55,296 nt of DNA from Acinetobacter bereziniae (GTDB lineage: Bacteria > Pseudomonadota > Gammaproteobacteria > Pseudomonadales > Moraxellaceae). Below, piece after piece: positions 1-55,296 of this stretch (position 1 is its first letter; every line of letters begins with the position of its first letter). The translations under genes were made by a program, and so were the position numbers. The stretch is from contig WNDP01000009.1 in the NCBI GenBank assembly GCA_009912575.1, positions 1 through 55,296 on the forward strand, in the 5' to 3' direction. The notes under the pieces are model-generated. The model had not been told where the DNA came from. It saw only the letters and a list, made by a program, of their open reading frames with translations, and ran no database searches.

Positions 1-257
1 TAGCGCGTTGCAGTTCTTTATTTTCACGTTCCAGTTGTTTTATACGTTCTTGATCTGAAAGATGCTGTACTTTAACTGGATTTTGTTGATCCAAATATTT
101 TTGATGCCAAACACGCAGTGTTTCAGGGGTACAACCTATCTTGGGAGCAATAGCAGTGATTGCAGCCCAATTCGATGGATAATCTTTTTCGGATTCAATA
201 AATAACAAGTTGAACCGCTCTTTCTTTGATTTCAGGGGTATAGTTTGATTTTTTCAT
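1..257 (-). pseudogene. IS3-type transposase OrfA, frameshifted and cut by window edge
   Basis: Reading leftwards from an ATG at 257, the protein begins MKKSNYTPEIKERAVQL, a typical start of IS3-family OrfA, the DNA-binding half of the transposase made with OrfB by ribosomal frameshifting. Near position 203-208 the frame runs into a stop. Shifting by one base restores a normal OrfA sequence with the helix-turn-helix segment SNWAAITAIAPKIGC, then ETLRVWHQKY and the start of a leucine-zipper-like coiled coil (QERIKQLERENKELQ). The copy therefore has a one-base lesion unless this is a read error. It would be inactive as written. Confidence 0.7.
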
Positions 258-307
258 CGGAGTAGTTTCTCAGAATGTTGAGTCTCCGACAAACATGGTA
301 CGGTTCA
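1..307 (-). mobile_element. End of an IS3-family insertion sequence (partial, decayed)
   Basis: The left edge of the window holds the 5' end of an IS3-type element read leftwards. Its presumed terminal inverted repeat starts at 307 (minus strand TGAACCGTACC...), followed by a short leader and the first transposase frame. The rest of the element lies outside the window, so its length and target duplication cannot be judged. The family assignment rests on the OrfA-like helix-turn-helix protein and the terminal sequence; I cannot name the exact IS. Confidence 0.7.
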
Positions 308-373
308 ATACAGTGCTGCCAAATGACATCGTGCTTCCCATTCCGCTTTCTGCATATGCTTTGGCCGTTTCAT
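308..373 (-). pseudogene. 5' stub of an unknown ORF interrupted by the IS
   Basis: An ATG at 373 opens a 22-codon frame (MKRPKHMQKAEWEARCHL...) that runs exactly to the presumed IS boundary at 308, where the first three IS bases form a TGA stop. This is what an insertion into the start of a coding sequence would look like. I do not recognise the protein. The segment is too short to prove coding. From 374 to 700 I see only AT-rich sequence with no supported gene. Confidence 0.3.
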
Positions 374-700
374 CCTAAAATCCTTTTAGTATCGATTGAT
401 CGTTATTCATTTTTAACCAGTGTTTCACCACGATACAAGTTTTAATTCGTGACTGGAGAGCCTTAGCAAGAGATTGCACAGGTCGAATATAAAAAATCCA
501 AACCAATATTGATCTATTGATTTGGATTTAAAATTATCAATTATCATCTTTTATTGTTATTTATTTCTTTATTATTTGTTTTTATATTTTTATTATCACC
601 TACTTCTCTTTATGATTATTTTTCAATAAAAAACTACAATAAAATTAATTATTATTTTATCTTATTCTTATTCATGTCTTATTATTTTTATAAAACTTAA

Positions 701-940
701 CTAGGCACTAATTTGGTAGAGTAACTTTTTACCTTTAAAGGTTAAATCCTTAATAGAAACAATGTTTTTATTATCTAAATATGAAATAGCATCATCAATC
801 TCAATATAATTTTCTTCAATCAACCATGTAATATCAAATTCATTTAAATCAACCATTCCCACCAAAGAAATGGCTCGATTTTTATTATGTTGATTTTGAA
901 TATTCTTTAAAACTTCGCGTACTTTAATTAAATCTTTCAT
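701..940 (-). CDS. Hypothetical 79-residue protein
   Basis: Small protein starting MKDLIKVREVLKNIQ. An N-terminal helix is followed by alternating helices and a C-terminal part (DLTFKGKKLLYQI) that resembles the wing and final helix of winged-helix proteins such as DUF2513-type phage or accessory proteins. That resemblance is only by eye. It is an orphan beside the IS remnant, with AT-rich flanks and no operon partner. There is no signal peptide or membrane segment. It is probably a cytoplasmic accessory gene and its function is unknown. Confidence 0.5.
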   Translation of the reverse strand: MKDLIKVREVLKNIQNQHNKNRAISLVGMVDLNEFDITWLIEENYIEIDDAISYLDNKNIVSIKDLTFKGKKLLYQISA

Positions 941-1006
941 ATTTTAAATCTCATCGTGCTTACAGGTTCTATTATATAAATTGGGAAAACTATTACTAGA
1001 TACAAA

Positions 1007-1043
1007 AATGCCCTATGCGACAAAAATTGTCGCACAGGGCATT
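1007..1043 (-). terminator. Rho-independent terminator (minus strand)
   Basis: A near-perfect stem AATGCCCTRTGCGACA pairs across a short A/T loop. On the minus strand it is followed by TTTTTGT. It lies beyond the umuDAb terminator at 1228-1254 and before the small gene at 701-940, so it would stop minus-strand transcription entering that gene. Confidence 0.65.
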
Positions 1044-1227
1044 CAATATAAAGATCAACATTTTTGAGATATTTCTATTGCTAGAATAGCAATAAGATAA
1101 ATTAAATATTATCTAAATTTCAGTTATTTAAAACCATCTCATTAAAACCGCAATTTGTAGCCTGTGTCTTGCTCCAAATGTTGTATTGCTTTTGAAAAGT
1201 CCATGGATGCTACATCTGCTTTTTTAA

Positions 1228-1254
1228 TCAAAAAAAGCAACACGAATGTTGCTT
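1228..1254 (-). terminator. Terminator of umuDAb with UUCG tetraloop
   Basis: On the minus strand AAGCAACA-TTCG-TGTTGCTT forms a perfect 8-bp stem with the very stable UUCG loop and is followed by a run of seven T. It lies 40 bases after the umuDAb stop. Between the two terminators, the minus strand at 1142-1204 can encode a 20-residue peptide (MDFSKAIQHLEQDTGYKLRF), which may be a gene-end remnant; I would not call it a gene. Confidence 0.85.
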
Positions 1255-1294
1255 TAAAGCTTGAGTCATTCAAGACAATCAAAAAAGAAGCTAA

Positions 1295-1906
1295 TCAACG
1301 CATACGTTTTAAGTTATAGGTGACGACACCCCAAATTTCAAACTCTTGCCCTTCTTCGATGTAAATATTCTTAAATTCAGGGTTTTCTGCTTTTAACCAA
1401 ACTTTAGGTGGATCAAAATGCTTATCAATCATTAAGCGCTTGACAGTAAAATCATTGTCAATACGCGCTATCACGATATCACCAGACTTTGCCGAGATAC
1501 TACGATCGACGATCAACGGATCTTCAATATCTATACCCACATCCAACATTGAAAGCGAGTTTGCTTTGACGATAAAAGTAGAACTCTCATTTCGTATCAG
1601 ATATTCATTCATATCCAAAGATTGTTCAATCGTGTCCTGAACAGAAAACGGTACACCTGCTGCAACTCTTTCAGTGGCTAAAGGGATTTGATAAACCTTA
1701 TCATTTTTTGCTTGAACTGTTTTGATATTCATAGTCGAGCTAAAATCACTTAGCTGTGCATTGCTGAAATTTTTCAGTAACCAATTTTTGATAAAATCAA
1801 CTTGGGATTCAGGCACACGGATTACTTTGGTAGGCTCACTGAATTGTGCTTTTCGTCCAGCATTGGCTCTAGCACCTCCATGTTCAAATTCTACTTTTTT
1901 AGTCAT
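1295..1906 (-). CDS. umuDAb: UmuDAb, self-cleaving S24-family DNA-damage response repressor
   Basis: A 203-residue relative of UmuD/LexA found across Acinetobacter, a genus that lacks LexA. It represses DNA-damage genes together with DdrR and is inactivated by RecA-stimulated self-cleavage. The N-terminal 60 residues (HGGARANAGRKAQF..EPTKVIRVP) are the extension that separates it from ordinary UmuD. The C-terminal part is a peptidase S24 fold. The cleavage bond A83-G84 (in ERVAAGVPF), catalytic Ser119 (KANSLSM) and Lys156 (FTVKRLM) sit at the positions known for UmuDAb. It is transcribed away from ddrR across a shared 278-bp region with an operator-like inverted repeat, and ends at a clear terminator. 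It is intact. Confidence 0.95.
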   Translation of the reverse strand: MTKKVEFEHGGARANAGRKAQFSEPTKVIRVPESQVDFIKNWLLKNFSNAQLSDFSSTMNIKTVQAKNDKVYQIPLATERVAAGVPFSVQDTIEQSLDMNEYLIRNESSTFIVKANSLSMLDVGIDIEDPLIVDRSISAKSGDIVIARIDNDFTVKRLMIDKHFDPPKVWLKAENPEFKNIYIEEGQEFEIWGVVTYNLKRMR

Positions 1907-1951
1907 TTTTTATCCTGTATGCTACATAAAAACCAGTAAAATCAATATACC

Positions 1952-1972
1952 TTGAAAAAGTTACAAATTCAA
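1952..1972. promoter_or_regulatory. UmuDAb operator between umuDAb and ddrR
   Basis: An inverted repeat TTGAA-N11-TTCAA, 21 bp long, lies 46 bp upstream of umuDAb in the divergent region with ddrR. Its arms, length and place match the UmuDAb-binding palindrome described for Acinetobacter ddrR/umuDAb. Binding here would give autorepression and repression of ddrR until DNA damage triggers cleavage. Confidence 0.75.
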
Positions 1973-2184
1973 GTTGACGGCAAGTTTTTTTTGAATAACA
2001 ATAACCCTATCGATCAGTTTTGATACATCTCTTTGAACAAGGATGTCAAAGATAATCAATATACTTATCATAAATCAATAATTTACAATATAAGCTCTCT
2101 GTTATTTTATTGATTTTTTTTGAACAAGTTCTCTGGTCTTCGTTATGCACTTATTTGATTGATTTTCTATGTGGAGACATAAAA

Positions 2185-2418
2185 ATGGCTACTCAACGTG
2201 ATGCAATTCTTGGTTATGCTGATGAACAACATGCGTACTATATTCGTTTAATTGAAGACAATAATGTGCTTGGCAGTCAATATGGTTTGTTCTGTGAAAA
2301 CACCAACAGTGATGATGCTGAAAGTATCATGACCACACTATTTTTAAAGAAATCATTTTGGCTTAACGGTTCTGAATTTAACGATATCGTCAAAGGATTA
2401 GAACCGCTTCCATTTTAA
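2185..2418 (+). CDS. ddrR: DdrR, DNA-damage response co-repressor
   Basis: A 77-residue acidic protein starting MATQRDAILGYADEQH. This is the Acinetobacter-specific DdrR, which works with UmuDAb to repress part of the DNA-damage regulon. The reading frame is open upstream to 2110, but GGAG at 2173-2176 sits 8 bases before the ATG at 2185 and sets that start. TACAAT at about 2091 is a plausible -10. Its place divergent from umuDAb is the conserved arrangement. There is no recognisable DNA-binding motif, in line with a partner protein role. Confidence 0.9.
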   Translation: MATQRDAILGYADEQHAYYIRLIEDNNVLGSQYGLFCENTNSDDAESIMTTLFLKKSFWLNGSEFNDIVKGLEPLPF

Positions 2419-2776
2419 ATTAAATATTATCCACCTAAATTGAATATGCTTTGATGTTCAACTTTAGTGAATCATGATCTATAGTTTGTGCGATTAAAAT
2501 GCCGTTATATTCAGATGAATAGTACGGCATCTTAATGGTCCAATTTAACAACAAGTGTGAATTCAATTCATGAACATCACCTTCAAAGCACACAACGCTT
2601 ATCCTCTTTATTTTTAAATACTCTATCTATTTCATTCTCAATAATTTCATTCAACACTATTCGCTTATGTTTTTATTTTAAATGCTTTTTAAAAGCATCA
2701 TGTTTAAAACCTCTCAACTGTTTGAACACATCACTTGCTTTTTTTTATTTACTTCAACCTCATATCTTCTGCCTGA
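2419..2776. other. Intergenic region with one hairpin (2499-2530)
   Basis: There is no supported gene between ddrR and the guanidine transporter operon. A hairpin at 2499-2530 (ATGCCGT...ACGGCAT with a further inner stem) may terminate ddrR transcription but has no clear U-tract on the plus strand. An 85-codon open stretch at 2557-2814 is AT-rich, has biased low-complexity codons and no ribosome binding site. Confidence 0.5.
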
Positions 2777-2793
2777 TGGCACTCATTTTGCTT
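2777..2793 (+). promoter_or_regulatory. Sigma-54 (-24/-12) promoter of the guanidine transporter operon
   Basis: TGGCACTCATTTTGCTT matches the sigma-54 consensus TGGCAC-N5-TTGCW, with GG at 2778-2779 and GC at 2790-2791 separated by exactly ten bases. Transcription would start near 2803, about 50 bases before the permease start. It implies control by NtrC-type activators under nitrogen limitation. Two further matches lie ahead of the other guanidine units. Confidence 0.8.
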
Positions 2794-2852
2794 AATCAAT
2801 ATTACGTTTTTTAATAATCGTAATACTCAAGCAAAGAATGAGGATGACAAAT

Positions 2853-3797
2853 ATGGGTTATGTCGCAAAGGATATTGGTCAAAAGAACAAGCTGATCTTA
2901 AGCTTGTGTTCTTTTCTGATCCCTATATGTCTCTGGTGTGCTGTTAGTTATTTACCTTTTATTTGGCATCCACAAGTGCAAATTACCAATTCAGGAAGTG
3001 TTTCATATCTGCAAGTCGGAAGCCGTGTCGATAAAAATGTGTTCTATAGTGAGGCACAAAATGCTGTAGATCAAAATTCTGCACCACCACAAGGTATTTT
3101 GGTCAATCCAATTTACTTACCAGCTCCACATGAAGTTGCTAAAGCATTGGTGACTGCTTTTACCACGCCACCAGAACAACCTGATACGCCTTGGTTTCAT
3201 CAAAGTTTGTGGCACAGTATTAAAATTGTTTTTTCAGCTTTTCTGATTTCCTCAATTGTTGGTATCCCACTGGGAATTCTTTGTGGCTTCTCACAAAAAA
3301 TATCTCTACTCACTGAACCTTTTGTTGAATTCTTTCGCTATTTGCCTGCACCTGCATTCGGTGCCTTGGCTGTAGCGATTTTAGGGATTAATGATGCACC
3401 GAAAATTGCAATCATTGTCATTGGTACAATTTTTCAGCAAATTTTGATTATCGCTAACACCACACGCATGGTTGATCAAGGATTGATTGAAGCGGGTTAT
3501 ACCCTAGGAACCAATAAATTGAGAAGTCTGTTTCATGTCGTTATTCCTGCTGCATTTCCTGATATCTACCGAGACTTAAGGGTGCTTCTGGGTTGGGCAT
3601 GGACCTATTTAATCGTCTCTGAATTGATTGGAACAACCTCTGGCATCACTTGGTTTATCACTCAGCAAGCACGCTATCAAAACTTTGACAATGTATATGC
3701 AGCAATCTTAATTATTGGGGTGATCGGCTTAGTTTGTGATTGGGTGTTGATGAAGATGGGTGAGCGTATGTTCGCATGGAAAATAGGAGCAAAATAA
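2853..3797 (+). CDS. ABC transporter permease of the guanidine/urea carboxylase cluster
   Basis: Inner-membrane permease of the NitT/TauT (SsuC/NrtB-like) group, about 314 residues. It has a first membrane segment, then a periplasmic loop of about 90 residues (longer than usual for SsuC), then five more segments. The EAA-type cytoplasmic loop is near IEAGYTLGTNKLRSLFHVVIPAAFPDIY, which contacts the ATPase. Three in-frame ATGs (2838, 2844, 2853) are possible; AGGA at 2841-2844 favours 2853. It overlaps the ATPase gene by one base. The matching binding lipoprotein is at 7454-8476 on the other strand. Genes of this type accompany urea/guanidine carboxylase widely. The substrate is inferred to be guanidine or a guanidino compound. 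Confidence 0.85.
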   Translation: MGYVAKDIGQKNKLILSLCSFLIPICLWCAVSYLPFIWHPQVQITNSGSVSYLQVGSRVDKNVFYSEAQNAVDQNSAPPQGILVNPIYLPAPHEVAKALVTAFTTPPEQPDTPWFHQSLWHSIKIVFSAFLISSIVGIPLGILCGFSQKISLLTEPFVEFFRYLPAPAFGALAVAILGINDAPKIAIIVIGTIFQQILIIANTTRMVDQGLIEAGYTLGTNKLRSLFHVVIPAAFPDIYRDLRVLLGWAWTYLIVSELIGTTSGITWFITQQARYQNFDNVYAAILIIGVIGLVCDWVLMKMGERMFAWKIGAK

Positions 3798-4678
3798 TGA
3801 ATGATTCAACTTTTAACGCACATGAATATTTTCAAAAGATCTATGCACGTCCTGTCATTTTAGAAGCCAAACAACTCAGTCAAGTATTTAAACATGGCAA
3901 GACTGAACGAGTGGTGCTAAAGCAGCTTGATTTAAAAATCCATAAACGAGAATTTGTTTGTGTGATTGGTCCTTCTGGTTGTGGGAAATCAACCTTAAGC
4001 CGTGTGATTGCCGGTTTAGATCCTTATCACAGTGGCGAAGTCTTGGTCGATGGCGAGCGTATTACGGGCCCTAGTCCTGAACGAGGTATGGTGTTCCAAG
4101 GCTATACGCTATTTCCATGGAAAACAGTCAAAGAAAATGTCATGTTTGGCCCACGAATGAAAGGTATCAGCCAGATCTCTGCCGAATCCCATGCACGTGA
4201 ATGGATCAATATCATTGGTTTAGAAAAATATGAAAATCAATATCCTCATCAGTTATCAGGTGGAATGAAACAACGTGTTGCTATTGCACGTGCTTTGGTC
4301 AATGAACCTAAAATCTTATTGATGGATGAACCTTTTGGCGCATTAGACCCGTATACTCGCCAAAAGATGCAAAAACATTTGATGGATTTATGGCAAAACA
4401 TAGACATCACGATTATTTTTGTGACCCATGATATGGATGAAGCCATATTGTTGGCAGATCGTATTGTCGCACTCAAAGCTAATCCTGGTGAAATCAAAGA
4501 AATCATTGAAGTCGATTTACCTCGTCCACGCTCAACAGACTTAATTAACAGCTCTGCATTTAAGCAACTCAGAGCTCGCGTTGATCAGTTAGTGCATGCT
4601 CAAGAAGATGAACTTGATCCATCACTACAAAATTTACCGAAAATTCCACGTATGACACCAGTCAGTACGGATAAATAA
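3797..4678 (+). CDS. ABC transporter ATP-binding protein of the guanidine cluster
   Basis: A 293-residue ATPase that would energise the permease encoded just upstream. It has Walker A GPSGCGKST, the Q-loop (MVFQGYTLFPW), ABC signature LSGGMKQRVAIARAL, Walker B LLMDEPFGALD and the H-loop (FVTHDMDEA). It resembles SsuB/TauB/NrtD ATPases, with a C-terminal extension of about 40 residues that lacks a recognisable regulatory domain. The start at 3797 overlaps the permease stop (TAATG) and is preceded by AGGAG; an upstream in-frame ATG at 3776 lies inside the permease gene and is less likely. It is the last gene before the guanidine-II riboswitch. Confidence 0.88.
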   Translation: MNDSTFNAHEYFQKIYARPVILEAKQLSQVFKHGKTERVVLKQLDLKIHKREFVCVIGPSGCGKSTLSRVIAGLDPYHSGEVLVDGERITGPSPERGMVFQGYTLFPWKTVKENVMFGPRMKGISQISAESHAREWINIIGLEKYENQYPHQLSGGMKQRVAIARALVNEPKILLMDEPFGALDPYTRQKMQKHLMDLWQNIDITIIFVTHDMDEAILLADRIVALKANPGEIKEIIEVDLPRPRSTDLINSSAFKQLRARVDQLVHAQEDELDPSLQNLPKIPRMTPVSTDK

Positions 4679-4700
4679 ACCATAACCGCTTTCTTATCGC

Positions 4701-4745
4701 ATTTGGGACGACCCAAATAGCTTAGTTCTTTGTTGGACGACCAAC
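4701..4745 (+). promoter_or_regulatory. Guanidine-II (mini-ykkC) riboswitch
   Basis: Two small hairpins each carry the same ACGA loop: ATTTGGG-ACGA-CCCAAAT (4701-4718) and GTTGG-ACGA-CCAAC (4732-4745), joined by a 13-base linker. Paired stem-loops with ACGR loops closed by G-C pairs are the defining structure of the guanidine-II riboswitch, whose loops kiss when guanidine binds. The second hairpin ends 13 bases before the oxygenase ATG at 4759, so the switch would control translation by exposing the ribosome binding site. It sits inside the operon, between the ATPase and the oxygenase. Confidence 0.9.
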
Positions 4746-4758
4746 TTTGGTGATATTC

Positions 4759-5763
4759 ATGACTAATCGCTATGTTTTACCACTTTTGGATATTTCTTTA
4801 TTGTGTAGCGCTGATCGTAATGAACGCTTGAAAATCTCACATGCTTTAGATCAAGCTTGTAAAGATGTTGGTTTTCTTTATTTAAAAGGTGAACAATTTA
4901 AGCCTGAATTATTTGAAAAGCTCCATAAAACGGCGCAACAGTATTTTGCCCAAGATACAGCCTTAAAGATGCAGAATTATATCGGCCTATCGGAAAATCA
5001 CAGTGGTTATGTGCCGATTGGAGAAGAACGTTTTGTAGAAAATTCTTATGACCTCAAAGAAGCTTATGATGTGAATTATGATCATCTCAGTTTGGAAGAT
5101 CGACGATCTCTGGTAGGTCCAACACAATGGCCTGATGATCCTAGCTTTAAATTGCATGTTTCCGATTATTATCAACATATTAAAAAAATTGGGCAGCAAA
5201 TTTTTCAAAGTTTTGCCTTAGCATTGGACTTGGATGAGCATTATTTTGATGCGCATATTTCAAAAGCCCCCAGCCAACTTCGTTTGATACATTATCCATA
5301 TATTGCGGATATTCAGGATAAAGAAGGTATAGGTGCGCATACAGATTATGAATGTTTTACCTTACTTCTCCCGACTGCAGCCGGCTTACAAGTGCTCAAT
5401 AAAGATGGGCAATGGATAGATGTACCATTGCTTGAAAATACCTTGATTATGAACATTGGCGATATGATGGAGATTTTATCCAATGGACGTTATTTAGCCA
5501 CCAAACATCGTGTGAAGAAAGTGGCTGAGGAACGTTATTCTTTTCCATTCTTTTTCTCATGTGATTATGACTACATCATTCAGCCATTGATCAATCCTGA
5601 ATCTGCTCACTATGCCCCATTAAAAGGTGGGGAGCATTTATTTAATCAAACAGCGCAAACATTTCAATATCTCAAAGATAAAGTCGCCCGTGGTGAAATT
5701 CAACTTGAAAATGCCAAACCACTTTACTCCTTTGGTTTAAACCAAAACGAGGAGTCAAAATGA
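4759..5763 (+). CDS. 2-oxoglutarate/Fe(II)-dependent oxygenase, guanidine-riboswitch controlled
   Basis: A 334-residue member of the isopenicillin-N-synthase-like dioxygenases. The DIOX_N segment is in residues 5-120, with the typical VGFLYLKG and SGYVPIGEE motifs. The 2OG-FeII catalytic core has the iron ligands in IGAHTDYE and TKHRV and the co-substrate-binding RYSFPFF. The true substrate is unknown. Relatives of this broad family hydroxylate guanidino amino acids such as homoarginine or arginine and can release free guanidine, which makes a guanidino compound a reasonable guess here. The ATG at 4759 follows the guanidine-II riboswitch directly; a TTG at 4747 in the same frame is less likely. 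It overlaps the next gene by four bases (ATGA). Confidence 0.85.
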   Translation: MTNRYVLPLLDISLLCSADRNERLKISHALDQACKDVGFLYLKGEQFKPELFEKLHKTAQQYFAQDTALKMQNYIGLSENHSGYVPIGEERFVENSYDLKEAYDVNYDHLSLEDRRSLVGPTQWPDDPSFKLHVSDYYQHIKKIGQQIFQSFALALDLDEHYFDAHISKAPSQLRLIHYPYIADIQDKEGIGAHTDYECFTLLLPTAAGLQVLNKDGQWIDVPLLENTLIMNIGDMMEILSNGRYLATKHRVKKVAEERYSFPFFFSCDYDYIIQPLINPESAHYAPLKGGEHLFNQTAQTFQYLKDKVARGEIQLENAKPLYSFGLNQNEESK

Positions 5764-6488
5764 ATCTCATAACACTCTGTACTCAACTCAAAGTATCTGC
5801 TACGTCAACATGCCTACTCCCTGACTATTTATTGGGTGCTTTTCGCCGTAAAAGTATCAGCTTTGCCAATGGGCTCACTGACGAAACTACACTGGTCTAT
5901 TGGTTTCAGTCTAAATCATTCACCATCGATTTACGTTTAAAAAGCCAAAACACAACACCAGTTTTGGAGCGACAAGGCTGGGTTGGCAATACGCTGTGGG
6001 ATGAGCAGCAGCAACTACTTTCTTGGCAAATTACCAGTAATTATCAAAATCATGTTCAATGGCCTGAGCCTGCAAAACTCTATGCCATTGGCAATGCTAT
6101 TTTAGAATTTTCCCCGAGCCATGCTTATGTTGAAGACTGGCGTCAGCAAGCAAAACGTGGGCTTTATCTGGGTTTACGTTTATTTAAAATTGACAATATG
6201 GATTTAAATATAAGCTACCCTGCGGATGGTGGCTTAATTATTTGTGATCATTTTATTGCCTTTGCACGATCACGCCATCCTGAGATCCAACAACGTTTAG
6301 AAATAGAGAAATCTTTGACCGAAGCCTTTGCTCAGCAAGATTTCACTATCCAAGATATCCAAGATTACGAAGTATCGGTGAGTTTTGGACAGCAAATGAT
6401 TGATCTCAGTACCGTGACCGAGCAAGTTGGTACACACATGGAACTTGATCACTTTACTCAGTTGGATGACAACACATTGGTACAGTAA
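5760..6488 (+). CDS. Unknown guanidine-cluster protein, with in-frame stop and coding-like continuation
   Basis: A 242-residue soluble protein coupled to the oxygenase gene by an ATGA overlap and preceded by GAGGAG. I do not recognise a family. It is rich in beta-strand-like segments with aromatic motifs (TLVYWFQSKSFTIDLRL, GWVGNTLWDEQQQ) that look like a lipocalin- or cupin-type barrel, and it has no signal peptide. After the TAA at 6486 the same frame stays open for 52 more codons to a TAG at 6645, reading like protein (RFIQGQRCQLYFTIDTFDQD, then TASLAWFDQEHN). The natural protein may therefore be about 295 residues, with a nonsense change or read error at 6486. It is presumably needed with the oxygenase. 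Confidence 0.65.
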   Translation: MNLITLCTQLKVSATSTCLLPDYLLGAFRRKSISFANGLTDETTLVYWFQSKSFTIDLRLKSQNTTPVLERQGWVGNTLWDEQQQLLSWQITSNYQNHVQWPEPAKLYAIGNAILEFSPSHAYVEDWRQQAKRGLYLGLRLFKIDNMDLNISYPADGGLIICDHFIAFARSRHPEIQQRLEIEKSLTEAFAQQDFTIQDIQDYEVSVSFGQQMIDLSTVTEQVGTHMELDHFTQLDDNTLVQ

Positions 6489-6663
6489 CGCTTTATTCAA
6501 GGACAACGTTGCCAGTTATATTTCACCATTGATACTTTTGATCAAGATTTTTGTTTTTCCACAGAGACAGCAACATCAACTGCCAGCCTTGCTTGGTTTG
6601 ATCAGGAACACAACCACCTTTTCCATCATGCAAAATTAAGTGTCTAGGAAGCATATTTTAGCC

Positions 6664-6996
6664 ATGTCTTTTATCTATTTAATCATTGCGATTGTGGCAG
6701 AAGTCATTGCGACCTCTGCCATGAAAGCATCAGAAGGGTTTAGTCAGCTCTTTCCTTCGATCATCACCATCTGTGGCTATGCCGTGGCAATTTATTTCTT
6801 ATCCCTGACAATGAAAACCATTCCAGTCGGTATTACCTATGCCTTATGGTCAGGCGCTGGGATTATTTTGGTGTCTTTGGTTGGTTTTTTTTATTATAAA
6901 CAGCACTTGGATTTGGCTGCTGTTCTTGGGCTTTCACTGATGATTATTGGAATTTTAATTATTCATCTTTTTTCAAACAGTACAGAACTCACTTAA
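6664..6996 (+). CDS. Small multidrug resistance exporter, EmrE/Qac-like
   Basis: A 110-residue, four-helix SMR protein of the inner membrane. Glu13 in AIVAEVIATSAMK is the essential proton/substrate residue, and YALWSGAGIILVS contains the conserved third-helix Trp and the glycine motif. The segment EVIATSAMKASEGF resembles EmrE/Qac drug exporters more than Gdx (SugE) guanidinium exporters. Under guanidine-II control it is nevertheless expected to export guanidinium or a substituted guanidine. The ATG at 6664 with AGGAAG upstream gives the usual SMR length; a GTG start at 6640 is possible. It is the last gene of the unit, followed by a terminator. Confidence 0.85.
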   Translation: MSFIYLIIAIVAEVIATSAMKASEGFSQLFPSIITICGYAVAIYFLSLTMKTIPVGITYALWSGAGIILVSLVGFFYYKQHLDLAAVLGLSLMIIGILIIHLFSNSTELT

Positions 6997-7019
6997 GTAA
7001 AGTTTATGCTGATGAAATT

Positions 7020-7056
7020 TTGAGGCTTACTCATTTGCCTCAATCTTCTTTTTTAA
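7020..7056 (+). terminator. Rho-independent terminator of the oxygenase-SMR unit
   Basis: TGAGGC-N10-GCCTCA (7021-7042) followed by ATCTTCTTTTTT forms a standard intrinsic terminator 25 bases after the SMR stop codon. Confidence 0.8.
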
Positions 7057-7453
7057 TTACTTTTTAGTCACTTTGGATTGGTATTGAAATACATAATATT
7101 GAATGTACAGGTTTAAATATTGTTATGCTTGATTTGATCTAAACAATTAAAAGCCCAACTGAGTCAGGCGAAGATACGATTCAATATGAGTAGAGGAAGA
7201 AAATAATATGCGTTCGACTTAATTTGAATGAATTAGCTCTATGTTCAAGACGGTATCTTTTCACTCCTGAAAACTAAGGCATCATCCACACAAATCAATC
7301 AAAACTTTTCACAAAATACGAGACAGTGAAAACGACCTTATCTATTCATTTAAGTTTCCAGAATGATACTGCTTAGGCTATTAGTTGAGTTAGATAATTT
7401 GCGATTGGTCATAGAGATGTTTTTCCAGACCAATCCTATTGGCGCAAATCCCC
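7057..7453. other. Convergent intergenic region without a supported gene
   Basis: The stretch between the SMR gene and the binding-protein gene holds a hairpin at 7403-7435 (GATTGGTC...GACCAATC) just beyond the end of the minus-strand operon, which may help stop transcription. A 20-odd codon minus-strand stretch ending near 7151 (THIESYLRLTQLGF) looks like a gene-tail remnant. Nothing else is visible. Confidence 0.4.
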
Positions 7454-8476
7454 TTATGGTAACTCTTGTAATAAGGTTGGATAAATCAAACCATCTACAT
7501 TTTGCTCAGTTTTATAGATGCCATTCTGTACATTGAATTTATTCACATGATATGACGAACCATATATCGAATCGAAACCATTAGCTTTGCTAAAGACTTT
7601 TTTATTGGCTGAAATATCCAGTAAATGTGTACCATTCACCATCGTTTCGTATTGTTTTGGATCGACACCTGAACGATTTGCCATAATTTTGACAGCATCT
7701 GCATGTGTAGCTGGATCATTGATGTATTTCACCGTTTTATCCCACACTTGAAGAACTTTTTTCCACTGCTCTTTGTGGGTCGTTAAATGACTCATATTGA
7801 CCGTCAATGTGTCATAGATTAAACCCGGTTTATCTTGCGATGTATAAATGATTTTTGATCCTGCAACGGCTTTTAATGCTTGACTGGCAACAGGTTGCCA
7901 AACTGCAATTGCTGAAATATCAGGACTTGAAAATACATGAGGTAATTGATTGGTTGCAGAATTCACCAATTTTATTTCATTGATTGGAATTTTTTGATCT
8001 GACGTCGCTGTTGCAAGCAGTAAATGATCCACTAGGCCCTTTTCAACACCTACCGATTTGCCTTTTAAATCCTGAATATGATTAATCCCATCTTTGGCAA
8101 TAATGACATCATTTCCAGCAGAATAATCTGTTGCCATAATCATCATGCCTTGCGTACCGCCTGAAGCAGTCACCAAATTATCTCCATTGGTGACAAATAC
8201 CGCATCCAATTGATTTGCTGAAAAAGCTGAAAGCGATGCGGAGTAATCAAACCATTTAAAATCAACATTTAATCCCGCTTCTTTTAACCACCCCTTTTCA
8301 ATCGCGACTTGCCATGCAACAAATCCCGGCCAATCACTATAACCAATGGTAATCGGTTGTGCGTTTGCTGTGGTTTGCTTATTTTCTTTGGCCTCTGGCA
8401 CTTTTGCTGTGTTGTCACAACCCGATATTAAAACCGCAGACAAAATGGATATAGATAAAAAAGATTTATGAATCAT
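7454..8476 (-). CDS. ABC substrate-binding lipoprotein of the guanidine cluster
   Basis: A 340-residue periplasmic binding protein of the NMT1/ThiY/SsuA-like type. The signal peptide ends in the lipobox LISGC (Cys20), so it is anchored in the inner membrane. The mature part begins after a charged linker with ITIGYSDWPGFVAWQVAIEK, the classic start of NitT/TauT-type binding proteins. It should feed the permease and ATPase encoded at 2853-4678 on the other strand, an unusual split of one transporter over two operons. The ATG overlaps the allophanate hydrolase stop by four bases. The ligand is inferred, not shown: guanidine or a guanidino compound. Confidence 0.87.
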   Translation of the reverse strand: MIHKSFLSISILSAVLISGCDNTAKVPEAKENKQTTANAQPITIGYSDWPGFVAWQVAIEKGWLKEAGLNVDFKWFDYSASLSAFSANQLDAVFVTNGDNLVTASGGTQGMMIMATDYSAGNDVIIAKDGINHIQDLKGKSVGVEKGLVDHLLLATATSDQKIPINEIKLVNSATNQLPHVFSSPDISAIAVWQPVASQALKAVAGSKIIYTSQDKPGLIYDTLTVNMSHLTTHKEQWKKVLQVWDKTVKYINDPATHADAVKIMANRSGVDPKQYETMVNGTHLLDISANKKVFSKANGFDSIYGSSYHVNKFNVQNGIYKTEQNVDGLIYPTLLQELP

Positions 8477-10281
8477 ATCGAAACTCCCCCAACGTTCTCA
8501 CAGTTAAATTTTGCATTTGATGGACTGAGTGACTTGATGTAGGCACGCCAACCACCAAAATGACTGATATCGACAGCTTCTTGAATCGCATGAGCTTCAC
8601 AAATAAAGCCTTTCACCCATGTCCCATCTTCAAGCTGTAGATTGCCAATGCCCAGTGGTGCAGGAACTTCTGCGACGATTGCCCCAAAATTCGCCAACGG
8701 AATATCCCAAACTTCAACTTCGATCGCAGTACCATCAACATCAAATTGCAATCCCGGTTTCGGTGGAACGGTATTTTTCAAAGCAAATAGCTTATAGCTT
8801 TTAGCCGTTCGGGTTTTTGCGAGCAATGTCGCTTGCCGGGTTGTCAATTGAAAATTCAAAGGCATCGCTGAGAGATGCGCACCGACAACAGCGAGCTTTA
8901 CCGAGTTTTGTGATTCAGTTTCAAAGCTTTTTTGATAACGATGTGATGAGGTGCCAAGAGTAAGTTCTGTAAGTGTTTGCCATTGTTGGGCAAATTTTGC
9001 CAAAGCTTGGTCATACCAAGCAGGTGCAATAAAAGTTACGCCACTAGGCAGGCCATCTGCACGAATAGCATTGGGTAAGGCAATTGCAGATAGATCAGCA
9101 AAATTTACAAAGTTGGTATACGCCCCCATATGTGAATTTTTATTGAGAGGGTCTGCTTCAACTTCACTGATCTGATAAATCGTCGGTGAAGTCGGTACCA
9201 TCAATGCATCATAGGCTTGTAGTTGAAGATTAATTTTTTGTGCTAATTCAGCCCGTTGATACTCAGCTTTAAATGTATCTGTAGCTTTAAACTGATCAGC
9301 CTGCGCAATGATTTCAGCAATCACTGGATGCGTTTGTTGCCGAGAGACTCGCGCTTCGACAGCAACCGTTCTCTCTGCAACCCAAGCGTCATTATAAAGT
9401 GCTCTCGCCAAAAGGTTAAAATCCGTAAAATCAATAGATTCAACCTCATATCCAAGTGCTTGAACACGTTCTACGGCAATTTTAAATGCTTTCTCGGATT
9501 CAATATCGCCATAAAACTCGAGTTGAGCAGGTATCGCAATTTTTCCTTTAGAAAATTGTGTTGCAACATTGGCAGGATGACTACGCGAATAAGCATCTGT
9601 TTTATCATTAGCTTGCATCAATGTTGCAACCAACCAAGCATCATCACTGGTCAGTGCAAAAATTGAAATCACATCCAGTGTTCTACACGCAGGCATCAAC
9701 CCTGTGGTTGAAAACCATCCCTTTGTAGGTTTCAATCCAACTATATTGTTATGACCTGCTGGAACTCGACCTGAACCTGCCGTATCTGTACCTAGACTAA
9801 AAGGTACAATTCCATTCGCTACAGCCACAGATGACCCAGAACTAGAACCACCACTGATATATTCTGGATTAAAGCTATTTTTTACTGCACCATACGGTGA
9901 ACGTACCCCGACTAAACCTGTTGCAAATTGATCTAAATTGGTTTTTCCAACAACGACTGCGCCTGCTTTTTTAAGCTTAGCAATAACAAAAGCATCTGTG
10001 TTTGCTAAATATTCAGCTTCTTTACATGCACCTGTTGTATGAAAACCAGTGACATCAATATTGTCTTTGACTGCAAATGGCACACCATAGAGGGGTAGAT
10101 CATCGCAATTTTGAGTTTTTAAATACTCAATTTGCATCTGTATTTGTGCTGAAGATGCGATTTCAATCCAAGCATGATCATCATTTTTTATGGTTTTAAC
10201 ATAGTCGATTAAACCATCAATATCGATTTGCTGATTTGCATACGCATTTTTCCAATCTTGGATCGTCCATAAGTCTTGCAT
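8473..10281 (-). CDS. atzF: Allophanate hydrolase
   Basis: A 602-residue amidase-signature enzyme that hydrolyses allophanate to ammonia and CO2, the last step of guanidine (or urea carboxylase) nitrogen release. The catalytic triad is visible: Lys about residue 72 (FAVKDNID), cis-Ser about 146 in ISGGSSSGSSVAVA and nucleophile Ser about 170 in GTDTAGSGRVPAG. Residues after about 470 form the C-terminal allophanate hydrolase domain (VVGAHLSAMPLNFQL, then IPLANFGAIVAEVPAPLGIG). AGGAG sits seven bases before the ATG at 10281; the ATG at 10287 is too close to it. It is in one operon with the regulator upstream and the binding lipoprotein downstream. Confidence 0.93.
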   Translation of the reverse strand: MQDLWTIQDWKNAYANQQIDIDGLIDYVKTIKNDDHAWIEIASSAQIQMQIEYLKTQNCDDLPLYGVPFAVKDNIDVTGFHTTGACKEAEYLANTDAFVIAKLKKAGAVVVGKTNLDQFATGLVGVRSPYGAVKNSFNPEYISGGSSSGSSVAVANGIVPFSLGTDTAGSGRVPAGHNNIVGLKPTKGWFSTTGLMPACRTLDVISIFALTSDDAWLVATLMQANDKTDAYSRSHPANVATQFSKGKIAIPAQLEFYGDIESEKAFKIAVERVQALGYEVESIDFTDFNLLARALYNDAWVAERTVAVEARVSRQQTHPVIAEIIAQADQFKATDTFKAEYQRAELAQKINLQLQAYDALMVPTSPTIYQISEVEADPLNKNSHMGAYTNFVNFADLSAIALPNAIRADGLPSGVTFIAPAWYDQALAKFAQQWQTLTELTLGTSSHRYQKSFETESQNSVKLAVVGAHLSAMPLNFQLTTRQATLLAKTRTAKSYKLFALKNTVPPKPGLQFDVDGTAIEVEVWDIPLANFGAIVAEVPAPLGIGNLQLEDGTWVKGFICEAHAIQEAVDISHFGGWRAYIKSLSPSNAKFNCENVGGVSI

Positions 10282-10296
10282 GACCATACTCCTGAT

Positions 10297-10731
10297 TTAA
10301 TCATTTTGTAGAATCGGAGGCATCACTGCATCCATAAGTTCTAAATGCCCTTTAATCACGCCTTTGAGTGCAATAAATTGCTGACTAATTTGCTTGAGCT
10401 CTGAGCTTGCACCTTGCATCAACATCACCTGTAAGATTTTTTGCTGATCAAGTTGAATATGTAGTGAACTGATCACTTGGGTTAAAAACTGTTGTTGTAA
10501 ATCAATTAGTTGATTTCTAAGTGGCATCTGCCCTGCATCATAAAGAATGGTTAATGTCCCCACCATCACTTCATTGGCTTGAACCTGTTCTGCAATCAAA
10601 TGTTTGTTGATCATGTCCACAATTGCTTGTGATCGGCTTTCATAGTGTTGATCAACAATTTTCTGGTCGAGGGCATTGAGAGTCGTTTCAGGTACAGTAA
10701 TACTGATCCGAGCCAACTTTTGTTTAGGCAC
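10297..10731 (-). CDS. NikR-like ribbon-helix-helix regulator lacking nickel ligands
   Basis: A 144-residue protein with the NikR layout. The ribbon-helix-helix DNA-binding domain is at 7-48 (ARISITVPETTLNALDQKIV, SRSQAIVDMIN) and an ACT-like C-terminal domain at about 55-135 (VGTLTILYD, SSLHIQLDQQKILQVML, KGVIKGHLELM). Aligned with E. coli NikR, only His87 is kept (His91 here). The positions of His76, His89 and Cys95 are Gln80, Gln93 and Ile99, so square-planar nickel binding is not expected. The ligand may instead be a pathway compound. AAGGA lies seven bases before a GTG at 10731, chosen as the start; an upstream TTG at 10809 would add an unlikely tail. It is probably the local regulator of the guanidine genes. 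Confidence 0.8.
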   Translation of the reverse strand: MPKQKLARISITVPETTLNALDQKIVDQHYESRSQAIVDMINKHLIAEQVQANEVMVGTLTILYDAGQMPLRNQLIDLQQQFLTQVISSLHIQLDQQKILQVMLMQGASSELKQISQQFIALKGVIKGHLELMDAVMPPILQND

Positions 10732-10735
10732 AGTG

Positions 10736-10861
10736 CTATCCTTTTGGTTTATGGACTGAGTGTGTTTGTTTAATATACAGACCAGCGCGTACACTGAATA
10801 ATTCGACAAAAAATGTTTTGAGCGGATGTACTTTTTTGTCTGCTGTTTTTACATGATTCAT
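10736..10861 (-). CDS. Possible small protein (41 residues) heading the regulator-atzF operon
   Basis: ATG at 10861 is preceded by AGGAG with seven-base spacing. The frame gives 41 residues (MNHVKTADKKVHPLKTFF..., rich in Lys and His) and stops four bases before the GTG of the NikR-like gene, which is the spacing of a translationally coupled leader or small gene. There is no known family, signal peptide or membrane helix. It may be a real small protein or a leader peptide. Support is the strong ribosome binding site and the tight junction. Confidence 0.45.
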   Translation of the reverse strand: MNHVKTADKKVHPLKTFFVELFSVRAGLYIKQTHSVHKPKG

Positions 10862-10964
10862 CGCACCACTCCTATGTAAGGGTCTGATGGCCATTCGCTA
10901 TTTGTAAACATAGAAGAATAGACATCAGTATTACCAAATTAAGTTTTTGTATTACGCCCTATAG

Positions 10965-10983
10965 ATGCAGAAAATGTGCCAAT
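10965..10983 (-). promoter_or_regulatory. Sigma-54 promoter of the regulator-atzF-binding protein operon
   Basis: On the minus strand TTGGCACATTTTCTGCA has GG (10980-10979) and GC (10968-10967) ten bases apart and an intact TGGCAC box. It lies about 105 bp upstream of the 41-residue ORF. This is the second of three such matches in the guanidine cluster. Confidence 0.75.
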
Positions 10984-11036
10984 TTCTAAGCGTGCTTTTA
11001 CTGCGATTGGTCAAAATTTATGACTATTTTGTGGGC

Positions 11037-11066
11037 AAAAAAATGCCCCATGCGCAGTGATGGGGC
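11037..11066 (-). terminator. Terminator of the HxlR-type regulator
   Basis: On the minus strand GCCCCAT-N8-ATGGGGC followed by ATTTTTTTG lies about 75 bases after the regulator stop. It insulates the guanidine operon promoter from read-through. Confidence 0.8.
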
Positions 11067-11140
11067 GAAAATATTCAAGTCGTTATATTCATCAATCAGA
11101 TTTTTTTAAGTACGATTCCGCAATAGTATTTAATTATTTT

Positions 11141-11500
11141 TTAACCTAAATCTTCATTAAGCATGCCATGTGCCCAAATAGACAATGATTCTAAAACAGG
11201 CTTAAAAGAATGTCCTAAATCAGTCATTTCATAGACTACTTTGATTGGTGCTTTTTCTCCATACACGGTTCTAGAAACCAATCCACTTTGTTCTAATTGC
11301 TTAAGTTGCAGGCTGAGTGTCATTTCAGTAATCGTTGGCATCAGTTGTTTGATTTCATTAAAGCGTTTTGCTCCATCTTTGAGATAGTAAAGAATTACAC
11401 TTTTCCATTTCCCACCGACCAAATCCATTGCCATACTGATATGACATGGATAGATTTTACCATTCATTTTTATTTCACATTTATTTTCAACAGGTTCCAT
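11141..11500 (-). CDS. HxlR-family transcriptional regulator
   Basis: A 119-residue winged-helix protein of the HxlR (YodB/HypR) type: CHISMAMDLVGGKWKSVILYY, then the recognition helix region RFNEIKQLMPTITEMTLSLQL and the wing (VSRTVYGEKAPIKVVYEMT). It has two N-terminal Cys (ENKCEIK and YPCHIS), the second at the position used for thiol or electrophile sensing in several HxlR proteins. It is divergent from a quinone/NAD(P)H oxidoreductase gene, the common arrangement for HxlR regulators that answer electrophiles. AGAGA lies six to ten bases before the ATG. It is inserted between two guanidine units and has no obvious link to them. Confidence 0.88.
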   Translation of the reverse strand: MEPVENKCEIKMNGKIYPCHISMAMDLVGGKWKSVILYYLKDGAKRFNEIKQLMPTITEMTLSLQLKQLEQSGLVSRTVYGEKAPIKVVYEMTDLGHSFKPVLESLSIWAHGMLNEDLG

Positions 11501-11557
11501 TAATATCTCTAAGCTATCAACTTTGATAGTTATTGTACGCTTTCCATATAAAAAATA

Positions 11558-11584
11558 TAGTGACTATTATTTTTATAGTTACTA
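11558..11584. promoter_or_regulatory. Tandem operator-like repeats of the HxlR/oxidoreductase pair
   Basis: Two near-palindromic 9-mers, TAGTGACTA (11558-11566) and TAGTTACTA (11576-11584), lie 18 bp apart just before the oxidoreductase start. The spacing of about two helical turns fits a dimeric winged-helix regulator binding twice on one face. The assignment to the HxlR protein is by position. Confidence 0.5.
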
Positions 11585-11594
11585 GGTACATATT

Positions 11595-12131
11595 ATGGCA
11601 CTGCTGATTTTAGCGCATCCCTATTACACACGGTCGATTGCAAACAAGACCATTGTCAATGAACTGACAGACAAGTATCCAGATTTAGAAGTTCGAGATA
11701 TTTTCCAACGCTACCCTGATTATCAAATTGATGTCGCAGCGGAACAGCAGGCATTACTGCGACATGAAACGGTCATTCTGCAATATCCAATGTTTTGGTT
11801 TAATATGCCCGCTATTTTAAAATTATGGTTCGATGAAGTTTTTAGCTATCAATTTGCTTATGGTTCACAAGGAGATAAATTGAAAAATAAAAAAGTTTTG
11901 CTGAGTATGACCGTTGGACAGTCAGAAAAAAATTTAATCAATGAACACGAAAATTTAATCGAAAGCTTTTTAAAATCTGTTCATCACTCCATTCAATATA
12001 GTCAAATGAATTTAAGTGGCACTTTTTTACTTTTTGATGTGTCCCCCTTATCTGGTCACTCAGCGTCTAAAATCAAACGGGAAGCGGTCGAACACGGTGA
12101 CAAAATTCATAAGCATTTACTCACTACTTGA
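11595..12131 (+). CDS. NAD(P)H-dependent flavin oxidoreductase (KefF/MdaB/YwrO-like)
   Basis: A 178-residue flavodoxin-fold quinone reductase that transfers two electrons from NAD(P)H to quinones or other electrophiles in the cytoplasm. It starts with LLILAHPYYTRSIANK (phosphate-binding loop) and has the QYPMFWFNMPAILKLWFDEV segment typical of the NQO1/KefF family. It is divergent from the HxlR regulator gene, whose repression it probably escapes when the regulator senses an electrophile. AGGT lies before the ATG. It ends at a bidirectional terminator. Confidence 0.88.
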   Translation: MALLILAHPYYTRSIANKTIVNELTDKYPDLEVRDIFQRYPDYQIDVAAEQQALLRHETVILQYPMFWFNMPAILKLWFDEVFSYQFAYGSQGDKLKNKKVLLSMTVGQSEKNLINEHENLIESFLKSVHHSIQYSQMNLSGTFLLFDVSPLSGHSASKIKREAVEHGDKIHKHLLTT

Positions 12132-12137
12132 TAAAAA

Positions 12138-12156
12138 GGGCATCTTAATGATGCCC
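12138..12156. terminator. Bidirectional terminator between oxidoreductase and guanidine carboxylase
   Basis: GGGCATC-TTAAT-GATGCCC is a perfect 7-bp stem. It is followed by TCTGTTTT on the plus strand and by TTTTT on the minus strand, so it can end both converging units. Confidence 0.85.
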
Positions 12157-12190
12157 TCTGTTTTAGTGTTGTTCTCTCTTTAGAGGTTTT

Positions 12191-15100
12191 TTAAACCACT
12201 GGTGCTAAGGTAAACAACACCTGCCCTGTTTTAACTGTCTGCCCTTTTTCGATGGTAATAGTTTCAACTTTCATTCGCTCAGGCGCGATGATTGGAATTT
12301 CAATTTTCATGGCTTCGATCACTGCAAGGGTTGCACCTTCTTCCACAATGTCACCTGAAGCACATTCAATTTTCCAAATTGAACCGGGCATATGTGATTC
12401 AACTGCACACCCCCCTTGCGGGATAATGACGGCTTCTGCATCGTCTACAGCATCCAGACTTTCAGAAACATATTCTTGTAAACCAGCAGCATGCCAACGA
12501 CGACGTTCAGCTTCAAAATTGGTTTGTTGCGTGTGTTTAAATGCCTGAATGCTGTCTTGATTTTCGGCTAAGAAGTCATTGTATTGTTTAAGGTTGAGTA
12601 CGCCCTCTTCAATTCGGAGTTGCAAATGACCTGCTTTAAAATCTTCACGCATTTTCAGCAATTCTGACTCGGAAACTTCATAAAATTTCACCTGATCAAA
12701 AAAGCGCAATAACCATGGTTTACCCGCTTCAAAATTTGCGTTTTGACGATAACGACTCCACATTTGTGTAGTTCGACCAACAAACTGATACCCACCCGGA
12801 CCTTCCATTCCATACACACACATATAGGCACCGCCGATACCCACAGCACTTTCAGGTGTCCAAGTTCGAGCAGGGTTATATTTGGTCGTGACCAATCGCT
12901 GACGTGGGTCAAGTGGCGTGGCTACAGGCGCACCTAAATATACATCGCCTAAGCCCATCACCAAATAATGCGCACTATATACCACATCTTTCACTGCTTG
13001 CTTAGAAGCTAGACCATTAATACGACGGATAAACTCGATATTATCAGGACACCAAGGTGCATCTGGACGCACAATTTGGGTGTAGCGTTCAGTCGCTAAC
13101 TGCGCTTGTGAATCTTCCCAAGCCAATGGTAAATAAACTGTTCTTGAAGGAACTTGCATCTGATCAATATCAACGAGTTCAGCTTCAGCACTTTGTAATT
13201 TCTTTAACAATTCCAATTGATCAACTTGAATTGAATCAAAATGGATCTGTAAAGAACGAATACCTGGTGTGAGATCAATAATCCCTTGAATATTTTGATC
13301 TTTTACCCATTGCATCAAGGCATGAATACGGAATCGTAAATTTAAATCTAAAACCAGTTCACCATATTCAACCAATAAATAACTGTTTCCTGCGGGTCTA
13401 TAGCAGACACTTGGCAACTTGCCTTGCCCCTCTATATTCGCGAGTACAGCATTGCTTAAAGTTTCATGCTCAGGCTGAATCAGAGGATTGAAATCAACAG
13501 TGGTCGTGTCTGTAGCGATTAAACTTTGATGATATTTTTGGTCGAGACTTTTTGCCTGCACATAACCTACAGGTATAAATTTGACTTTATCTCCTGCCTT
13601 CAACTGACCAATTTTCCAAAGTTCAGAATGAATTACTACTGCTGGACATACAAATCCGCCTAAACTTGGGCCATCAGGTCCCAAGATAATTGGCATATCT
13701 CCAGTGAAGTCTATTGCACCAATTGCATAGGCGTTGTCATGAATATTGGAAGGATGTAAGCCAGCCTCACCACCGTCTTCACGTGCCCAATCTGGCTTTG
13801 GTCCAATCAAACGAACCCCTGTACGGCTGGAGTTATAATGAATTTCAAAGGTATTGGTAAAAAACTGATCAATGTCTTTTGTGGTAAAGAAATCAGGAGC
13901 ACCATGCGGACCATACATTACGGCGATTTCCCAAGTTCGGCTAAAGCTTGGAATTTGATCTTTGGCTAAACGCTTACTGTCTTCAGAACAATACTCGGTG
14001 ATTGGAAGCATATCCCCAATCAATAAATTACGACCCGCATGTCCACCAAATTGACCTAAGGTAAAGGTTGCTTTTGAACCTAAGTATTCTGGAACGTCAA
14101 ATCCGCCTTTAATCCCAATATAACTACGGCAACCTGTGCTAATCGTGCCACACTTTAAGACTTGAGATTTTTTAACATTGATGGTTTGCCACATCGGTAG
14201 AGCGATACCATCAAGTGTGGCAGCAATCTCTCCACCTGTAATGACAATTTGACTATCACAATGGAACTTTAAAGTTGGACCTTGTAGAGTGCATTCTAGT
14301 CCTGCTGTGTTGTATGGATTTGCTAAAAGTTGATTGGCAACATTTAAGCTTAAAGGGTCAATTGCACCTGAGGGTGGTACACCTACATCCCAGTACCCTA
14401 AACGACCTGTGATGTCTTGAATCGAAGTCTGAATACCTGATTGTAAAACTTCAATTTTTTGAGTTTTCCATGCAAAAGTATTTAAAAAGCGTGTGGTTTG
14501 ATTTCCTGATTGGAAAACTTCGCCTGCAATAATATTCTGCAAATACTCCAAATTGGTTTCAATACCCGCGATTTGAGTTACTGCAAGACTGGCTTGCATT
14601 GCGTGTATTGCTGAGTTTCGATCTGTTGCTGTGACAATAATTTTGGCCAGCATTGGATCATAAAATGAAGAAACATGAGAACCCGTTTCGACCCAAGTTT
14701 CGACACGCGCCTTCGAATCAAATTGCACATGCGTCAACAATCCAGCACTGGGCTGAAATTGCTTAATCGGGTCTTCAGCATATAAACGTACTTGGATCGA
14801 ATGACCTTTCGGGACTAATTTTTCTTGTGGAGCAGACCAGTCACCACTGGCTAAAGTCACCATCCATTCGACCAGATCAACACCATAAACTTGTTCAGTC
14901 ACCCCATGTTCGACTTGTAACCGTGTATTCACTTCCAAGAAATAGAATTGCTCTGTTTCTGTGTCCATGACAAATTCAACAGTTCCTGCCGAACGATAAT
15001 TCACCGATTGCATCAGTTGAATTGCAATTTTTTGAATGTATTCACGCTGTTCAGCATTTAAAAGAGGTGCTGGCGTTTCCTCGATGACTTTTTGGTTACG

Positions 15101-15796
15101 GCGTTGTACAGAACAATCACGCTCTCCCAAAGCCAATACCTGTCCTACACCATCACCAAAAATTTGTACTTCAATATGTCGAGCATGTTGCACAAACTTT
15201 TCTAAATACACACCTGCATCTTTAAAGTTTGCTTGAGCGAGATATGTGACTGTTTGATAGGCATCTCTGAGTTCAGCTTCATTCCAAACCAAACGCATCC
15301 CAATACCGCCACCACCAGCGGTGCTTTTCAGCATGACTGGATAACCGATCCGTGTAGCTTCAGTAATGGCTTCGTTTTCATTAGCCAGCAAAGCACTTCC
15401 TGGCAATAACGGGACATGGCTTTGAATTGCAAGTTCACGTGCAGTATGTTTTAAACCAAAATCCAGCATTTGACTGGATGTTGGGCCAATAAAAGCAATT
15501 CCCTGATTTTCGCAAAGATCACAAAACTCCGCATTTTCAGATAAAAATCCATATCCCGGATGAATTGCCTCAGCGCCAGTTTGTTTTGCAACTTCCAGTA
15601 TTTTTTCAATATTCAAATAACTCTGTTGCGCAGGCGCCGCACCAATACAAAATGCTTCATCTGCCAAGGTCACATGTAAAGAATCTTGATCGGCTTCTGA
15701 GTAAACAGCAACGGAAGCGATGCCTAATTTTTTCAGTGTACGTATGACACGACAAGCAATTGCGCCACGATTGGCAATGAGAACTTTCTTAAACAT
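12191..15796 (-). CDS. Guanidine carboxylase (annotated as urea carboxylase)
   Basis: A 1201-residue biotin enzyme that carboxylates its nitrogen substrate with ATP and bicarbonate. Domains: biotin carboxylase at about 1-450 (FKKVLIANRGAIACRVIR, glycine-rich TAGGGGIGMRLV, HVEVQ-type segment RHIEVQIFGDG); carboxyltransferase halves related to KipA/KipI at about 460-780 and 800-1020; biotin carrier domain at the C-terminus with the AMK motif (Lys about 1164 in AVIEAMKIEIP). Enzymes with the two DUF1989 neighbours and a guanidine-I riboswitch have been shown to prefer guanidine and produce carboxyguanidine, so guanidine carboxylase is the better name. The substrate is inferred from this context. 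GGAGG precedes the ATG, two bases after the upstream stop. Confidence 0.93.
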   Translation of the reverse strand: MFKKVLIANRGAIACRVIRTLKKLGIASVAVYSEADQDSLHVTLADEAFCIGAAPAQQSYLNIEKILEVAKQTGAEAIHPGYGFLSENAEFCDLCENQGIAFIGPTSSQMLDFGLKHTARELAIQSHVPLLPGSALLANENEAITEATRIGYPVMLKSTAGGGGIGMRLVWNEAELRDAYQTVTYLAQANFKDAGVYLEKFVQHARHIEVQIFGDGVGQVLALGERDCSVQRRNQKVIEETPAPLLNAEQREYIQKIAIQLMQSVNYRSAGTVEFVMDTETEQFYFLEVNTRLQVEHGVTEQVYGVDLVEWMVTLASGDWSAPQEKLVPKGHSIQVRLYAEDPIKQFQPSAGLLTHVQFDSKARVETWVETGSHVSSFYDPMLAKIIVTATDRNSAIHAMQASLAVTQIAGIETNLEYLQNIIAGEVFQSGNQTTRFLNTFAWKTQKIEVLQSGIQTSIQDITGRLGYWDVGVPPSGAIDPLSLNVANQLLANPYNTAGLECTLQGPTLKFHCDSQIVITGGEIAATLDGIALPMWQTINVKKSQVLKCGTISTGCRSYIGIKGGFDVPEYLGSKATFTLGQFGGHAGRNLLIGDMLPITEYCSEDSKRLAKDQIPSFSRTWEIAVMYGPHGAPDFFTTKDIDQFFTNTFEIHYNSSRTGVRLIGPKPDWAREDGGEAGLHPSNIHDNAYAIGAIDFTGDMPIILGPDGPSLGGFVCPAVVIHSELWKIGQLKAGDKVKFIPVGYVQAKSLDQKYHQSLIATDTTTVDFNPLIQPEHETLSNAVLANIEGQGKLPSVCYRPAGNSYLLVEYGELVLDLNLRFRIHALMQWVKDQNIQGIIDLTPGIRSLQIHFDSIQVDQLELLKKLQSAEAELVDIDQMQVPSRTVYLPLAWEDSQAQLATERYTQIVRPDAPWCPDNIEFIRRINGLASKQAVKDVVYSAHYLVMGLGDVYLGAPVATPLDPRQRLVTTKYNPARTWTPESAVGIGGAYMCVYGMEGPGGYQFVGRTTQMWSRYRQNANFEAGKPWLLRFFDQVKFYEVSESELLKMREDFKAGHLQLRIEEGVLNLKQYNDFLAENQDSIQAFKHTQQTNFEAERRRWHAAGLQEYVSESLDAVDDAEAVIIPQGGCAVESHMPGSIWKIECASGDIVEEGATLAVIEAMKIEIPIIAPERMKVETITIEKGQTVKTGQVLFTLAPVV

Positions 15797-15798
15797 GA

Positions 15799-16467
15799 TT
15801 AAGCCTCCATACCAGAATGGACAATCAATTGAATTTTGGTTGGGTTATAGCCATTACATGGATTGTTTAATTGAGGGCAATTCGAAATCAATACGATCAA
15901 ATCCATTTCTGCTTTAATTTCAACATATTTTCCCGCTGCCGAAATACCATCAGCAAAGGTCAAATGACCTTCAGAACTCACAGGGACATTCATAAAGAAA
16001 TTGATATTTGGACCAATATGTCGAACATTCAGTTGGTGTTTTTGTGCAATCGGATGCTTAGCCAATGCATACATAAAGTTATTACGGCAACTGTGCATGG
16101 GATAAGTCTCATGTGCATAACGTACTGTATTACTTTCACATGAACATGCACCGCCCAATGTATCATGCCGACCACAGTTATCATCATGAATCACACCAAT
16201 CGCACGACCAAGATTGCTATATAAAGTGCTGCCTTTTTCTAAATATATATGTTGATTGATGGCCAAAGTGTCTGTCGCACTATAACGTTCAGCGGGGTTT
16301 TCCGCAGATATGAACAAAGTATCGACTGCTTGATTACCTTCCAAATCAACAATGCGAAAATACTGCCCTTTTTTAACTTCACCCATCCATGCCTCACCTG
16401 CAAGACACACCTCATCAACAAGTACTCGGTCTAGCACTCGATGCTCGATTGAACTAAATATGGTCAT
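15799..16467 (-). CDS. Carboxyguanidine deiminase subunit (UAAP2, DUF1989)
   Basis: A 222-residue DUF1989 protein, long annotated as urea amidolyase-associated protein 2 or an aminomethyltransferase. With its partner it deiminates carboxyguanidine to allophanate and ammonia. Conserved features: GQYFRIVDLEGNQAVDTLF, HDDNCGRHDTLGGACSCESN, YPMHSCRNNFMYAL, and the C-terminal NCPQLNNPCNGYNPT. The Cys/His cluster (C98, H101, C108, C110, H125, C127) looks like a metal site. AAAGGGG sits eight bases before the ATG at 16467; a longer upstream frame lacks a good start. It is 13 bases after the other subunit and 2 bases before the carboxylase, in one operon. Confidence 0.9.
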   Translation of the reverse strand: MTIFSSIEHRVLDRVLVDEVCLAGEAWMGEVKKGQYFRIVDLEGNQAVDTLFISAENPAERYSATDTLAINQHIYLEKGSTLYSNLGRAIGVIHDDNCGRHDTLGGACSCESNTVRYAHETYPMHSCRNNFMYALAKHPIAQKHQLNVRHIGPNINFFMNVPVSSEGHLTFADGISAAGKYVEIKAEMDLIVLISNCPQLNNPCNGYNPTKIQLIVHSGMEA

Positions 16468-16480
16468 GATCGTTGCCCCT

Positions 16481-17236
16481 TTATACATTGATGTTATGTG
16501 ATGAATGGCGTGCAAAATAACGATCATTATTGTTAAATGCGCGTTGATTTTGTGGACAAGAATCCCGACAAATATCATGTTCTGATATAGGCAAGGCAGC
16601 AAAAAGACTTAAAGCAATAGCTGCTGGAGCATAATCCGCAGAATGATCTAAAGCATGTGGTGCAGCGGATAAAAACACCCAACTATCCATTTCAAATCGG
16701 AGCTGAATGATTTGATCCTGATTATCCGAAGCCACATAACTCAATGCGCCTGTTTGATCTGGACTGACTTTTGAAAATAGATTGATCGTGGCACTTAAAT
16801 CAATTTGTCCCAATGAATACTTGCTCATTTCGATCAGTAAACCATCCAAACCATTTTGATACATCTGATTTCGGGCATCTTGAAAACCTTTGGTTCCAAA
16901 AGTGCGCTGAATTTGTTCAGGTCGACTTGCACCACATAAAACATCATTCCAACCATGATCATCATGAACAATTGATGCCAAGACTCGTCCCAAATCAGAA
17001 TATAAAACATGACCTTGTGTTAAATATGCAGTATGTTGACCTTTTAAACTGTCAGGCATATTGAAGCGTTCGAGTCGGTCATTCGCATTGACACAGAACA
17101 AAGACACATTGGCATTTTTAGCTAAAGCTTTAAGTTGAAGTACAGTTCCTTTTGGAATACGACCTGACCAGTGATGTCCACCCGGTAATTTTTCAGACCA
17201 AATCTCATTCTGATCATGATAATGTGTCGTGTTCAT
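16481..17236 (-). CDS. Carboxyguanidine deiminase subunit (UAAP1, DUF1989)
   Basis: A 251-residue DUF1989 protein paired with the following gene. Both subunits are needed for carboxyguanidine deiminase activity in the systems studied. It keeps the fold motifs (KLPGGHHWSGRIPKGTVLQL, LYSDLGRVLASIVHDDHGWND, CGASRPEQIQ) but lacks the second Cys-rich motif of its partner, in line with a non-identical heteromer. The tail ICRDSCPQNQRAFNNNDRYF is typical of UAAP1. AGGAG precedes ATG 17236. The open frame reaches upstream through the riboswitch, but that part is the RNA aptamer and not protein. It is the first gene of the riboswitch-controlled operon. Confidence 0.9.
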   Translation of the reverse strand: MNTTHYHDQNEIWSEKLPGGHHWSGRIPKGTVLQLKALAKNANVSLFCVNANDRLERFNMPDSLKGQHTAYLTQGHVLYSDLGRVLASIVHDDHGWNDVLCGASRPEQIQRTFGTKGFQDARNQMYQNGLDGLLIEMSKYSLGQIDLSATINLFSKVSPDQTGALSYVASDNQDQIIQLRFEMDSWVFLSAAPHALDHSADYAPAAIALSLFAALPISEHDICRDSCPQNQRAFNNNDRYFARHSSHNINV

Positions 17237-17266
17237 AGCCACTCCTGTTCGGATAGTTGATTGACT

Positions 17267-17360
17267 TCCTCCCGGGCTTTTATCCCTCCGTGTAGTTCTT
17301 GCGAACCGTGAACTCTCGGTCCAGACATATTTGCATGGCACAAATATCGGAACCCTAGAT
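17267..17360 (-). promoter_or_regulatory. Guanidine-I (ykkC-yxkD) riboswitch
   Basis: The minus strand holds the conserved ykkC blocks in order: CTAGGGTTCCG (17356-17346 region), a helix, GGACCGAGAG, ACACGG, and GGGATAAAAGCCCGGGAGG (17286-17268). The aptamer ends about 30 bases before the ATG of the first deiminase gene. I see no intrinsic terminator between them, so control may be translational. The ligand is guanidinium, and the switch turns genes on when guanidine is present. Confidence 0.95.
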
Positions 17361-17381
17361 CACTTTTTATAGTGCTAAGGA

Positions 17382-17399
17382 ATGCAAAGGCTATGCCAA
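17382..17399 (-). promoter_or_regulatory. Sigma-54 promoter of the guanidine carboxylase operon
   Basis: On the minus strand TTGGCATAGCCTTTGCAT has GG (17397-17396) and GC (17385-17384) ten bases apart. A start 11-13 bases further would place the 5' end near 17372, about 12 bases before the guanidine-I aptamer. Nitrogen status (sigma-54) and substrate (riboswitch) would therefore act in series. Confidence 0.8.
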
Positions 17400-17803
17400 T
17401 TCAGTATTACGATTTTCAGCTTTTGTCATACTTATTTTGAGCAATATGAGTGCGTTTTAGGCTTATTTTAAAAATGAAGCGCCATTAATGATCGAAAATC
17501 GTTTTGTTTAGATGAAGAGATTCGATAGCTAAAGCCATTAAAAAAAGCATTCGGTCATGACTTTGCTGATTCAAAAGCTAGTTTTAGCTTCTTGTCATTT
17601 CGAGATTTATTTCAATGCTTCTGTTTGGGCGCTTGTCAGCCTTAAGGTGAGTATCAATACGTGAGGAAAACAATGCCATTCTTTCGTTCATTGATATGAA
17701 AACATCAATGAACAGAATTCATCAAATTTAAATGAATGCCACCACTACTTTTATATTTAGATGTTTTGTCATAAAAAATTTAACTTACTATTCAACTAAA
17801 ATT
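17400..17803. other. Intergenic region upstream of the guanidine operon
   Basis: There is no supported gene. A perfect 10-bp inverted repeat (GTTCATTGAT...ATCAATGAAC) at 17686-17713 could be a terminator-like hairpin of the minus-strand gene to its right, although no strong U-tract follows. NtrC enhancer sites would be expected here, but I could not identify a convincing one by eye. Confidence 0.4.
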
Positions 17804-18645
17804 TTATTTTTCAGGACTTTTTATTATAGAGTTTGCTATTGCTATCAATTCATTTTCGCTTAAATTATAAGCATTTATCTGGTAATAATTTCTATCACTA
17901 ACAAAAGTTAATTTCTGCAGCATTTCTGGTGGTAATTTTTCATAAATAGCAGGAGTATCGTTAGCAAGTGAACTATTTAGAGCCTCTTTAACCAACTGCT
18001 GAGTTGATATTTCTGGTTTTAAATGAATTTGTTCTATCTCAATCTTACTTTTATTATTTTCATAAAGTTTATATATAATATACCACTCCATCCCTTCCCT
18101 TTGTTATAGGATCCAAAATTTTGGACACCTGTCAATTTCAGACTGTATTGTTCTAAAATCTCATTCGGCGTACTTTTAAACCCATCAAGGTCTTTTACCA
18201 TTTTATCTAAAGTTTTGTCTCTTAAGTTTTCTCTGGCTTTTTCTAAATCACTAAACTCATTAGTTTTCACGCCACCACTGAGGCTCCCCTTGTCATTTAA
18301 ATTTTTTAATGCTTGTTTGATAGATGCTCTGGTAATCTCATCAAAATCATTTAAAGATGTATAAACAACTCCGTTGGCTAGTCCTTCTTTCATGATTTTT
18401 TCGAACTTGTCTTCGGTCATATTCAAAGCTATTTTTTTGTTAAGTTCAGAATTTAAATTTTTACCACCAGCCCAATTATCATTTTTTCCAGAAACTTGTG
18501 ATACAACTTGATTTTTTTCATTTTGGCTAGTCAGACTTATATTTTTCTCATTTTGACTCACTTTTTCTTTTGTTGAAAGGTACATATATCCTATGAAAAA
18601 AATCAAGAATACCCATATAACAACGAGTAGCTTATTTATACGCAT
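17804..18645 (-). pseudogene. Membrane-anchored hypothetical protein, frameshifted
   Basis: Two overlapping frames read as one protein. Residues 1-180 run from ATG 18645: a membrane anchor (LLVVIWVFLIFFIGYMYL), a short repeat SQNEKNISLTSQNEKN and a long helical, charged region. The second frame (17804-18091) starts WYIIYKLYENNKSKIEIEQI and continues for 95 residues. Restoring one A near 18097 (GGGAAGGG to GGGAAAGGG) joins them as YNKGKG-MEWYIIYKL, a protein of about 275 residues. The family is unknown. The helical segment faces the periplasm or the cytoplasm depending on topology; the positive N-terminus suggests the long part is outside. The lesion may be a read error. Confidence 0.55.
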
Positions 18646-18848
18646 ACTCCATGACCATCCTTGTGATAAATTAAAATTTGTTGTTTAGGTCTTACTACTG
18701 TGTATGGCCTTAATTACCCTTTAAGGCTCTGAAAAATATTCATAAATTTTATTTACGTCTAAAACTTGCCTTTAAATTGAATCTGTTGTTCTTCGATAAT
18801 TTGCAATAATTGTTGTTCTACTTCGATCATCATCTCTTAGCCTATTGA

Positions 18849-19103
18849 TCATAAATCTATTCTGCAATTCTCCAGTGACTTTACAAGATCGTTGAAGCTT
18901 ATATAAGATCGTTTACATACAATAGTCGACAAAGTCCCCCTGTTTTTTAGATGATCTAATCTCGCTTGTTTCACTATGATGAAGGTATTTATTTCGTTGT
19001 CTAGTTTTCCTCCAAAAAACTTAACTACGGCAATGACCATATTGCATATAATTGCTGATAAAATCAGACCAATATGCGAAATTTCCAATTTCTTTTTTGA
19101 CAT
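18849..19103 (-). CDS. Hypothetical 84-residue protein, possibly a gene fragment
   Basis: It starts MSKKKLEISHIGLILSAII, with one hydrophobic segment of about 20 residues (GLILSAIICNMVIAVVKFFG) and a charged tail. There is no clear ribosome binding site and no family that I recognise. It lies in a poorly coding stretch between a broken membrane protein and metR. Just downstream, 18759-18833 on the same strand can encode a 24-residue peptide (MMIEVEQQLLQIIEEQQIQF...), which looks like the start of another decayed gene. Either could be a remnant of lost accessory DNA. Confidence 0.35.
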   Translation of the reverse strand: MSKKKLEISHIGLILSAIICNMVIAVVKFFGGKLDNEINTFIIVKQARLDHLKNRGTLSTIVCKRSYISFNDLVKSLENCRIDL

Positions 19104-19243
19104 ATTGGATCTGTGCTTGAGTGGATCATAGTATTCTTTAATTGCTTTAAATGGCTTAATTTAGACAATAGCAAGGTTGCTACTGTCTTAACAGTCACTC
19201 GATTTGCTTTAAGCCGTTTTAAATGTCCGAAAAATTATTTTAT

Positions 19244-20158
19244 CTAATAATAACTTGCTCTTTTCTTGGAAAATTTATCCAACTGTTTAAGAAAACCATC
19301 AAAATAATCTTTTTCTTTTTCTTCAATCCGATAGCCTGCATATAAAGTTCGGCGTAAACCTTCAGGTGCAACGCAGTCGAGACGTCGAGACACCACCCAG
19401 CCTTTTTGCTCATATTCATTTACCACCCAATCTGGCAAAGCAGCAATACCATGACCACTGGCAACCAACTGGATCAACATTTGAGTCAGATCTGTAGTAC
19501 GAATATGTTTGGGCTGAATATTGGCAGGAATAAATAGTCGAGACATAATATCAAGACGATGCTTATCTACAGGATAGGTCACCAAAGTTTCTTCTGCTAA
19601 TTCCTGAACCGTTATTTCCTTCATACGCACCAGAGGATGGGTCTGAGATAAAACCAAACGTGATTCATATTCAAAAATTGGGAAATATTCGATGCCTTTC
19701 AGTGCGATCGGATCAGCAGTAATTAACAGGTCAAACTCACCTGTTTGCAATAATTCATGTGGATTTGCTTCAAAGCCAGAAGCAAAGTCTAAGTCTACAT
19801 CGGGGTATTGTTGACGATATTGATTTAACAACGGCATTAACCATTCAAAACAACTGTGACATTCAGAAGAAAAAACAATTCGTCCAGTTTGCCCGTGTAC
19901 GATACGGGTAATATCAGATTGAGTAATTTGTACTTGAGGCAAAATATCATCTGCCAATTTTAATAATCTTTGTCCTACATTGGAAAAACTGACAGGTCGT
20001 GAACGACGGTTAACCACTTCTACACCAAACCATTGATCCAGCTCTCGGAGTTGATGCGACAATGCCGATGGGGTCAGACACAGATCTCCTGCGGCTGCCA
20101 CTAATGAGCCATGCTCACGAAGAGCAGTCAGTGTTTTTAGATGTCGAAGTTCTAACAT
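19244..20158 (-). CDS. metR: MetR-like LysR-type regulator of methionine biosynthesis
   Basis: A 304-residue LysR regulator. The N-terminal helix-turn-helix (MLELRHLKTLTALREHGSLV...SALSHQLRELDQWFGV) and the effector domain keep MetR-specific features such as SSECHSCFEWLMPLLNQY and ETLVTYPVDKHRLDI. MetR uses homocysteine as co-activator and controls met genes. The MetF-like gene two genes away supports the name. It is divergent from queH across 334 bp with an inverted repeat close to its start. It is intact and of normal length. Confidence 0.85.
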   Translation of the reverse strand: MLELRHLKTLTALREHGSLVAAAGDLCLTPSALSHQLRELDQWFGVEVVNRRSRPVSFSNVGQRLLKLADDILPQVQITQSDITRIVHGQTGRIVFSSECHSCFEWLMPLLNQYRQQYPDVDLDFASGFEANPHELLQTGEFDLLITADPIALKGIEYFPIFEYESRLVLSQTHPLVRMKEITVQELAEETLVTYPVDKHRLDIMSRLFIPANIQPKHIRTTDLTQMLIQLVASGHGIAALPDWVVNEYEQKGWVVSRRLDCVAPEGLRRTLYAGYRIEEKEKDYFDGFLKQLDKFSKKRASYY

Positions 20159-20203
20159 TCAGTCATTACCAGATGAGTTTGTGACGCAGATTATTGCCTG
20201 TAG

Positions 20204-20227
20204 CATAACTGATTCACTGAAGTTATG
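20204..20227. promoter_or_regulatory. Inverted repeat upstream of metR
   Basis: CATAACT-N10-AGTTATG is a perfect 7-bp inverted repeat centred about 57 bp upstream of the metR start. It contains the inner palindrome TTCACTGAA. LysR regulators usually bind such sites in their own promoter; here MetR autoregulation is a guess. The rest of the 334-bp interval is AT-rich promoter-like DNA without genes. Confidence 0.4.
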
Positions 20228-20492
20228 TTTAATTATTTTCACCTATTGATCAATATAATTATTTTTTTTCACTTTAATGCACAATGAAATAATCTGCTAC
20301 GATATTCTATTGAGCGTTTAAAAGTGCATCAACTTTAAAATAAACCACTGATATAACAATTAAAATCCTCAATAAAAAAGGATTTAATATAAAATCATTC
20401 AGCTTGACATGAAAACATTTCACCTAATCGCAATCCTATATTGCATAAAAACTTTTACAATAGTCAATTCATCACTTTTTATATTGTTCAAC

Positions 20493-21080
20493 ATGACGCT
20501 GGAACGAAAAAAACTCGAATTACCTCAAGGCCACGATAAATTGTTGCTTCATTCATGCTGTGCGCCGTGTTCAGGTGAGGTGATGGAAACTTTAATTGAA
20601 TCAGAAATTGATTTTTCGATCTTTTTTTATAACCCCAATATTCATCCTGTAAAAGAATATTTGATCAGAAAAGAAGAAAATATTCGTTTTGCCGAGAAAC
20701 ACAATATTGAACTTATCGACTGCGATTACGATACCGACAATTGGTTTGCCCGTGCCAAAGGCATGGAAAACGAACCTGAAAAAGGTATCCGCTGTACCAT
20801 GTGTTTTGATATGCGTTTCGAACGAACAGCCCTATATGCCTATGAACATGGTTTTCGCTTAATCAGTAGTTCCTTGGGTATATCTCGTTGGAAAGACATG
20901 CAACAGATCAATGGCTGTGGAATCCGAGCAGCAGCACATTATCCTGAAATTGAATATTGGGATTATAACTGGCGCAAAAATGGTGGTGCGCATCGTATGA
21001 TTGAAATCAGTAAACGGGAAGAATTTTACCAGCAGGAATATTGTGGCTGTGTGTATTCATTACGTAATACCAATCGCTAG
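20493..21080 (+). CDS. queH: Epoxyqueuosine reductase QueH, C-terminus cut by an amber codon
   Basis: QueH (DUF208) makes queuosine from epoxyqueuosine in tRNA anticodons. The metal and Fe-S cysteines are present: [25 protein letters not shown], and [14 protein letters not shown] 20493 gives the family's usual start ([11 protein letters not shown]...); the frame is open from 20409 but that part looks non-coding. The TAG at 21078 follows NTNR, and the frame continues RMKNGRDRIKLGEKFYSNA to TAA at 21153. QueH proteins usually have a Trp at this spot and such a tail, so TGG may have become TAG (or been misread). Active-site residues all lie before the stop, so activity may survive. Confidence 0.85.
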
Positions 21081-21161
21081 CGTATGAAAAATGGCCGTGA
21101 TCGAATCAAATTAGGTGAAAAATTTTATAGTAATGCTATGGATGAAGAGCACTAAATTTAG

Positions 21162-22555
21162 CTACTCTGCCTTATACCAATTTTTCCAAGAACTGGTTCC
21201 TCGTACCTCGATCGGTACGGTTGGAATCAGTTGTTCTTTTAACAGTTGAATTTGATCTACATCACGCGCTAAACGGGATTTGACCGAATGAATGCATTCC
21301 CTGTCGCCAAACTCACAGCGATCTAAATCGGTACCACCACAAGGGCCATTGGCTAATCCTTTGGGGCAAGTTTCTGGGCAAATATATAAAGTTTCAGCCA
21401 AACGACATTGTCCACAGCTTTCACAGCCTAGCAAATAATGCTTACTTAAATATTCAGTCTGTAAGAGCACTTTGGCGGCAGCTTTTCTGTTCCAGAAGCT
21501 GGCATTAAAAATAAAAGTACCAATCCCTTTCACAAAGCTAGACTGAAACATAGCACGATGAATCAGGTCTAAAAACTGATATTTTACCTTGTTGTTTAAT
21601 GCTGACTTTATCCGTTTAACCGCAACTTTTGGTCGAATTTGTTCACCCTCTGCCAACTGCCACAATTGATTCCATAGCATCTCGCATTGAGACAAATTCA
21701 GGTCGCGATATTGTTCAATATACTGTTCTAACAGCATTTGCTCATCAGTTTTATGACATGCAGAAAGGTGTACCCCGGCATAACCCAAATGCTGGCAAAT
21801 CAGAATTTGTAAAGCACAGCGCTTATACGCATTTTCTGAGCATTGATTGACTTGATCCTGTGCTAAAACCTCTAGCATATGCGGGGTGATCACGATACCA
21901 GCAACTTTATGCTTCACCATAAATTGTGCTCGCGCTAAAGTCAGTGGCATGACACAAGCGAGCGTTTTTTGGATATATTTTTCTTGGGCTAAAAAAGTTT
22001 GTAGTTGTTTTAAAGCAGACAAATCAAAACCCAATTGAGTAATGATGTAGTCTGCACCTGCATTTAGTTTCTTATTTAGTTTTAAATACTGTGCTTGTTG
22101 TTCAGCTGGCGTATATTTAAAGGGATTGAAAGCCACACCGATATGGAAACCGCCATATTGTTGAGCAGCCATAACCGCATTGACCGATTCTAAATAGCGG
22201 GTTCTTGCATGTTGCCCCTGCCCATCATGTTGTTGTTTAAGCTTATCACCAGTAAGTAACAAGATATCTCGTAATCCGACTGAATCTGCTTTGCTTGCTT
22301 TAAAAATAATTTAAAATCATCAATGTCTCTCCCCTTACCTGCATAATGTAAAACTTTCTCGATATGATCTGGATATGCTTGTGCAGCGATCAAAGGGGCA
22401 ATATCCTCATCAGAACGCACACGATCAGATAAGGTCATACAGGCTGGAAAACCAGCCAAACTTTCCCTTACAGGCAGTACCTGATTTTTTGTAGGGAGAT
22501 ACTCTACTAAGCAACAAAATTGATTCTGCGCAAAATACTGGGAAAGCCTAGACAT
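21162..22555 (-). pseudogene. MetF-like methylenetetrahydrofolate reductase with Cys-rich C-terminal domain, frameshifted
   Basis: Two overlapping frames form one protein of about 465 residues. The first (from ATG 22555) has the start of a MetF TIM barrel (CCLVEYLPTK, ACMTLSDRVRSDEDIAP). The second continues with ILLLTGDKLKQQ, GGFHIGVAFNPF and GADYIITQLGFD, folate/FAD-binding barrel motifs, then a zinc- or Fe-S-like Cys-rich tail (GCESCGQCRLAETLYICPET, GPCGGT, RCEFGDRECIH) known as the MTHFR C-terminal domain. Adding one A in the AAATTATTTTTAAA run near 22301-22315 makes the frame continuous (DDFKIIFKASKADSVGLRDI). Nearby metR suggests a one-carbon/methionine role. The break may be a sequencing error. 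Confidence 0.75.
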
Positions 22556-22660
22556 AATTGCAAATGTAAAAGGATAAACAACAAAAAAATTAAGTCAGAA
22601 TTATAGATTGTTTTGCATCAAATTACTGTGCTTAGACACAATTTTATATTGGATATAATT

Positions 22661-23302
22661 TTAACGCTCTATTATTTTTCCTTGATTCATATAAAGCACT
22701 TGCGCATTTAAATAAGCCAACTCATCGGCATGATGTGTCACATAAATCATCGGCAATTGAGTCTGGGTTTTTACCCGATCAAGAAAAGGTAAAATTTGCT
22801 GTTTTAAGTGTTGATCCAAACCTGTTAAAGGTTCATCTAGTAATAATAAATCTGGAGAAGACAACAGTGCTCGTCCAATTGAAACACGTTGCGCCTCGCC
22901 ACCAGAAAGTTGATGTGCATTGCGCTTAAGTAAGTTCCTCAGCTCCAATAAATCCACAATCTGCTCAAAAGCAAATTTTTTATCGAGATCAGTGCGTAAA
23001 TGTTCGGCATATTTTAAATTCTGTTGAACATTCATATGTGGAAATAACCATGCCTTTTGAAAAACCAAAGCAATACGGCGCTGATGCATCGGGACACGAA
23101 TTTTTTTCTGATCATCAAATAATACTTGTTTGTTCAGTAATATTGAGCCATTGCTCGGTTGTAATAACCCAGTGATATTTTTAAGTAAGGTTGATTTACC
23201 ACATCCTGAAAGTCCCATGATCCCGAGTAATTGTTGTTGCATGTGCAACTGTACCTGTAGATTCAAGTCAGCATATTGAAACTGAAAATCACATTGCAGC
23301 AT
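22661..23302 (-). CDS. modC: Molybdate ABC transporter ATPase, short form
   Basis: A 213-residue ATPase for molybdate import: Walker A GLSGCGKST, signature LSGGEAQRVSIGRALL, Walker B LLLLDEPLTGLD, and H-loop YVTHHADEL. It ends soon after the ATPase core (YMNQGKIIER) and lacks the TOBE/MOP molybdate-binding domain that brings typical ModC to about 350 residues, so it may not be regulated by bound oxyanion. It overlaps modB by 14 bases and has GGAGG at its start. It is the last gene of the modABC unit. Confidence 0.9.
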   Translation of the reverse strand: MLQCDFQFQYADLNLQVQLHMQQQLLGIMGLSGCGKSTLLKNITGLLQPSNGSILLNKQVLFDDQKKIRVPMHQRRIALVFQKAWLFPHMNVQQNLKYAEHLRTDLDKKFAFEQIVDLLELRNLLKRNAHQLSGGEAQRVSIGRALLSSPDLLLLDEPLTGLDQHLKQQILPFLDRVKTQTQLPMIYVTHHADELAYLNAQVLYMNQGKIIER

Positions 23303-23987
23303 CTTTGCCTCCCAGTTTCCGCTGATACTTCTGCAAAATATAATAATTTGCGATTAAAGCAGAGAAAGCGATTAACAAAGACAGCACCACCAAACGCATG
23401 GCAGCCTGCTCGCCATCAGGTTGTTGAATCAAGGAATAAATGGCGATTGGGATAGTGCGGGTTTCATCTGGAATATTCCCGACAAAAGTAATGGTTGCAC
23501 CAAATTCCCCCAAACTACGGCTAAAACATAAAATACTCCCGATTAAAATACCGGGTAGCGCCAAAACCAAACTAATACTTCTAAATACCTTGAATGGACT
23601 GGCACCCAGAGAGCCTGCCACCTGTTCTAATTGCTGATTGATCATTTGAAAAGACAATCGAATCGGCTGTACCATGAGTGGGAAAGCCACCACCATCGAT
23701 GCCAAAACTGCACCTTTCCAATTAAAAGCCATTTGAATACCGAGTTGATTCAAATATTGACCAATCCAACCCTGTGCACCAAATAAGATTAAAAGTAAAT
23801 AACCTAAAACAACTGGCGGTAAAACCATTGGCATTTGTAGTAATGCTTCAACAACAAACTTCAACTTAAAGTCATAACGCGCCAGTATCCAAGCCAGCAT
23901 CACTGCAAAAGGCAGGCAGAATAAAGTTGCACAAGTCGCAACTTTTGCCGATAAATACAGCGCACTCCACTCTTCAGGGCTTAACAT
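23289..23987 (-). CDS. modB: Molybdate ABC transporter permease
   Basis: A 232-residue inner-membrane permease with about five to six membrane segments and the EAA-loop region (VAGSLGASPFKVFRSISLVLA) that couples to ModC. MVLPPVVLGYLLLILFG and SRSLGEFGATITFVGN are typical ModB motifs. It lies between modA and modC in a tight operon, 11 bases after modA, and supplies molybdate for the cofactor genes upstream and nitrate reductase further along. Confidence 0.92.
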   Translation of the reverse strand: MLSPEEWSALYLSAKVATCATLFCLPFAVMLAWILARYDFKLKFVVEALLQMPMVLPPVVLGYLLLILFGAQGWIGQYLNQLGIQMAFNWKGAVLASMVVAFPLMVQPIRLSFQMINQQLEQVAGSLGASPFKVFRSISLVLALPGILIGSILCFSRSLGEFGATITFVGNIPDETRTIPIAIYSLIQQPDGEQAAMRLVVLSLLIAFSALIANYYILQKYQRKLGGKDAAM

Positions 23988-23998
23988 AGACGATGGCC

Positions 23999-24754
23999 TT
24001 AAAGTGTAAATCCATATTGAAGCAGTATTTTTTTAGCTTGCGGATTTTTCTTTAAGTATTGATTAAATTTGACTGCAGATGGATTATTTTGCCCCTGTTG
24101 AGTCAAAGCAATCGGATAGACGATGGGTTGATGGCTATTGCTTGGAAAAACACCTGAAATTTTGACTTTTTTACTGATCAACGCATCTGTTTTATAGACG
24201 ATTCCCACCTGACACTCGCCACGTTCAACAAATGCTAAGGCTGAGCGAACATCGTCAGTGCCAACAATTCGACCATTCAAACTATCGAGCCAATTCAATT
24301 TAATTAAGCTTTGTTTGGCATATTTACCTGCAGGTACAGACTCCATTTGTCCAGTACACAAGCGACCTTGAAAGGATTGCGCAAAATTGAACTGTGGTAC
24401 AGCTTTAAACTGTTGCTTACTTTGAACTGGGCTAATTAAAACCAACTGATTAAACAGAAAAGGCTTCACTTGGTTGTGTTGAATTTTTTGTTTTTGTACC
24501 AAGTAATTCATCCAATCCTGATCGGCAGAAAAGAAAATGTCGCTGGGTGCACCTGCTTCAATCTGCTTTGCCAGAGCTGATGATGCACCAAACACAGGCA
24601 CAATTTTAATCTCAGGATTTTGCTTTTCATATACTTTGGCAATATCTGTAATAGCATTGGTCAAACTTGCTGCCGAATAAATTTTAACGGTTTCAGCATG
24701 TGATAGCGTCGAAAACAGCGTGAAAGCAAGCACAAAATTGATTGGTCTACGCAT
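23999..24754 (-). CDS. modA: Molybdate-binding periplasmic protein
   Basis: A 251-residue periplasmic binding protein. The signal peptide (MRRPINFVLAFTLFSTLSHA) is followed by the mature start ETVKIYSAASLTNAITDIAK. The ligand-contact motifs YSAASL, VFGASSALAKQIEAGAPSDI and GECQVGIVYKTDA match ModA. It captures molybdate (and tungstate) for ModBC. It is transcribed after moeA with a 12-base gap, so uptake and cofactor synthesis are co-expressed. Confidence 0.93.
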   Translation of the reverse strand: MRRPINFVLAFTLFSTLSHAETVKIYSAASLTNAITDIAKVYEKQNPEIKIVPVFGASSALAKQIEAGAPSDIFFSADQDWMNYLVQKQKIQHNQVKPFLFNQLVLISPVQSKQQFKAVPQFNFAQSFQGRLCTGQMESVPAGKYAKQSLIKLNWLDSLNGRIVGTDDVRSALAFVERGECQVGIVYKTDALISKKVKISGVFPSNSHQPIVYPIALTQQGQNNPSAVKFNQYLKKNPQAKKILLQYGFTL

Positions 24755-24766
24755 TTTTTTGTTCCC

Positions 24767-26017
24767 TCAGTTTTGGATGAATAACACAGGTAAAATCTGC
24801 CCTTTCTGTATCTCTTGCTCTGCAGGAACCCGTACAATACAGTTGGCATGGATGAGATTACTGAGCATATGAGATTGTTGTTTTGCTAAACTTTTTAAAC
24901 TTAAGTGACCTTGTTCAAAGACAGCACTCATTCTTAAAAATCGTTCACGTGCATCGGATTTAAGCGTGTGACTGATGATGCCATTTTGCCAATGTGGGGG
25001 AGATAGATGTCCTTGCAAAGCGCCAAGTAAAGTTGAAACGTAGACTTGCATACCGATATAGACCGCAGCTGGATTTCCCGGTAATGCCAATAAATAACAA
25101 TGACGTTGATCTTTGCGCTGATATTTAGCAAACAGCATCGGTTTGCCAGGTTTTTGTTTGACTTTCCAAAAAATTTGCTCAAAACCTAACTTGAGTGCAA
25201 CAGGTCGAACAAAATCATAGTCCCCAACAGAGACACCACCAGTACTAATAATCAAGTCATATTGATTTTTGAGTTCGTCAAACAAATTGAGAACTTGTTG
25301 TTGTTGATCATCAACATGGATCACATCTATGCTTTGATTGTGTGTTTGAAACCATGCCTGAATCAAAGGTCCATTTGCATCAAAAATTTTACCTGAGTTT
25401 AAACACTCGACAGTCTCAGCAACTTCATCACCTGTAATCACTACAGCAATTTTAGGGTATTTAAAAACCTTTAATTGTTTTACTCCTGCCATACTCAGCG
25501 CAGCAATCACTCCCGTATTTAGCTTCTGACCAGCAGGCGCAAGTCGCTGACCTTGCGTCACCTCTTCACCCTTCTCACGAATATCTGCATATTGTTTTAA
25601 TTTTTCATCAATTCTAATCACTTGTGCGCTAAGTGCTTCCACAATTTCCTGACGGGCAACTGTAGTAGTTCCTATCGGTATTTGACTTCCTGTGAATATT
25701 CGTAGAGCCTGTCCTTGTAACAGTTTCACATCGACTGTTTGCCCTGCACGCACCTCACCCACAACATCAAACTGTGTACCCGCTTCTATCGGTTCTTGAC
25801 TAGATAACGCATACCCATCAACAGCACTTTGCGAAAACAAAGGTAAATCAATCTTTGAAAAAATATCATCTGCAAGATATCGATTAAGCGCTTGGCTCAG
25901 TGGTAAAACCTCTGTATCTAAACAATGGCTATGTGTCAAAATAAGCGCTAAAGCTTGATCAATAGAAATTAAGCCCTTCTCTACACCGCAACCATAACTA
26001 ACAACCTGTTGATTCAT
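24767..26017 (-). CDS. moeA: Molybdopterin molybdenumtransferase
   Basis: A 416-residue MoeA that inserts molybdenum into adenylated molybdopterin. Motifs include LPLFSQSAVDGYAL (substrate loop), GTQFDVVGEVRAGQ, ILVTGDEV-type segment VVITGDEVAE, TGGVSVGDYDFVRP and LPGNPAAVYIGMQVYV. Domains I-IV are present at normal length. It overlaps the upstream moaCB gene by four bases and is followed by modA. The order fits a single cofactor operon running left. Confidence 0.93.
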   Translation of the reverse strand: MNQQVVSYGCGVEKGLISIDQALALILTHSHCLDTEVLPLSQALNRYLADDIFSKIDLPLFSQSAVDGYALSSQEPIEAGTQFDVVGEVRAGQTVDVKLLQGQALRIFTGSQIPIGTTTVARQEIVEALSAQVIRIDEKLKQYADIREKGEEVTQGQRLAPAGQKLNTGVIAALSMAGVKQLKVFKYPKIAVVITGDEVAETVECLNSGKIFDANGPLIQAWFQTHNQSIDVIHVDDQQQQVLNLFDELKNQYDLIISTGGVSVGDYDFVRPVALKLGFEQIFWKVKQKPGKPMLFAKYQRKDQRHCYLLALPGNPAAVYIGMQVYVSTLLGALQGHLSPPHWQNGIISHTLKSDARERFLRMSAVFEQGHLSLKSLAKQQSHMLSNLIHANCIVRVPAEQEIQKGQILPVLFIQN

Positions 26018-26937
26018 TGATAGCCTCCTGCATGTGGAATATTTTTTTGCACATCAAAGAGATGAACCAAAGCAGGTAAAATCGCAATCAATGATTCTTG
26101 CGCACCTTGTCTACTTCCCGGCAAAGTGATGACCAAGCTTTTTTCAATATAGCCAGCAACCCCACGGCTTAAGGCAGCATAAGGTGTACGGCGTTGACCA
26201 AAACTGCGTGAAGCTTCCATCAAACCGGGAATTTCACGCTGAAGTAAGGGTTGAATGGTTTCCACAGTAAGATCTTTTGGCCCTAATCCTGTCCCACCCA
26301 CTGTTAAAATTAATGGATATTGATTTTTTTGTTGTTCAATTAAAGCCAATAATTGTTCAGGCGAATCAGGAATCACTTGATAGTCAATTCCCAAAAAATT
26401 GGCTTCTTCGAGGATCTCCAATACATTTTGCCCAGCAGTATCTGGTTTTTTCCCTGAAGCAACAGTATCAGATAAAACAATAATTGAAGCAGTCAAAGGT
26501 TCTTTCAATACACGCGTAAAGTGCGATTTCCCACCTTTTTTCTTCTGTAATTTGCATTGATCTAGGCATAAGTCCTCGGGTTCACAATGCGGTTTCAACA
26601 TATCGTACAAGGTTAAACCTGCCAAACTCACTGCTGTTAATGCTTCCATCTCTACGCCAGTTGGACCTATTGTTTCAACTGTAGCCATGATCACCACATG
26701 AGTTTCATTTAACTCATATTCCACATCTGCACGATAGATTGGCAAAGGATGGCACAGTGGAATTAACTCATCGGTACGTTTGGCTGCCAAAATTCCTGCA
26801 ATTCGGGCAGTTTTTAATGCATCACCTTTTTCAGTATTGCCATTTCTTAACAGTTCGATGCAATGCGAAGGTGCATGTAATATCCCTGTTGCAACCGCTG
26901 TACGATAGCTTTCTGCTTTCATGCCCACATTTTTCAT
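26014..26937 (-). CDS. moaCB: Bifunctional MoaC/MoaB fusion
   Basis: A 307-residue fusion. Residues 1-145 are MoaC, which makes cyclic pyranopterin monophosphate with MoaA (KTARIAGILAAKRTDELIPL, CHPLPIY, VEMEALTAVSLAGLTLYDM). Residues about 150-300 are MoaB/MogA-like (ASIIVLSDTVASGKKPDTAG, LTVGGTGLGPKDLTVETIQP, ITLPGSRQGAQES), expected to adenylate molybdopterin. The fusion of an early and a late step is known in gamma-proteobacteria. An internal ATG at 26922 is an alternative start. It is coupled to moeA by an ATGA overlap and follows moaE by 58 bases. Confidence 0.92.
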   Translation of the reverse strand: MKNVGMKAESYRTAVATGILHAPSHCIELLRNGNTEKGDALKTARIAGILAAKRTDELIPLCHPLPIYRADVEYELNETHVVIMATVETIGPTGVEMEALTAVSLAGLTLYDMLKPHCEPEDLCLDQCKLQKKKGGKSHFTRVLKEPLTASIIVLSDTVASGKKPDTAGQNVLEILEEANFLGIDYQVIPDSPEQLLALIEQQKNQYPLILTVGGTGLGPKDLTVETIQPLLQREIPGLMEASRSFGQRRTPYAALSRGVAGYIEKSLVITLPGSRQGAQESLIAILPALVHLFDVQKNIPHAGGYQ

Positions 26938-26995
26938 TACATCTTCCTTCTATTGCGATATTTTCCAAGGCAAATCGTGTTGTGCTGAATATGCT

Positions 26996-27724
26996 TTACA
27001 TATGCCATTGATAAATAGTCTGTTCACTAGTCTTGTTCAGTACAGCGTTTTGATCAGGATCTGACTGTAATGATTTATGTGCTGAGTTTTGATGCTGCTC
27101 ATGTTTGAGATGATTATGCTGCGGAGGATTATGTTGGCTATGACCATGTTGCTGATGATTGTGTTGTTGAAAATCAGGATTATGCTGGCCAGATTCACCC
27201 GAATGATGTTGATGTTCACAATGCTGTTGCATGTGGGATTCATTATGTGAAACTTGACTTGATCCTACATAGTCCTTACGGATACAACAGCCTGCAACAT
27301 ATTGGCTACTTCCATCTTGATAAAACTCTTCTTTCCACACAGGAACCTCATGTTTTACTCGCTCTACAGCTTCTTCACACGCAGCAAAAGCTTCACGACG
27401 ATGTGCTGCATAAGCCACTGCAATAATGGCTTTTTCACCAATATCCAAAGTCCCAATCCGATGGATCACTCGAACATAAGGCACAGCAAACTGCTGTTGG
27501 ATTTCTTGTTCAATTTGACGAATCATTTTTTCAGAAACAGGCGCATAGGAAGTATATTTTAATGACTTAACCGCTTTACCTTCATGATGATTCCGCACAG
27601 TTCCAATAAAAAAACCAATTCCACCACATTCAGGAAAGTTTTGAATCGGGTCAAAACTTTCTAGGCTCAGTGCTGAATCCTGAATACGGTTAAATTGTTT
27701 GAGACTATGTTTAAAAGTATTCAT
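26996..27724 (-). CDS. moaE: Molybdopterin synthase large subunit with His-rich tail
   Basis: Residues 1-152 are normal MoaE: GTVRNHHEG near the start of the fold, VIHRIGTLDIGEKAIIA, and the active-site lysines Lys124 and Lys131 in VKHEVPVWKEE. With MoaD thiocarboxylate it turns cPMP into molybdopterin. Residues 153-242 are an extra tail with 17 histidines between 160 and 216 in Gln/His/Asn-rich repeats (QQHNHQQHGHSQHN), a likely metal-binding or low-complexity segment not needed for catalysis. The gene starts one base after the moaD stop. Typical MoaE is about 150 residues, so this is an unusually long version. The reading frame looks intact. Confidence 0.9.
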   Translation of the reverse strand: MNTFKHSLKQFNRIQDSALSLESFDPIQNFPECGGIGFFIGTVRNHHEGKAVKSLKYTSYAPVSEKMIRQIEQEIQQQFAVPYVRVIHRIGTLDIGEKAIIAVAYAAHRREAFAACEEAVERVKHEVPVWKEEFYQDGSSQYVAGCCIRKDYVGSSQVSHNESHMQQHCEHQHHSGESGQHNPDFQQHNHQQHGHSQHNPPQHNHLKHEQHQNSAHKSLQSDPDQNAVLNKTSEQTIYQWHM

Positions 27725-27725
27725 A

Positions 27726-28034
27726 TCAACCTCCAGCCACTGGAGACAGTAAAACCACGGTACTGTCTGATTCTAATAAAGTTTGACGTGGAATAATGTC
27801 TTCACCAATCGCGCAGGCACAACGATCAAGCAATGATTCTGCCTTGGGATAACGGCATATTAGGTCATCTAAAACGTCTGAGATTGTCATTCCAGATTGA
27901 GTTTGCAGACTTAAATCTGAAGGTAATAAACGTTCTATCGCACCAAAACATTCAATTTTAATCTCAATCATTGGCGATGATTGCTTTGAATCATGGTCTA
28001 TTGCTATTTTTGAAAGAACGGAAGAATTCAACAT
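27726..28034 (-). CDS. moaD: Molybdopterin synthase sulfur carrier subunit
   Basis: A ubiquitin-like protein of about 102 residues ending VVLLSPVAGG, whose C-terminal Gly-Gly is thiocarboxylated to carry sulfur to MoaE. It carries about 20 extra residues at the N-terminus compared with the usual 81-residue MoaD. GGAGG five bases before ATG 28034 sets the start; the ATG at 28046 sits within the Shine-Dalgarno region of moaD. It overlaps the moaA stop region and is followed directly by moaE. Confidence 0.88.
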   Translation of the reverse strand: MLNSSVLSKIAIDHDSKQSSPMIEIKIECFGAIERLLPSDLSLQTQSGMTISDVLDDLICRYPKAESLLDRCACAIGEDIIPRQTLLESDSTVVLLSPVAGG

Positions 28035-28035
28035 A

Positions 28036-29172
28036 TTAACCTCCAATCATATACATACTAATTTTTCGGGATGGGGAGTGATCTAACTTTGCTTCTTGAG
28101 CGATATCATGAAAACCTCTTTTTTTCTGCCAAATATAATCAGTCAGAGTCTGTTGAAGCTGTAAATTAGACTGCGAATTGAAAGTCTTAGGAAAAAATGT
28201 AAAGCGTTGAGGTAATCTAGCGTGCACTGCAAAAGATATGGCTTTCACCGAAGGTGTTTGAGCGAAATATGTTGGATGCATCCGAGCTGATGATTGTTGT
28301 AATGCTCTAATCTGTGCCTTGAGGGCAATACCTTGAGGGGCAAATAAACAATGAAAGAAATCGCCTTGTGCTGTCAGACGCACACGATCACAACTACCAC
28401 AAAATGAATGAGTGATGGTTGAAATAATCCCAATCGGGTAACCATTAATTAAATATTGTCGAGCAGGCTCAGAGGATTGCCCCTGTTGTAAGCTAACTTC
28501 AAAATCTTGCTTTAATTGCGCTAAGATATACTGTTCACTCACAACATCTGCTTGTGTCCAATCTCCTGCACCATCTAAAGGCATAAATTCTATAAAACGC
28601 ACGATGCAATTATTTTGAATCGACCAATGCGCCAAAGGTAAAATTTGATCTTCATTTTTACCTTTCATGAGTACCGCATTGATCTTTATTTTTAATCCGA
28701 CCTGTTGTGCAACACGAATTCCTTCAAGTACAGGCAATAATTCTTTTTTGGTCAAATCTTTAAATTGGCTAGGTTGCAAACTGTCTAAACTGATATTTAA
28801 ATCATCAAGCCCTGCTTGTTTTAACTGCACTGCATATTGTTTAAGATAATAAGCATTGGTGGTTATCGAAACTCTTTTTAAACCCAGTTTTTTCAATTGT
28901 TGTAAATCATCGATGAAATGTACTACACCTTGACGCATCAACGGTTCTCCACCTGTGATACGAATATGCTCGATTCCACGCTGCACCATAAACTCGCAAA
29001 AAACATACAGCTCTTCAAAACTGAGTAAATCATGTTTTTTGATCCACTCAGGATGTTCAGGCATGCAATAAACACACTTAAAATTACAGCGATCAGTCAC
29101 TGAAATTCGAAGCTTACGCTTGATGCGACCATGTTGGTCGATAAAAGCAGTATTCTGTTTATGTGGTGTCAT
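28036..29172 (-). CDS. moaA: GTP 3',8-cyclase, radical SAM
   Basis: The first enzyme of molybdopterin synthesis. The N-terminal radical-SAM cluster motif is CNFKCVYC, with SVTDR before it and ITGGEPLMR after. The C-terminal second cluster uses CGSCDRVR...FHCLF. The protein ends in the essential Gly-Gly (MYMIGG). At about 378 residues it is longer than typical (about 330), because of an insertion of roughly 50 residues after the second cluster (QQSSARMHPTYFAQT...). ATG 29172 is chosen; upstream in-frame GTG and TTG codons are possible starts. It is the first gene of the moa-moe-mod run. Confidence 0.9.
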   Translation of the reverse strand: MTPHKQNTAFIDQHGRIKRKLRISVTDRCNFKCVYCMPEHPEWIKKHDLLSFEELYVFCEFMVQRGIEHIRITGGEPLMRQGVVHFIDDLQQLKKLGLKRVSITTNAYYLKQYAVQLKQAGLDDLNISLDSLQPSQFKDLTKKELLPVLEGIRVAQQVGLKIKINAVLMKGKNEDQILPLAHWSIQNNCIVRFIEFMPLDGAGDWTQADVVSEQYILAQLKQDFEVSLQQGQSSEPARQYLINGYPIGIISTITHSFCGSCDRVRLTAQGDFFHCLFAPQGIALKAQIRALQQSSARMHPTYFAQTPSVKAISFAVHARLPQRFTFFPKTFNSQSNLQLQQTLTDYIWQKKRGFHDIAQEAKLDHSPSRKISMYMIGG

Positions 29173-29374
29173 TGCATTTATACACACATCCCTTGAAGCA
29201 CTGTTTAAGTTCAAAATGTTTTTAAACTTGAAATTTGCGCTATTTTCTTAAGTTTAAAATTGCAAAAAGTGTTCCAACTTTGATCATTGCGAAGCGAAGC
29301 GAACTTAAAATAAAACCACTGTTGTTGTTTTTTACTAAAAACTAACCCAATGATTTCAAACAATAATCTATTTT

Positions 29375-30013
29375 TTAATACAACAGTTTTAATTGGCGAT
29401 ATTGCTGTAGCTCATCTAAAGAATTAATACTGTGAAAAAATAGTGCATGATTTTCAAAAGCTGCCTTTTGAGCGTGCAAATCACTAAAACACTGTTTTAA
29501 ACTGCGCTGTCCCTGTTCAAGATGAGTGCGTATCGTGACGAATGCACTACGCTTTAACAGACAGAATGGATATAACGCTTTGCCATTGATCTCAACATAA
29601 GCCACCTCTGCCAAAGGGACACGTGCTAAAGCCCGATGTAATTTCTCAATCACCTGTGCTGGAACAAATGTCACATCGCAGGGCACAAACAACACATAGT
29701 CAGATTTCACATAAGACCATGCACTTTTCATTCCCATGAGAGGCCCTAAAAAGCCTTTTTCATCATCTTGATAACAATAAATATTGGGAATAAGTTTTTG
29801 ATAAATCGAATAATCACGATGACTGTTGACCCAGACTTGTGCAACTTGATGTTTCAGTTGTTGATGGATTTTTAGCAACTGAATTTGATCATCAAACTTT
29901 TGCAAAAGCTTATTTATTCCATTCATACGTCTTGCTTGACCACCTGCAAGGATCACCAAATCAGTTTGAGGGTATGTCGACAGCTTTGTTGTTATTGCAC
30001 TATTTTTTTTCAT
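29375..30013 (-). CDS. mobA: Molybdenum cofactor guanylyltransferase
   Basis: A 212-residue nucleotidyltransferase that attaches GMP to molybdopterin, giving the bis-MGD cofactor that nitrate reductase needs. Its nucleotide loop LAGGQARRMNGINK (residues 22-35) deviates slightly from the usual LAGGxGxRMGGxDK. FVPCDVTFVP is the metal-binding aspartate region. It overlaps the nasA stop by four bases, so it is the last gene of the nitrate operon and is separated from moaA by a 160-200 bp gap. The rather divergent sequence may indicate a nitrate-dedicated MobA. Confidence 0.85.
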   Translation of the reverse strand: MKKNSAITTKLSTYPQTDLVILAGGQARRMNGINKLLQKFDDQIQLLKIHQQLKHQVAQVWVNSHRDYSIYQKLIPNIYCYQDDEKGFLGPLMGMKSAWSYVKSDYVLFVPCDVTFVPAQVIEKLHRALARVPLAEVAYVEINGKALYPFCLLKRSAFVTIRTHLEQGQRSLKQCFSDLHAQKAAFENHALFFHSINSLDELQQYRQLKLLY

Positions 30014-32802
30014 TCTATTGCCTCCGCTTGACAGGCTTTAATCAGTCCACGTATCTCAGGTAGACAGGAACCACAGTTACCACCTGCTTTTAGGCATGCA
30101 GTTACTTGTTTTTCATGTTGGATATTTTTTTTCTTTAATGGTGGCAATAATTCGATTTTTACCCACTTTAAAACAACTACAAACCAGTGGACCATCACTG
30201 TTTGCTATCGACATGGCTTGCCCTGCCAAAAGTGCTTTTCGGTGCATTGCGCTGAGTCGTTCACGCTTAAATAAACTTGCAACCCAATCCCGATCAGGTA
30301 ATAAAGCTTTTGGTGCGATATATAAACTCGCAATCAGGCGACCATCTTTTAACACCACACTATGACTCATATGTGCGGTTTGATCTTCTAAATTCAGCCA
30401 TTCAAAGCTTTCATCTTGAAAAGGTAAAAGCTGTTTTAAATGCTGGGTAATTTGCTCAAAACGACGCCGATCTGCCAATTCATAACGTATCGCCTGAATG
30501 GTTTTAATTTTGGTCCACCAAACTGTACTTTCTATACTGTTTTGAACTAGATGTTCATAACCCACTCATACATAAAACATGCCTTGCCATTGTGTATAGA
30601 ATGGTTGAATCATCACTGGAGTATGCTTGAATTCAGGCTCTCCTGAGATCGCATCAACAACTGGATTGACCACTTTTCCAATCCGTGCATCTGATGCAAA
30701 CTGATCATTCCAGTGGATTGGCGCAAAAATTTGTCCACGGCGAATGTTATCACTCAGTACCGCTCTTAAAACACATAAACCCCATGCGGATTTGATCTCA
30801 ACCAGTTCACCGTCCTTCACCCCATACTTCAGTGCATCATTAGGATGGATTTCACAAAAAGGTTCTGCCTTATGGCTAGACAAATTTGCAGAAAGACCCG
30901 TGCGAGTCATGGTATGCCACTGATCACGAATCCGCCCTGTATTGAGAATTAAAGGATATTCATGTGTTGTTGAACGCACTGGATCAATCGCTGTTGTGGC
31001 AATAAATTTGGCATGTGCATTGGTATGGCTGAATTGCCCAGATGAAAATAATTGGGCAACATCCTGCTGATGTTCCGAATCCAAAATAGGCCACTGTACT
31101 AGTGCAAGCGTTTGATATTGCTGAAATGAAAGTCCAGTTAAACCTGCCAAATTAAAATATCGAAATGTGTCAGTCTCTGAACAAGATGACAGTCTTTGGT
31201 TTTGATAAGCGGATAACTGTGCATGTTCTTTAAAAATTTCATGGCTATTTTCAAAATCAAAACCTGAGAAACCCAATTTTTTTGCCACTTGCGACACAGA
31301 CCACCAATCTGCTTTTGCCTGTTCAGGTGCTGCTAAAAAAGCCCGTTGTCTTGAAATACGCCGTTCAGAATTGGTCACTGTTCCATCTTTTTCGCCCCAC
31401 CCCAAAGCGGGTAAAAGCACATCTGCAAATGCTGTAGTGTCGGTGTCTTTACATATATCGGATACCACCACAAAATCACATTGAGTTAAAGCACGTTTAA
31501 CCTGATCTGCATTGGGTAAACTCACCACAGGATTGGTTGCCATAATCCAAATGGCTTTAATTTTCCCCTGTTCAACTGCCTCAAATAAATCTACTGCTTT
31601 TAAACCCACCTGTTGAGCAATCGTTGGACTATTCCAAAATGTTTGTACCAATTGTTGATGATGAGGATTCTCTAAATCCAGATGTGCGGCCAACATATTG
31701 GCAAGCCCCCCACCTCACGTCCACCCATGGCATTCGGTTGCCCCGTCATTGAAAATGGCGCCGCACCTAACTTTCCAATTTTTCCAGTCAACAGATGACA
31801 ATTGATGATGCTATTGGCTTTGTCCACACCTCGAGAGGATTGATTAACTCCCATTGAAAAAAGCGTCATCACTTTTTCTGTGTGTGCAAATTTTTCAAAA
31901 AATAACTGTAATTTTTCCTGTGAAATTGCTGTTTTTCTCGCAACATTTTCTAAGCTTGATTCCGTTTCAGCGCTTTGTAATGCTTCGTTCAACCCTTGTG
32001 TATGGGCATTTACAAATTCGGTATCGGTATAGTTATGTTGATATAAATATTGGAGTAGCCCATTAAACAGTGCGACATCTTGTCCAATTTGAATTGGTAG
32101 ATGTAAGTCAGCTGCTTCGCATGTTGCGGTAAACCGTGGATCAATGACCACCACAAATAAATCATCTTGTTGCTGTTGTCTACGCTCTTTAGCTTGCATG
32201 ATTCGTTGATACAATACAGGATGGCACCATGCTGTATTTGACCCAACCAAGACCACCATGTTTGTATGTTCAAAATCCTCATAACTGGCAGGAACCAAGT
32301 CTTCACCAAAAGCACGTTTATGTGCCGCAACCGCCGAAGACATGCATAGCCTTGAGTTGGTGTCGATGTTGGCTGTTCCCAAATAACCTTTAACAAATTT
32401 ATTGACCACATAATAATCTTCAGTCAATAACTGCCCAGAGACATAAAATGCAATACTTTCGGGCCCATATTGCTGGATATAATGTTGAAATTTATCTGCA
32501 ATCAAATCAGTTGCAGTATCCCAGTCACTCTCTTGACGTCCTGTTTTACCTCCAAGCATGGGGTGTAAAACACGTGTTTCCAAACCAACAGTATCAGCAA
32601 GGTTACTTCCTTTGATACAAAGTTTTCCATAATTGGATGGGTGATCAATATCTCCTGCAACAGATAGCTTTTGCCCAAATGCAGTCTCTTCAACTGTTGC
32701 ACTCACACCGCAACCTACACCGCAATAAGGACATGTGGTGTGGGTGGTTTTGATGTTAGTTTCTGTAGAGCTATGCAGTTCCACGACAGGGATACTATTC
32801 AT
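30010..32802 (-). pseudogene. nasA: Assimilatory nitrate reductase catalytic subunit, broken at three points
   Basis: A bis-MGD nitrate reductase of about 930 residues. The N-terminal [4Fe-4S] site is CPYCGVGCGV with KLCIKGSNL, the molybdopterin domains run from about 60 to 755, and the C-terminal BFD-type [2Fe-2S] domain has VCSCFKVGKNRI and ACLKAGGNCGSCLPEIRG. Three lesions interrupt it: a G run of six at 31706-31711 (seven restores REVGGLANMLAAHL), an in-frame TGA at 30566-30568, and an A run of eight at 30125-30132 (seven restores KEKNIQHEKQ). AAGGAG precedes ATG 32802. Domains on both sides of each lesion are well preserved, so the gene is probably intact in the organism. It reduces nitrate to nitrite in the cytoplasm. 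Confidence 0.85.
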
Positions 32803-33002
32803 TTCTGCGGTGCTCCTTATCTTGTGCATGGAGTAAACAATTTTTTAGAGGTTTTCATTCCCACGCTATAACTTGACTGGATCAATAACATTCGTTCACA
32901 ACGAAGTATTCAAAAATTTGAGAAGTTAAATGCTGTACTTGCCTTAAACAACACTTGAGCTGGGCCATATACAGCGTGAGTGGGATAAAATCATGAATAA
33001 AA

Positions 33003-34628
33003 TTAGCCTGCTTTTTTCAATGCAAAATCTCGACCAAATAGCAACTTATTGCGAATTGCAGAAATCGGAGTTTGATCAGCAATCAACTCTGCATACCATG
33101 CACCGTCTTCTGTATCTCCAAATAACACTGCACCCACAACATGATCTTTTTGAATAATAATGCGTTTATAGATTTGTCGTTTTTCATCATTCAACACAAT
33201 ATCTTCAAAGCCCTCATTCTCTTGGCTATTTTCGATATCAATACGTCCAGCAGAGAAAACATCACAACCACTTACTTTTAGTTGAGTTGGAACAGTTGGT
33301 GCTTTAAAAGTCAAACTGCCATGCTCTGCCAAATGTGATGCACAGATAAAAGCTTGCCCCCATAGTGGCTCAACCAAACCAAAGGTTTGCTGGCGATGTT
33401 CAATACACTCACCCACAGCATAGATACTCGGATCATAGGTTTGCATGGTGTCATTGACCAACACACCACGATTGCAACGTAATCCTGCACTTTGTGCTAA
33501 AGCCATATTTGGACGAATACCAACGGCAAAAATAACCAAATCTGCATCCAATATCGTGCCATCCTTTAAGCGCACTTGACTGACATGACCTTCCTCACCC
33601 AACAGTTCTTCTGTATTGGCTTGCGTGATAATTGAAATACCTTTTTGCTCGATTGCTGTTTGCAACATTTGACTGGCTTTGGCATCCAATTGACGGTCCA
33701 TAATACGATCCATCAAGTGTAAAACTGTGACATTCATGCCACGTTGTTTTAATCCATAAGCAGCTTCCAAGCCCAATAAGCCACCACCAATCACCACCGC
33801 ATTGCGTTTGGACTGACAATATTCAAGCATCTTGTTGACATCATAAATGTCACGAAAACTCAATACTCCTTTGAGATCAGAACCTTGAACAGGTGGGATA
33901 AATGGTTTAGAACCTGTGGCCAAAATCAAACGATCATAATCCACCATTAAACCTTTTTGGGTGTAGATCTGCTTACGAGGGCGATCTATACGCACGGCTG
34001 GATCACCCGCGATGAAACGAATATTTTTATCGGCATACCATGCATGTGGGTGTAACATGATGTCTTCTATCGTTTTATCTCCCGATAAAACAGGTGACAG
34101 CATAATTCGGTTATAGTTCCCCCATGGTTCTTCACCAATTACCGTGACCTCGTAGCGCTCAGGTGCCATATCCAACAGATCTTCTAAGCAACGCATCCCT
34201 GCTAAACCGTTGCCAATCAGAACCAGCTTCATTTTTTCCTGAGTCATGCCATTGTTAGTGATATAGGTTTTTTGTGGCGTTGGGCTAATCCAAACCCGAC
34301 CATTTTCGATCTTGCTTGGGAAGACCAACAACTTTTGGTCTTTGTCTTCTAAACAACGTCCTGTGGCGAGACTAAAATGTTGCTTGTAGATGGGTGAAGC
34401 TACGACACGCTCACCTTGAAGATCACCAATAATTCCACGTGACATCACAAATGCTTGGCTAAATGGGTCTTGGTTACTGAGCGCATATACTCGCTTTTCA
34501 TTCCCTACACGAAAAATTGCCACTTGTTGCTCATTCAACAAAGCACCGACACCAGTATTGGGTGTGATATCGTCCAAAGCACAAATATCCAACCAATCTA
34601 ATTCATTCATTTCTTTTAAAATTGTCAT
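33003..34628 (-). CDS. NirD-like domain fused to FAD/NAD(P) oxidoreductase
   Basis: A 541-residue fusion. Residues 1-115 form a NirD-type Rieske-fold domain (WLDICALDDITPNTGVGALL, GIIGDLQGERVVASPIYKQH) without the Cys/His cluster ligands, as in E. coli NirD. Residues 132-541 are a pyridine nucleotide-disulphide type oxidoreductase like NasC or the N-terminus of NirB (VLIGNGLAGMRCLEDL, LILATGSKPFIPP, AVVIGGGLLGLEAAYGLKQRG, DLVIFAVGIRPN). It probably passes electrons from NAD(P)H to NasA, and its NirD part may serve NirB. It sits between nirB (17 bases upstream) and nasA (200 bases downstream), with GGGAG before the start. Confidence 0.88.
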   Translation of the reverse strand: MTILKEMNELDWLDICALDDITPNTGVGALLNEQQVAIFRVGNEKRVYALSNQDPFSQAFVMSRGIIGDLQGERVVASPIYKQHFSLATGRCLEDKDQKLLVFPSKIENGRVWISPTPQKTYITNNGMTQEKMKLVLIGNGLAGMRCLEDLLDMAPERYEVTVIGEEPWGNYNRIMLSPVLSGDKTIEDIMLHPHAWYADKNIRFIAGDPAVRIDRPRKQIYTQKGLMVDYDRLILATGSKPFIPPVQGSDLKGVLSFRDIYDVNKMLEYCQSKRNAVVIGGGLLGLEAAYGLKQRGMNVTVLHLMDRIMDRQLDAKASQMLQTAIEQKGISIITQANTEELLGEEGHVSQVRLKDGTILDADLVIFAVGIRPNMALAQSAGLRCNRGVLVNDTMQTYDPSIYAVGECIEHRQQTFGLVEPLWGQAFICASHLAEHGSLTFKAPTVPTQLKVSGCDVFSAGRIDIENSQENEGFEDIVLNDEKRQIYKRIIIQKDHVVGAVLFGDTEDGAWYAELIADQTPISAIRNKLLFGRDFALKKAG

Positions 34629-34645
34629 GAGACTCTCCCTTATCT

Positions 34646-37192
34646 TTAAGCTTCAACTACAGGAATACGACTAAGATCTCGTTCCGCTTGTGTTTTAGGG
34701 CGAATTTGTCCACGAACCTCTGTAAATTGGATATGTGGGTCTTGTTGTTGTTGCGACTTGGCATTGATAAATGTCACAAAACGCTTACGAACTTCAGGAT
34801 CTTCAATTGCAGTACGCCATTCATCTTGATAAGTTCCAACCACATGGCTCATACGGCGCTCTAATTCTGTCGCGATGCCTAAAGAATCATGTATCACCAC
34901 ATCTTTTAGATAATCCAAACCACCTTCCATATTGTCACGCCACACTGAAGTACGTTGTAAACGATCGGCTGTTTGGATATAGAACATAAAGAATCGGTCA
35001 ATGTATTGAATTAAAGTTTGCGTATCTAAATCTGAGGCCAGTAATTCGGCATGGCGTGGTTTCATTCCACCATTCCCACAGACATAGAGGTTCCAACCCT
35101 TTTCAGTTGCAATCACTCCCACATCTTTACTTTGTGCTTCTGCACATTCACGGGTACAGCCTGAAACCGCCATTTTTAATTTATGTGGTGAACGTAAGCC
35201 TTTGTAGCGGTTCTCAAGAAAGATCGCCAAACCTACAGAATCATCTACACCATAGCGGCACCATGTACTGCCTACACATGACTTTACTGTTCGTAATGAC
35301 TTTCCATAGGCATGTCCAGACTCAAAACCTGCATCAATCAGTTTTTGCCAAATTTCAGGTAATTGATGCACTTGCGCACCAAACATATCAACACGTTGTC
35401 CACCTGTAAGTTTGGTATATAAACCATATTCTTTAGCAATTTGACCAATGGCAATTAAACCATCTGGCGTTACTTCACCACCTGCCATACGTGGTACGAC
35501 AGAATAAGAGCCGTCTTTTTGGATATTTCCCAGATAATAGTCATTGCTGTCTTGCAGTCCAGCATGATTTGCTTTCAATACAAAATCATTCCAGCATGAG
35601 GCTAAAATATTGGCGACTGTTGGTTTACAAATATCACAGCCCAAACCATGTCCATACTGTTGAATCAAATCATCAAAGCTTTTAATTTCATTGACCCGAA
35701 CCAAGTGATACAGCTCTTGACGAGAGTAAGCAAAATGCTCACAAAGATGGTTATTGACTGTGACGCCTTGACGCTGTAACTCTGATTTTAAAACTTGTGT
35801 AACTAAAGGTGCGCAGCCACCACATGCCGTTGCAGCTTTGGTGCATTTTTTCAACGCGCCTAATGAAGTCGATCCATCAGCGATTGCTTGACATATATCT
35901 GCCTTAGATACGTTATTACACGAACAAATAGTAGCACTATCAGGCAATAGATCGACTCCACTCCCACCTGCTTTAGCAGCAGACTGAGCATATCCCGGCA
36001 TAATTAAGCTTTCTGGATTTTCTGGAACAGCCAAGCCATTCAACATCATTTGCAATAAATCATTATATTCTTTGGCACAGCCCACCAGTACTGCACCTAA
36101 TAATTGTGTTTTCTCAGCATTGACGACGATTTTTTTATAAACCATCGCATCTTCATCTGCGTAGAAGTAGCTTAAAGCACTCGGTGTCATGGCATGCGCA
36201 TCGCCTACGGATGCAACATCTACTCCCATCAGTTTTAACTTGGTGCTCATGTCTGCACCAGCAAAGGCACCACAACTTTGTTGCATCACGTGTTTGGCTG
36301 CAATACGTGCCATATCATAACCAGGTGCAACCAAACCATAAATTTTGTTATTCCATAATGCACATTCACCAATCGCGTAAATGTCTGGATCTGAACTTTG
36401 GCAATAGTCATTGATCACAATACCGCCACGTTCACCCAAGACTAAACCACTTTGACGGGCTAATTCGTCACGTGGGCGAATTCCTGCTGAGAATAAAATA
36501 ATGTCTGTTTCTAGTTCAGAGCCATCACCAAATTTCATCACGTGTGTGCAGTTCTGACCTGCTTCAATCGCAGAAGTGGCTTTTTGGGTATGTACTTTTA
36601 CACCCAGATTTTCGATTTTTGCCCGTAAGACCTTACCGCCTAAATCATCAATTTGAACAGCCATAAGACGAGGTGCAAACTCAACCACATGCGTTTCAAG
36701 GTCTAAATCTCTTAAAGCTTTTGCTGCTTCAAGACCAAGCAAACCACCACCAATAACAACACCTGATTTGGCATTTAAACTCGCTGCTCGAATTGCATCC
36801 AAGTCATCAATGGTTCGATAGACAAAACAGTTTTCACGCTCATTTCCTGGAATAGGTGGGACAAATGCATAAGAACCTGTGGCAAGTACCAATTTATCAT
36901 AGGCAATGACATCTCCCTGATTGGTGGTGATACGTTTATTGACTGTATCAATTGCGATGGCTTTGGTACTTAAACGAAGATCTATGCCATAAGCATCAGC
37001 AAAGTCTGTGCGACAAAGGGTTAAATCTTTTGCAGATTTTCCAGTGAAATATTCTGTTAAATGCACCCGATCATAAGCGAGGCGTGGTTCTTCTGCCAAA
37101 ATCGTAATTTCAATTTCATCACCCGCATGTTCCAACACAGATTCAATAAATTTGTGTCCAACCATTCCATAACCAATCATGACAAGTTTCAT
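34646..37192 (-). CDS. nirB: Assimilatory nitrite reductase large subunit
   Basis: An 848-residue NAD(P)H nitrite reductase reducing nitrite to ammonium. The N-terminal FAD/NAD domains contain VVIGGGLLGLEAAKALRDLD. The BFD [2Fe-2S] domain starts near residue 419 (CSCNNV, TACGGCAPLV). The C-terminal siroheme-[4Fe-4S] half has SCVGSTWCRYG (about 635) and SGCTRECAEAQ (about 680). AGGAG lies seven bases before the ATG at 37192. It is the gene after narK (46-base gap) and before the NirD fusion. It is intact. Confidence 0.95.
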   Translation of the reverse strand: MKLVMIGYGMVGHKFIESVLEHAGDEIEITILAEEPRLAYDRVHLTEYFTGKSAKDLTLCRTDFADAYGIDLRLSTKAIAIDTVNKRITTNQGDVIAYDKLVLATGSYAFVPPIPGNERENCFVYRTIDDLDAIRAASLNAKSGVVIGGGLLGLEAAKALRDLDLETHVVEFAPRLMAVQIDDLGGKVLRAKIENLGVKVHTQKATSAIEAGQNCTHVMKFGDGSELETDIILFSAGIRPRDELARQSGLVLGERGGIVINDYCQSSDPDIYAIGECALWNNKIYGLVAPGYDMARIAAKHVMQQSCGAFAGADMSTKLKLMGVDVASVGDAHAMTPSALSYFYADEDAMVYKKIVVNAEKTQLLGAVLVGCAKEYNDLLQMMLNGLAVPENPESLIMPGYAQSAAKAGGSGVDLLPDSATICSCNNVSKADICQAIADGSTSLGALKKCTKAATACGGCAPLVTQVLKSELQRQGVTVNNHLCEHFAYSRQELYHLVRVNEIKSFDDLIQQYGHGLGCDICKPTVANILASCWNDFVLKANHAGLQDSNDYYLGNIQKDGSYSVVPRMAGGEVTPDGLIAIGQIAKEYGLYTKLTGGQRVDMFGAQVHQLPEIWQKLIDAGFESGHAYGKSLRTVKSCVGSTWCRYGVDDSVGLAIFLENRYKGLRSPHKLKMAVSGCTRECAEAQSKDVGVIATEKGWNLYVCGNGGMKPRHAELLASDLDTQTLIQYIDRFFMFYIQTADRLQRTSVWRDNMEGGLDYLKDVVIHDSLGIATELERRMSHVVGTYQDEWRTAIEDPEVRKRFVTFINAKSQQQQDPHIQFTEVRGQIRPKTQAERDLSRIPVVEA

Positions 37193-37238
37193 CTTCATTC
37201 TCCTCAATTCACTTTTGCTTTAGTTATTTGTGACTCAA

Positions 37239-38619
37239 TTAAGCCGCACTGTTGTGTTTAATACTTGTGGTCGCATTTTGTTCCATGCTATTGCGTTCAA
37301 GTACAGCGGCTTCAAATAACTTTTGCTCTTTCTCTTTATGTTCAACTGAGAAGCGGATCATCAATACACAACTCGCAGCGATCACCACTAAACCGCCCAA
37401 TACCATCAATGTGGTTTGAATATCCAACATGCCTTTTAATAAAAAACCCGCTGCGACTGCGCCCACATTTCCACCAGCGCCAATGATTCCAGCAACACCA
37501 CCCAATGCATCACGATCGATAAATGGCACCAGTGCATAGGTTGCACCACAAGCCATATGGGTAAATAAAGCAAATACTGTCATTGCAAGGATCGCTAAAA
37601 TCGCTGTATTCATTTGTGAAAACACGATGAGAAAAACACCTTCCATCAAGATCATGGCGAACAGTACTTTTGTACGACCATCTAAACCTTTCTTGGTCGC
37701 AACTTTGTCTGAAACAATGCCACCGAAAGCACGTGCAAAGAGTGCCAATAAACCGAAAATACCTGCCGCCATTCCTGCTTCTTTTAAACCAAATTTAAAA
37801 TGGTCTACGTAATACATTGCGACAATATTATGGATGAAAATTTCTATCCCAAAGCATGCTGCATAAGCACCAAATAAGATCCACACACGATAGTTTTTTT
37901 GCAGCATGTATTAAAATCGCCATACCGCCTTTCTTGTCACTGCCAACCTGTAGCCCTTGTGCACGGAGTTCTTTAAAATTCCCTTGTGGTGCATCTTGCG
38001 TGAACTTCCAGTACATCGCCCCAACAATCAGCATCAGCACACCCGGTACAACCAGTGCAACTCTCCACCCCATCACTTGCTCTACACCGAACATAACCAA
38101 TGCAGCAAGCATCAACGGCATCAATGCTTGAGTTGCACCACCACCTGCATTTCCCCAACCTGCGGTTGTTGCATTTGCTGTACCTACGACATTTGGGGCA
38201 AACATGATACTGGTGTGGTATTGCGTGATGACAAAGCTGGCACCAATTGCACCAATCAATAATCGAAAGAATAAAAAGGACTCATAACTATTTGCAGAAG
38301 CCACGCCAAATACTGGAATACTGCCGATAATCAACAATGCCGTATATGTTTTACGTGGACCGTATTTATCACATAAGGGGCCAACGATTAGACGGACTAA
38401 AATAGTGATGGCAACAGCAGCAATATTGATATTGGCGATTTGATCTTTGGTTAAATGAAATTCACCCGCAATCACAGGCATTAAAGGTGCACAGGCAAAC
38501 CATGCAAAAAAGCAGACAAAAAAAGCGAGCCAACTCATATGGAAGGCCCGCATTGCTGCGCTGCTGAAACTAAACAGATTAATTTTTATTGCTTTTTTAG
38601 CATCTAAATTTGAAGACAT
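37239..38619 (-). pseudogene. narK: Nitrate/nitrite MFS transporter, frameshifted in a poly-A run
   Basis: NarK/NasA-type major facilitator of about 460 residues with twelve membrane segments. The first part (from ATG 38619, AGGAG nine bases before) contains the nitrate signature region near NAGGGATQAL-like GWGNAGGGATQALMPLML. The second part (to 37239) has the second signature IIGAGGNVGAVAAGFLLKG. The break lies in a run of seven A (minus strand) at 37894-37900; six A gives ILIHAAKNYRVWILFGAYAA in one frame. It is the first gene of the nitrate operon, behind a sigma-54 promoter and a structured leader. The run could be a read error or a slippage site; I favour error. Confidence 0.85.
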
Positions 38620-38642
38620 AGCTTCGATCTCCTGAACTGAAC

Positions 38643-38706
38643 GCACATAAGTTGCTGTTATGCACAAGGCATATCAGTAACGATCAGAACGGACGTCGTT
38701 GGCCGT
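38643..38706 (-). promoter_or_regulatory. Structured leader of narK, candidate NasT (ANTAR) target
   Basis: The predicted 118-base leader of narK holds a hairpin at 38706-38689 (ACGGCC-AACGAC-GTCCGT, one C-U mismatch) whose six-base loop has A at position 1 and G at position 4, the pattern ANTAR proteins bind. A second hairpin at 38663-38643 (CATAA-N7-TTATG) follows and overlaps a competing TATGC/GCATA pairing. Two consecutive hairpins in a nitrate operon leader next to nasST suggest antitermination control. I see no clear U-tract, so the terminator is uncertain. Confidence 0.45.
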
Positions 38707-38747
38707 CTTGCAAATTTTGAAAGTCTTCTTTGACTTACCCATGTATA

Positions 38748-38763
38748 AGCATAGTTCGTGCCA
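38748..38763 (-). promoter_or_regulatory. Sigma-54 promoter of the nitrate operon
   Basis: On the minus strand TTGGCACGAACTATGCT has GG and GC ten bases apart (GG at 38762-38761, GC at 38750-38749) and an intact TGGCACG box. Transcription would begin near 38737 and run into the leader and narK. Confidence 0.75.
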
Positions 38764-39008
38764 ATATCTTTAACCCACTGTTTTTATATTTAATTTTATT
38801 CCTTTAGGTTTTATCAAATAAAAATAATCATGACTTCAGAATTAAAATATAAAGACTTAAACACTAATCTCCCCTTTATATTCATTGCACATGCATGTTT
38901 AGAATGCAATTTGCTTCAATAGAGTGCATTTTATTTTTCCCTTTTTCCAATTCATCATCCACAAACCAATCCATCATTCATAAACAAGTCAGAATGCTGT
39001 AAAAGAAT

Positions 39009-39025
39009 TGGCATCTAAATTGCTT
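39009..39025 (+). promoter_or_regulatory. Sigma-54 promoter of nasT-nasS
   Basis: TTGGCATCTAAATTGCTT has GG at 39010-39011 and GC at 39022-39023, ten bases apart. It would start transcription near 39035, about 35 bases before nasT. It faces away from the narK promoter, so the nitrate regulators and structural genes share nitrogen control. The 38764-39008 stretch between them is AT-rich and has no gene. Confidence 0.75.
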
Positions 39026-39069
39026 ATTATTGAGTGAATCTTTTTCTCTAGATACACTCAAGTCGTTGC

Positions 39070-39657
39070 ATGTCAAAATTAAAAATTGCACTCATTGATG
39101 ATGATATAGAACGCGCATCTTTTATCAGATCATCGTTAATCGAACATGGCTTCGAGGTTGTCGCTTGCCTAATGATTGACCATTTAAATAGTACTGACTT
39201 ACAACAGTTACATGCTGATGTAATTTTGCTCGATATGGATCATCCTCATCGTGACATCATCGAAAGTTGCGTCAGTCAGTTTGATTTACCCACTGTTTTA
39301 TTTACCAAAAATTCGCAAAAAGACACCATAAAAAGTGCTATTGAAGCTGGTGTAACTGCCTACATCGTGGATGGAATCGATCCTGAAAAGTTAGAAAGTA
39401 TTTTAGAAATATCAATTGAACAATTTAAAAAACACAAAAAATTGCTCAAAGATTTAAACGAGACCAAATGCAAACTTGCAGACCGTAAAGACATTGAAAA
39501 AGCAAAAGTGATGTTGATGCACATGCACCAAATCGAAGAGGAAAAAGCATTCAGTTTATTGCGTAAAAATGCCATGAGCCATCGTATGACAATGGGCGAA
39601 ATGGCACGAAAATTAATTGAAGCACAGGCTTTGCTTCAATCCCAATTTAAGGAATAA
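39070..39657 (+). CDS. nasT: NasT, ANTAR-domain antiterminator response regulator
   Basis: A 195-residue protein with a receiver-like domain (KIALIDDDIERASFIRSSLI, VILLDMDHPH, residues 3-120) and a C-terminal ANTAR RNA-binding domain (about 130-190; DIEKAKVMLMHMHQIEEEKA, FSLLRKNAMSHRMTMGEMAR). NasT binds hairpin pairs in the leader RNA of nitrate assimilation genes and prevents termination. It is held inactive by NasS when nitrate is absent. The coding gap to nasS is only three bases. The Shine-Dalgarno sequence is weak. Confidence 0.93.
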   Translation: MSKLKIALIDDDIERASFIRSSLIEHGFEVVACLMIDHLNSTDLQQLHADVILLDMDHPHRDIIESCVSQFDLPTVLFTKNSQKDTIKSAIEAGVTAYIVDGIDPEKLESILEISIEQFKKHKKLLKDLNETKCKLADRKDIEKAKVMLMHMHQIEEEKAFSLLRKNAMSHRMTMGEMARKLIEAQALLQSQFKE

Positions 39658-39660
39658 GCT

Positions 39661-40659
39661 ATGCAAGCACTGGAAAAAACTGATATTCAATTCGGCTATA
39701 TTGCTTTACTGGACTGCACTGCAATCCTTTGGGCACAGCATCAAGGTTATTTCACTGCGCAAGGTTTAAATGTCACATTGGTCAAAGAACCATCTTGGGC
39801 AAGTTTGCGTGACCGTTTGGCTTTTGGTCTTTTAGATGTAGCCCATTGTCTATCGGCAATGCTTCCAGCCGCTGCAACAGGCAATGATCAATTGGGAATT
39901 CCTTTACAAAGCACATTGGTACTCAGCACTAATCGTGCTTTTATCAGTCTGAGTCAAAAGCTCTGTTATGATTTAGACATTTCTGCTCAAGATACGCCAC
40001 AACAGTCCGCAATGAAAATTGTTGATTCAATCAAACAAGGTCATAAAGTCCAACTGGCGCATGTATTCAAACAATCCATTCACCACTATTGCTTAAGAGA
40101 ATGGTTGGCCTTGGCAGATTTAGACATTGCAAAAACACATCAATTGTTAACACTGCCCCCACCTTATATGGTTGATGCCATTTCAACTCAACTGATTGAT
40201 GGTTTTTGTGTTGGTGAGCCTTGGAATATTCAAGCACAAATTCAAGGTCATGGTCTGGTAGTTGCGGAAAGCAAGCAAATTATTCCTGAAGTCGCGGACA
40301 AAGTTATGGCCACCACTCAGGAATGGGCACAAAAAAATCCCCATACTCTGCATGCTCTTGAAGTTGCCATTCAGCAGGCACAACAAGACTTAAGATCACT
40401 TGAATCTCTACAACAGGTCTGGGAAATGTTAGAACGCAGTGAAATTATCCGTTTTAATTGCTCTCATTTGATTCATACCCAAGCTTTTCATAAAATTCAA
40501 AATATTATTCGCTCTTTTGGGATGCAAAATGCGCCCAAAGCTGAAGATTTTGAATGGATTTTGCAACAGATGTGTGAGTGGGAAAATTTAAAATTGGATC
40601 AATCACAAATTAAAGCGATTGCAATTCAATGCGTTGGGAAATGTATCTTAAATCGTTAG
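39661..40659 (+). CDS. nasS: NasS, cytoplasmic nitrate sensor
   Basis: A 332-residue relative of the NrtA/nitrate-binding periplasmic proteins (FGYIALLDCTAILWAQHQGY, DRLAFGLLDVAHCLSAMLPA, GFCVGEPWNIQAQ) but without any signal peptide, as expected for NasS, which stays in the cytoplasm and sequesters NasT until nitrate or nitrite binds. It is in an operon with nasT. It ends before a convergent hairpin and the TonB receptor gene. Confidence 0.92.
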   Translation: MQALEKTDIQFGYIALLDCTAILWAQHQGYFTAQGLNVTLVKEPSWASLRDRLAFGLLDVAHCLSAMLPAAATGNDQLGIPLQSTLVLSTNRAFISLSQKLCYDLDISAQDTPQQSAMKIVDSIKQGHKVQLAHVFKQSIHHYCLREWLALADLDIAKTHQLLTLPPPYMVDAISTQLIDGFCVGEPWNIQAQIQGHGLVVAESKQIIPEVADKVMATTQEWAQKNPHTLHALEVAIQQAQQDLRSLESLQQVWEMLERSEIIRFNCSHLIHTQAFHKIQNIIRSFGMQNAPKAEDFEWILQQMCEWENLKLDQSQIKAIAIQCVGKCILNR

Positions 40660-40780
40660 ACCAATGACCACGTTAAATACACAAGTTTTTTTATATATGT
40701 ATACATATGAAGCTTATTTAACCTATCACTCATAAGGCTGAGTACCATTTTTTGTTCTTAGCTCGAACATTCACAACACT

Positions 40781-40820
40781 CTCTCAGCACGAGACTTTAA
40801 AATGAGACTCATGCTGAGAG
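40781..40820. terminator. Hairpin between converging nasS and TonB receptor genes
   Basis: CTCTCAGCA...TGCTGAGAG is a perfect 9-bp stem, with a further GAG/CTC pairing inside. It lies exactly between the convergent genes and could serve both, although neither side has a long T run. Confidence 0.6.
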
Positions 40821-40827
40821 AAACGGA

Positions 40828-42930
40828 TTAATACTTAAACTTCACATTTAAGCGCACCATCATTGGATCTCCCCAGTTGACCAATTGCGCATTCGGTGTT
40901 GTTCCAGCTAAATATTCTCGATCAAATAAGTTTTTAATACTCAGCCCTGCACCCCAATTTTTAGCTTCGTATCCTGCATTAACATCAAACAATGCATAAC
41001 TTGGTAGATAAACAAAATCAGAATTACGTTGTGCAGTTCGAGAACTTTGATAACGAATACCAGCACCGATGTTCCAACCCAATTTATCTGGACTAAAATA
41101 ATATTGAGTGGACAATGCGCTGGCATTTTTAGGCACATGATTAGTTCGCTTGCCAATATCATTACTCATCACGCTTTCAGTCACTTTTGCTGTAGGGATA
41201 TAACTATAGTTCGCTGAAACATTCCATTGATGGGTGATTGCCGCAGCCAGTTCGGCTTCAAAGCCTTTGGTGACTTGTTCACCTGTTTGAATTGAAAAGT
41301 TTCCTGAAGCATCTGCTTCAGTGACATTTCTGCGGGTTAAATCATAATAGGCAACATAACCTTGTAAACGTTGATCAAGTGCCTGTAATTTAACCCCAAC
41401 CTCGGCTTGTTTACCCTTTTCAGGATTCAGCAATTGTCTGTTTTCACCGACATCGGTCACAGGCATAAAAGAGGTGGAATAGCTGATATAGGGGGCAAAC
41501 ATATCATTGATGCGATACATCACTGAGCCACTACCCGAAAAAGCACGATCTGAATTCTTTATATTGGTATTTTTTAAAATATTGTCAACTTCAATCTGCG
41601 TCCAATCATGACGACCTGATAGCCCGATAATCCAATGATCATCCACTTTGATGGTATTACGAAGATAGAGTCCTGCATACTGACTATAAGTTAACTCTTG
41701 AGTTGGCGTACCTAATTTGGTACTGGTGATCCCATACACTGGACGATCTGCATTAAAAGCGTTGATGGTATCGGTTCGACGTGCATAATCACTACGTTCT
41801 CGCATCATATCAACCCCAATCATCACATCATAATTGACCTTTCCAAGATCAAAATTACGTTGCAAATTATTGTCTAAGGTATAGTTCAGGTCCTGTTTAT
41901 CTTGGTTGTTAATTGCACGTTTTATTGTCGGTAATATATTGCTTCCTGATGCCAATATTGAATTACCTTGCGTGTCTGTTTTAGTGATCGCAAAGTTCTG
42001 TTTAAACACCCAGTCATTGTCAAAATAATGGGCATAATTTGCGCCAAGACGATAAACATCGACATCATAACCATGGTCAGGTTCACCAAAAAATAAGCTT
42101 GAAGGATAATTTTTATAATTGCCCTTGCTATAAGGAATGCCTTGTTGACGGATATATTCACGATGTTGATAGCTTGCAATAACCGAAAGATCGTTATTAT
42201 CACCTAAGTCAAAATTGTAAGATGGTGCAATATATTGATTTTTAAAATAAACATGGTCTGTAGGATCATCCTGATCAGATACTCGCCCAACAACTCGAAA
42301 AGCACCTTTTGCACTATTATTCGGTGCATAGTTAAGATCAAATGTTCCTTCTTTTAAACCATAACTTCCATAACTCAATGTCCCTTTAGAGGAAGTTTCA
42401 GCTTGTGGACGTTTAGTGGTTAAATTTACCAGTCCTCCGGGCAAGGCGAGCCCAAAGCCCACGGAAGTTAGTCCTTTAACCACTTCGATTGATTCTAAAC
42501 CTGAAATATCTTCAGCACGTAAAACATTATCGGATGCCTGTATCCGCAGACCATCAATAAAAGTTTGCGAACTTGAAATCTGCCCACGAATAATAAAGTC
42601 ATCCCACCCGCGACGACCATATTGTCCTGACGTCACCCCTGCAACACCTTCTAATGCCTCCGCAACAGTTTTCGTTTGCTTTTGTTCAATCTGTTGCTGA
42701 CCGATTGCACTAATCGACTGAGCTGTTTCAAATAAAGGTGCATTCGATCTTAAAACAGCATTTGCTGTTTTAGCTGCATAAGGTTGCTGATTATTTTCTG
42801 CTTGAACCGTAATAGTGGGTAGTTTTTGAGTGTCTGCTTGCTGTTCAACACCAACTTCAGTTTGTGCATAGGAACCCCTTGCCATGATGGCAAGCACAGA
42901 AAATGTCAGGGAGGATTTATTAAATTGCAT
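40828..42930 (-). CDS. TonB-dependent siderophore receptor
   Basis: An outer-membrane receptor of 700 residues: signal peptide (FNKSSLTFSVLAIMARGSYA), TonB-box-like region and plug (TITVQAENN, TAQSISAIGQQQIEQKQTKT, VAEALEGVAGVTSGQYGRRG, IRGQISSSQTFIDGLRIQ), then a 22-strand barrel ending with KNLFDREYLAGTTP and a C-terminal VRLNVKFKY with terminal aromatic. It imports a ferric siderophore with energy from TonB. The closest types by eye are FhuE/FpvA/FoxA-like receptors; the ligand is unknown. A Fur-like box precedes it. ATG 42930 begins the signal peptide; a TTG at 42960 is unlikely. It stands alone, next to the nitrate genes by chance. Confidence 0.9.
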   Translation of the reverse strand: MQFNKSSLTFSVLAIMARGSYAQTEVGVEQQADTQKLPTITVQAENNQQPYAAKTANAVLRSNAPLFETAQSISAIGQQQIEQKQTKTVAEALEGVAGVTSGQYGRRGWDDFIIRGQISSSQTFIDGLRIQASDNVLRAEDISGLESIEVVKGLTSVGFGLALPGGLVNLTTKRPQAETSSKGTLSYGSYGLKEGTFDLNYAPNNSAKGAFRVVGRVSDQDDPTDHVYFKNQYIAPSYNFDLGDNNDLSVIASYQHREYIRQQGIPYSKGNYKNYPSSLFFGEPDHGYDVDVYRLGANYAHYFDNDWVFKQNFAITKTDTQGNSILASGSNILPTIKRAINNQDKQDLNYTLDNNLQRNFDLGKVNYDVMIGVDMMRERSDYARRTDTINAFNADRPVYGITSTKLGTPTQELTYSQYAGLYLRNTIKVDDHWIIGLSGRHDWTQIEVDNILKNTNIKNSDRAFSGSGSVMYRINDMFAPYISYSTSFMPVTDVGENRQLLNPEKGKQAEVGVKLQALDQRLQGYVAYYDLTRRNVTEADASGNFSIQTGEQVTKGFEAELAAAITHQWNVSANYSYIPTAKVTESVMSNDIGKRTNHVPKNASALSTQYYFSPDKLGWNIGAGIRYQSSRTAQRNSDFVYLPSYALFDVNAGYEAKNWGAGLSIKNLFDREYLAGTTPNAQLVNWGDPMMVRLNVKFKY

Positions 42931-42959
42931 TAAACAACAGCCAGAAAAATTTAATCGCA

Positions 42960-42979
42960 ATTATAATCATTTTCATTTA
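42960..42979 (-). promoter_or_regulatory. Fur box upstream of the TonB receptor
   Basis: On the minus strand AAATGAAAATGATTATAA matches most of the Fur consensus (GATAATGATAATCATTATC) and sits 30-50 bp upstream of the start. It implies iron repression. The following 525 bp up to the marR gene is AT-rich with a weak inverted repeat (GATGCAT...ATGCATC, 43249-43290) and no gene. Confidence 0.65.
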
Positions 42980-43504
42980 AATTTATAATAATTTTACGCT
43001 AAAAAGAAACGTTTAATCATGCATATTTCACTCGTTTAAAAAATTTTATAAATGTTTTAATGTGAATTAACCCTTATTGTTTTTTAAACTTATAATATCT
43101 CTCCAAGAGCACCTGATAGATAAACATTAGAATAAATATATCGTTGTTACTAGATTTCAAGCAAATTCCTCGATCGTTTATTTATTTTAGAAGTAAAATA
43201 TTCTGTCAATTTTTTAAGCATTCAATACCAAAATTCTTGATTGCTTTCGATGCATTTAGTTTTATCTATATTATGAATGCCCCATGCATCCTCAAAAAAT
43301 GAGAGTTAAATACGATCCAATTCTCTATATTTTCTCAATCATAAAAAATTTGATTATCAAAAAAAACTTTATAAAAAGCGTAAAAATACTATTTTAAAAT
43401 TTATCATTCATGTAAAAACTCTAATTATTTCATTAATATTTTTTGACTCGTTATATTTAGTTTAGGTTTCAATAGGATTGACAGTATTCAATAGAATATT
43501 TATA
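42980..43504. other. AT-rich divergent intergenic region
   Basis: About 525 bp between the TonB receptor gene and the MarR gene. It is strongly AT-rich with many short poly-A/T runs. It presumably holds the promoters of both genes. I found no coding signal, RNA gene or long repeat, only the weak inverted repeat at 43249-43290. Confidence 0.4.
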
Positions 43505-43533
43505 GTTAGCCACCATACTATATGGCAACTAAC
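43505..43533. promoter_or_regulatory. Palindromic operator covering the marR start codon
   Basis: A 29-bp imperfect palindrome (arms GTTAGCCACCATA and TATGGCAACTAAC, 10 of 13 positions symmetric) is centred at 43519 and contains the ATG at 43522. MarR proteins bind such palindromes of two half-turn arms. The position suggests autorepression at the start of its own gene. Confidence 0.55.
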
Positions 43534-44039
43534 AAAATGAAGCTTAAACAAAAATACCAAGCCCTGTTGGGTGAGGCAACTAAACAAAACATTGCAAATA
43601 TTGAATGCATACAGCTATGTTTTCAAACGCTATCCCTTGCTTCTTTGATTGACCATGACTGTGCAATACAACTTGCTCCGCATGGTTTAACTGAAGGTCG
43701 TTTTATTGTTCTATTCTTATTAAACGCAGCACCTCACCTCAAGGTTTAGCTCCAAAAGATATTGCTGAGAAAGCAGGAATTACTCGTGCAACTGTGACGG
43801 GTTTATTAGATGGATTAGAACGAGACGGGCTCATTACACGCATTGCAGATCATCATGATCGTCGTGCTTTGCAAATTCATCTCACGGACAACGGCAAACA
43901 CACAGCAAAGACCGTATTTGAACAACATAGCCGTTGGATTGCCCAAATTTTTGGCAACTTAAGCTTACAAGAACGCATACAACTTACTGCACTTTTGGAG
44001 AAAGTTTCTCAAAACTTGATTCATAAAAAAGAAGCTTAA
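43522..44039 (+). pseudogene. MarR-family regulator, frameshifted
   Basis: A winged-helix MarR protein of about 170 residues. The first frame holds the dimerisation helices and the start of the wing-helix (MKLKQKYQALLGEATKQN, LTEGRFIVLFLL). The second frame, from about 43725, reads RSTSPQGLAPKDIAEKAGIT, RATVTGLLDGLERDGLITRI and the wing ADHHDRRALQIHLTDNGK. Adding one A at 43722-43724 (AAA to AAAA) gives LFLLKRSTSPQGLAPKD as one frame. It is followed by a DUF6616-like gene, probably its target. ATG 43522 has no ribosome binding site; ATG 43537 is an alternative. It may be intact in the genome. Confidence 0.75.
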
Positions 44040-44101
44040 AACATCAAAATCAAATCACACACAATTAAAATTTGAAAACCACTGAAAAAAGGAAAAACGA
44101 T

Positions 44102-44440
44102 ATGTATCATTATCTCGTTGAATTATATACACCAAATACCACTTGGCAGGCTCTTCCAAATGAACAACGAATGGAATATCTGACTAAAGTTGGCGAGGCT
44201 TTAGGAAACTTATCAAGTATGGGTGTTGAAGTTTTGACTCTGACAGAAACCATTTCTCCAATCGACCAAAGTACAGCTCATCAATATTTAGGAATTTGGC
44301 GTTTTTCCAATCCACAAGTGCGCGAAGCACTCCTTGATGGTATTCGTGACAGTGGTTGGTATCAATATTTTGACCACGTGAATGCTGCAGGTGCTGAAGC
44401 AGATTTCCCTCAACATATCCATGCTTTGGTCAATACTTGA
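44102..44440 (+). CDS. DUF6616-like small protein downstream of marR
   Basis: A 112-residue soluble protein (MYHYLVELYTPNTTWQALPN, VGEALGNLSSMGVEVLTLTE, YLGIWRFSNPQVREALLDGI) that looks like the DUF6616/ferredoxin-like fold family often found beside MarR regulators. Function is unknown; the dimeric alpha-beta barrel look would suit a monooxygenase-like or ligand-binding protein. AAGGA 11 bases upstream supports ATG 44102 rather than the open ATG at 44072. It lies 62 bp after marR, likely in the same unit. It is followed by a cluster of three hairpins. Confidence 0.7.
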   Translation: MYHYLVELYTPNTTWQALPNEQRMEYLTKVGEALGNLSSMGVEVLTLTETISPIDQSTAHQYLGIWRFSNPQVREALLDGIRDSGWYQYFDHVNAAGAEADFPQHIHALVNT

Positions 44441-44500
44441 TTGAAAGCTTAAAATAAAATTCACGTAAACGAGTGAAGAAAAAATTATGTTTTAATTAAA

Positions 44501-44548
44501 ATTTATCCACTTTATCGGCTGAATATTGCTATTCCAAAGTGGATAAAT
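44501..44548 (+). terminator. Hairpin after the DUF6616-like gene
   Basis: ATTTATCCACTTT (44501-44513) pairs perfectly with AAAGTGGATAAAT (44536-44548), a 13-bp stem with a 22-base loop, 60 bases after the stop. No long T-tract follows, so it may act in RNA stability or as a weak terminator. Confidence 0.5.
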
Positions 44549-44583
44549 CTGAGTGAAGCTTCTCCGTATTTGTTTCTATACCT

Positions 44584-44606
44584 TGCCTTTTGCATCAAAA
44601 GGCAAC
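44584..44606. other. Second hairpin of the triple inverted-repeat block
   Basis: TTGCCTTTTG-CAT-CAAAAGGCAA forms a 10-bp stem with a tiny loop. It is the middle of three successive inverted repeats between two converging genes. Confidence 0.5.
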
Positions 44607-44638
44607 AATAAACAACTTTTAAATTTTATTTGTATCAT

Positions 44639-44670
44639 TGAAAAGCCTTCATGGCATTGGAAGGCTTTTC
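44639..44670 (-). terminator. Terminator of the permease gene (third hairpin)
   Basis: GAAAAGCCTTC-N9-GAAGGCTTTTC is a perfect 11-bp stem with self-contained T-rich arms, 30 bases beyond the permease stop on the minus strand. It probably acts bidirectionally. Confidence 0.7.
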
Positions 44671-44701
44671 AGATTAACGCTTTGAGAATCAATTTAATAC
44701 T

Positions 44702-46095
44702 TTAATCTAAATGTACAGCTACTCTTTTGGTTGTTTTATTCTTGCGGGTCACCAGTAGACCACAAATTACCACGATAGAGGTTACCCCCAAAGACAAGGT
44801 CGTTTCATAACTGTACTGAGCTGATAAAAACATATAAGACAACACACTCATGATCACGATAATCACAAACCAAGTCAGCCAAGGGAACACATCCACATTT
44901 TAAAACTAATCTGCGTACCCATTCTTTCCAGTTGATGTCGTGAACGTAATTGCGAAACAGCGATCACCAGATAAACCACCAAAGCAATAGAGCCTGTAGT
45001 TGACAGTAAGAAGCCAAAAACCTGCCCTGGGAACATATAATTCACAGCACAACAGATCAACCCGATAAAAGTCGAAGCAAATACAGCAATCGTTGGTACA
45101 CCTGAACCATTAATTTTAATGACCAGTCTCGGTGCTTCTTGGCGTGCTCCTAAAGCAAACAGCATCCGTGAAGAAGTATAAACAGCTGCATTCATACAAC
45201 TCGCAACCGCAATAAATACCACAATATCCATAATTAGTTTAGTTTGAGGAACATTTAGGCTTACCAGAACATATTGAAATGTACCTAACTTTTGTAAATC
45301 TGGTGAACGCCAATCGACCAAAGCAACAGCCAGAAAGATCGAGACAACAAAGAACAAGATAATGCGATAAAGCACCAAATTGGTCGCGCGTTTAATTTTT
45401 TCCTGTGGATTTTTTGACTCCGCTGCGGCAATGGAAAGAATCTCAATGCCAAAAAATGAAAATGCTGAGATTAAGATCGCTGACAACACACCGCCCATGC
45501 CATGAGGCATAAACCCACCATTGGAAAATAAATTTCCCACACCACTTACATCACGAGCCAAAGGCCAAAGTCTAAATACTGCTGTTGCACCAATCACAAT
45601 AAACAATAAGATCGCAATCACTTTGATTAAAGCAAACCAGAACTCAAACTCGCCAAAACTTTTCGTGCTAAAGAAATTTGCAAGACTCAGTAAGATAATA
45701 AATCCAAAAGCATAGATCGCACTGGAGACTTGTGGAAACCAAGCATGTAAAATTTCTGCACCTGCAATCGCTTCAATGGGGATCACCAAGACCCAAAACC
45801 ACCAATATAACCATCCAACGGTAAAGCCTGCCCAAGGACCAATTGCTTTACGTGCATAGGTAGAAAAAGAACCTGTATCGGGTTGTGCAACAGCCATTTC
45901 TCCAAGCATGCGCATAACCAAAAAAACAATCACACTGGTAATAATATAAGCAAGCACTGCAGCAGGACCTGCTTTGGCAATGGCAGCCGAAGAACCGACA
46001 AATAAACCTGCGCCGATGACGCCACCGATACTAATCATCGTAATATGTCGGTTGGAAAGGCCTTCACCTAATTTTGTTGTTTTTGCACTATTCAT
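44702..46095 (-). pseudogene. GABA/beta-alanine-type amino-acid permease, frameshifted
   Basis: An APC-family permease of about 465 residues with twelve membrane segments, GabP-like (LSNRHITMISIGGVIGAGLF, GPWAGFTVGWLYWWFWV, SFFGIEILSIAAAESKNPQEK). The first frame ends at 44875 after ISFKMW. The rest is in another frame (FPWLTWFVIIVIMSVLSYMF). In E. coli GabP the junction is MWLYPWLTW, so the expected text is MWMFPWLTW. Two extra bases (TG in GATGTGTTCC, about 44884-44889) explain the break. The lesion removes only the last two helices. It should import the amino acid degraded by the enzymes encoded next to it. It may be intact in reality. Confidence 0.8.
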
Positions 46096-46259
46096 ATTTT
46101 ATTCCTTAAAATAATCAGCAGCCGTTCCCATTTCAAAACTGTGCTTTGTCACAATGCTTTGGAAATGGTGCTGCGCATATCAAATCGTGAATTACATTTT
46201 TAAATTCCTATTTAAAAATAAAGATAGAAAATCATAGATTTTCTCTCTCAATAGCAACA

Positions 46260-47822
46260 TTAATTTAAGGTTGGCATCGCAAATTGTTTACTCTCACGAA
46301 TCTGTGCGGAAGGCCAACGTTGGGTAATGGTCTTACGACGTGTATAAAAGCGCACACCATCAGGACCATAAGCATACAAGTCACCAAATAATGAACGCTT
46401 CCAGCCACCAAAGCTATGGTAGGCGACAGGTACAGGCAATGGTACGTTCACCCCTACCATTCCCACTTGAATATGGTTGGTAAAATAACGTGCAGCTTCT
46501 CCATCACGTGTATAGATACAAGTCCCATTTCCATACTCATGTTCATTGATCAGTTGCATCGCTTCTTGCATGGTTTCTACACGCAAAACCTGTAAAACTG
46601 GACCAAAAATTTCTTGTTGATAGCTGATCATATCTGGTGAAATTTGATCAATTAAGGTCGGTCCAACAAAAAAACCTGTCTCATAACCTAAGGGCTTCGC
46701 ATTGCGTCCATCCACTACAATTTTAGCACCTTGTTGCTCCGCACTTTGGATAAAAGCTTGAACTTTCTCTTTATGTGCTTGTGTAATGAGCGGTCTAAAG
46801 TCATTTTGCTCATCCGCATAATGACCAAACTTTAATTGTTGCATTTCGTGTTTGAGTTTTTCAATGACGAGATCTGCAACCTCATCACCGATAGCAACAG
46901 CTACTGATAAAGCCATGCAACGTTCACCTGATGAACCAAAAGCAGCGCCTAACAAGGAATTAACAACATTATCAATATCCGCATCTGGCATGATGATGGC
47001 GTGGTTTTTTGCACCACCCAATGCCTGACAACGCTTGCCTGTAGCGCTTGCTGTCTTATAAATGTATTCAGCAATAGGGGTTGAACCCACAAAACTAATC
47101 GCTTGAATTTTTGGATGATGAAGTAATGCATCAACTGCTTCTTTATCTCCATTGATGACGTTAAATACACCATCTGGTAAACCCACTTGTTTCAACAATT
47201 CAGCTAAATATAGGGCTGCTGATGGAGTATTTTCTGAGGGCTTTAGGATAAAGCAGTTGCCGCAGACAATTGCCATTGGAAACATCCACAGTGGCACCAT
47301 CGCAGGGAAATTAAATGGGGTAATTCCAGCAACGACACCTAAAGGTTGAAATTCACTCCATGAATCAATATCAGGCCCAACATTTTTGGAAAATTCACCT
47401 TTCAAAAACTCAGGTGCTCCACAGGCATATTCAACATTTTCAATACCGCGTTGCAACTCCCCTTTGGCATCATGACAAATTTTGCCATGTTCCTGACCGA
47501 TTAACTCACAAAGCTTATCTGCGTTTTCTTCTAGCAATTGTTTAAACTTAAACATCACTCGAGCACGCTTGATTACAGGGGTATCTCGCCATGTAGGAAA
47601 AGCCCGTTGTGCAATCTCTACGGTATGATTCACCAAAGTGCTGTCTGCAATCGCAACATATTTTGCAATCTGACCTGTTGCTGGGTGATACACAGCTTGC
47701 TTTTTTTGAGTCTGGGTTATCAAATCACCTTGAATAAAGTGCCCGATGATATCAACCGTTCCAATTGTTTCTGTAAAATCTGTATCTGATGATGTTTGAC
47801 TAAAATTTTCTAAATTATTCAT
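46260..47822 (-). CDS. mmsA: CoA-acylating (methyl)malonate-semialdehyde dehydrogenase
   Basis: A 520-residue aldehyde dehydrogenase of the MmsA type, which converts malonate semialdehyde or methylmalonate semialdehyde to acetyl-CoA or propionyl-CoA. Key motifs: PFNFPAMVPLWMFPMAI, SFVGSTPIAEYIYKTAS, CQALGGAKNHAIIMPDAD, catalytic Cys in GSSGERCMALSVAV, and EIFGPVLQV. Paired with an omega-aminotransferase it completes beta-alanine breakdown. AAGGA lies six to seven bases before ATG 47822; the frame extends ten codons upstream without a ribosome site. There is a 54-bp gap after the aminotransferase gene. Confidence 0.92.
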   Translation of the reverse strand: MNNLENFSQTSSDTDFTETIGTVDIIGHFIQGDLITQTQKKQAVYHPATGQIAKYVAIADSTLVNHTVEIAQRAFPTWRDTPVIKRARVMFKFKQLLEENADKLCELIGQEHGKICHDAKGELQRGIENVEYACGAPEFLKGEFSKNVGPDIDSWSEFQPLGVVAGITPFNFPAMVPLWMFPMAIVCGNCFILKPSENTPSAALYLAELLKQVGLPDGVFNVINGDKEAVDALLHHPKIQAISFVGSTPIAEYIYKTASATGKRCQALGGAKNHAIIMPDADIDNVVNSLLGAAFGSSGERCMALSVAVAIGDEVADLVIEKLKHEMQQLKFGHYADEQNDFRPLITQAHKEKVQAFIQSAEQQGAKIVVDGRNAKPLGYETGFFVGPTLIDQISPDMISYQQEIFGPVLQVLRVETMQEAMQLINEHEYGNGTCIYTRDGEAARYFTNHIQVGMVGVNVPLPVPVAYHSFGGWKRSLFGDLYAYGPDGVRFYTRRKTITQRWPSAQIRESKQFAMPTLN

Positions 47823-47876
47823 CACTTTTCCTTGTCTACCGTCATTTTCCATAGGATTTGATTACATCTACAAGAC

Positions 47877-49253
47877 TTATTTCACTTGGTATAAGGCATC
47901 TCCAACAGCATTCATCAATCTGGATAGCTGTGTTTCGCTACTGTTAAACATGGGGCCAAACTGAATGGTGTCACCACCAAAACGAACGTAAAAACCAGCT
48001 TTCCACAATTTCATTCCAATTTCGAAACCACGAATTGTCGCATCACCATCGCGTGGTGCGAGTTGCAATGCGCCGATTAATCCACAATTACGAATATCAA
48101 CGATGTGAGGTGCTCCTTTTAACTCATGAATCAGTTTTTCAAAACTTGGCGCTAAAAGTGCAGACTGAGAAATTAAGTTTTCTTTTTCGATAACATCCAA
48201 GGTTGCTAATGCTGCTGCACAAGCCACTGGATGCGCTGAATAGGTATAGCCATGGGTAAATTCAACCGCATGTTCAGGTAAATCCTGCTGCATAAACGCA
48301 TCGTAAATTTCATGACTCGCCACCACCCCACCCAAAGGAATTGCACCATTGGTAATTTGTTTAGCAAAGGTCAATATATCTGGGCATACCCCAAAATATT
48401 CTGATGCAGTCCATTTTCCGATGCGTCCAAAGCCAGTAATGACTTCATCGAAAATCAATAAAATATCGTGTTGATCACAGATTTCTCTAAGCCGTTGTAA
48501 GTATCCTGTAGGGGGCACAATACAGCCAGCCGAACCAGATACAGGCTCAACAATCACAGCAGCAATATTGGAAGCATCATGTAATTCGATCAGCTTGAGC
48601 ATTTCATCTGCCAGCGCTATACCACCTGTTTCCGCACAGCCCTTAGTGAAACTTAAATGAGCTTGTAAAGTGTGTGGCAAATGATCAACATCCATCAATT
48701 GACCAAACATTTTACGATTCCCACCGATTCCACCTAAACTGGTGCCTGCAACGTTTACACCATGATACCCACGTGCTCGCCCGATCAATTTAGTTTTACT
48801 TGGCTTGCCTTGAATACGCCAATAAGCACGTGCCATTTTGATTGCTGTGTCTGCGGATTCTGAGCCTGAATCCGTAAAGAAAACGTGTTGTAATTTTTCA
48901 GGCATGTGCTGAATTATTTTTTCAGCCAACTGAAAAGCCAACGGATGACCAAACTGGAACGCTGGTGAATAATCAAGTTTTGCCAATTGCTGACTAACTG
49001 CCTGCTGGATTTCAGATCTGGTATGTCCAGCACCACAAGTCCACAGACCTGACAAGGAGTCATAAATTTCACGCCCTTGACTGTCAATTAAATATGATCC
49101 TTGTGCAGCAACGATCATACGTGGGTCTTGATGGAAATTACGATTTGCAGAAAATGGCATCCAATAAGCCTGATAATTTAAATCCATCTGCACATTGGAT
49201 GAATGGGCTTCCGATGCGTAGTCACGGTCCATTGCTGTATCGATATCAAACAT
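47877..49253 (-). CDS. Omega-amino acid (beta-alanine):pyruvate aminotransferase
   Basis: A 458-residue class III PLP aminotransferase. SLSGLWTCGAGHTRSEI, FFTDSGSESADTAIKMARAY, RARGYHGVNVAGTSLGG, LLIFDEVITGFGRIGKW and the PLP lysine in TFAKQITNGAIPLGGVV match the omega-APT/BioA-like group that moves the amino group of beta-alanine or GABA to pyruvate, giving malonate semialdehyde. With mmsA and the permease it forms a beta-alanine catabolic unit. ATG 49253 with AGAAGAG upstream is chosen over an upstream GTG. It is divergent from a LysR regulator that probably controls it. Confidence 0.9.
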   Translation of the reverse strand: MFDIDTAMDRDYASEAHSSNVQMDLNYQAYWMPFSANRNFHQDPRMIVAAQGSYLIDSQGREIYDSLSGLWTCGAGHTRSEIQQAVSQQLAKLDYSPAFQFGHPLAFQLAEKIIQHMPEKLQHVFFTDSGSESADTAIKMARAYWRIQGKPSKTKLIGRARGYHGVNVAGTSLGGIGGNRKMFGQLMDVDHLPHTLQAHLSFTKGCAETGGIALADEMLKLIELHDASNIAAVIVEPVSGSAGCIVPPTGYLQRLREICDQHDILLIFDEVITGFGRIGKWTASEYFGVCPDILTFAKQITNGAIPLGGVVASHEIYDAFMQQDLPEHAVEFTHGYTYSAHPVACAAALATLDVIEKENLISQSALLAPSFEKLIHELKGAPHIVDIRNCGLIGALQLAPRDGDATIRGFEIGMKLWKAGFYVRFGGDTIQFGPMFNSSETQLSRLMNAVGDALYQVK

Positions 49254-49304
49254 AATCACTCTTCTTGTTTTGTGGTTATGTCTTGAGTGTACAAAGCGTT
49301 ATAG

Positions 49305-49321
49305 TTTTGATAAATTCAAAA
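49305..49321. promoter_or_regulatory. LysR-type operator between aminotransferase and regulator
   Basis: TTTTGA-TAAAT-TCAAAA, a perfect 6-5-6 palindrome, lies in the 102-bp divergent region. It has the T-N11-A layout of LysR regulator sites and lies 35 bp before the regulator start. Confidence 0.55.
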
Positions 49322-49355
49322 TATCTTGAGTTTAGATATAAAAAAACAAAACTAA

Positions 49356-50276
49356 ATGAAATCGAAAAAATTAAACCAAGTGACTGATTTTGATATAAAG
49401 TTGCTAAAAATTTTTAAAACGGTATGTGATTGTCACAGCTTTACTGCTGCCGAAAGCATCCTTGGGATTAGTCGTTCTGCCATCAGTTTACACATGAGCG
49501 ATCTTGAAAATCGCTTGGGCATTCGGCTTTGTCAACGAGGAAGAGCTGGCTTTGCTTTAACGGATGAAGGTCGAGAAGTTTTACAATATATTGAAATGTT
49601 GACTGCTTCGATCGAAGACTTTCGCTCCAAAATCAATCAAATGCACAATCAGCTTAAAGGTGAATTTAACATCGGGATTATTAACAATCTCGTGACCATG
49701 CCGACTGCCTATATCACCAATTCTTTAGCACAATTGGCGGAGGAAAATACAGAAGTCATGATTAATATTAGCATGAGTACTCTTTCCGACATCGAATGTC
49801 GTGTTTTGGACAACCGTTTACATGCTGGTGCAATTCCTCTGGTCAACCCACTTTCAGGCTTGGATTATTTCAACTTATATCAAGAAAAATCGTATTTATA
49901 TTGTGGTGAAAATCACCCATTGTTTAATCATCAAGATCAGTTCAGTGCCAAGGATTTAAAACAGTGGAAAACAGTTCTTCCCAATTATGCCATCAGCCCC
50001 GAAGCAATGAAGTTACATCAACTATTAAATTGCTCAGCGACTGCAAGTGACCGTGAAGGCATTGCATTTCTGATTCTTTCAGGAAAATTCATTGGTTTTT
50101 TACCCGATCATTATGCTAAAAAATGGGTCGAAGATGGCTTTATGCAGCCAATTTTGCAAAATATTATGCATTATAGTACGCCTATATGCCTAATTACACA
50201 TAAAGGTAAAAATGTTAATATTATTTTAAAAACATTTATGGAGATATTAAAAAAGACCGTTCAGCCGATTAAATAA
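49356..50276 (+). CDS. LysR-type regulator of the beta-alanine genes
   Basis: A 306-residue LysR protein. The helix-turn-helix is near residues 14-72 (DIKLLKIFKTVCDCHSFTAA, ISRSAISLHMSDLENRLGIR) and the effector domain follows from about 95 (FNIGIINNLVTMPTAYITNS). It is divergent from the aminotransferase-dehydrogenase-permease genes, the typical place for their activator. The coinducer is probably beta-alanine or the amino acid taken up; this is inferred from position only. A 17-bp inverted-repeat hairpin follows it. Confidence 0.85.
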   Translation: MKSKKLNQVTDFDIKLLKIFKTVCDCHSFTAAESILGISRSAISLHMSDLENRLGIRLCQRGRAGFALTDEGREVLQYIEMLTASIEDFRSKINQMHNQLKGEFNIGIINNLVTMPTAYITNSLAQLAEENTEVMINISMSTLSDIECRVLDNRLHAGAIPLVNPLSGLDYFNLYQEKSYLYCGENHPLFNHQDQFSAKDLKQWKTVLPNYAISPEAMKLHQLLNCSATASDREGIAFLILSGKFIGFLPDHYAKKWVEDGFMQPILQNIMHYSTPICLITHKGKNVNIILKTFMEILKKTVQPIK

Positions 50277-50304
50277 CTGAAATATTAAAATAGCATTTAA
50301 AATA

Positions 50305-50356
50305 ATAGAACTTAAAATACATCCTGTTTTAAACTCGGCTGTATTTTAAGTTCTAT
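50305..50356. terminator. Long hairpin between the LysR gene and the secreted protein gene
   Basis: ATAGAACTTAAAATACA pairs perfectly with TGTATTTTAAGTTCTAT (17 bp) across an 18-base loop. It lies between convergent genes (LysR on plus, small secreted protein on minus) and likely ends both. Confidence 0.65.
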
Positions 50357-50408
50357 ATATGAAATAAAATTAGTGTGATATATTTAACATATTATACTGA
50401 GAATCGTT

Positions 50409-50715
50409 TTAATAATAATCGACCACCAATATCTTATGTAAATGACTTTCCAAATCTTCAACTTTAACATGAACCATGCTATTGCTGTGCTTTTCAACCA
50501 AGCTATTGAAGTTGAGGCTGTCTACGTTTGCCTTACTTTTTATTGCATCTACGGTACTGTCGATCATTTTACAATTTGAATTATTTGAATCTTTTTCACA
50601 TGTAAATTCTACAATATTGCCGTAAAACTGTATCTCCTCTGCAGATGTATTTAAACTCAAAATTGATGTACTAAATGTTATTAATAAAAAGCTTAGTTTT
50701 TTTAATTAATTCCAT
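50409..50715 (-). pseudogene. Small secreted protein with a frameshifted signal peptide
   Basis: As written, an 83-residue frame (SLNTSAEEIQFYGNIVEFTC...) lacks a start. Its true start appears to be ATG 50715, with AAGGGG six bases before it. If the A run at 50697-50703 (seven on the minus strand) is read as six, the frame becomes MELIKKLSFLLITFSTSILS, a perfect signal peptide, joined to NTSAEEIQFYG. The mature part of about 80 residues has one Cys pair (C in EFTCEKDSNNSNC) and a pilin-like IQFYGNIVEFTC. It is next to the pilus tip adhesin and may be a minor pilus component or an accessory protein. The lesion may be a read error. Confidence 0.55.
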
Positions 50716-50831
50716 CTCAATCCCCTTTAAAGAAATGGTGTAGTTAATTAATTACATAACCTCATTATTAATACAAGATCATCCAGTCGATAAATAAAAA
50801 TATAATTCAAGCAAAATATGATTTACTTCAA

Positions 50832-51851
50832 TTAATCATATTCAATTGTGACGGTTGCCATAGCTCTGACTTTTCCAGGCATGACTTTGGTTGCCGTTTG
50901 ATAATAACGTGCAGTCATTGGAACATTGTATTGAATGTTGTCATTTGACTTTAAAGTACCCAATTCCAGTTTGTCATTTTTAACAATCACACGATTGGCA
51001 TTTTTATATTGAGAAAGCAATTGTACGCCCACACCAGATGCACTGGTGCCTGATGAGTTGGTATTGGCAAGTACATTTTGCATACCGGTGCCTGCGGCAT
51101 CATAATCAAAGCTTAGGCTGATTTTATTGGTCTCTTCATAACCTGTTGGGTTTTTGCCCCCATTACATAAAATATTCAGATCAAAAGCCTGTTCACCTTG
51201 TGTAGAACCCACACCTTTAAAATCTGCCTTATTCACGGTTGGAAGATTTACCGTTTTATTGATATTCCCCATGATTTCACATGAAGACGAAGCAATCGTA
51301 ATGGCATTTCCATAAACCGTACTGGTTAAGAAAGGCTGATTTGGATATCCAATCACGTTATAACGACTGTATTGTCCCGGAACCAATGCTCCCGAACCTG
51401 TCGAAGGTGCAGTTTTAACAATTTCAACAACAAAGTAACCAGGAGATAAACGATAAGTTGTATTTCTATTCAACCCACGTGTATACGGATAGTAGCCTGA
51501 GAAGTTAGAGTTATCAGCGGCTTCTCGATATAAACGAATGCCAATTCCCTCAATATTAGTGCTGTATATTGAATTACCTGATGGACTTAAAGGATAATTC
51601 TGCTTTAACACAGCTTCAATCGTGCCTGCGCCAGAATCACAAGAATAAGTCGAGCCATTTGATGTGATTGGAAATGTCGCTTTTCGTAGAATGGTTCCTA
51701 CTGGGTCGCTGGGTCTCACTACAACACGGCCTACAGACATACTCACATCTTGTGGTGTAAATCCACGTTGAGGTGCACAAGTTGCATAAGCCCCTGAACT
51801 CGCTGTTCCAGCCAAAAGCAGGAGAAAACTATTTAAAACTTTGTAGTTCAT
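50832..51851 (-). CDS. Chaperone-usher fimbrial tip adhesin
   Basis: A 339-residue secreted protein: signal peptide (LNSFLLLLAGTASSGAYA), an N-terminal receptor-binding-like domain (about 25-190) and a C-terminal pilin domain with the fimbrial pattern SSSCEIMGNINKTVNLPTV, QAFDLNILCNGGK and the final beta-strand MPGKVRAMATVTIEYD that accepts the neighbouring donor strand. This two-domain layout is that of FimH-like adhesins. The receptor is unknown. Its ATG overlaps the usher stop (ATGA) and GGAAGG lies before it. It is the last gene of the pilus operon seen here. Confidence 0.85.
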   Translation of the reverse strand: MNYKVLNSFLLLLAGTASSGAYATCAPQRGFTPQDVSMSVGRVVVRPSDPVGTILRKATFPITSNGSTYSCDSGAGTIEAVLKQNYPLSPSGNSIYSTNIEGIGIRLYREAADNSNFSGYYPYTRGLNRNTTYRLSPGYFVVEIVKTAPSTGSGALVPGQYSRYNVIGYPNQPFLTSTVYGNAITIASSSCEIMGNINKTVNLPTVNKADFKGVGSTQGEQAFDLNILCNGGKNPTGYEETNKISLSFDYDAAGTGMQNVLANTNSSGTSASGVGVQLLSQYKNANRVIVKNDKLELGTLKSNDNIQYNVPMTARYYQTATKVMPGKVRAMATVTIEYD

Positions 51852-54425
51852 TGACACACACCTTCCGCCATGATCATGTTTTGCTTTTTGTCTGCTGCTT
51901 GCGCTGAAACGTCATAATGAATGCGACATTGCTCATCGGCATTTTCGCCCCATTTGACTGTTACTGTATCTGCAGTCGTATTGGCTCTCAAGTAAACCAT
52001 ACTGCCCTGCGCAACCATACCTACATTTTCACCTTTTGTATCAAATACTTCTGCTGCAAAAGGTAGAGTGTCACCATTCTCTTTCATACTATGGATATAA
52101 ATTGCCTTGCCCAGTTTAGTCACAAAACTTACTTGTGAAATTGAACCTGCATATGGCGCAATTCGTTGACTCGTACCATCTAACTCAACATCTGTAGACA
52201 TGCCTTGAGGGTCAAGTGTGATGTCATTTAAACGATATGGTGTTACATAAGGAATAACGGCATAACCTGATTTATTAATACTTAAACCCGTTGCATTATT
52301 CACTTTTGCACCTGCTGCCTCTGGTGCATAAACCAAGACCATGGTTTGTCCCTGATCTGGTCCAAACAAAACGCCTTGAGGATGAGCAACGATGCTACCA
52401 CGTGCAGTCAACATGGCTTGTTCATAACCCATCCGCGATACTATAAGAACCGCCTACAGTCGAGTAGTTTGTTCGATACTGCGCATTCAAGTTGGCGCTT
52501 GGATTGTCGCCATAACGTGTTGATACAGATGTACCATAATTGAAGCGATCACCGACAACACCACTTACACCCACTGTGGCATTATCTTGCGTCATGATTG
52601 AGTTTAGGTTCGCTGAACTTTTCTTAAATGACAACGGTAATGATAATGTGAGCATATACTCTGTATCATTATTGGTGACTTTGGTGGCTTTGTTTTCAAT
52701 ATTACGATTGATTGCAGATAAACCATAAGTCAAACCACGATACGAGTTGCTATAACCAACCTGATATTGACGTGTAGTTTCTTGACGATTCCAATAATCT
52801 ACCCAAGAACCAGTAACATACATGTTACCCCAACCTTCTGGCAGTCCTTGATTCAAAGTGATCTGAAATTCACTTCGTTGTTTACCTACATGTGCTGAAC
52901 TGATGCCTTTATTATCCAAATCTTGAACTAAAATAGCATCACGCAATTTATAAAAGTTTTCTGTAGAGTAACGATAGGCAGCCAAGGTCAAGTTGGTATC
53001 TGTAGGCGTAATCAATTTACTGTAACTGATTCGGAAACTTTGCCCGCTTTCACTTTTACGGCGCTCGAAATCAGCTTGAGAATGAGTCACATCGAGTGCG
53101 ATGGCACCGATTGGTGTAGCAAAAGCACTACTACCCAATGTTACCGCAGAATAGTCTTCTGAAAACTGCACACCACCATACGCTGTAATGGAGTTATTGA
53201 TCCCACGTTGATATTTACCTTGTACAATAAATGGATCAAGGTCGATATCTTTATCACGGAATTGTCCCATAGAAACGGAATAACGGCTCATGCCCGGACG
53301 AAGCATTTGAACTACAGATGCATAAGGAACCGAATAACGTTGAATTTCACCATTGGCTTCTAAAATAGAAACTTCAAGCTCACCACCAAAACCTGTAGGA
53401 TAGAGATCATTGATCTCAAAACTTCCCGGCGCTACCGTTGTTTGATAAATAAGTTGACCTTGTTGACGAACTTCAACCTTCGCATTGGTTTTTGCATTTC
53501 CGCGAATACGAGGTGCATAACCAATCATACTGTTTGGTAGCATACGATCATCACTTGAGAAATCGAAACCTCGATAACCAAATGAATCAAAAATTTCACC
53601 ATCAGTGAAGCTTTCACCTAAGGTCAAAACGCCTCGGTACTGTGGAAAGGCACGTTGAACGTAAGTGCTGATCGCGTCATAACTCGATTTAGAAGTATGA
53701 TCAACTGTGGTACGGTCTTGCCACTGCCATTGACCATTATGACGTAGTTGCCAACCTGCTAAATTTGCGCCTGCTGTTACTGATGTAAAAGCATTGGTGG
53801 TTTCTTCTCCACCTTGTAGTTTATTAAATGTTTTATATGCGCTGGCATTATAAGAAAGAAAAGCCGCATTAATCCCACGATCCCAAACACTTGGGTCGAC
53901 ATAGCCTTGTGCATTTTTTTGCATTGCTACTTGTGGAATTGAAATATCGACACGTAAACGTGATGTATCAAATTCATAAAATGAATCCTCCACCCACTGT
54001 TCAATTTTCTGACAACCTGCTGGATAAGTGCTTTCGCCTTTTTTCAATACTTCTGCTCTAACGCCATATTCTAAAAGTTGGCTTGAGTTAAAACAGGTAA
54101 ACGCATTTTTATTATTTTCAGTGGCTTTAAACACCATACGATGCTTGCCAAACCAATTGCCGTTGACATAAATATCGACATTATAGTCACCCGGCAAAAC
54201 TGGATTACCATATTTAAAACGATCTACATCTATTTTTTTAGCGTCGCCAATTAAAAAAGCCGAATCAAATTCTGCTTCAGCAGCAGTCGGAGACTGTTCA
54301 GTCCCGTCTAAGTCAGTTTCAGTTGCATTAACTAGAGCTGGAATGCTAAGTGTAATTACCCCACAAGCCATATAATAACAAATATGTCGCTTGATCCACT
54401 TATAGCTTTGTTCATTTTTTTGCAT
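51848..54425 (-). pseudogene. Fimbrial outer-membrane usher, frameshifted near the C-terminus
   Basis: A FimD/PapC-type usher of about 860 residues that forms the secretion pore for pilus subunits. The signal peptide lies before EAEFDSAFLIGDAKKIDVDRF (N-terminal chaperone-binding domain), followed by the barrel and plug (RGFDFSSDDRMLPNSMIGYA, FEINDLYPTGFGGELEVSIL). The frame breaks at about 52430-52445 after YSTVGGSYS, and the second frame runs RMGYEQAMLTARGSIVAHPQ through the C-terminal domains. Two missing bases, or one extra, in TATAGTATCGCGG explain it (expected SYSYSRMGYEQ). The C-terminal part is intact, so the break may be an artefact. Confidence 0.85.
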
Positions 54426-54567
54426 AAAGAAGTCTGCCTATTGACAAATGAATAGGTTTTTAATTCGCTAACTCTCAGTTAAATGGAATGATTAAAAGTG
54501 TTTCATCATTGTTCAAAGGTGCTTTAAATTTCTCATGAAAGAGAAATCTAAAGACTTGCTTATCGAA

Positions 54568-55176
54568 CTATTGAAATTTGATATTGCGCTCTACACGGCC
54601 ACCATAATCGTTGATCGTGGTGAAGGTCATTTTGGTGACATTTGCGCCTTTCAGATTTACAGTCCCATCAGAAAATGGTTTCAACATTAATCCTTCTGCA
54701 AGTAAATCAACACGTTTACCTGCCTGCTCTTGCATGATTGAGGTCAAGGTAATATAAAATGGTGTTGGATTCTTAATGGTCAAATGTGAACCGCTATTGC
54801 TCCACTGCAATTTTTCTGGTGCTAAAACAACATCTTCTTTAATTCCGCTTGGGCGGTAGAAAAACTTAATACGTGAACGAATTGCAAGTTGTAAGAAGTT
54901 CTCTGGTGCTACGTTCTGCTCTTTAGCAGATGGCTTCGGTGGAATATCCAAAATATTCAACCAAAACAAAGTCTCTTGAGTTTTACTCAACTCATTTGCC
55001 TTAGGCATACTACTAATACGTAAAGACTGACCTTTTTTAGCTTCCACACGAGAGATCGGTGGTGCAATCATAAAAGGCGCTTTTGACTGATCAGGTGTAG
55101 ACTTAGCGTCGCCTTCATCAATCCATGCTTGAACCAAAGCAGGTTTGTTTCCGTTATTACTCACTTGTAATGACAA
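54568..55176 (-). pseudogene. Periplasmic pilus chaperone lacking its N-terminus
   Basis: The FimC/PapD-like chaperone holds pilus subunits by donor-strand complementation. From 55176 leftwards it has the typical SLQVSNNGNKPALVQAWIDE, PISRVEAKKGQSLRISSMPK and LFWLNILDIPPKP, and ends MTFTTINDYGGRVERNIKFQ. The expected signal peptide and first beta-strand (about 45 residues) are missing. Directly upstream (55177-55182) an in-frame TAA follows an AT-rich stretch with no chaperone-like sequence, so the 5' part is lost or replaced by a rearrangement. The remaining frame could only start at TTG 55176. From 55177 to the window end nothing coding is visible; the major pilin gene would be expected beyond. 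Confidence 0.7.
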
Positions 55177-55296
55177 TTACATTGATAATATAGACTGATA
55201 CATTAATGTAATAGACTGAGTTTAATTTTAAATAGATTCTATAGGGCAATTTACTTAAACATATCAAAAACTATGAATCAGCCTCCTTACTCAATT

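Follow-up and report, generated by a model that had tools for sequence, protein, structure and literature searches.

The window analyzed here is a 55,296-nucleotide stretch of DNA from Acinetobacter bereziniae, in which the unit described in the original prediction, consisting of two hairpins with ACGA loops, a 2-oxoglutarate (2OG)/Fe(II) oxygenase, a partner ORF, and an SMR exporter, was found again. Together with the neighboring transporter and guanidine-carboxylase genes, the locus comprises the following features.

2838..3797, + strand: ABC transporter permease of the NitT/TauT type, probable guanidine/methylguanidine importer (PF00528)
3776..4678, + strand: ABC transporter ATPase (PF00005)
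4700..4745, + strand: Guanidine-II (mini-ykkC) type aptamer (RF01068 25.9 bits, covariation, conserved upstream of mgdH)
4749..4753, + strand: GGTGA, presumed from the sequence to be the Shine-Dalgarno of mgdH, 5 nt from the ATG
4759..5763, + strand: mgdH-like 2OG/Fe(II) oxygenase, 334 aa (PF14226, PF03171, 48% identity to MgdH, tree)
5760..6488, + strand: mgdL-like lyase, 242 aa as read, ending at an in-frame TAA (D57/R59 corresponding to catalytic D49/R51; PMC12508155)
6489..6647, + strand: continuation of the mgdL frame past the stop, 52 codons and then TAG, equivalent to the C-terminal part in relatives
6664..6996, + strand: EmrE/Qac-like SMR exporter (PF00893; EmrE and Qac model scores)
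7454..8476, - strand: ABC substrate-binding protein, NMT1/SsuA-like (PF09084; TIGR03427, putative urea ABC binding protein, below cut-off)
8473..10287, - strand: allophanate hydrolase AtzF (TIGR02713 765.7 bits, over cut-off)
10297..10755, start provisional, - strand: NikR-like regulator, present in most related loci (PF08753)
12191..15796, - strand: urea/guanidine carboxylase, Gca (TIGR02712 1842.1 bits)
15799..16467, - strand: UAAP2 / carboxyguanidine deiminase subunit CgdB (homology map; UAAP2 of an annotated plasmid copy)
16481..17236, - strand: UAAP1 / carboxyguanidine deiminase subunit CgdA (homology map; UAAP1 of an annotated plasmid copy)
17267..17369, - strand: Guanidine-I riboswitch ahead of cgdA-cgdB-gca (RF00442 81.1 bits, gathering score 63)

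The pathway chemistry has already been published: in 2025, Sinn et al. reported for the salt-loving bacterium Vreelandella boliviensis that MgdH is a methylguanidine hydroxylase and MgdL an N-(hydroxymethyl)guanidine lyase with the catalytic residues Asp49 and Arg51, and both enzyme activities, growth on methylguanidine, and the ligand ranges of both riboswitches were demonstrated in that organism (PMC12508155). With relatives of both proteins assayed, the original description of the oxygenase as uncharacterized and of its partner as belonging to an unknown family is outdated, and the Acinetobacter proteins may be among the 216 MgdL homologues listed with that paper. As stand-ins for the V. 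boliviensis genes we used two operons (L195 and L196), recognized by gene order, by the presence of both riboswitches, and by D49/R51 of MgdL, from a family selected because three of its genomes have an above-cut-off match to the ectoine-hydrolase family, a selection which we infer to be Halomonadaceae. Their order (Guanidine-I, binding protein, permease, ATPase, cgdA, cgdB, Guanidine-II, gca, mgdH, mgdL, atzF) matches the published one, with about 6 kb including other genes between mgdL and atzF in L196; the riboswitches score 84.9 and 83.1 bits (Guanidine-I) and 42.6 and 37.9 bits (Guanidine-II), and the MgdL proteins, of 225 and 238 aa, have Asp at 49 and Arg at 51, in agreement with PMC12508155. 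The Acinetobacter unit is a differently wired version of this system with an unusual exporter. In both, the lyase with its catalytic Asp-x-Arg comes after a 2OG/Fe(II) oxygenase, and both have ABC transporter genes, cgdA/B, gca, atzF, and a single riboswitch of each class, whereas Guanidine-II precedes gca in V. boliviensis and lies directly before mgdH in the window, where Guanidine-I heads separate carboxylase genes on the opposite strand, an EmrE-like SMR has been added, and a NikR-like gene is present.

The window oxygenase matches PF14226 and PF03171 over their cut-offs and contains H194-x-D196...H250 and R259 (HxD...H / R-x-S), which by the family motif are presumably the iron and 2OG ligands. 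BLAST aligned it with the two V. boliviensis-type MgdH at 312 and 313 bits and 48% identity over 333 and 331 positions, covering residues 6-326 and 7-326 of its 334. In the tree, it falls within the MgdL-partnered oxygenases (a 45-row group supported at 100/97) and within a 54-row group that also includes the Vreelandella type (100/100), while the branch that sets Vreelandella MgdH and the MgdL-partnered group together, and the oxygenases having the propeller-like partner described below apart, is weak (84/61). Oxygenases at E<=1e-20 occur in 34 of the 199 genomes of the family sample, and mgdH at E<=1e-100, a threshold chosen after a gap between 1e-103 and 1e-94 was seen, occurs in the same 21 that have mgdL (E<=1e-3). 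Methylguanidine is the best-supported substrate of the window MgdH. Ethylene-forming enzyme and plant homoarginine-6-hydroxylases provide models for another reaction, in which arginine, homoarginine, or agmatine would be hydroxylated beside the guanidino nitrogen to give an unstable product that frees guanidine; they share the superfamily, and the top match among solved-structure sequences is 9ovh, named ethylene/succinate-forming enzyme (153.6 bits), but the V. boliviensis-type MgdH proteins are closer at the scores given above and the oxygenase adjoins mgdL in the fetched loci, which makes such a reaction very improbable. There is a somewhat better, though still small, chance that another small N-alkylguanidine, e.g., N,N-dimethyl- or ethylguanidine, is the substrate with the two-step mechanism unchanged, because N,N-dimethylguanidine is also accepted by V. 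boliviensis MgdH (PMC12508155) and the family seems to have diversified, judging from the sister oxygenases that have a propeller-like protein as partner. Against this, the window partner is of the MgdL type and keeps the conserved Asp/Arg pair, and in V. boliviensis the lyase acts specifically on N-(hydroxymethyl)guanidine and the Guanidine-II switch gives no response to dimethylguanidine (PMC12508155).

The partner ORF overlaps that of the oxygenase (ATGA) and, by profile comparison, is a remote MgdL homologue. BLAST against V. boliviensis-type MgdL aligned a mere 25 residues (E 7e-5), while hhalign gave 95.0% (E 4e-8, 111 columns) and paired D57/R59 with D49/R51; D57 and R59 are invariant across 36 aligned MgdL rows, and a search of solved-structure sequences with the MgdL profile gave no match at E<=1. 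The frame contains an in-frame TAA at 6486-6488 (codon 243), stays open for 52 more codons until the TAG at 6645-6647, and is spanned across the stop by the homology match. Neither this stop nor the strong Guanidine-I riboswitch on the minus strand had been noted in the original prediction. Among the 55 named loci, the 54 callable ones (all except L129) encode MgdL of 279-331 aa, and none stops at codon 243. This early end would fit a unit that is decaying in the window strain, where the stop inactivates MgdL and the oxygenase and a slow spontaneous decay of its product remain. We consider such decay unlikely, though not negligible: the V. boliviensis-type proteins are about as long as the shortened protein, which retains D57/R59 and a YVEDWR motif, the remaining listed genes of the locus have open frames, a sequencing error is possible in this 335-contig assembly, and N-(hydroxymethyl)guanidine decays even without the lyase, with a half-life over 1 h (PMC12508155). 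In a working demethylation unit, the shortened MgdL would either still function or be dispensable.

The paired ACGA-loop hairpins of the original prediction were borne out at exactly the positions it had given, P1 at 4701-4718 and P2 at 4732-4745. RF01068 matches the leader at 4700-4744 with 25.9 bits (E 0.002, 301 bases searched), missing the gathering score of 32, and this is the sole match in the genome at E<=1 (5.16 Mb, E 0.008). Taken alone, the score is weak evidence because the same search gave matches in 7 of 14 control genomes, above the cut-off in 2, and because the leader folds no more stably than its shuffles (z -1.43; 18 of 200 equal or better). The gathering score, which is the curators' threshold and no part of the mechanism, was also missed by all seven related leaders searched, and in the family sample it is cleared by at least the mgdH leader of G095 (32.2 bits). 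The window has a single copy of the motif GGACGACC-N10-30-GGACGACC, and none of 100 shuffles has any. Over 33 aligned leaders, 96.0% of cells hold standard pairs and 23 cells show double-sided pair changes, values that 0 of 500 shuffles reached in either case; the number of pairs with double-sided changes (4 of 12, reached by 91 of 500 shuffles) and that of further pair types (11, reached by 227 of 500) are not outstanding. Two GGACGRCY motifs lie within 200 nt upstream of mgdH in 41/41 named Acinetobacter loci and 13/14 other loci, a count from which L131 was excluded since its contig starts within mgdH; the leader of L099 has both hairpins, yet the tree labels give it as lacking Guanidine-II, its start codon being set too far upstream. 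The window leader thus shares with RF01068 the tandem hairpins with ACGR loops, the GGACGACC core, and the place close upstream of a start codon, but scores under the Rfam cut-off and has A+T-rich outer stem pairs. Sequestration of the Shine-Dalgarno by the 3' strand of P2 (ACCA/UGGU), seen in the leader fold, was rejected as a general mechanism over the 33 leaders: the expected pairing is clear in five only (window, L103, L102, L105, and L118) and low elsewhere, and forcing the aptamer hairpins altered Shine-Dalgarno access little in most of them.

Conserved MgdL peptides served to retrieve the related loci, among them that of A. guillouiae CIP 63.46 (L115), so that more distant relatives are under-represented. 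Guanidine-II stands directly before mgdH in most of these loci, and the permease and ATPase genes lie upstream of mgdH in all 41 named Acinetobacter loci, and the NitT/TauT-type transporter could plausibly import the parent compound, as had been suggested; an Rfam search for a second guanidine switch ahead of the permease gave no match. On the opposite strand, Gca is expected to act on guanidine rather than urea, judging from the riboswitch and its CgdAB neighbors. Guanidine-I precedes cgdA in 7/7 relatives searched, which were picked for fetched stretches long enough to include cgdA, and gca is absent from the fetched stretch in 19 of 47 mgdH-mgdL rows, several of the stretches ending early.

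The gene order, homology, conserved catalytic residues, conserved and covarying leader, and two-switch layout observed here point to a unit that most likely demethylates methylguanidine and feeds the product guanidine to the neighboring guanidine-carboxylase operon, provided that the Acinetobacter proteins and RNAs have the same activities as those of V. boliviensis, which we infer to be the case. The earlier interpretation of a guanidino-compound pathway is partly supported: the sequence agrees with a leader of the Guanidine-II type, an oxygenase whose family frees guanidine from a substituted guanidine, a partner protein dedicated to it, and conservation of the unit with guanidine genes across other genomes, and homoarginine or arginine, which had also been proposed as substrates, have given way to methylguanidine as the likelier one. 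In the proposed mechanism, MgdH would use O2 and 2-oxoglutarate to hydroxylate the methyl group of methylguanidine, and MgdL would accelerate the conversion of the resulting N-(hydroxymethyl)guanidine into guanidine and formaldehyde. The guanidine would then be degraded by Gca, CgdAB, and AtzF to ammonia and CO2 and become usable as nitrogen, with the ABC transporter probably importing methylguanidine or guanidine and the EmrE-like SMR probably acting as a vent for surplus methylguanidinium. The Guanidine-II leader would switch on the mgdH unit with methylguanidine or guanidine, and the separate Guanidine-I switch would turn on the carboxylase genes once guanidine appears. Read with the V. boliviensis ligand ranges, the layout suggests that the demethylase unit senses the substrate and the separate carboxylase unit the product, and the purpose of two guanidine switches within one pathway becomes testable. 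These findings extend the methylguanidine pathway of 2025 to 41 named Acinetobacter loci as well as to other gammaproteobacteria.

The SMR exporter named in the original prediction is present, but its subtype is EmrE/Qac-like and not that of the usual guanidinium exporter (Gdx). It scores 101.7 bits with EmrE, its best sequence match, versus 63.9 with the SMR of the type of 6wk5, which we take to be Gdx-Clo, and up to 129 bits with NCBIfam Qac models (Qac-pB8) versus 64.1 with SugE. Since its scores with the listed NCBIfam Qac models stay below the curated cut-offs, no named equivalog can be given. The operon SMRs tested (window and five relatives) score 120-141 bits with Qac models and at most 64.1 with SugE, while the lone Guanidine-II-led SMRs of the genus are Gdx/SugE-like (five tested of eight such loci fetched). 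According to PMC7695847, EmrE transports methylguanidinium and not guanidinium; by analogy, the window SMR may export the substrate while the product is retained. That it is instead an ordinary guanidinium exporter guarding against guanidine seems less likely. Guanidine riboswitches classically occur with SMR genes (PMC7695847 and PMC9574504), the place behind such a switch is that usually taken by Gdx, and the lone SMRs of the genus conform to this, whereas the Qac-like scores of the operon SMRs and the ligand preference of EmrE speak against it. This EmrE-like SMR may point to what the Qac subtype does in nature.

In four of the 199 genomes of the family sample, a sister oxygenase adjoins a beta-propeller-like protein instead of MgdL; a search of 390 genomes of the order at E<=1e-25 found this protein in none, the sample containing no positive control. 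A. proteolyticus NIPH 809 (L140) carries such a sister pair. Tentatively, and with less confidence than the methylguanidine assignment itself, these loci and the window could represent variants of a modular cassette for N-alkylguanidine dealkylation, composed of Guanidine-II, a 2OG oxygenase, an exchangeable hemiaminal lyase (MgdL in the window and an unrelated beta-propeller in the sister loci), and an EmrE-type SMR that exports the substrate while the product guanidine is kept. If this is true, the "multidrug" EmrE/Qac subtype gains a natural, riboswitch-controlled metabolic substrate. MgdL has been likened to PAL, with which it has no sequence homology, in that both cleave a hydroxylated intermediate made by an oxygenase (PMC12508155). 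Hemiaminal cleavage may have found a second, testable solution in the sister loci with a propeller-like partner. In these loci, which lie outside the window, the partner protein matches beta-propellers, and PAL itself is a propeller.

The core of the unit is of a known kind, that of the methylguanidine hydroxylase (MgdH) and N-(hydroxymethyl)guanidine lyase (MgdL) of Vreelandella boliviensis, and what is new is its arrangement together with an unexpected exporter subtype. The original prediction, a Guanidine-II switch followed by an oxygenase, an unknown protein and an SMR exporter acting on a guanidino compound, was accurate as an observation and is supported in part as an interpretation. The window is one entire contig of a genome of 335 contigs (5.16 Mb), and its nearest named relatives are from Acinetobacter.

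Features of the guanidine locus in the window
4700-4745, plus strand: Guanidine-II type leader
4759-5763, plus strand: mgdH, a 2OG/Fe(II) oxygenase of 334 aa
5760-6488, plus strand: mgdL, the second protein, overlapping mgdH at ATGA
6664-6996, plus strand: SMR protein
Opposite strand to mgdH: binding protein, allophanate hydrolase and NikR-like regulator
17267-17369, minus strand: Guanidine-I switch (81.1 bits) with, behind it, further off and opposite to mgdH, urea/guanidine carboxylase (gca) and UAAP1/2 (cgdA, cgdB)

Membership was tested against two operons of the V. boliviensis kind (L195 and L196), each of which starts with Guanidine-I (84.9 and 83.1 bits) and continues with ABC genes, cgdA, cgdB, Guanidine-II (42.6 and 37.9 bits), gca, mgdH, mgdL and the allophanate hydrolase gene atzF, the last two being separated in L196 by ~6 kb with other genes. 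MgdH of each operon shares 48% identity with the window oxygenase. The second protein matched nothing in Pfam or NCBIfam at E<=0.001, and plain BLAST against MgdL of the V. boliviensis type gave a 25-residue match only. Profile comparison connected the two (95.0%, E 4e-8), pairing D57/R59 of the window protein with Asp49 and Arg51 of both reference proteins and YVEDW with YVEHW; D57 and R59 are invariant across 36 aligned MgdL rows. Judged from these alignments, the second protein is a remote MgdL homologue. A tree of 70 oxygenases places the window enzyme among those partnered by MgdL, in a 45-row group with support of 100/97, which joins the Vreelandella type at 84/61 within a wider 54-row group at 100/100. 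Among the 199 genomes of the family sample, mgdL occurs in 21 and mgdH in the same 21 at E<=1e-100, a cut-off chosen after the list was seen, and at E<=1e-20 an oxygenase is found in 34. The gca gene lies within the fetched stretch for 28/47 mgdH-mgdL rows, several of these stretches ending early. Sinn et al. 2025 (PMC12508155), who described MgdH and MgdL, name Vreelandella and Salinisphaera, and the text of their paper does not contain "Acinetobacter".

The window mgdL ends at a TAA (6486-6488), beyond which the frame runs on for 52 codons. This stop is peculiar to the window among the genes seen, because MgdL is 279-331 aa long in all 54 callable named relatives, and a base-calling error is a possible source of it. 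The shortened protein may nevertheless work, since it is about as long as MgdL of the two V. boliviensis-type operons (just 225 and 238 aa) and keeps the catalytic residues.

The hairpins predicted at 4701-4718 and 4732-4745 are present at exactly those bases, each with an ACGA loop. The Rfam Guanidine-II model matches 4700-4744 with 25.9 bits, below the gathering score of 32, and this score alone is weak because the model also matches (E<=1) in 7/14 control genomes. The window has a single copy of the exact pair of hairpin motifs, which 0/100 shuffles contain. In an alignment of 33 leaders, 96.0% of the cells at 12 pairs are standard pairs, and at four pairs both bases change, the clearest case being a U-A/C-G swap in P2 (24 and 9 rows). 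For paired cells, changed cells and the covariation score alike, 0/500 shuffles came as high; the number of both-side-changed pairs (91/500) and of pair types (227/500) was unremarkable. Two GGACGRCY motifs lie <=200 nt from mgdH in 41/41 named Acinetobacter loci and in 13/14 others, the sole exception being a Novosphingobium plasmid. The gathering score was reached by none of seven leaders (L102, L115, L121, L122, L123, L136 and L139), and one mgdH leader, in G095, passes it with 32.2 bits. The Guanidine-II family is probably under-annotated in Acinetobacter.

In V. boliviensis, a single operon holds all the genes, with Guanidine-I at its start and Guanidine-II before gca, whereas in the window Guanidine-II directly precedes mgdH and Guanidine-I precedes separate, opposite-strand genes including gca. 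Guanidine-II directly ahead of mgdH is the usual layout in the loci seen, including those of Pseudomonas, Gilvimarinus, Colwellia, Psychromonas and Psychrobacter, and Guanidine-I also lies ahead of cgdA in 7/7 relatives searched. As measured in PMC12508155, Guanidine-I of V. boliviensis binds guanidine and not methylguanidine, while Guanidine-II binds both. If these ligand ranges carry over, the demethylase unit would sense its own substrate through Guanidine-II, and the carboxylase unit would likewise sense its own, which is the demethylase product. The NikR-like gene (10297-10755, minus strand), with a NikR_C nickel-binding domain (PF08753), recurs in most Acinetobacter relatives, within their guanidine locus. 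The carboxylase route is not known to need nickel.

The window SMR protein scored 101.7 bits with EmrE against 63.9 bits with the 6wk5 type (Gdx-Clo), and five more SMR proteins from such operons gave 120.8-140.9 bits with Qac models. By these scores the subtype is EmrE-like. Lone SMR proteins of the genus led by Guanidine-II resemble SugE/Gdx (105.2-116.9 bits; five tested, from eight such loci fetched). A window-like SMR (>45% identity) follows mgdL in 33/41 named Acinetobacter loci and 0/14 others. Because EmrE, as reported in PMC7695847, gives current with methylguanidinium and none with guanidinium, an EmrE-like exporter could, by analogy, vent the substrate without wasting the product. 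Neither the unit in Acinetobacter nor an EmrE-type SMR tied to methylguanidine metabolism was found in the titles and abstracts listed by searches of one open-access library or in passages of PMC12186494 and PMC9574504.

A beta-propeller-like protein of ~300 aa occurs in 4/199 family genomes, each time beside a sister oxygenase ~44-47% identical to that of the window.

Sister oxygenases with a propeller-like protein
L028:10930-12939 (the same as L140:11310-13319), A. proteolyticus NIPH 809
L073:6626-8596
L077:6405-8455
L078:8042-11031, with a zinc alcohol dehydrogenase between the two

These four oxygenases form one clade (100/100) and lack an accompanying mgdL, except in A. proteolyticus, where both kinds adjoin; a two-motif, Guanidine-II-like leader precedes all but that of L078. 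The partner matches DUF6923 over the cut-off in 3/4 and the Vgb-lyase family below it in 4/4, and its profile matches to solved structures are a surface layer protein, the YncE beta-propeller and designed Pizza proteins. PAL is itself a propeller, and MgdL is compared with it in PMC12508155. It is an attractive idea that the propeller-like partner might be a hemiaminal lyase for another alkylguanidine.

The Novosphingobium sp. PP1Y plasmid Mpl (NC_015583.1, L164), from an alphaproteobacterium, carries an mgdH-mgdL pair whose stretch also includes gca and which lacks the upstream Guanidine-II motif pair, and its oxygenase forms a long branch among Acinetobacter sequences. In Acinetobacter sp. 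NCu2D-2 (NZ_CP015595.1, L165), a 310-kb plasmid, typed as mobilizable, carries the guanidine/methylguanidine locus, which adjoins an IS200/IS605-family transposase gene. An mgdH-like gene of genome G011 (L076:7840-9012, minus strand), with two Guanidine-II motifs upstream, adjoins a substrate-binding protein gene and has neither mgdL nor a propeller-like gene beside it. A third kind of oxygenase and MgdL-like pair was seen in six genomes taken as Halomonadaceae (L178:6744-12589 and L190-L194). The L178 pair, with no GGACGACC motif or gca nearby, adjoins, by eye, an apparent PhyH-type dioxygenase and a polyamine-type ABC transporter; the third kind possibly acts in dealkylation of another compound.
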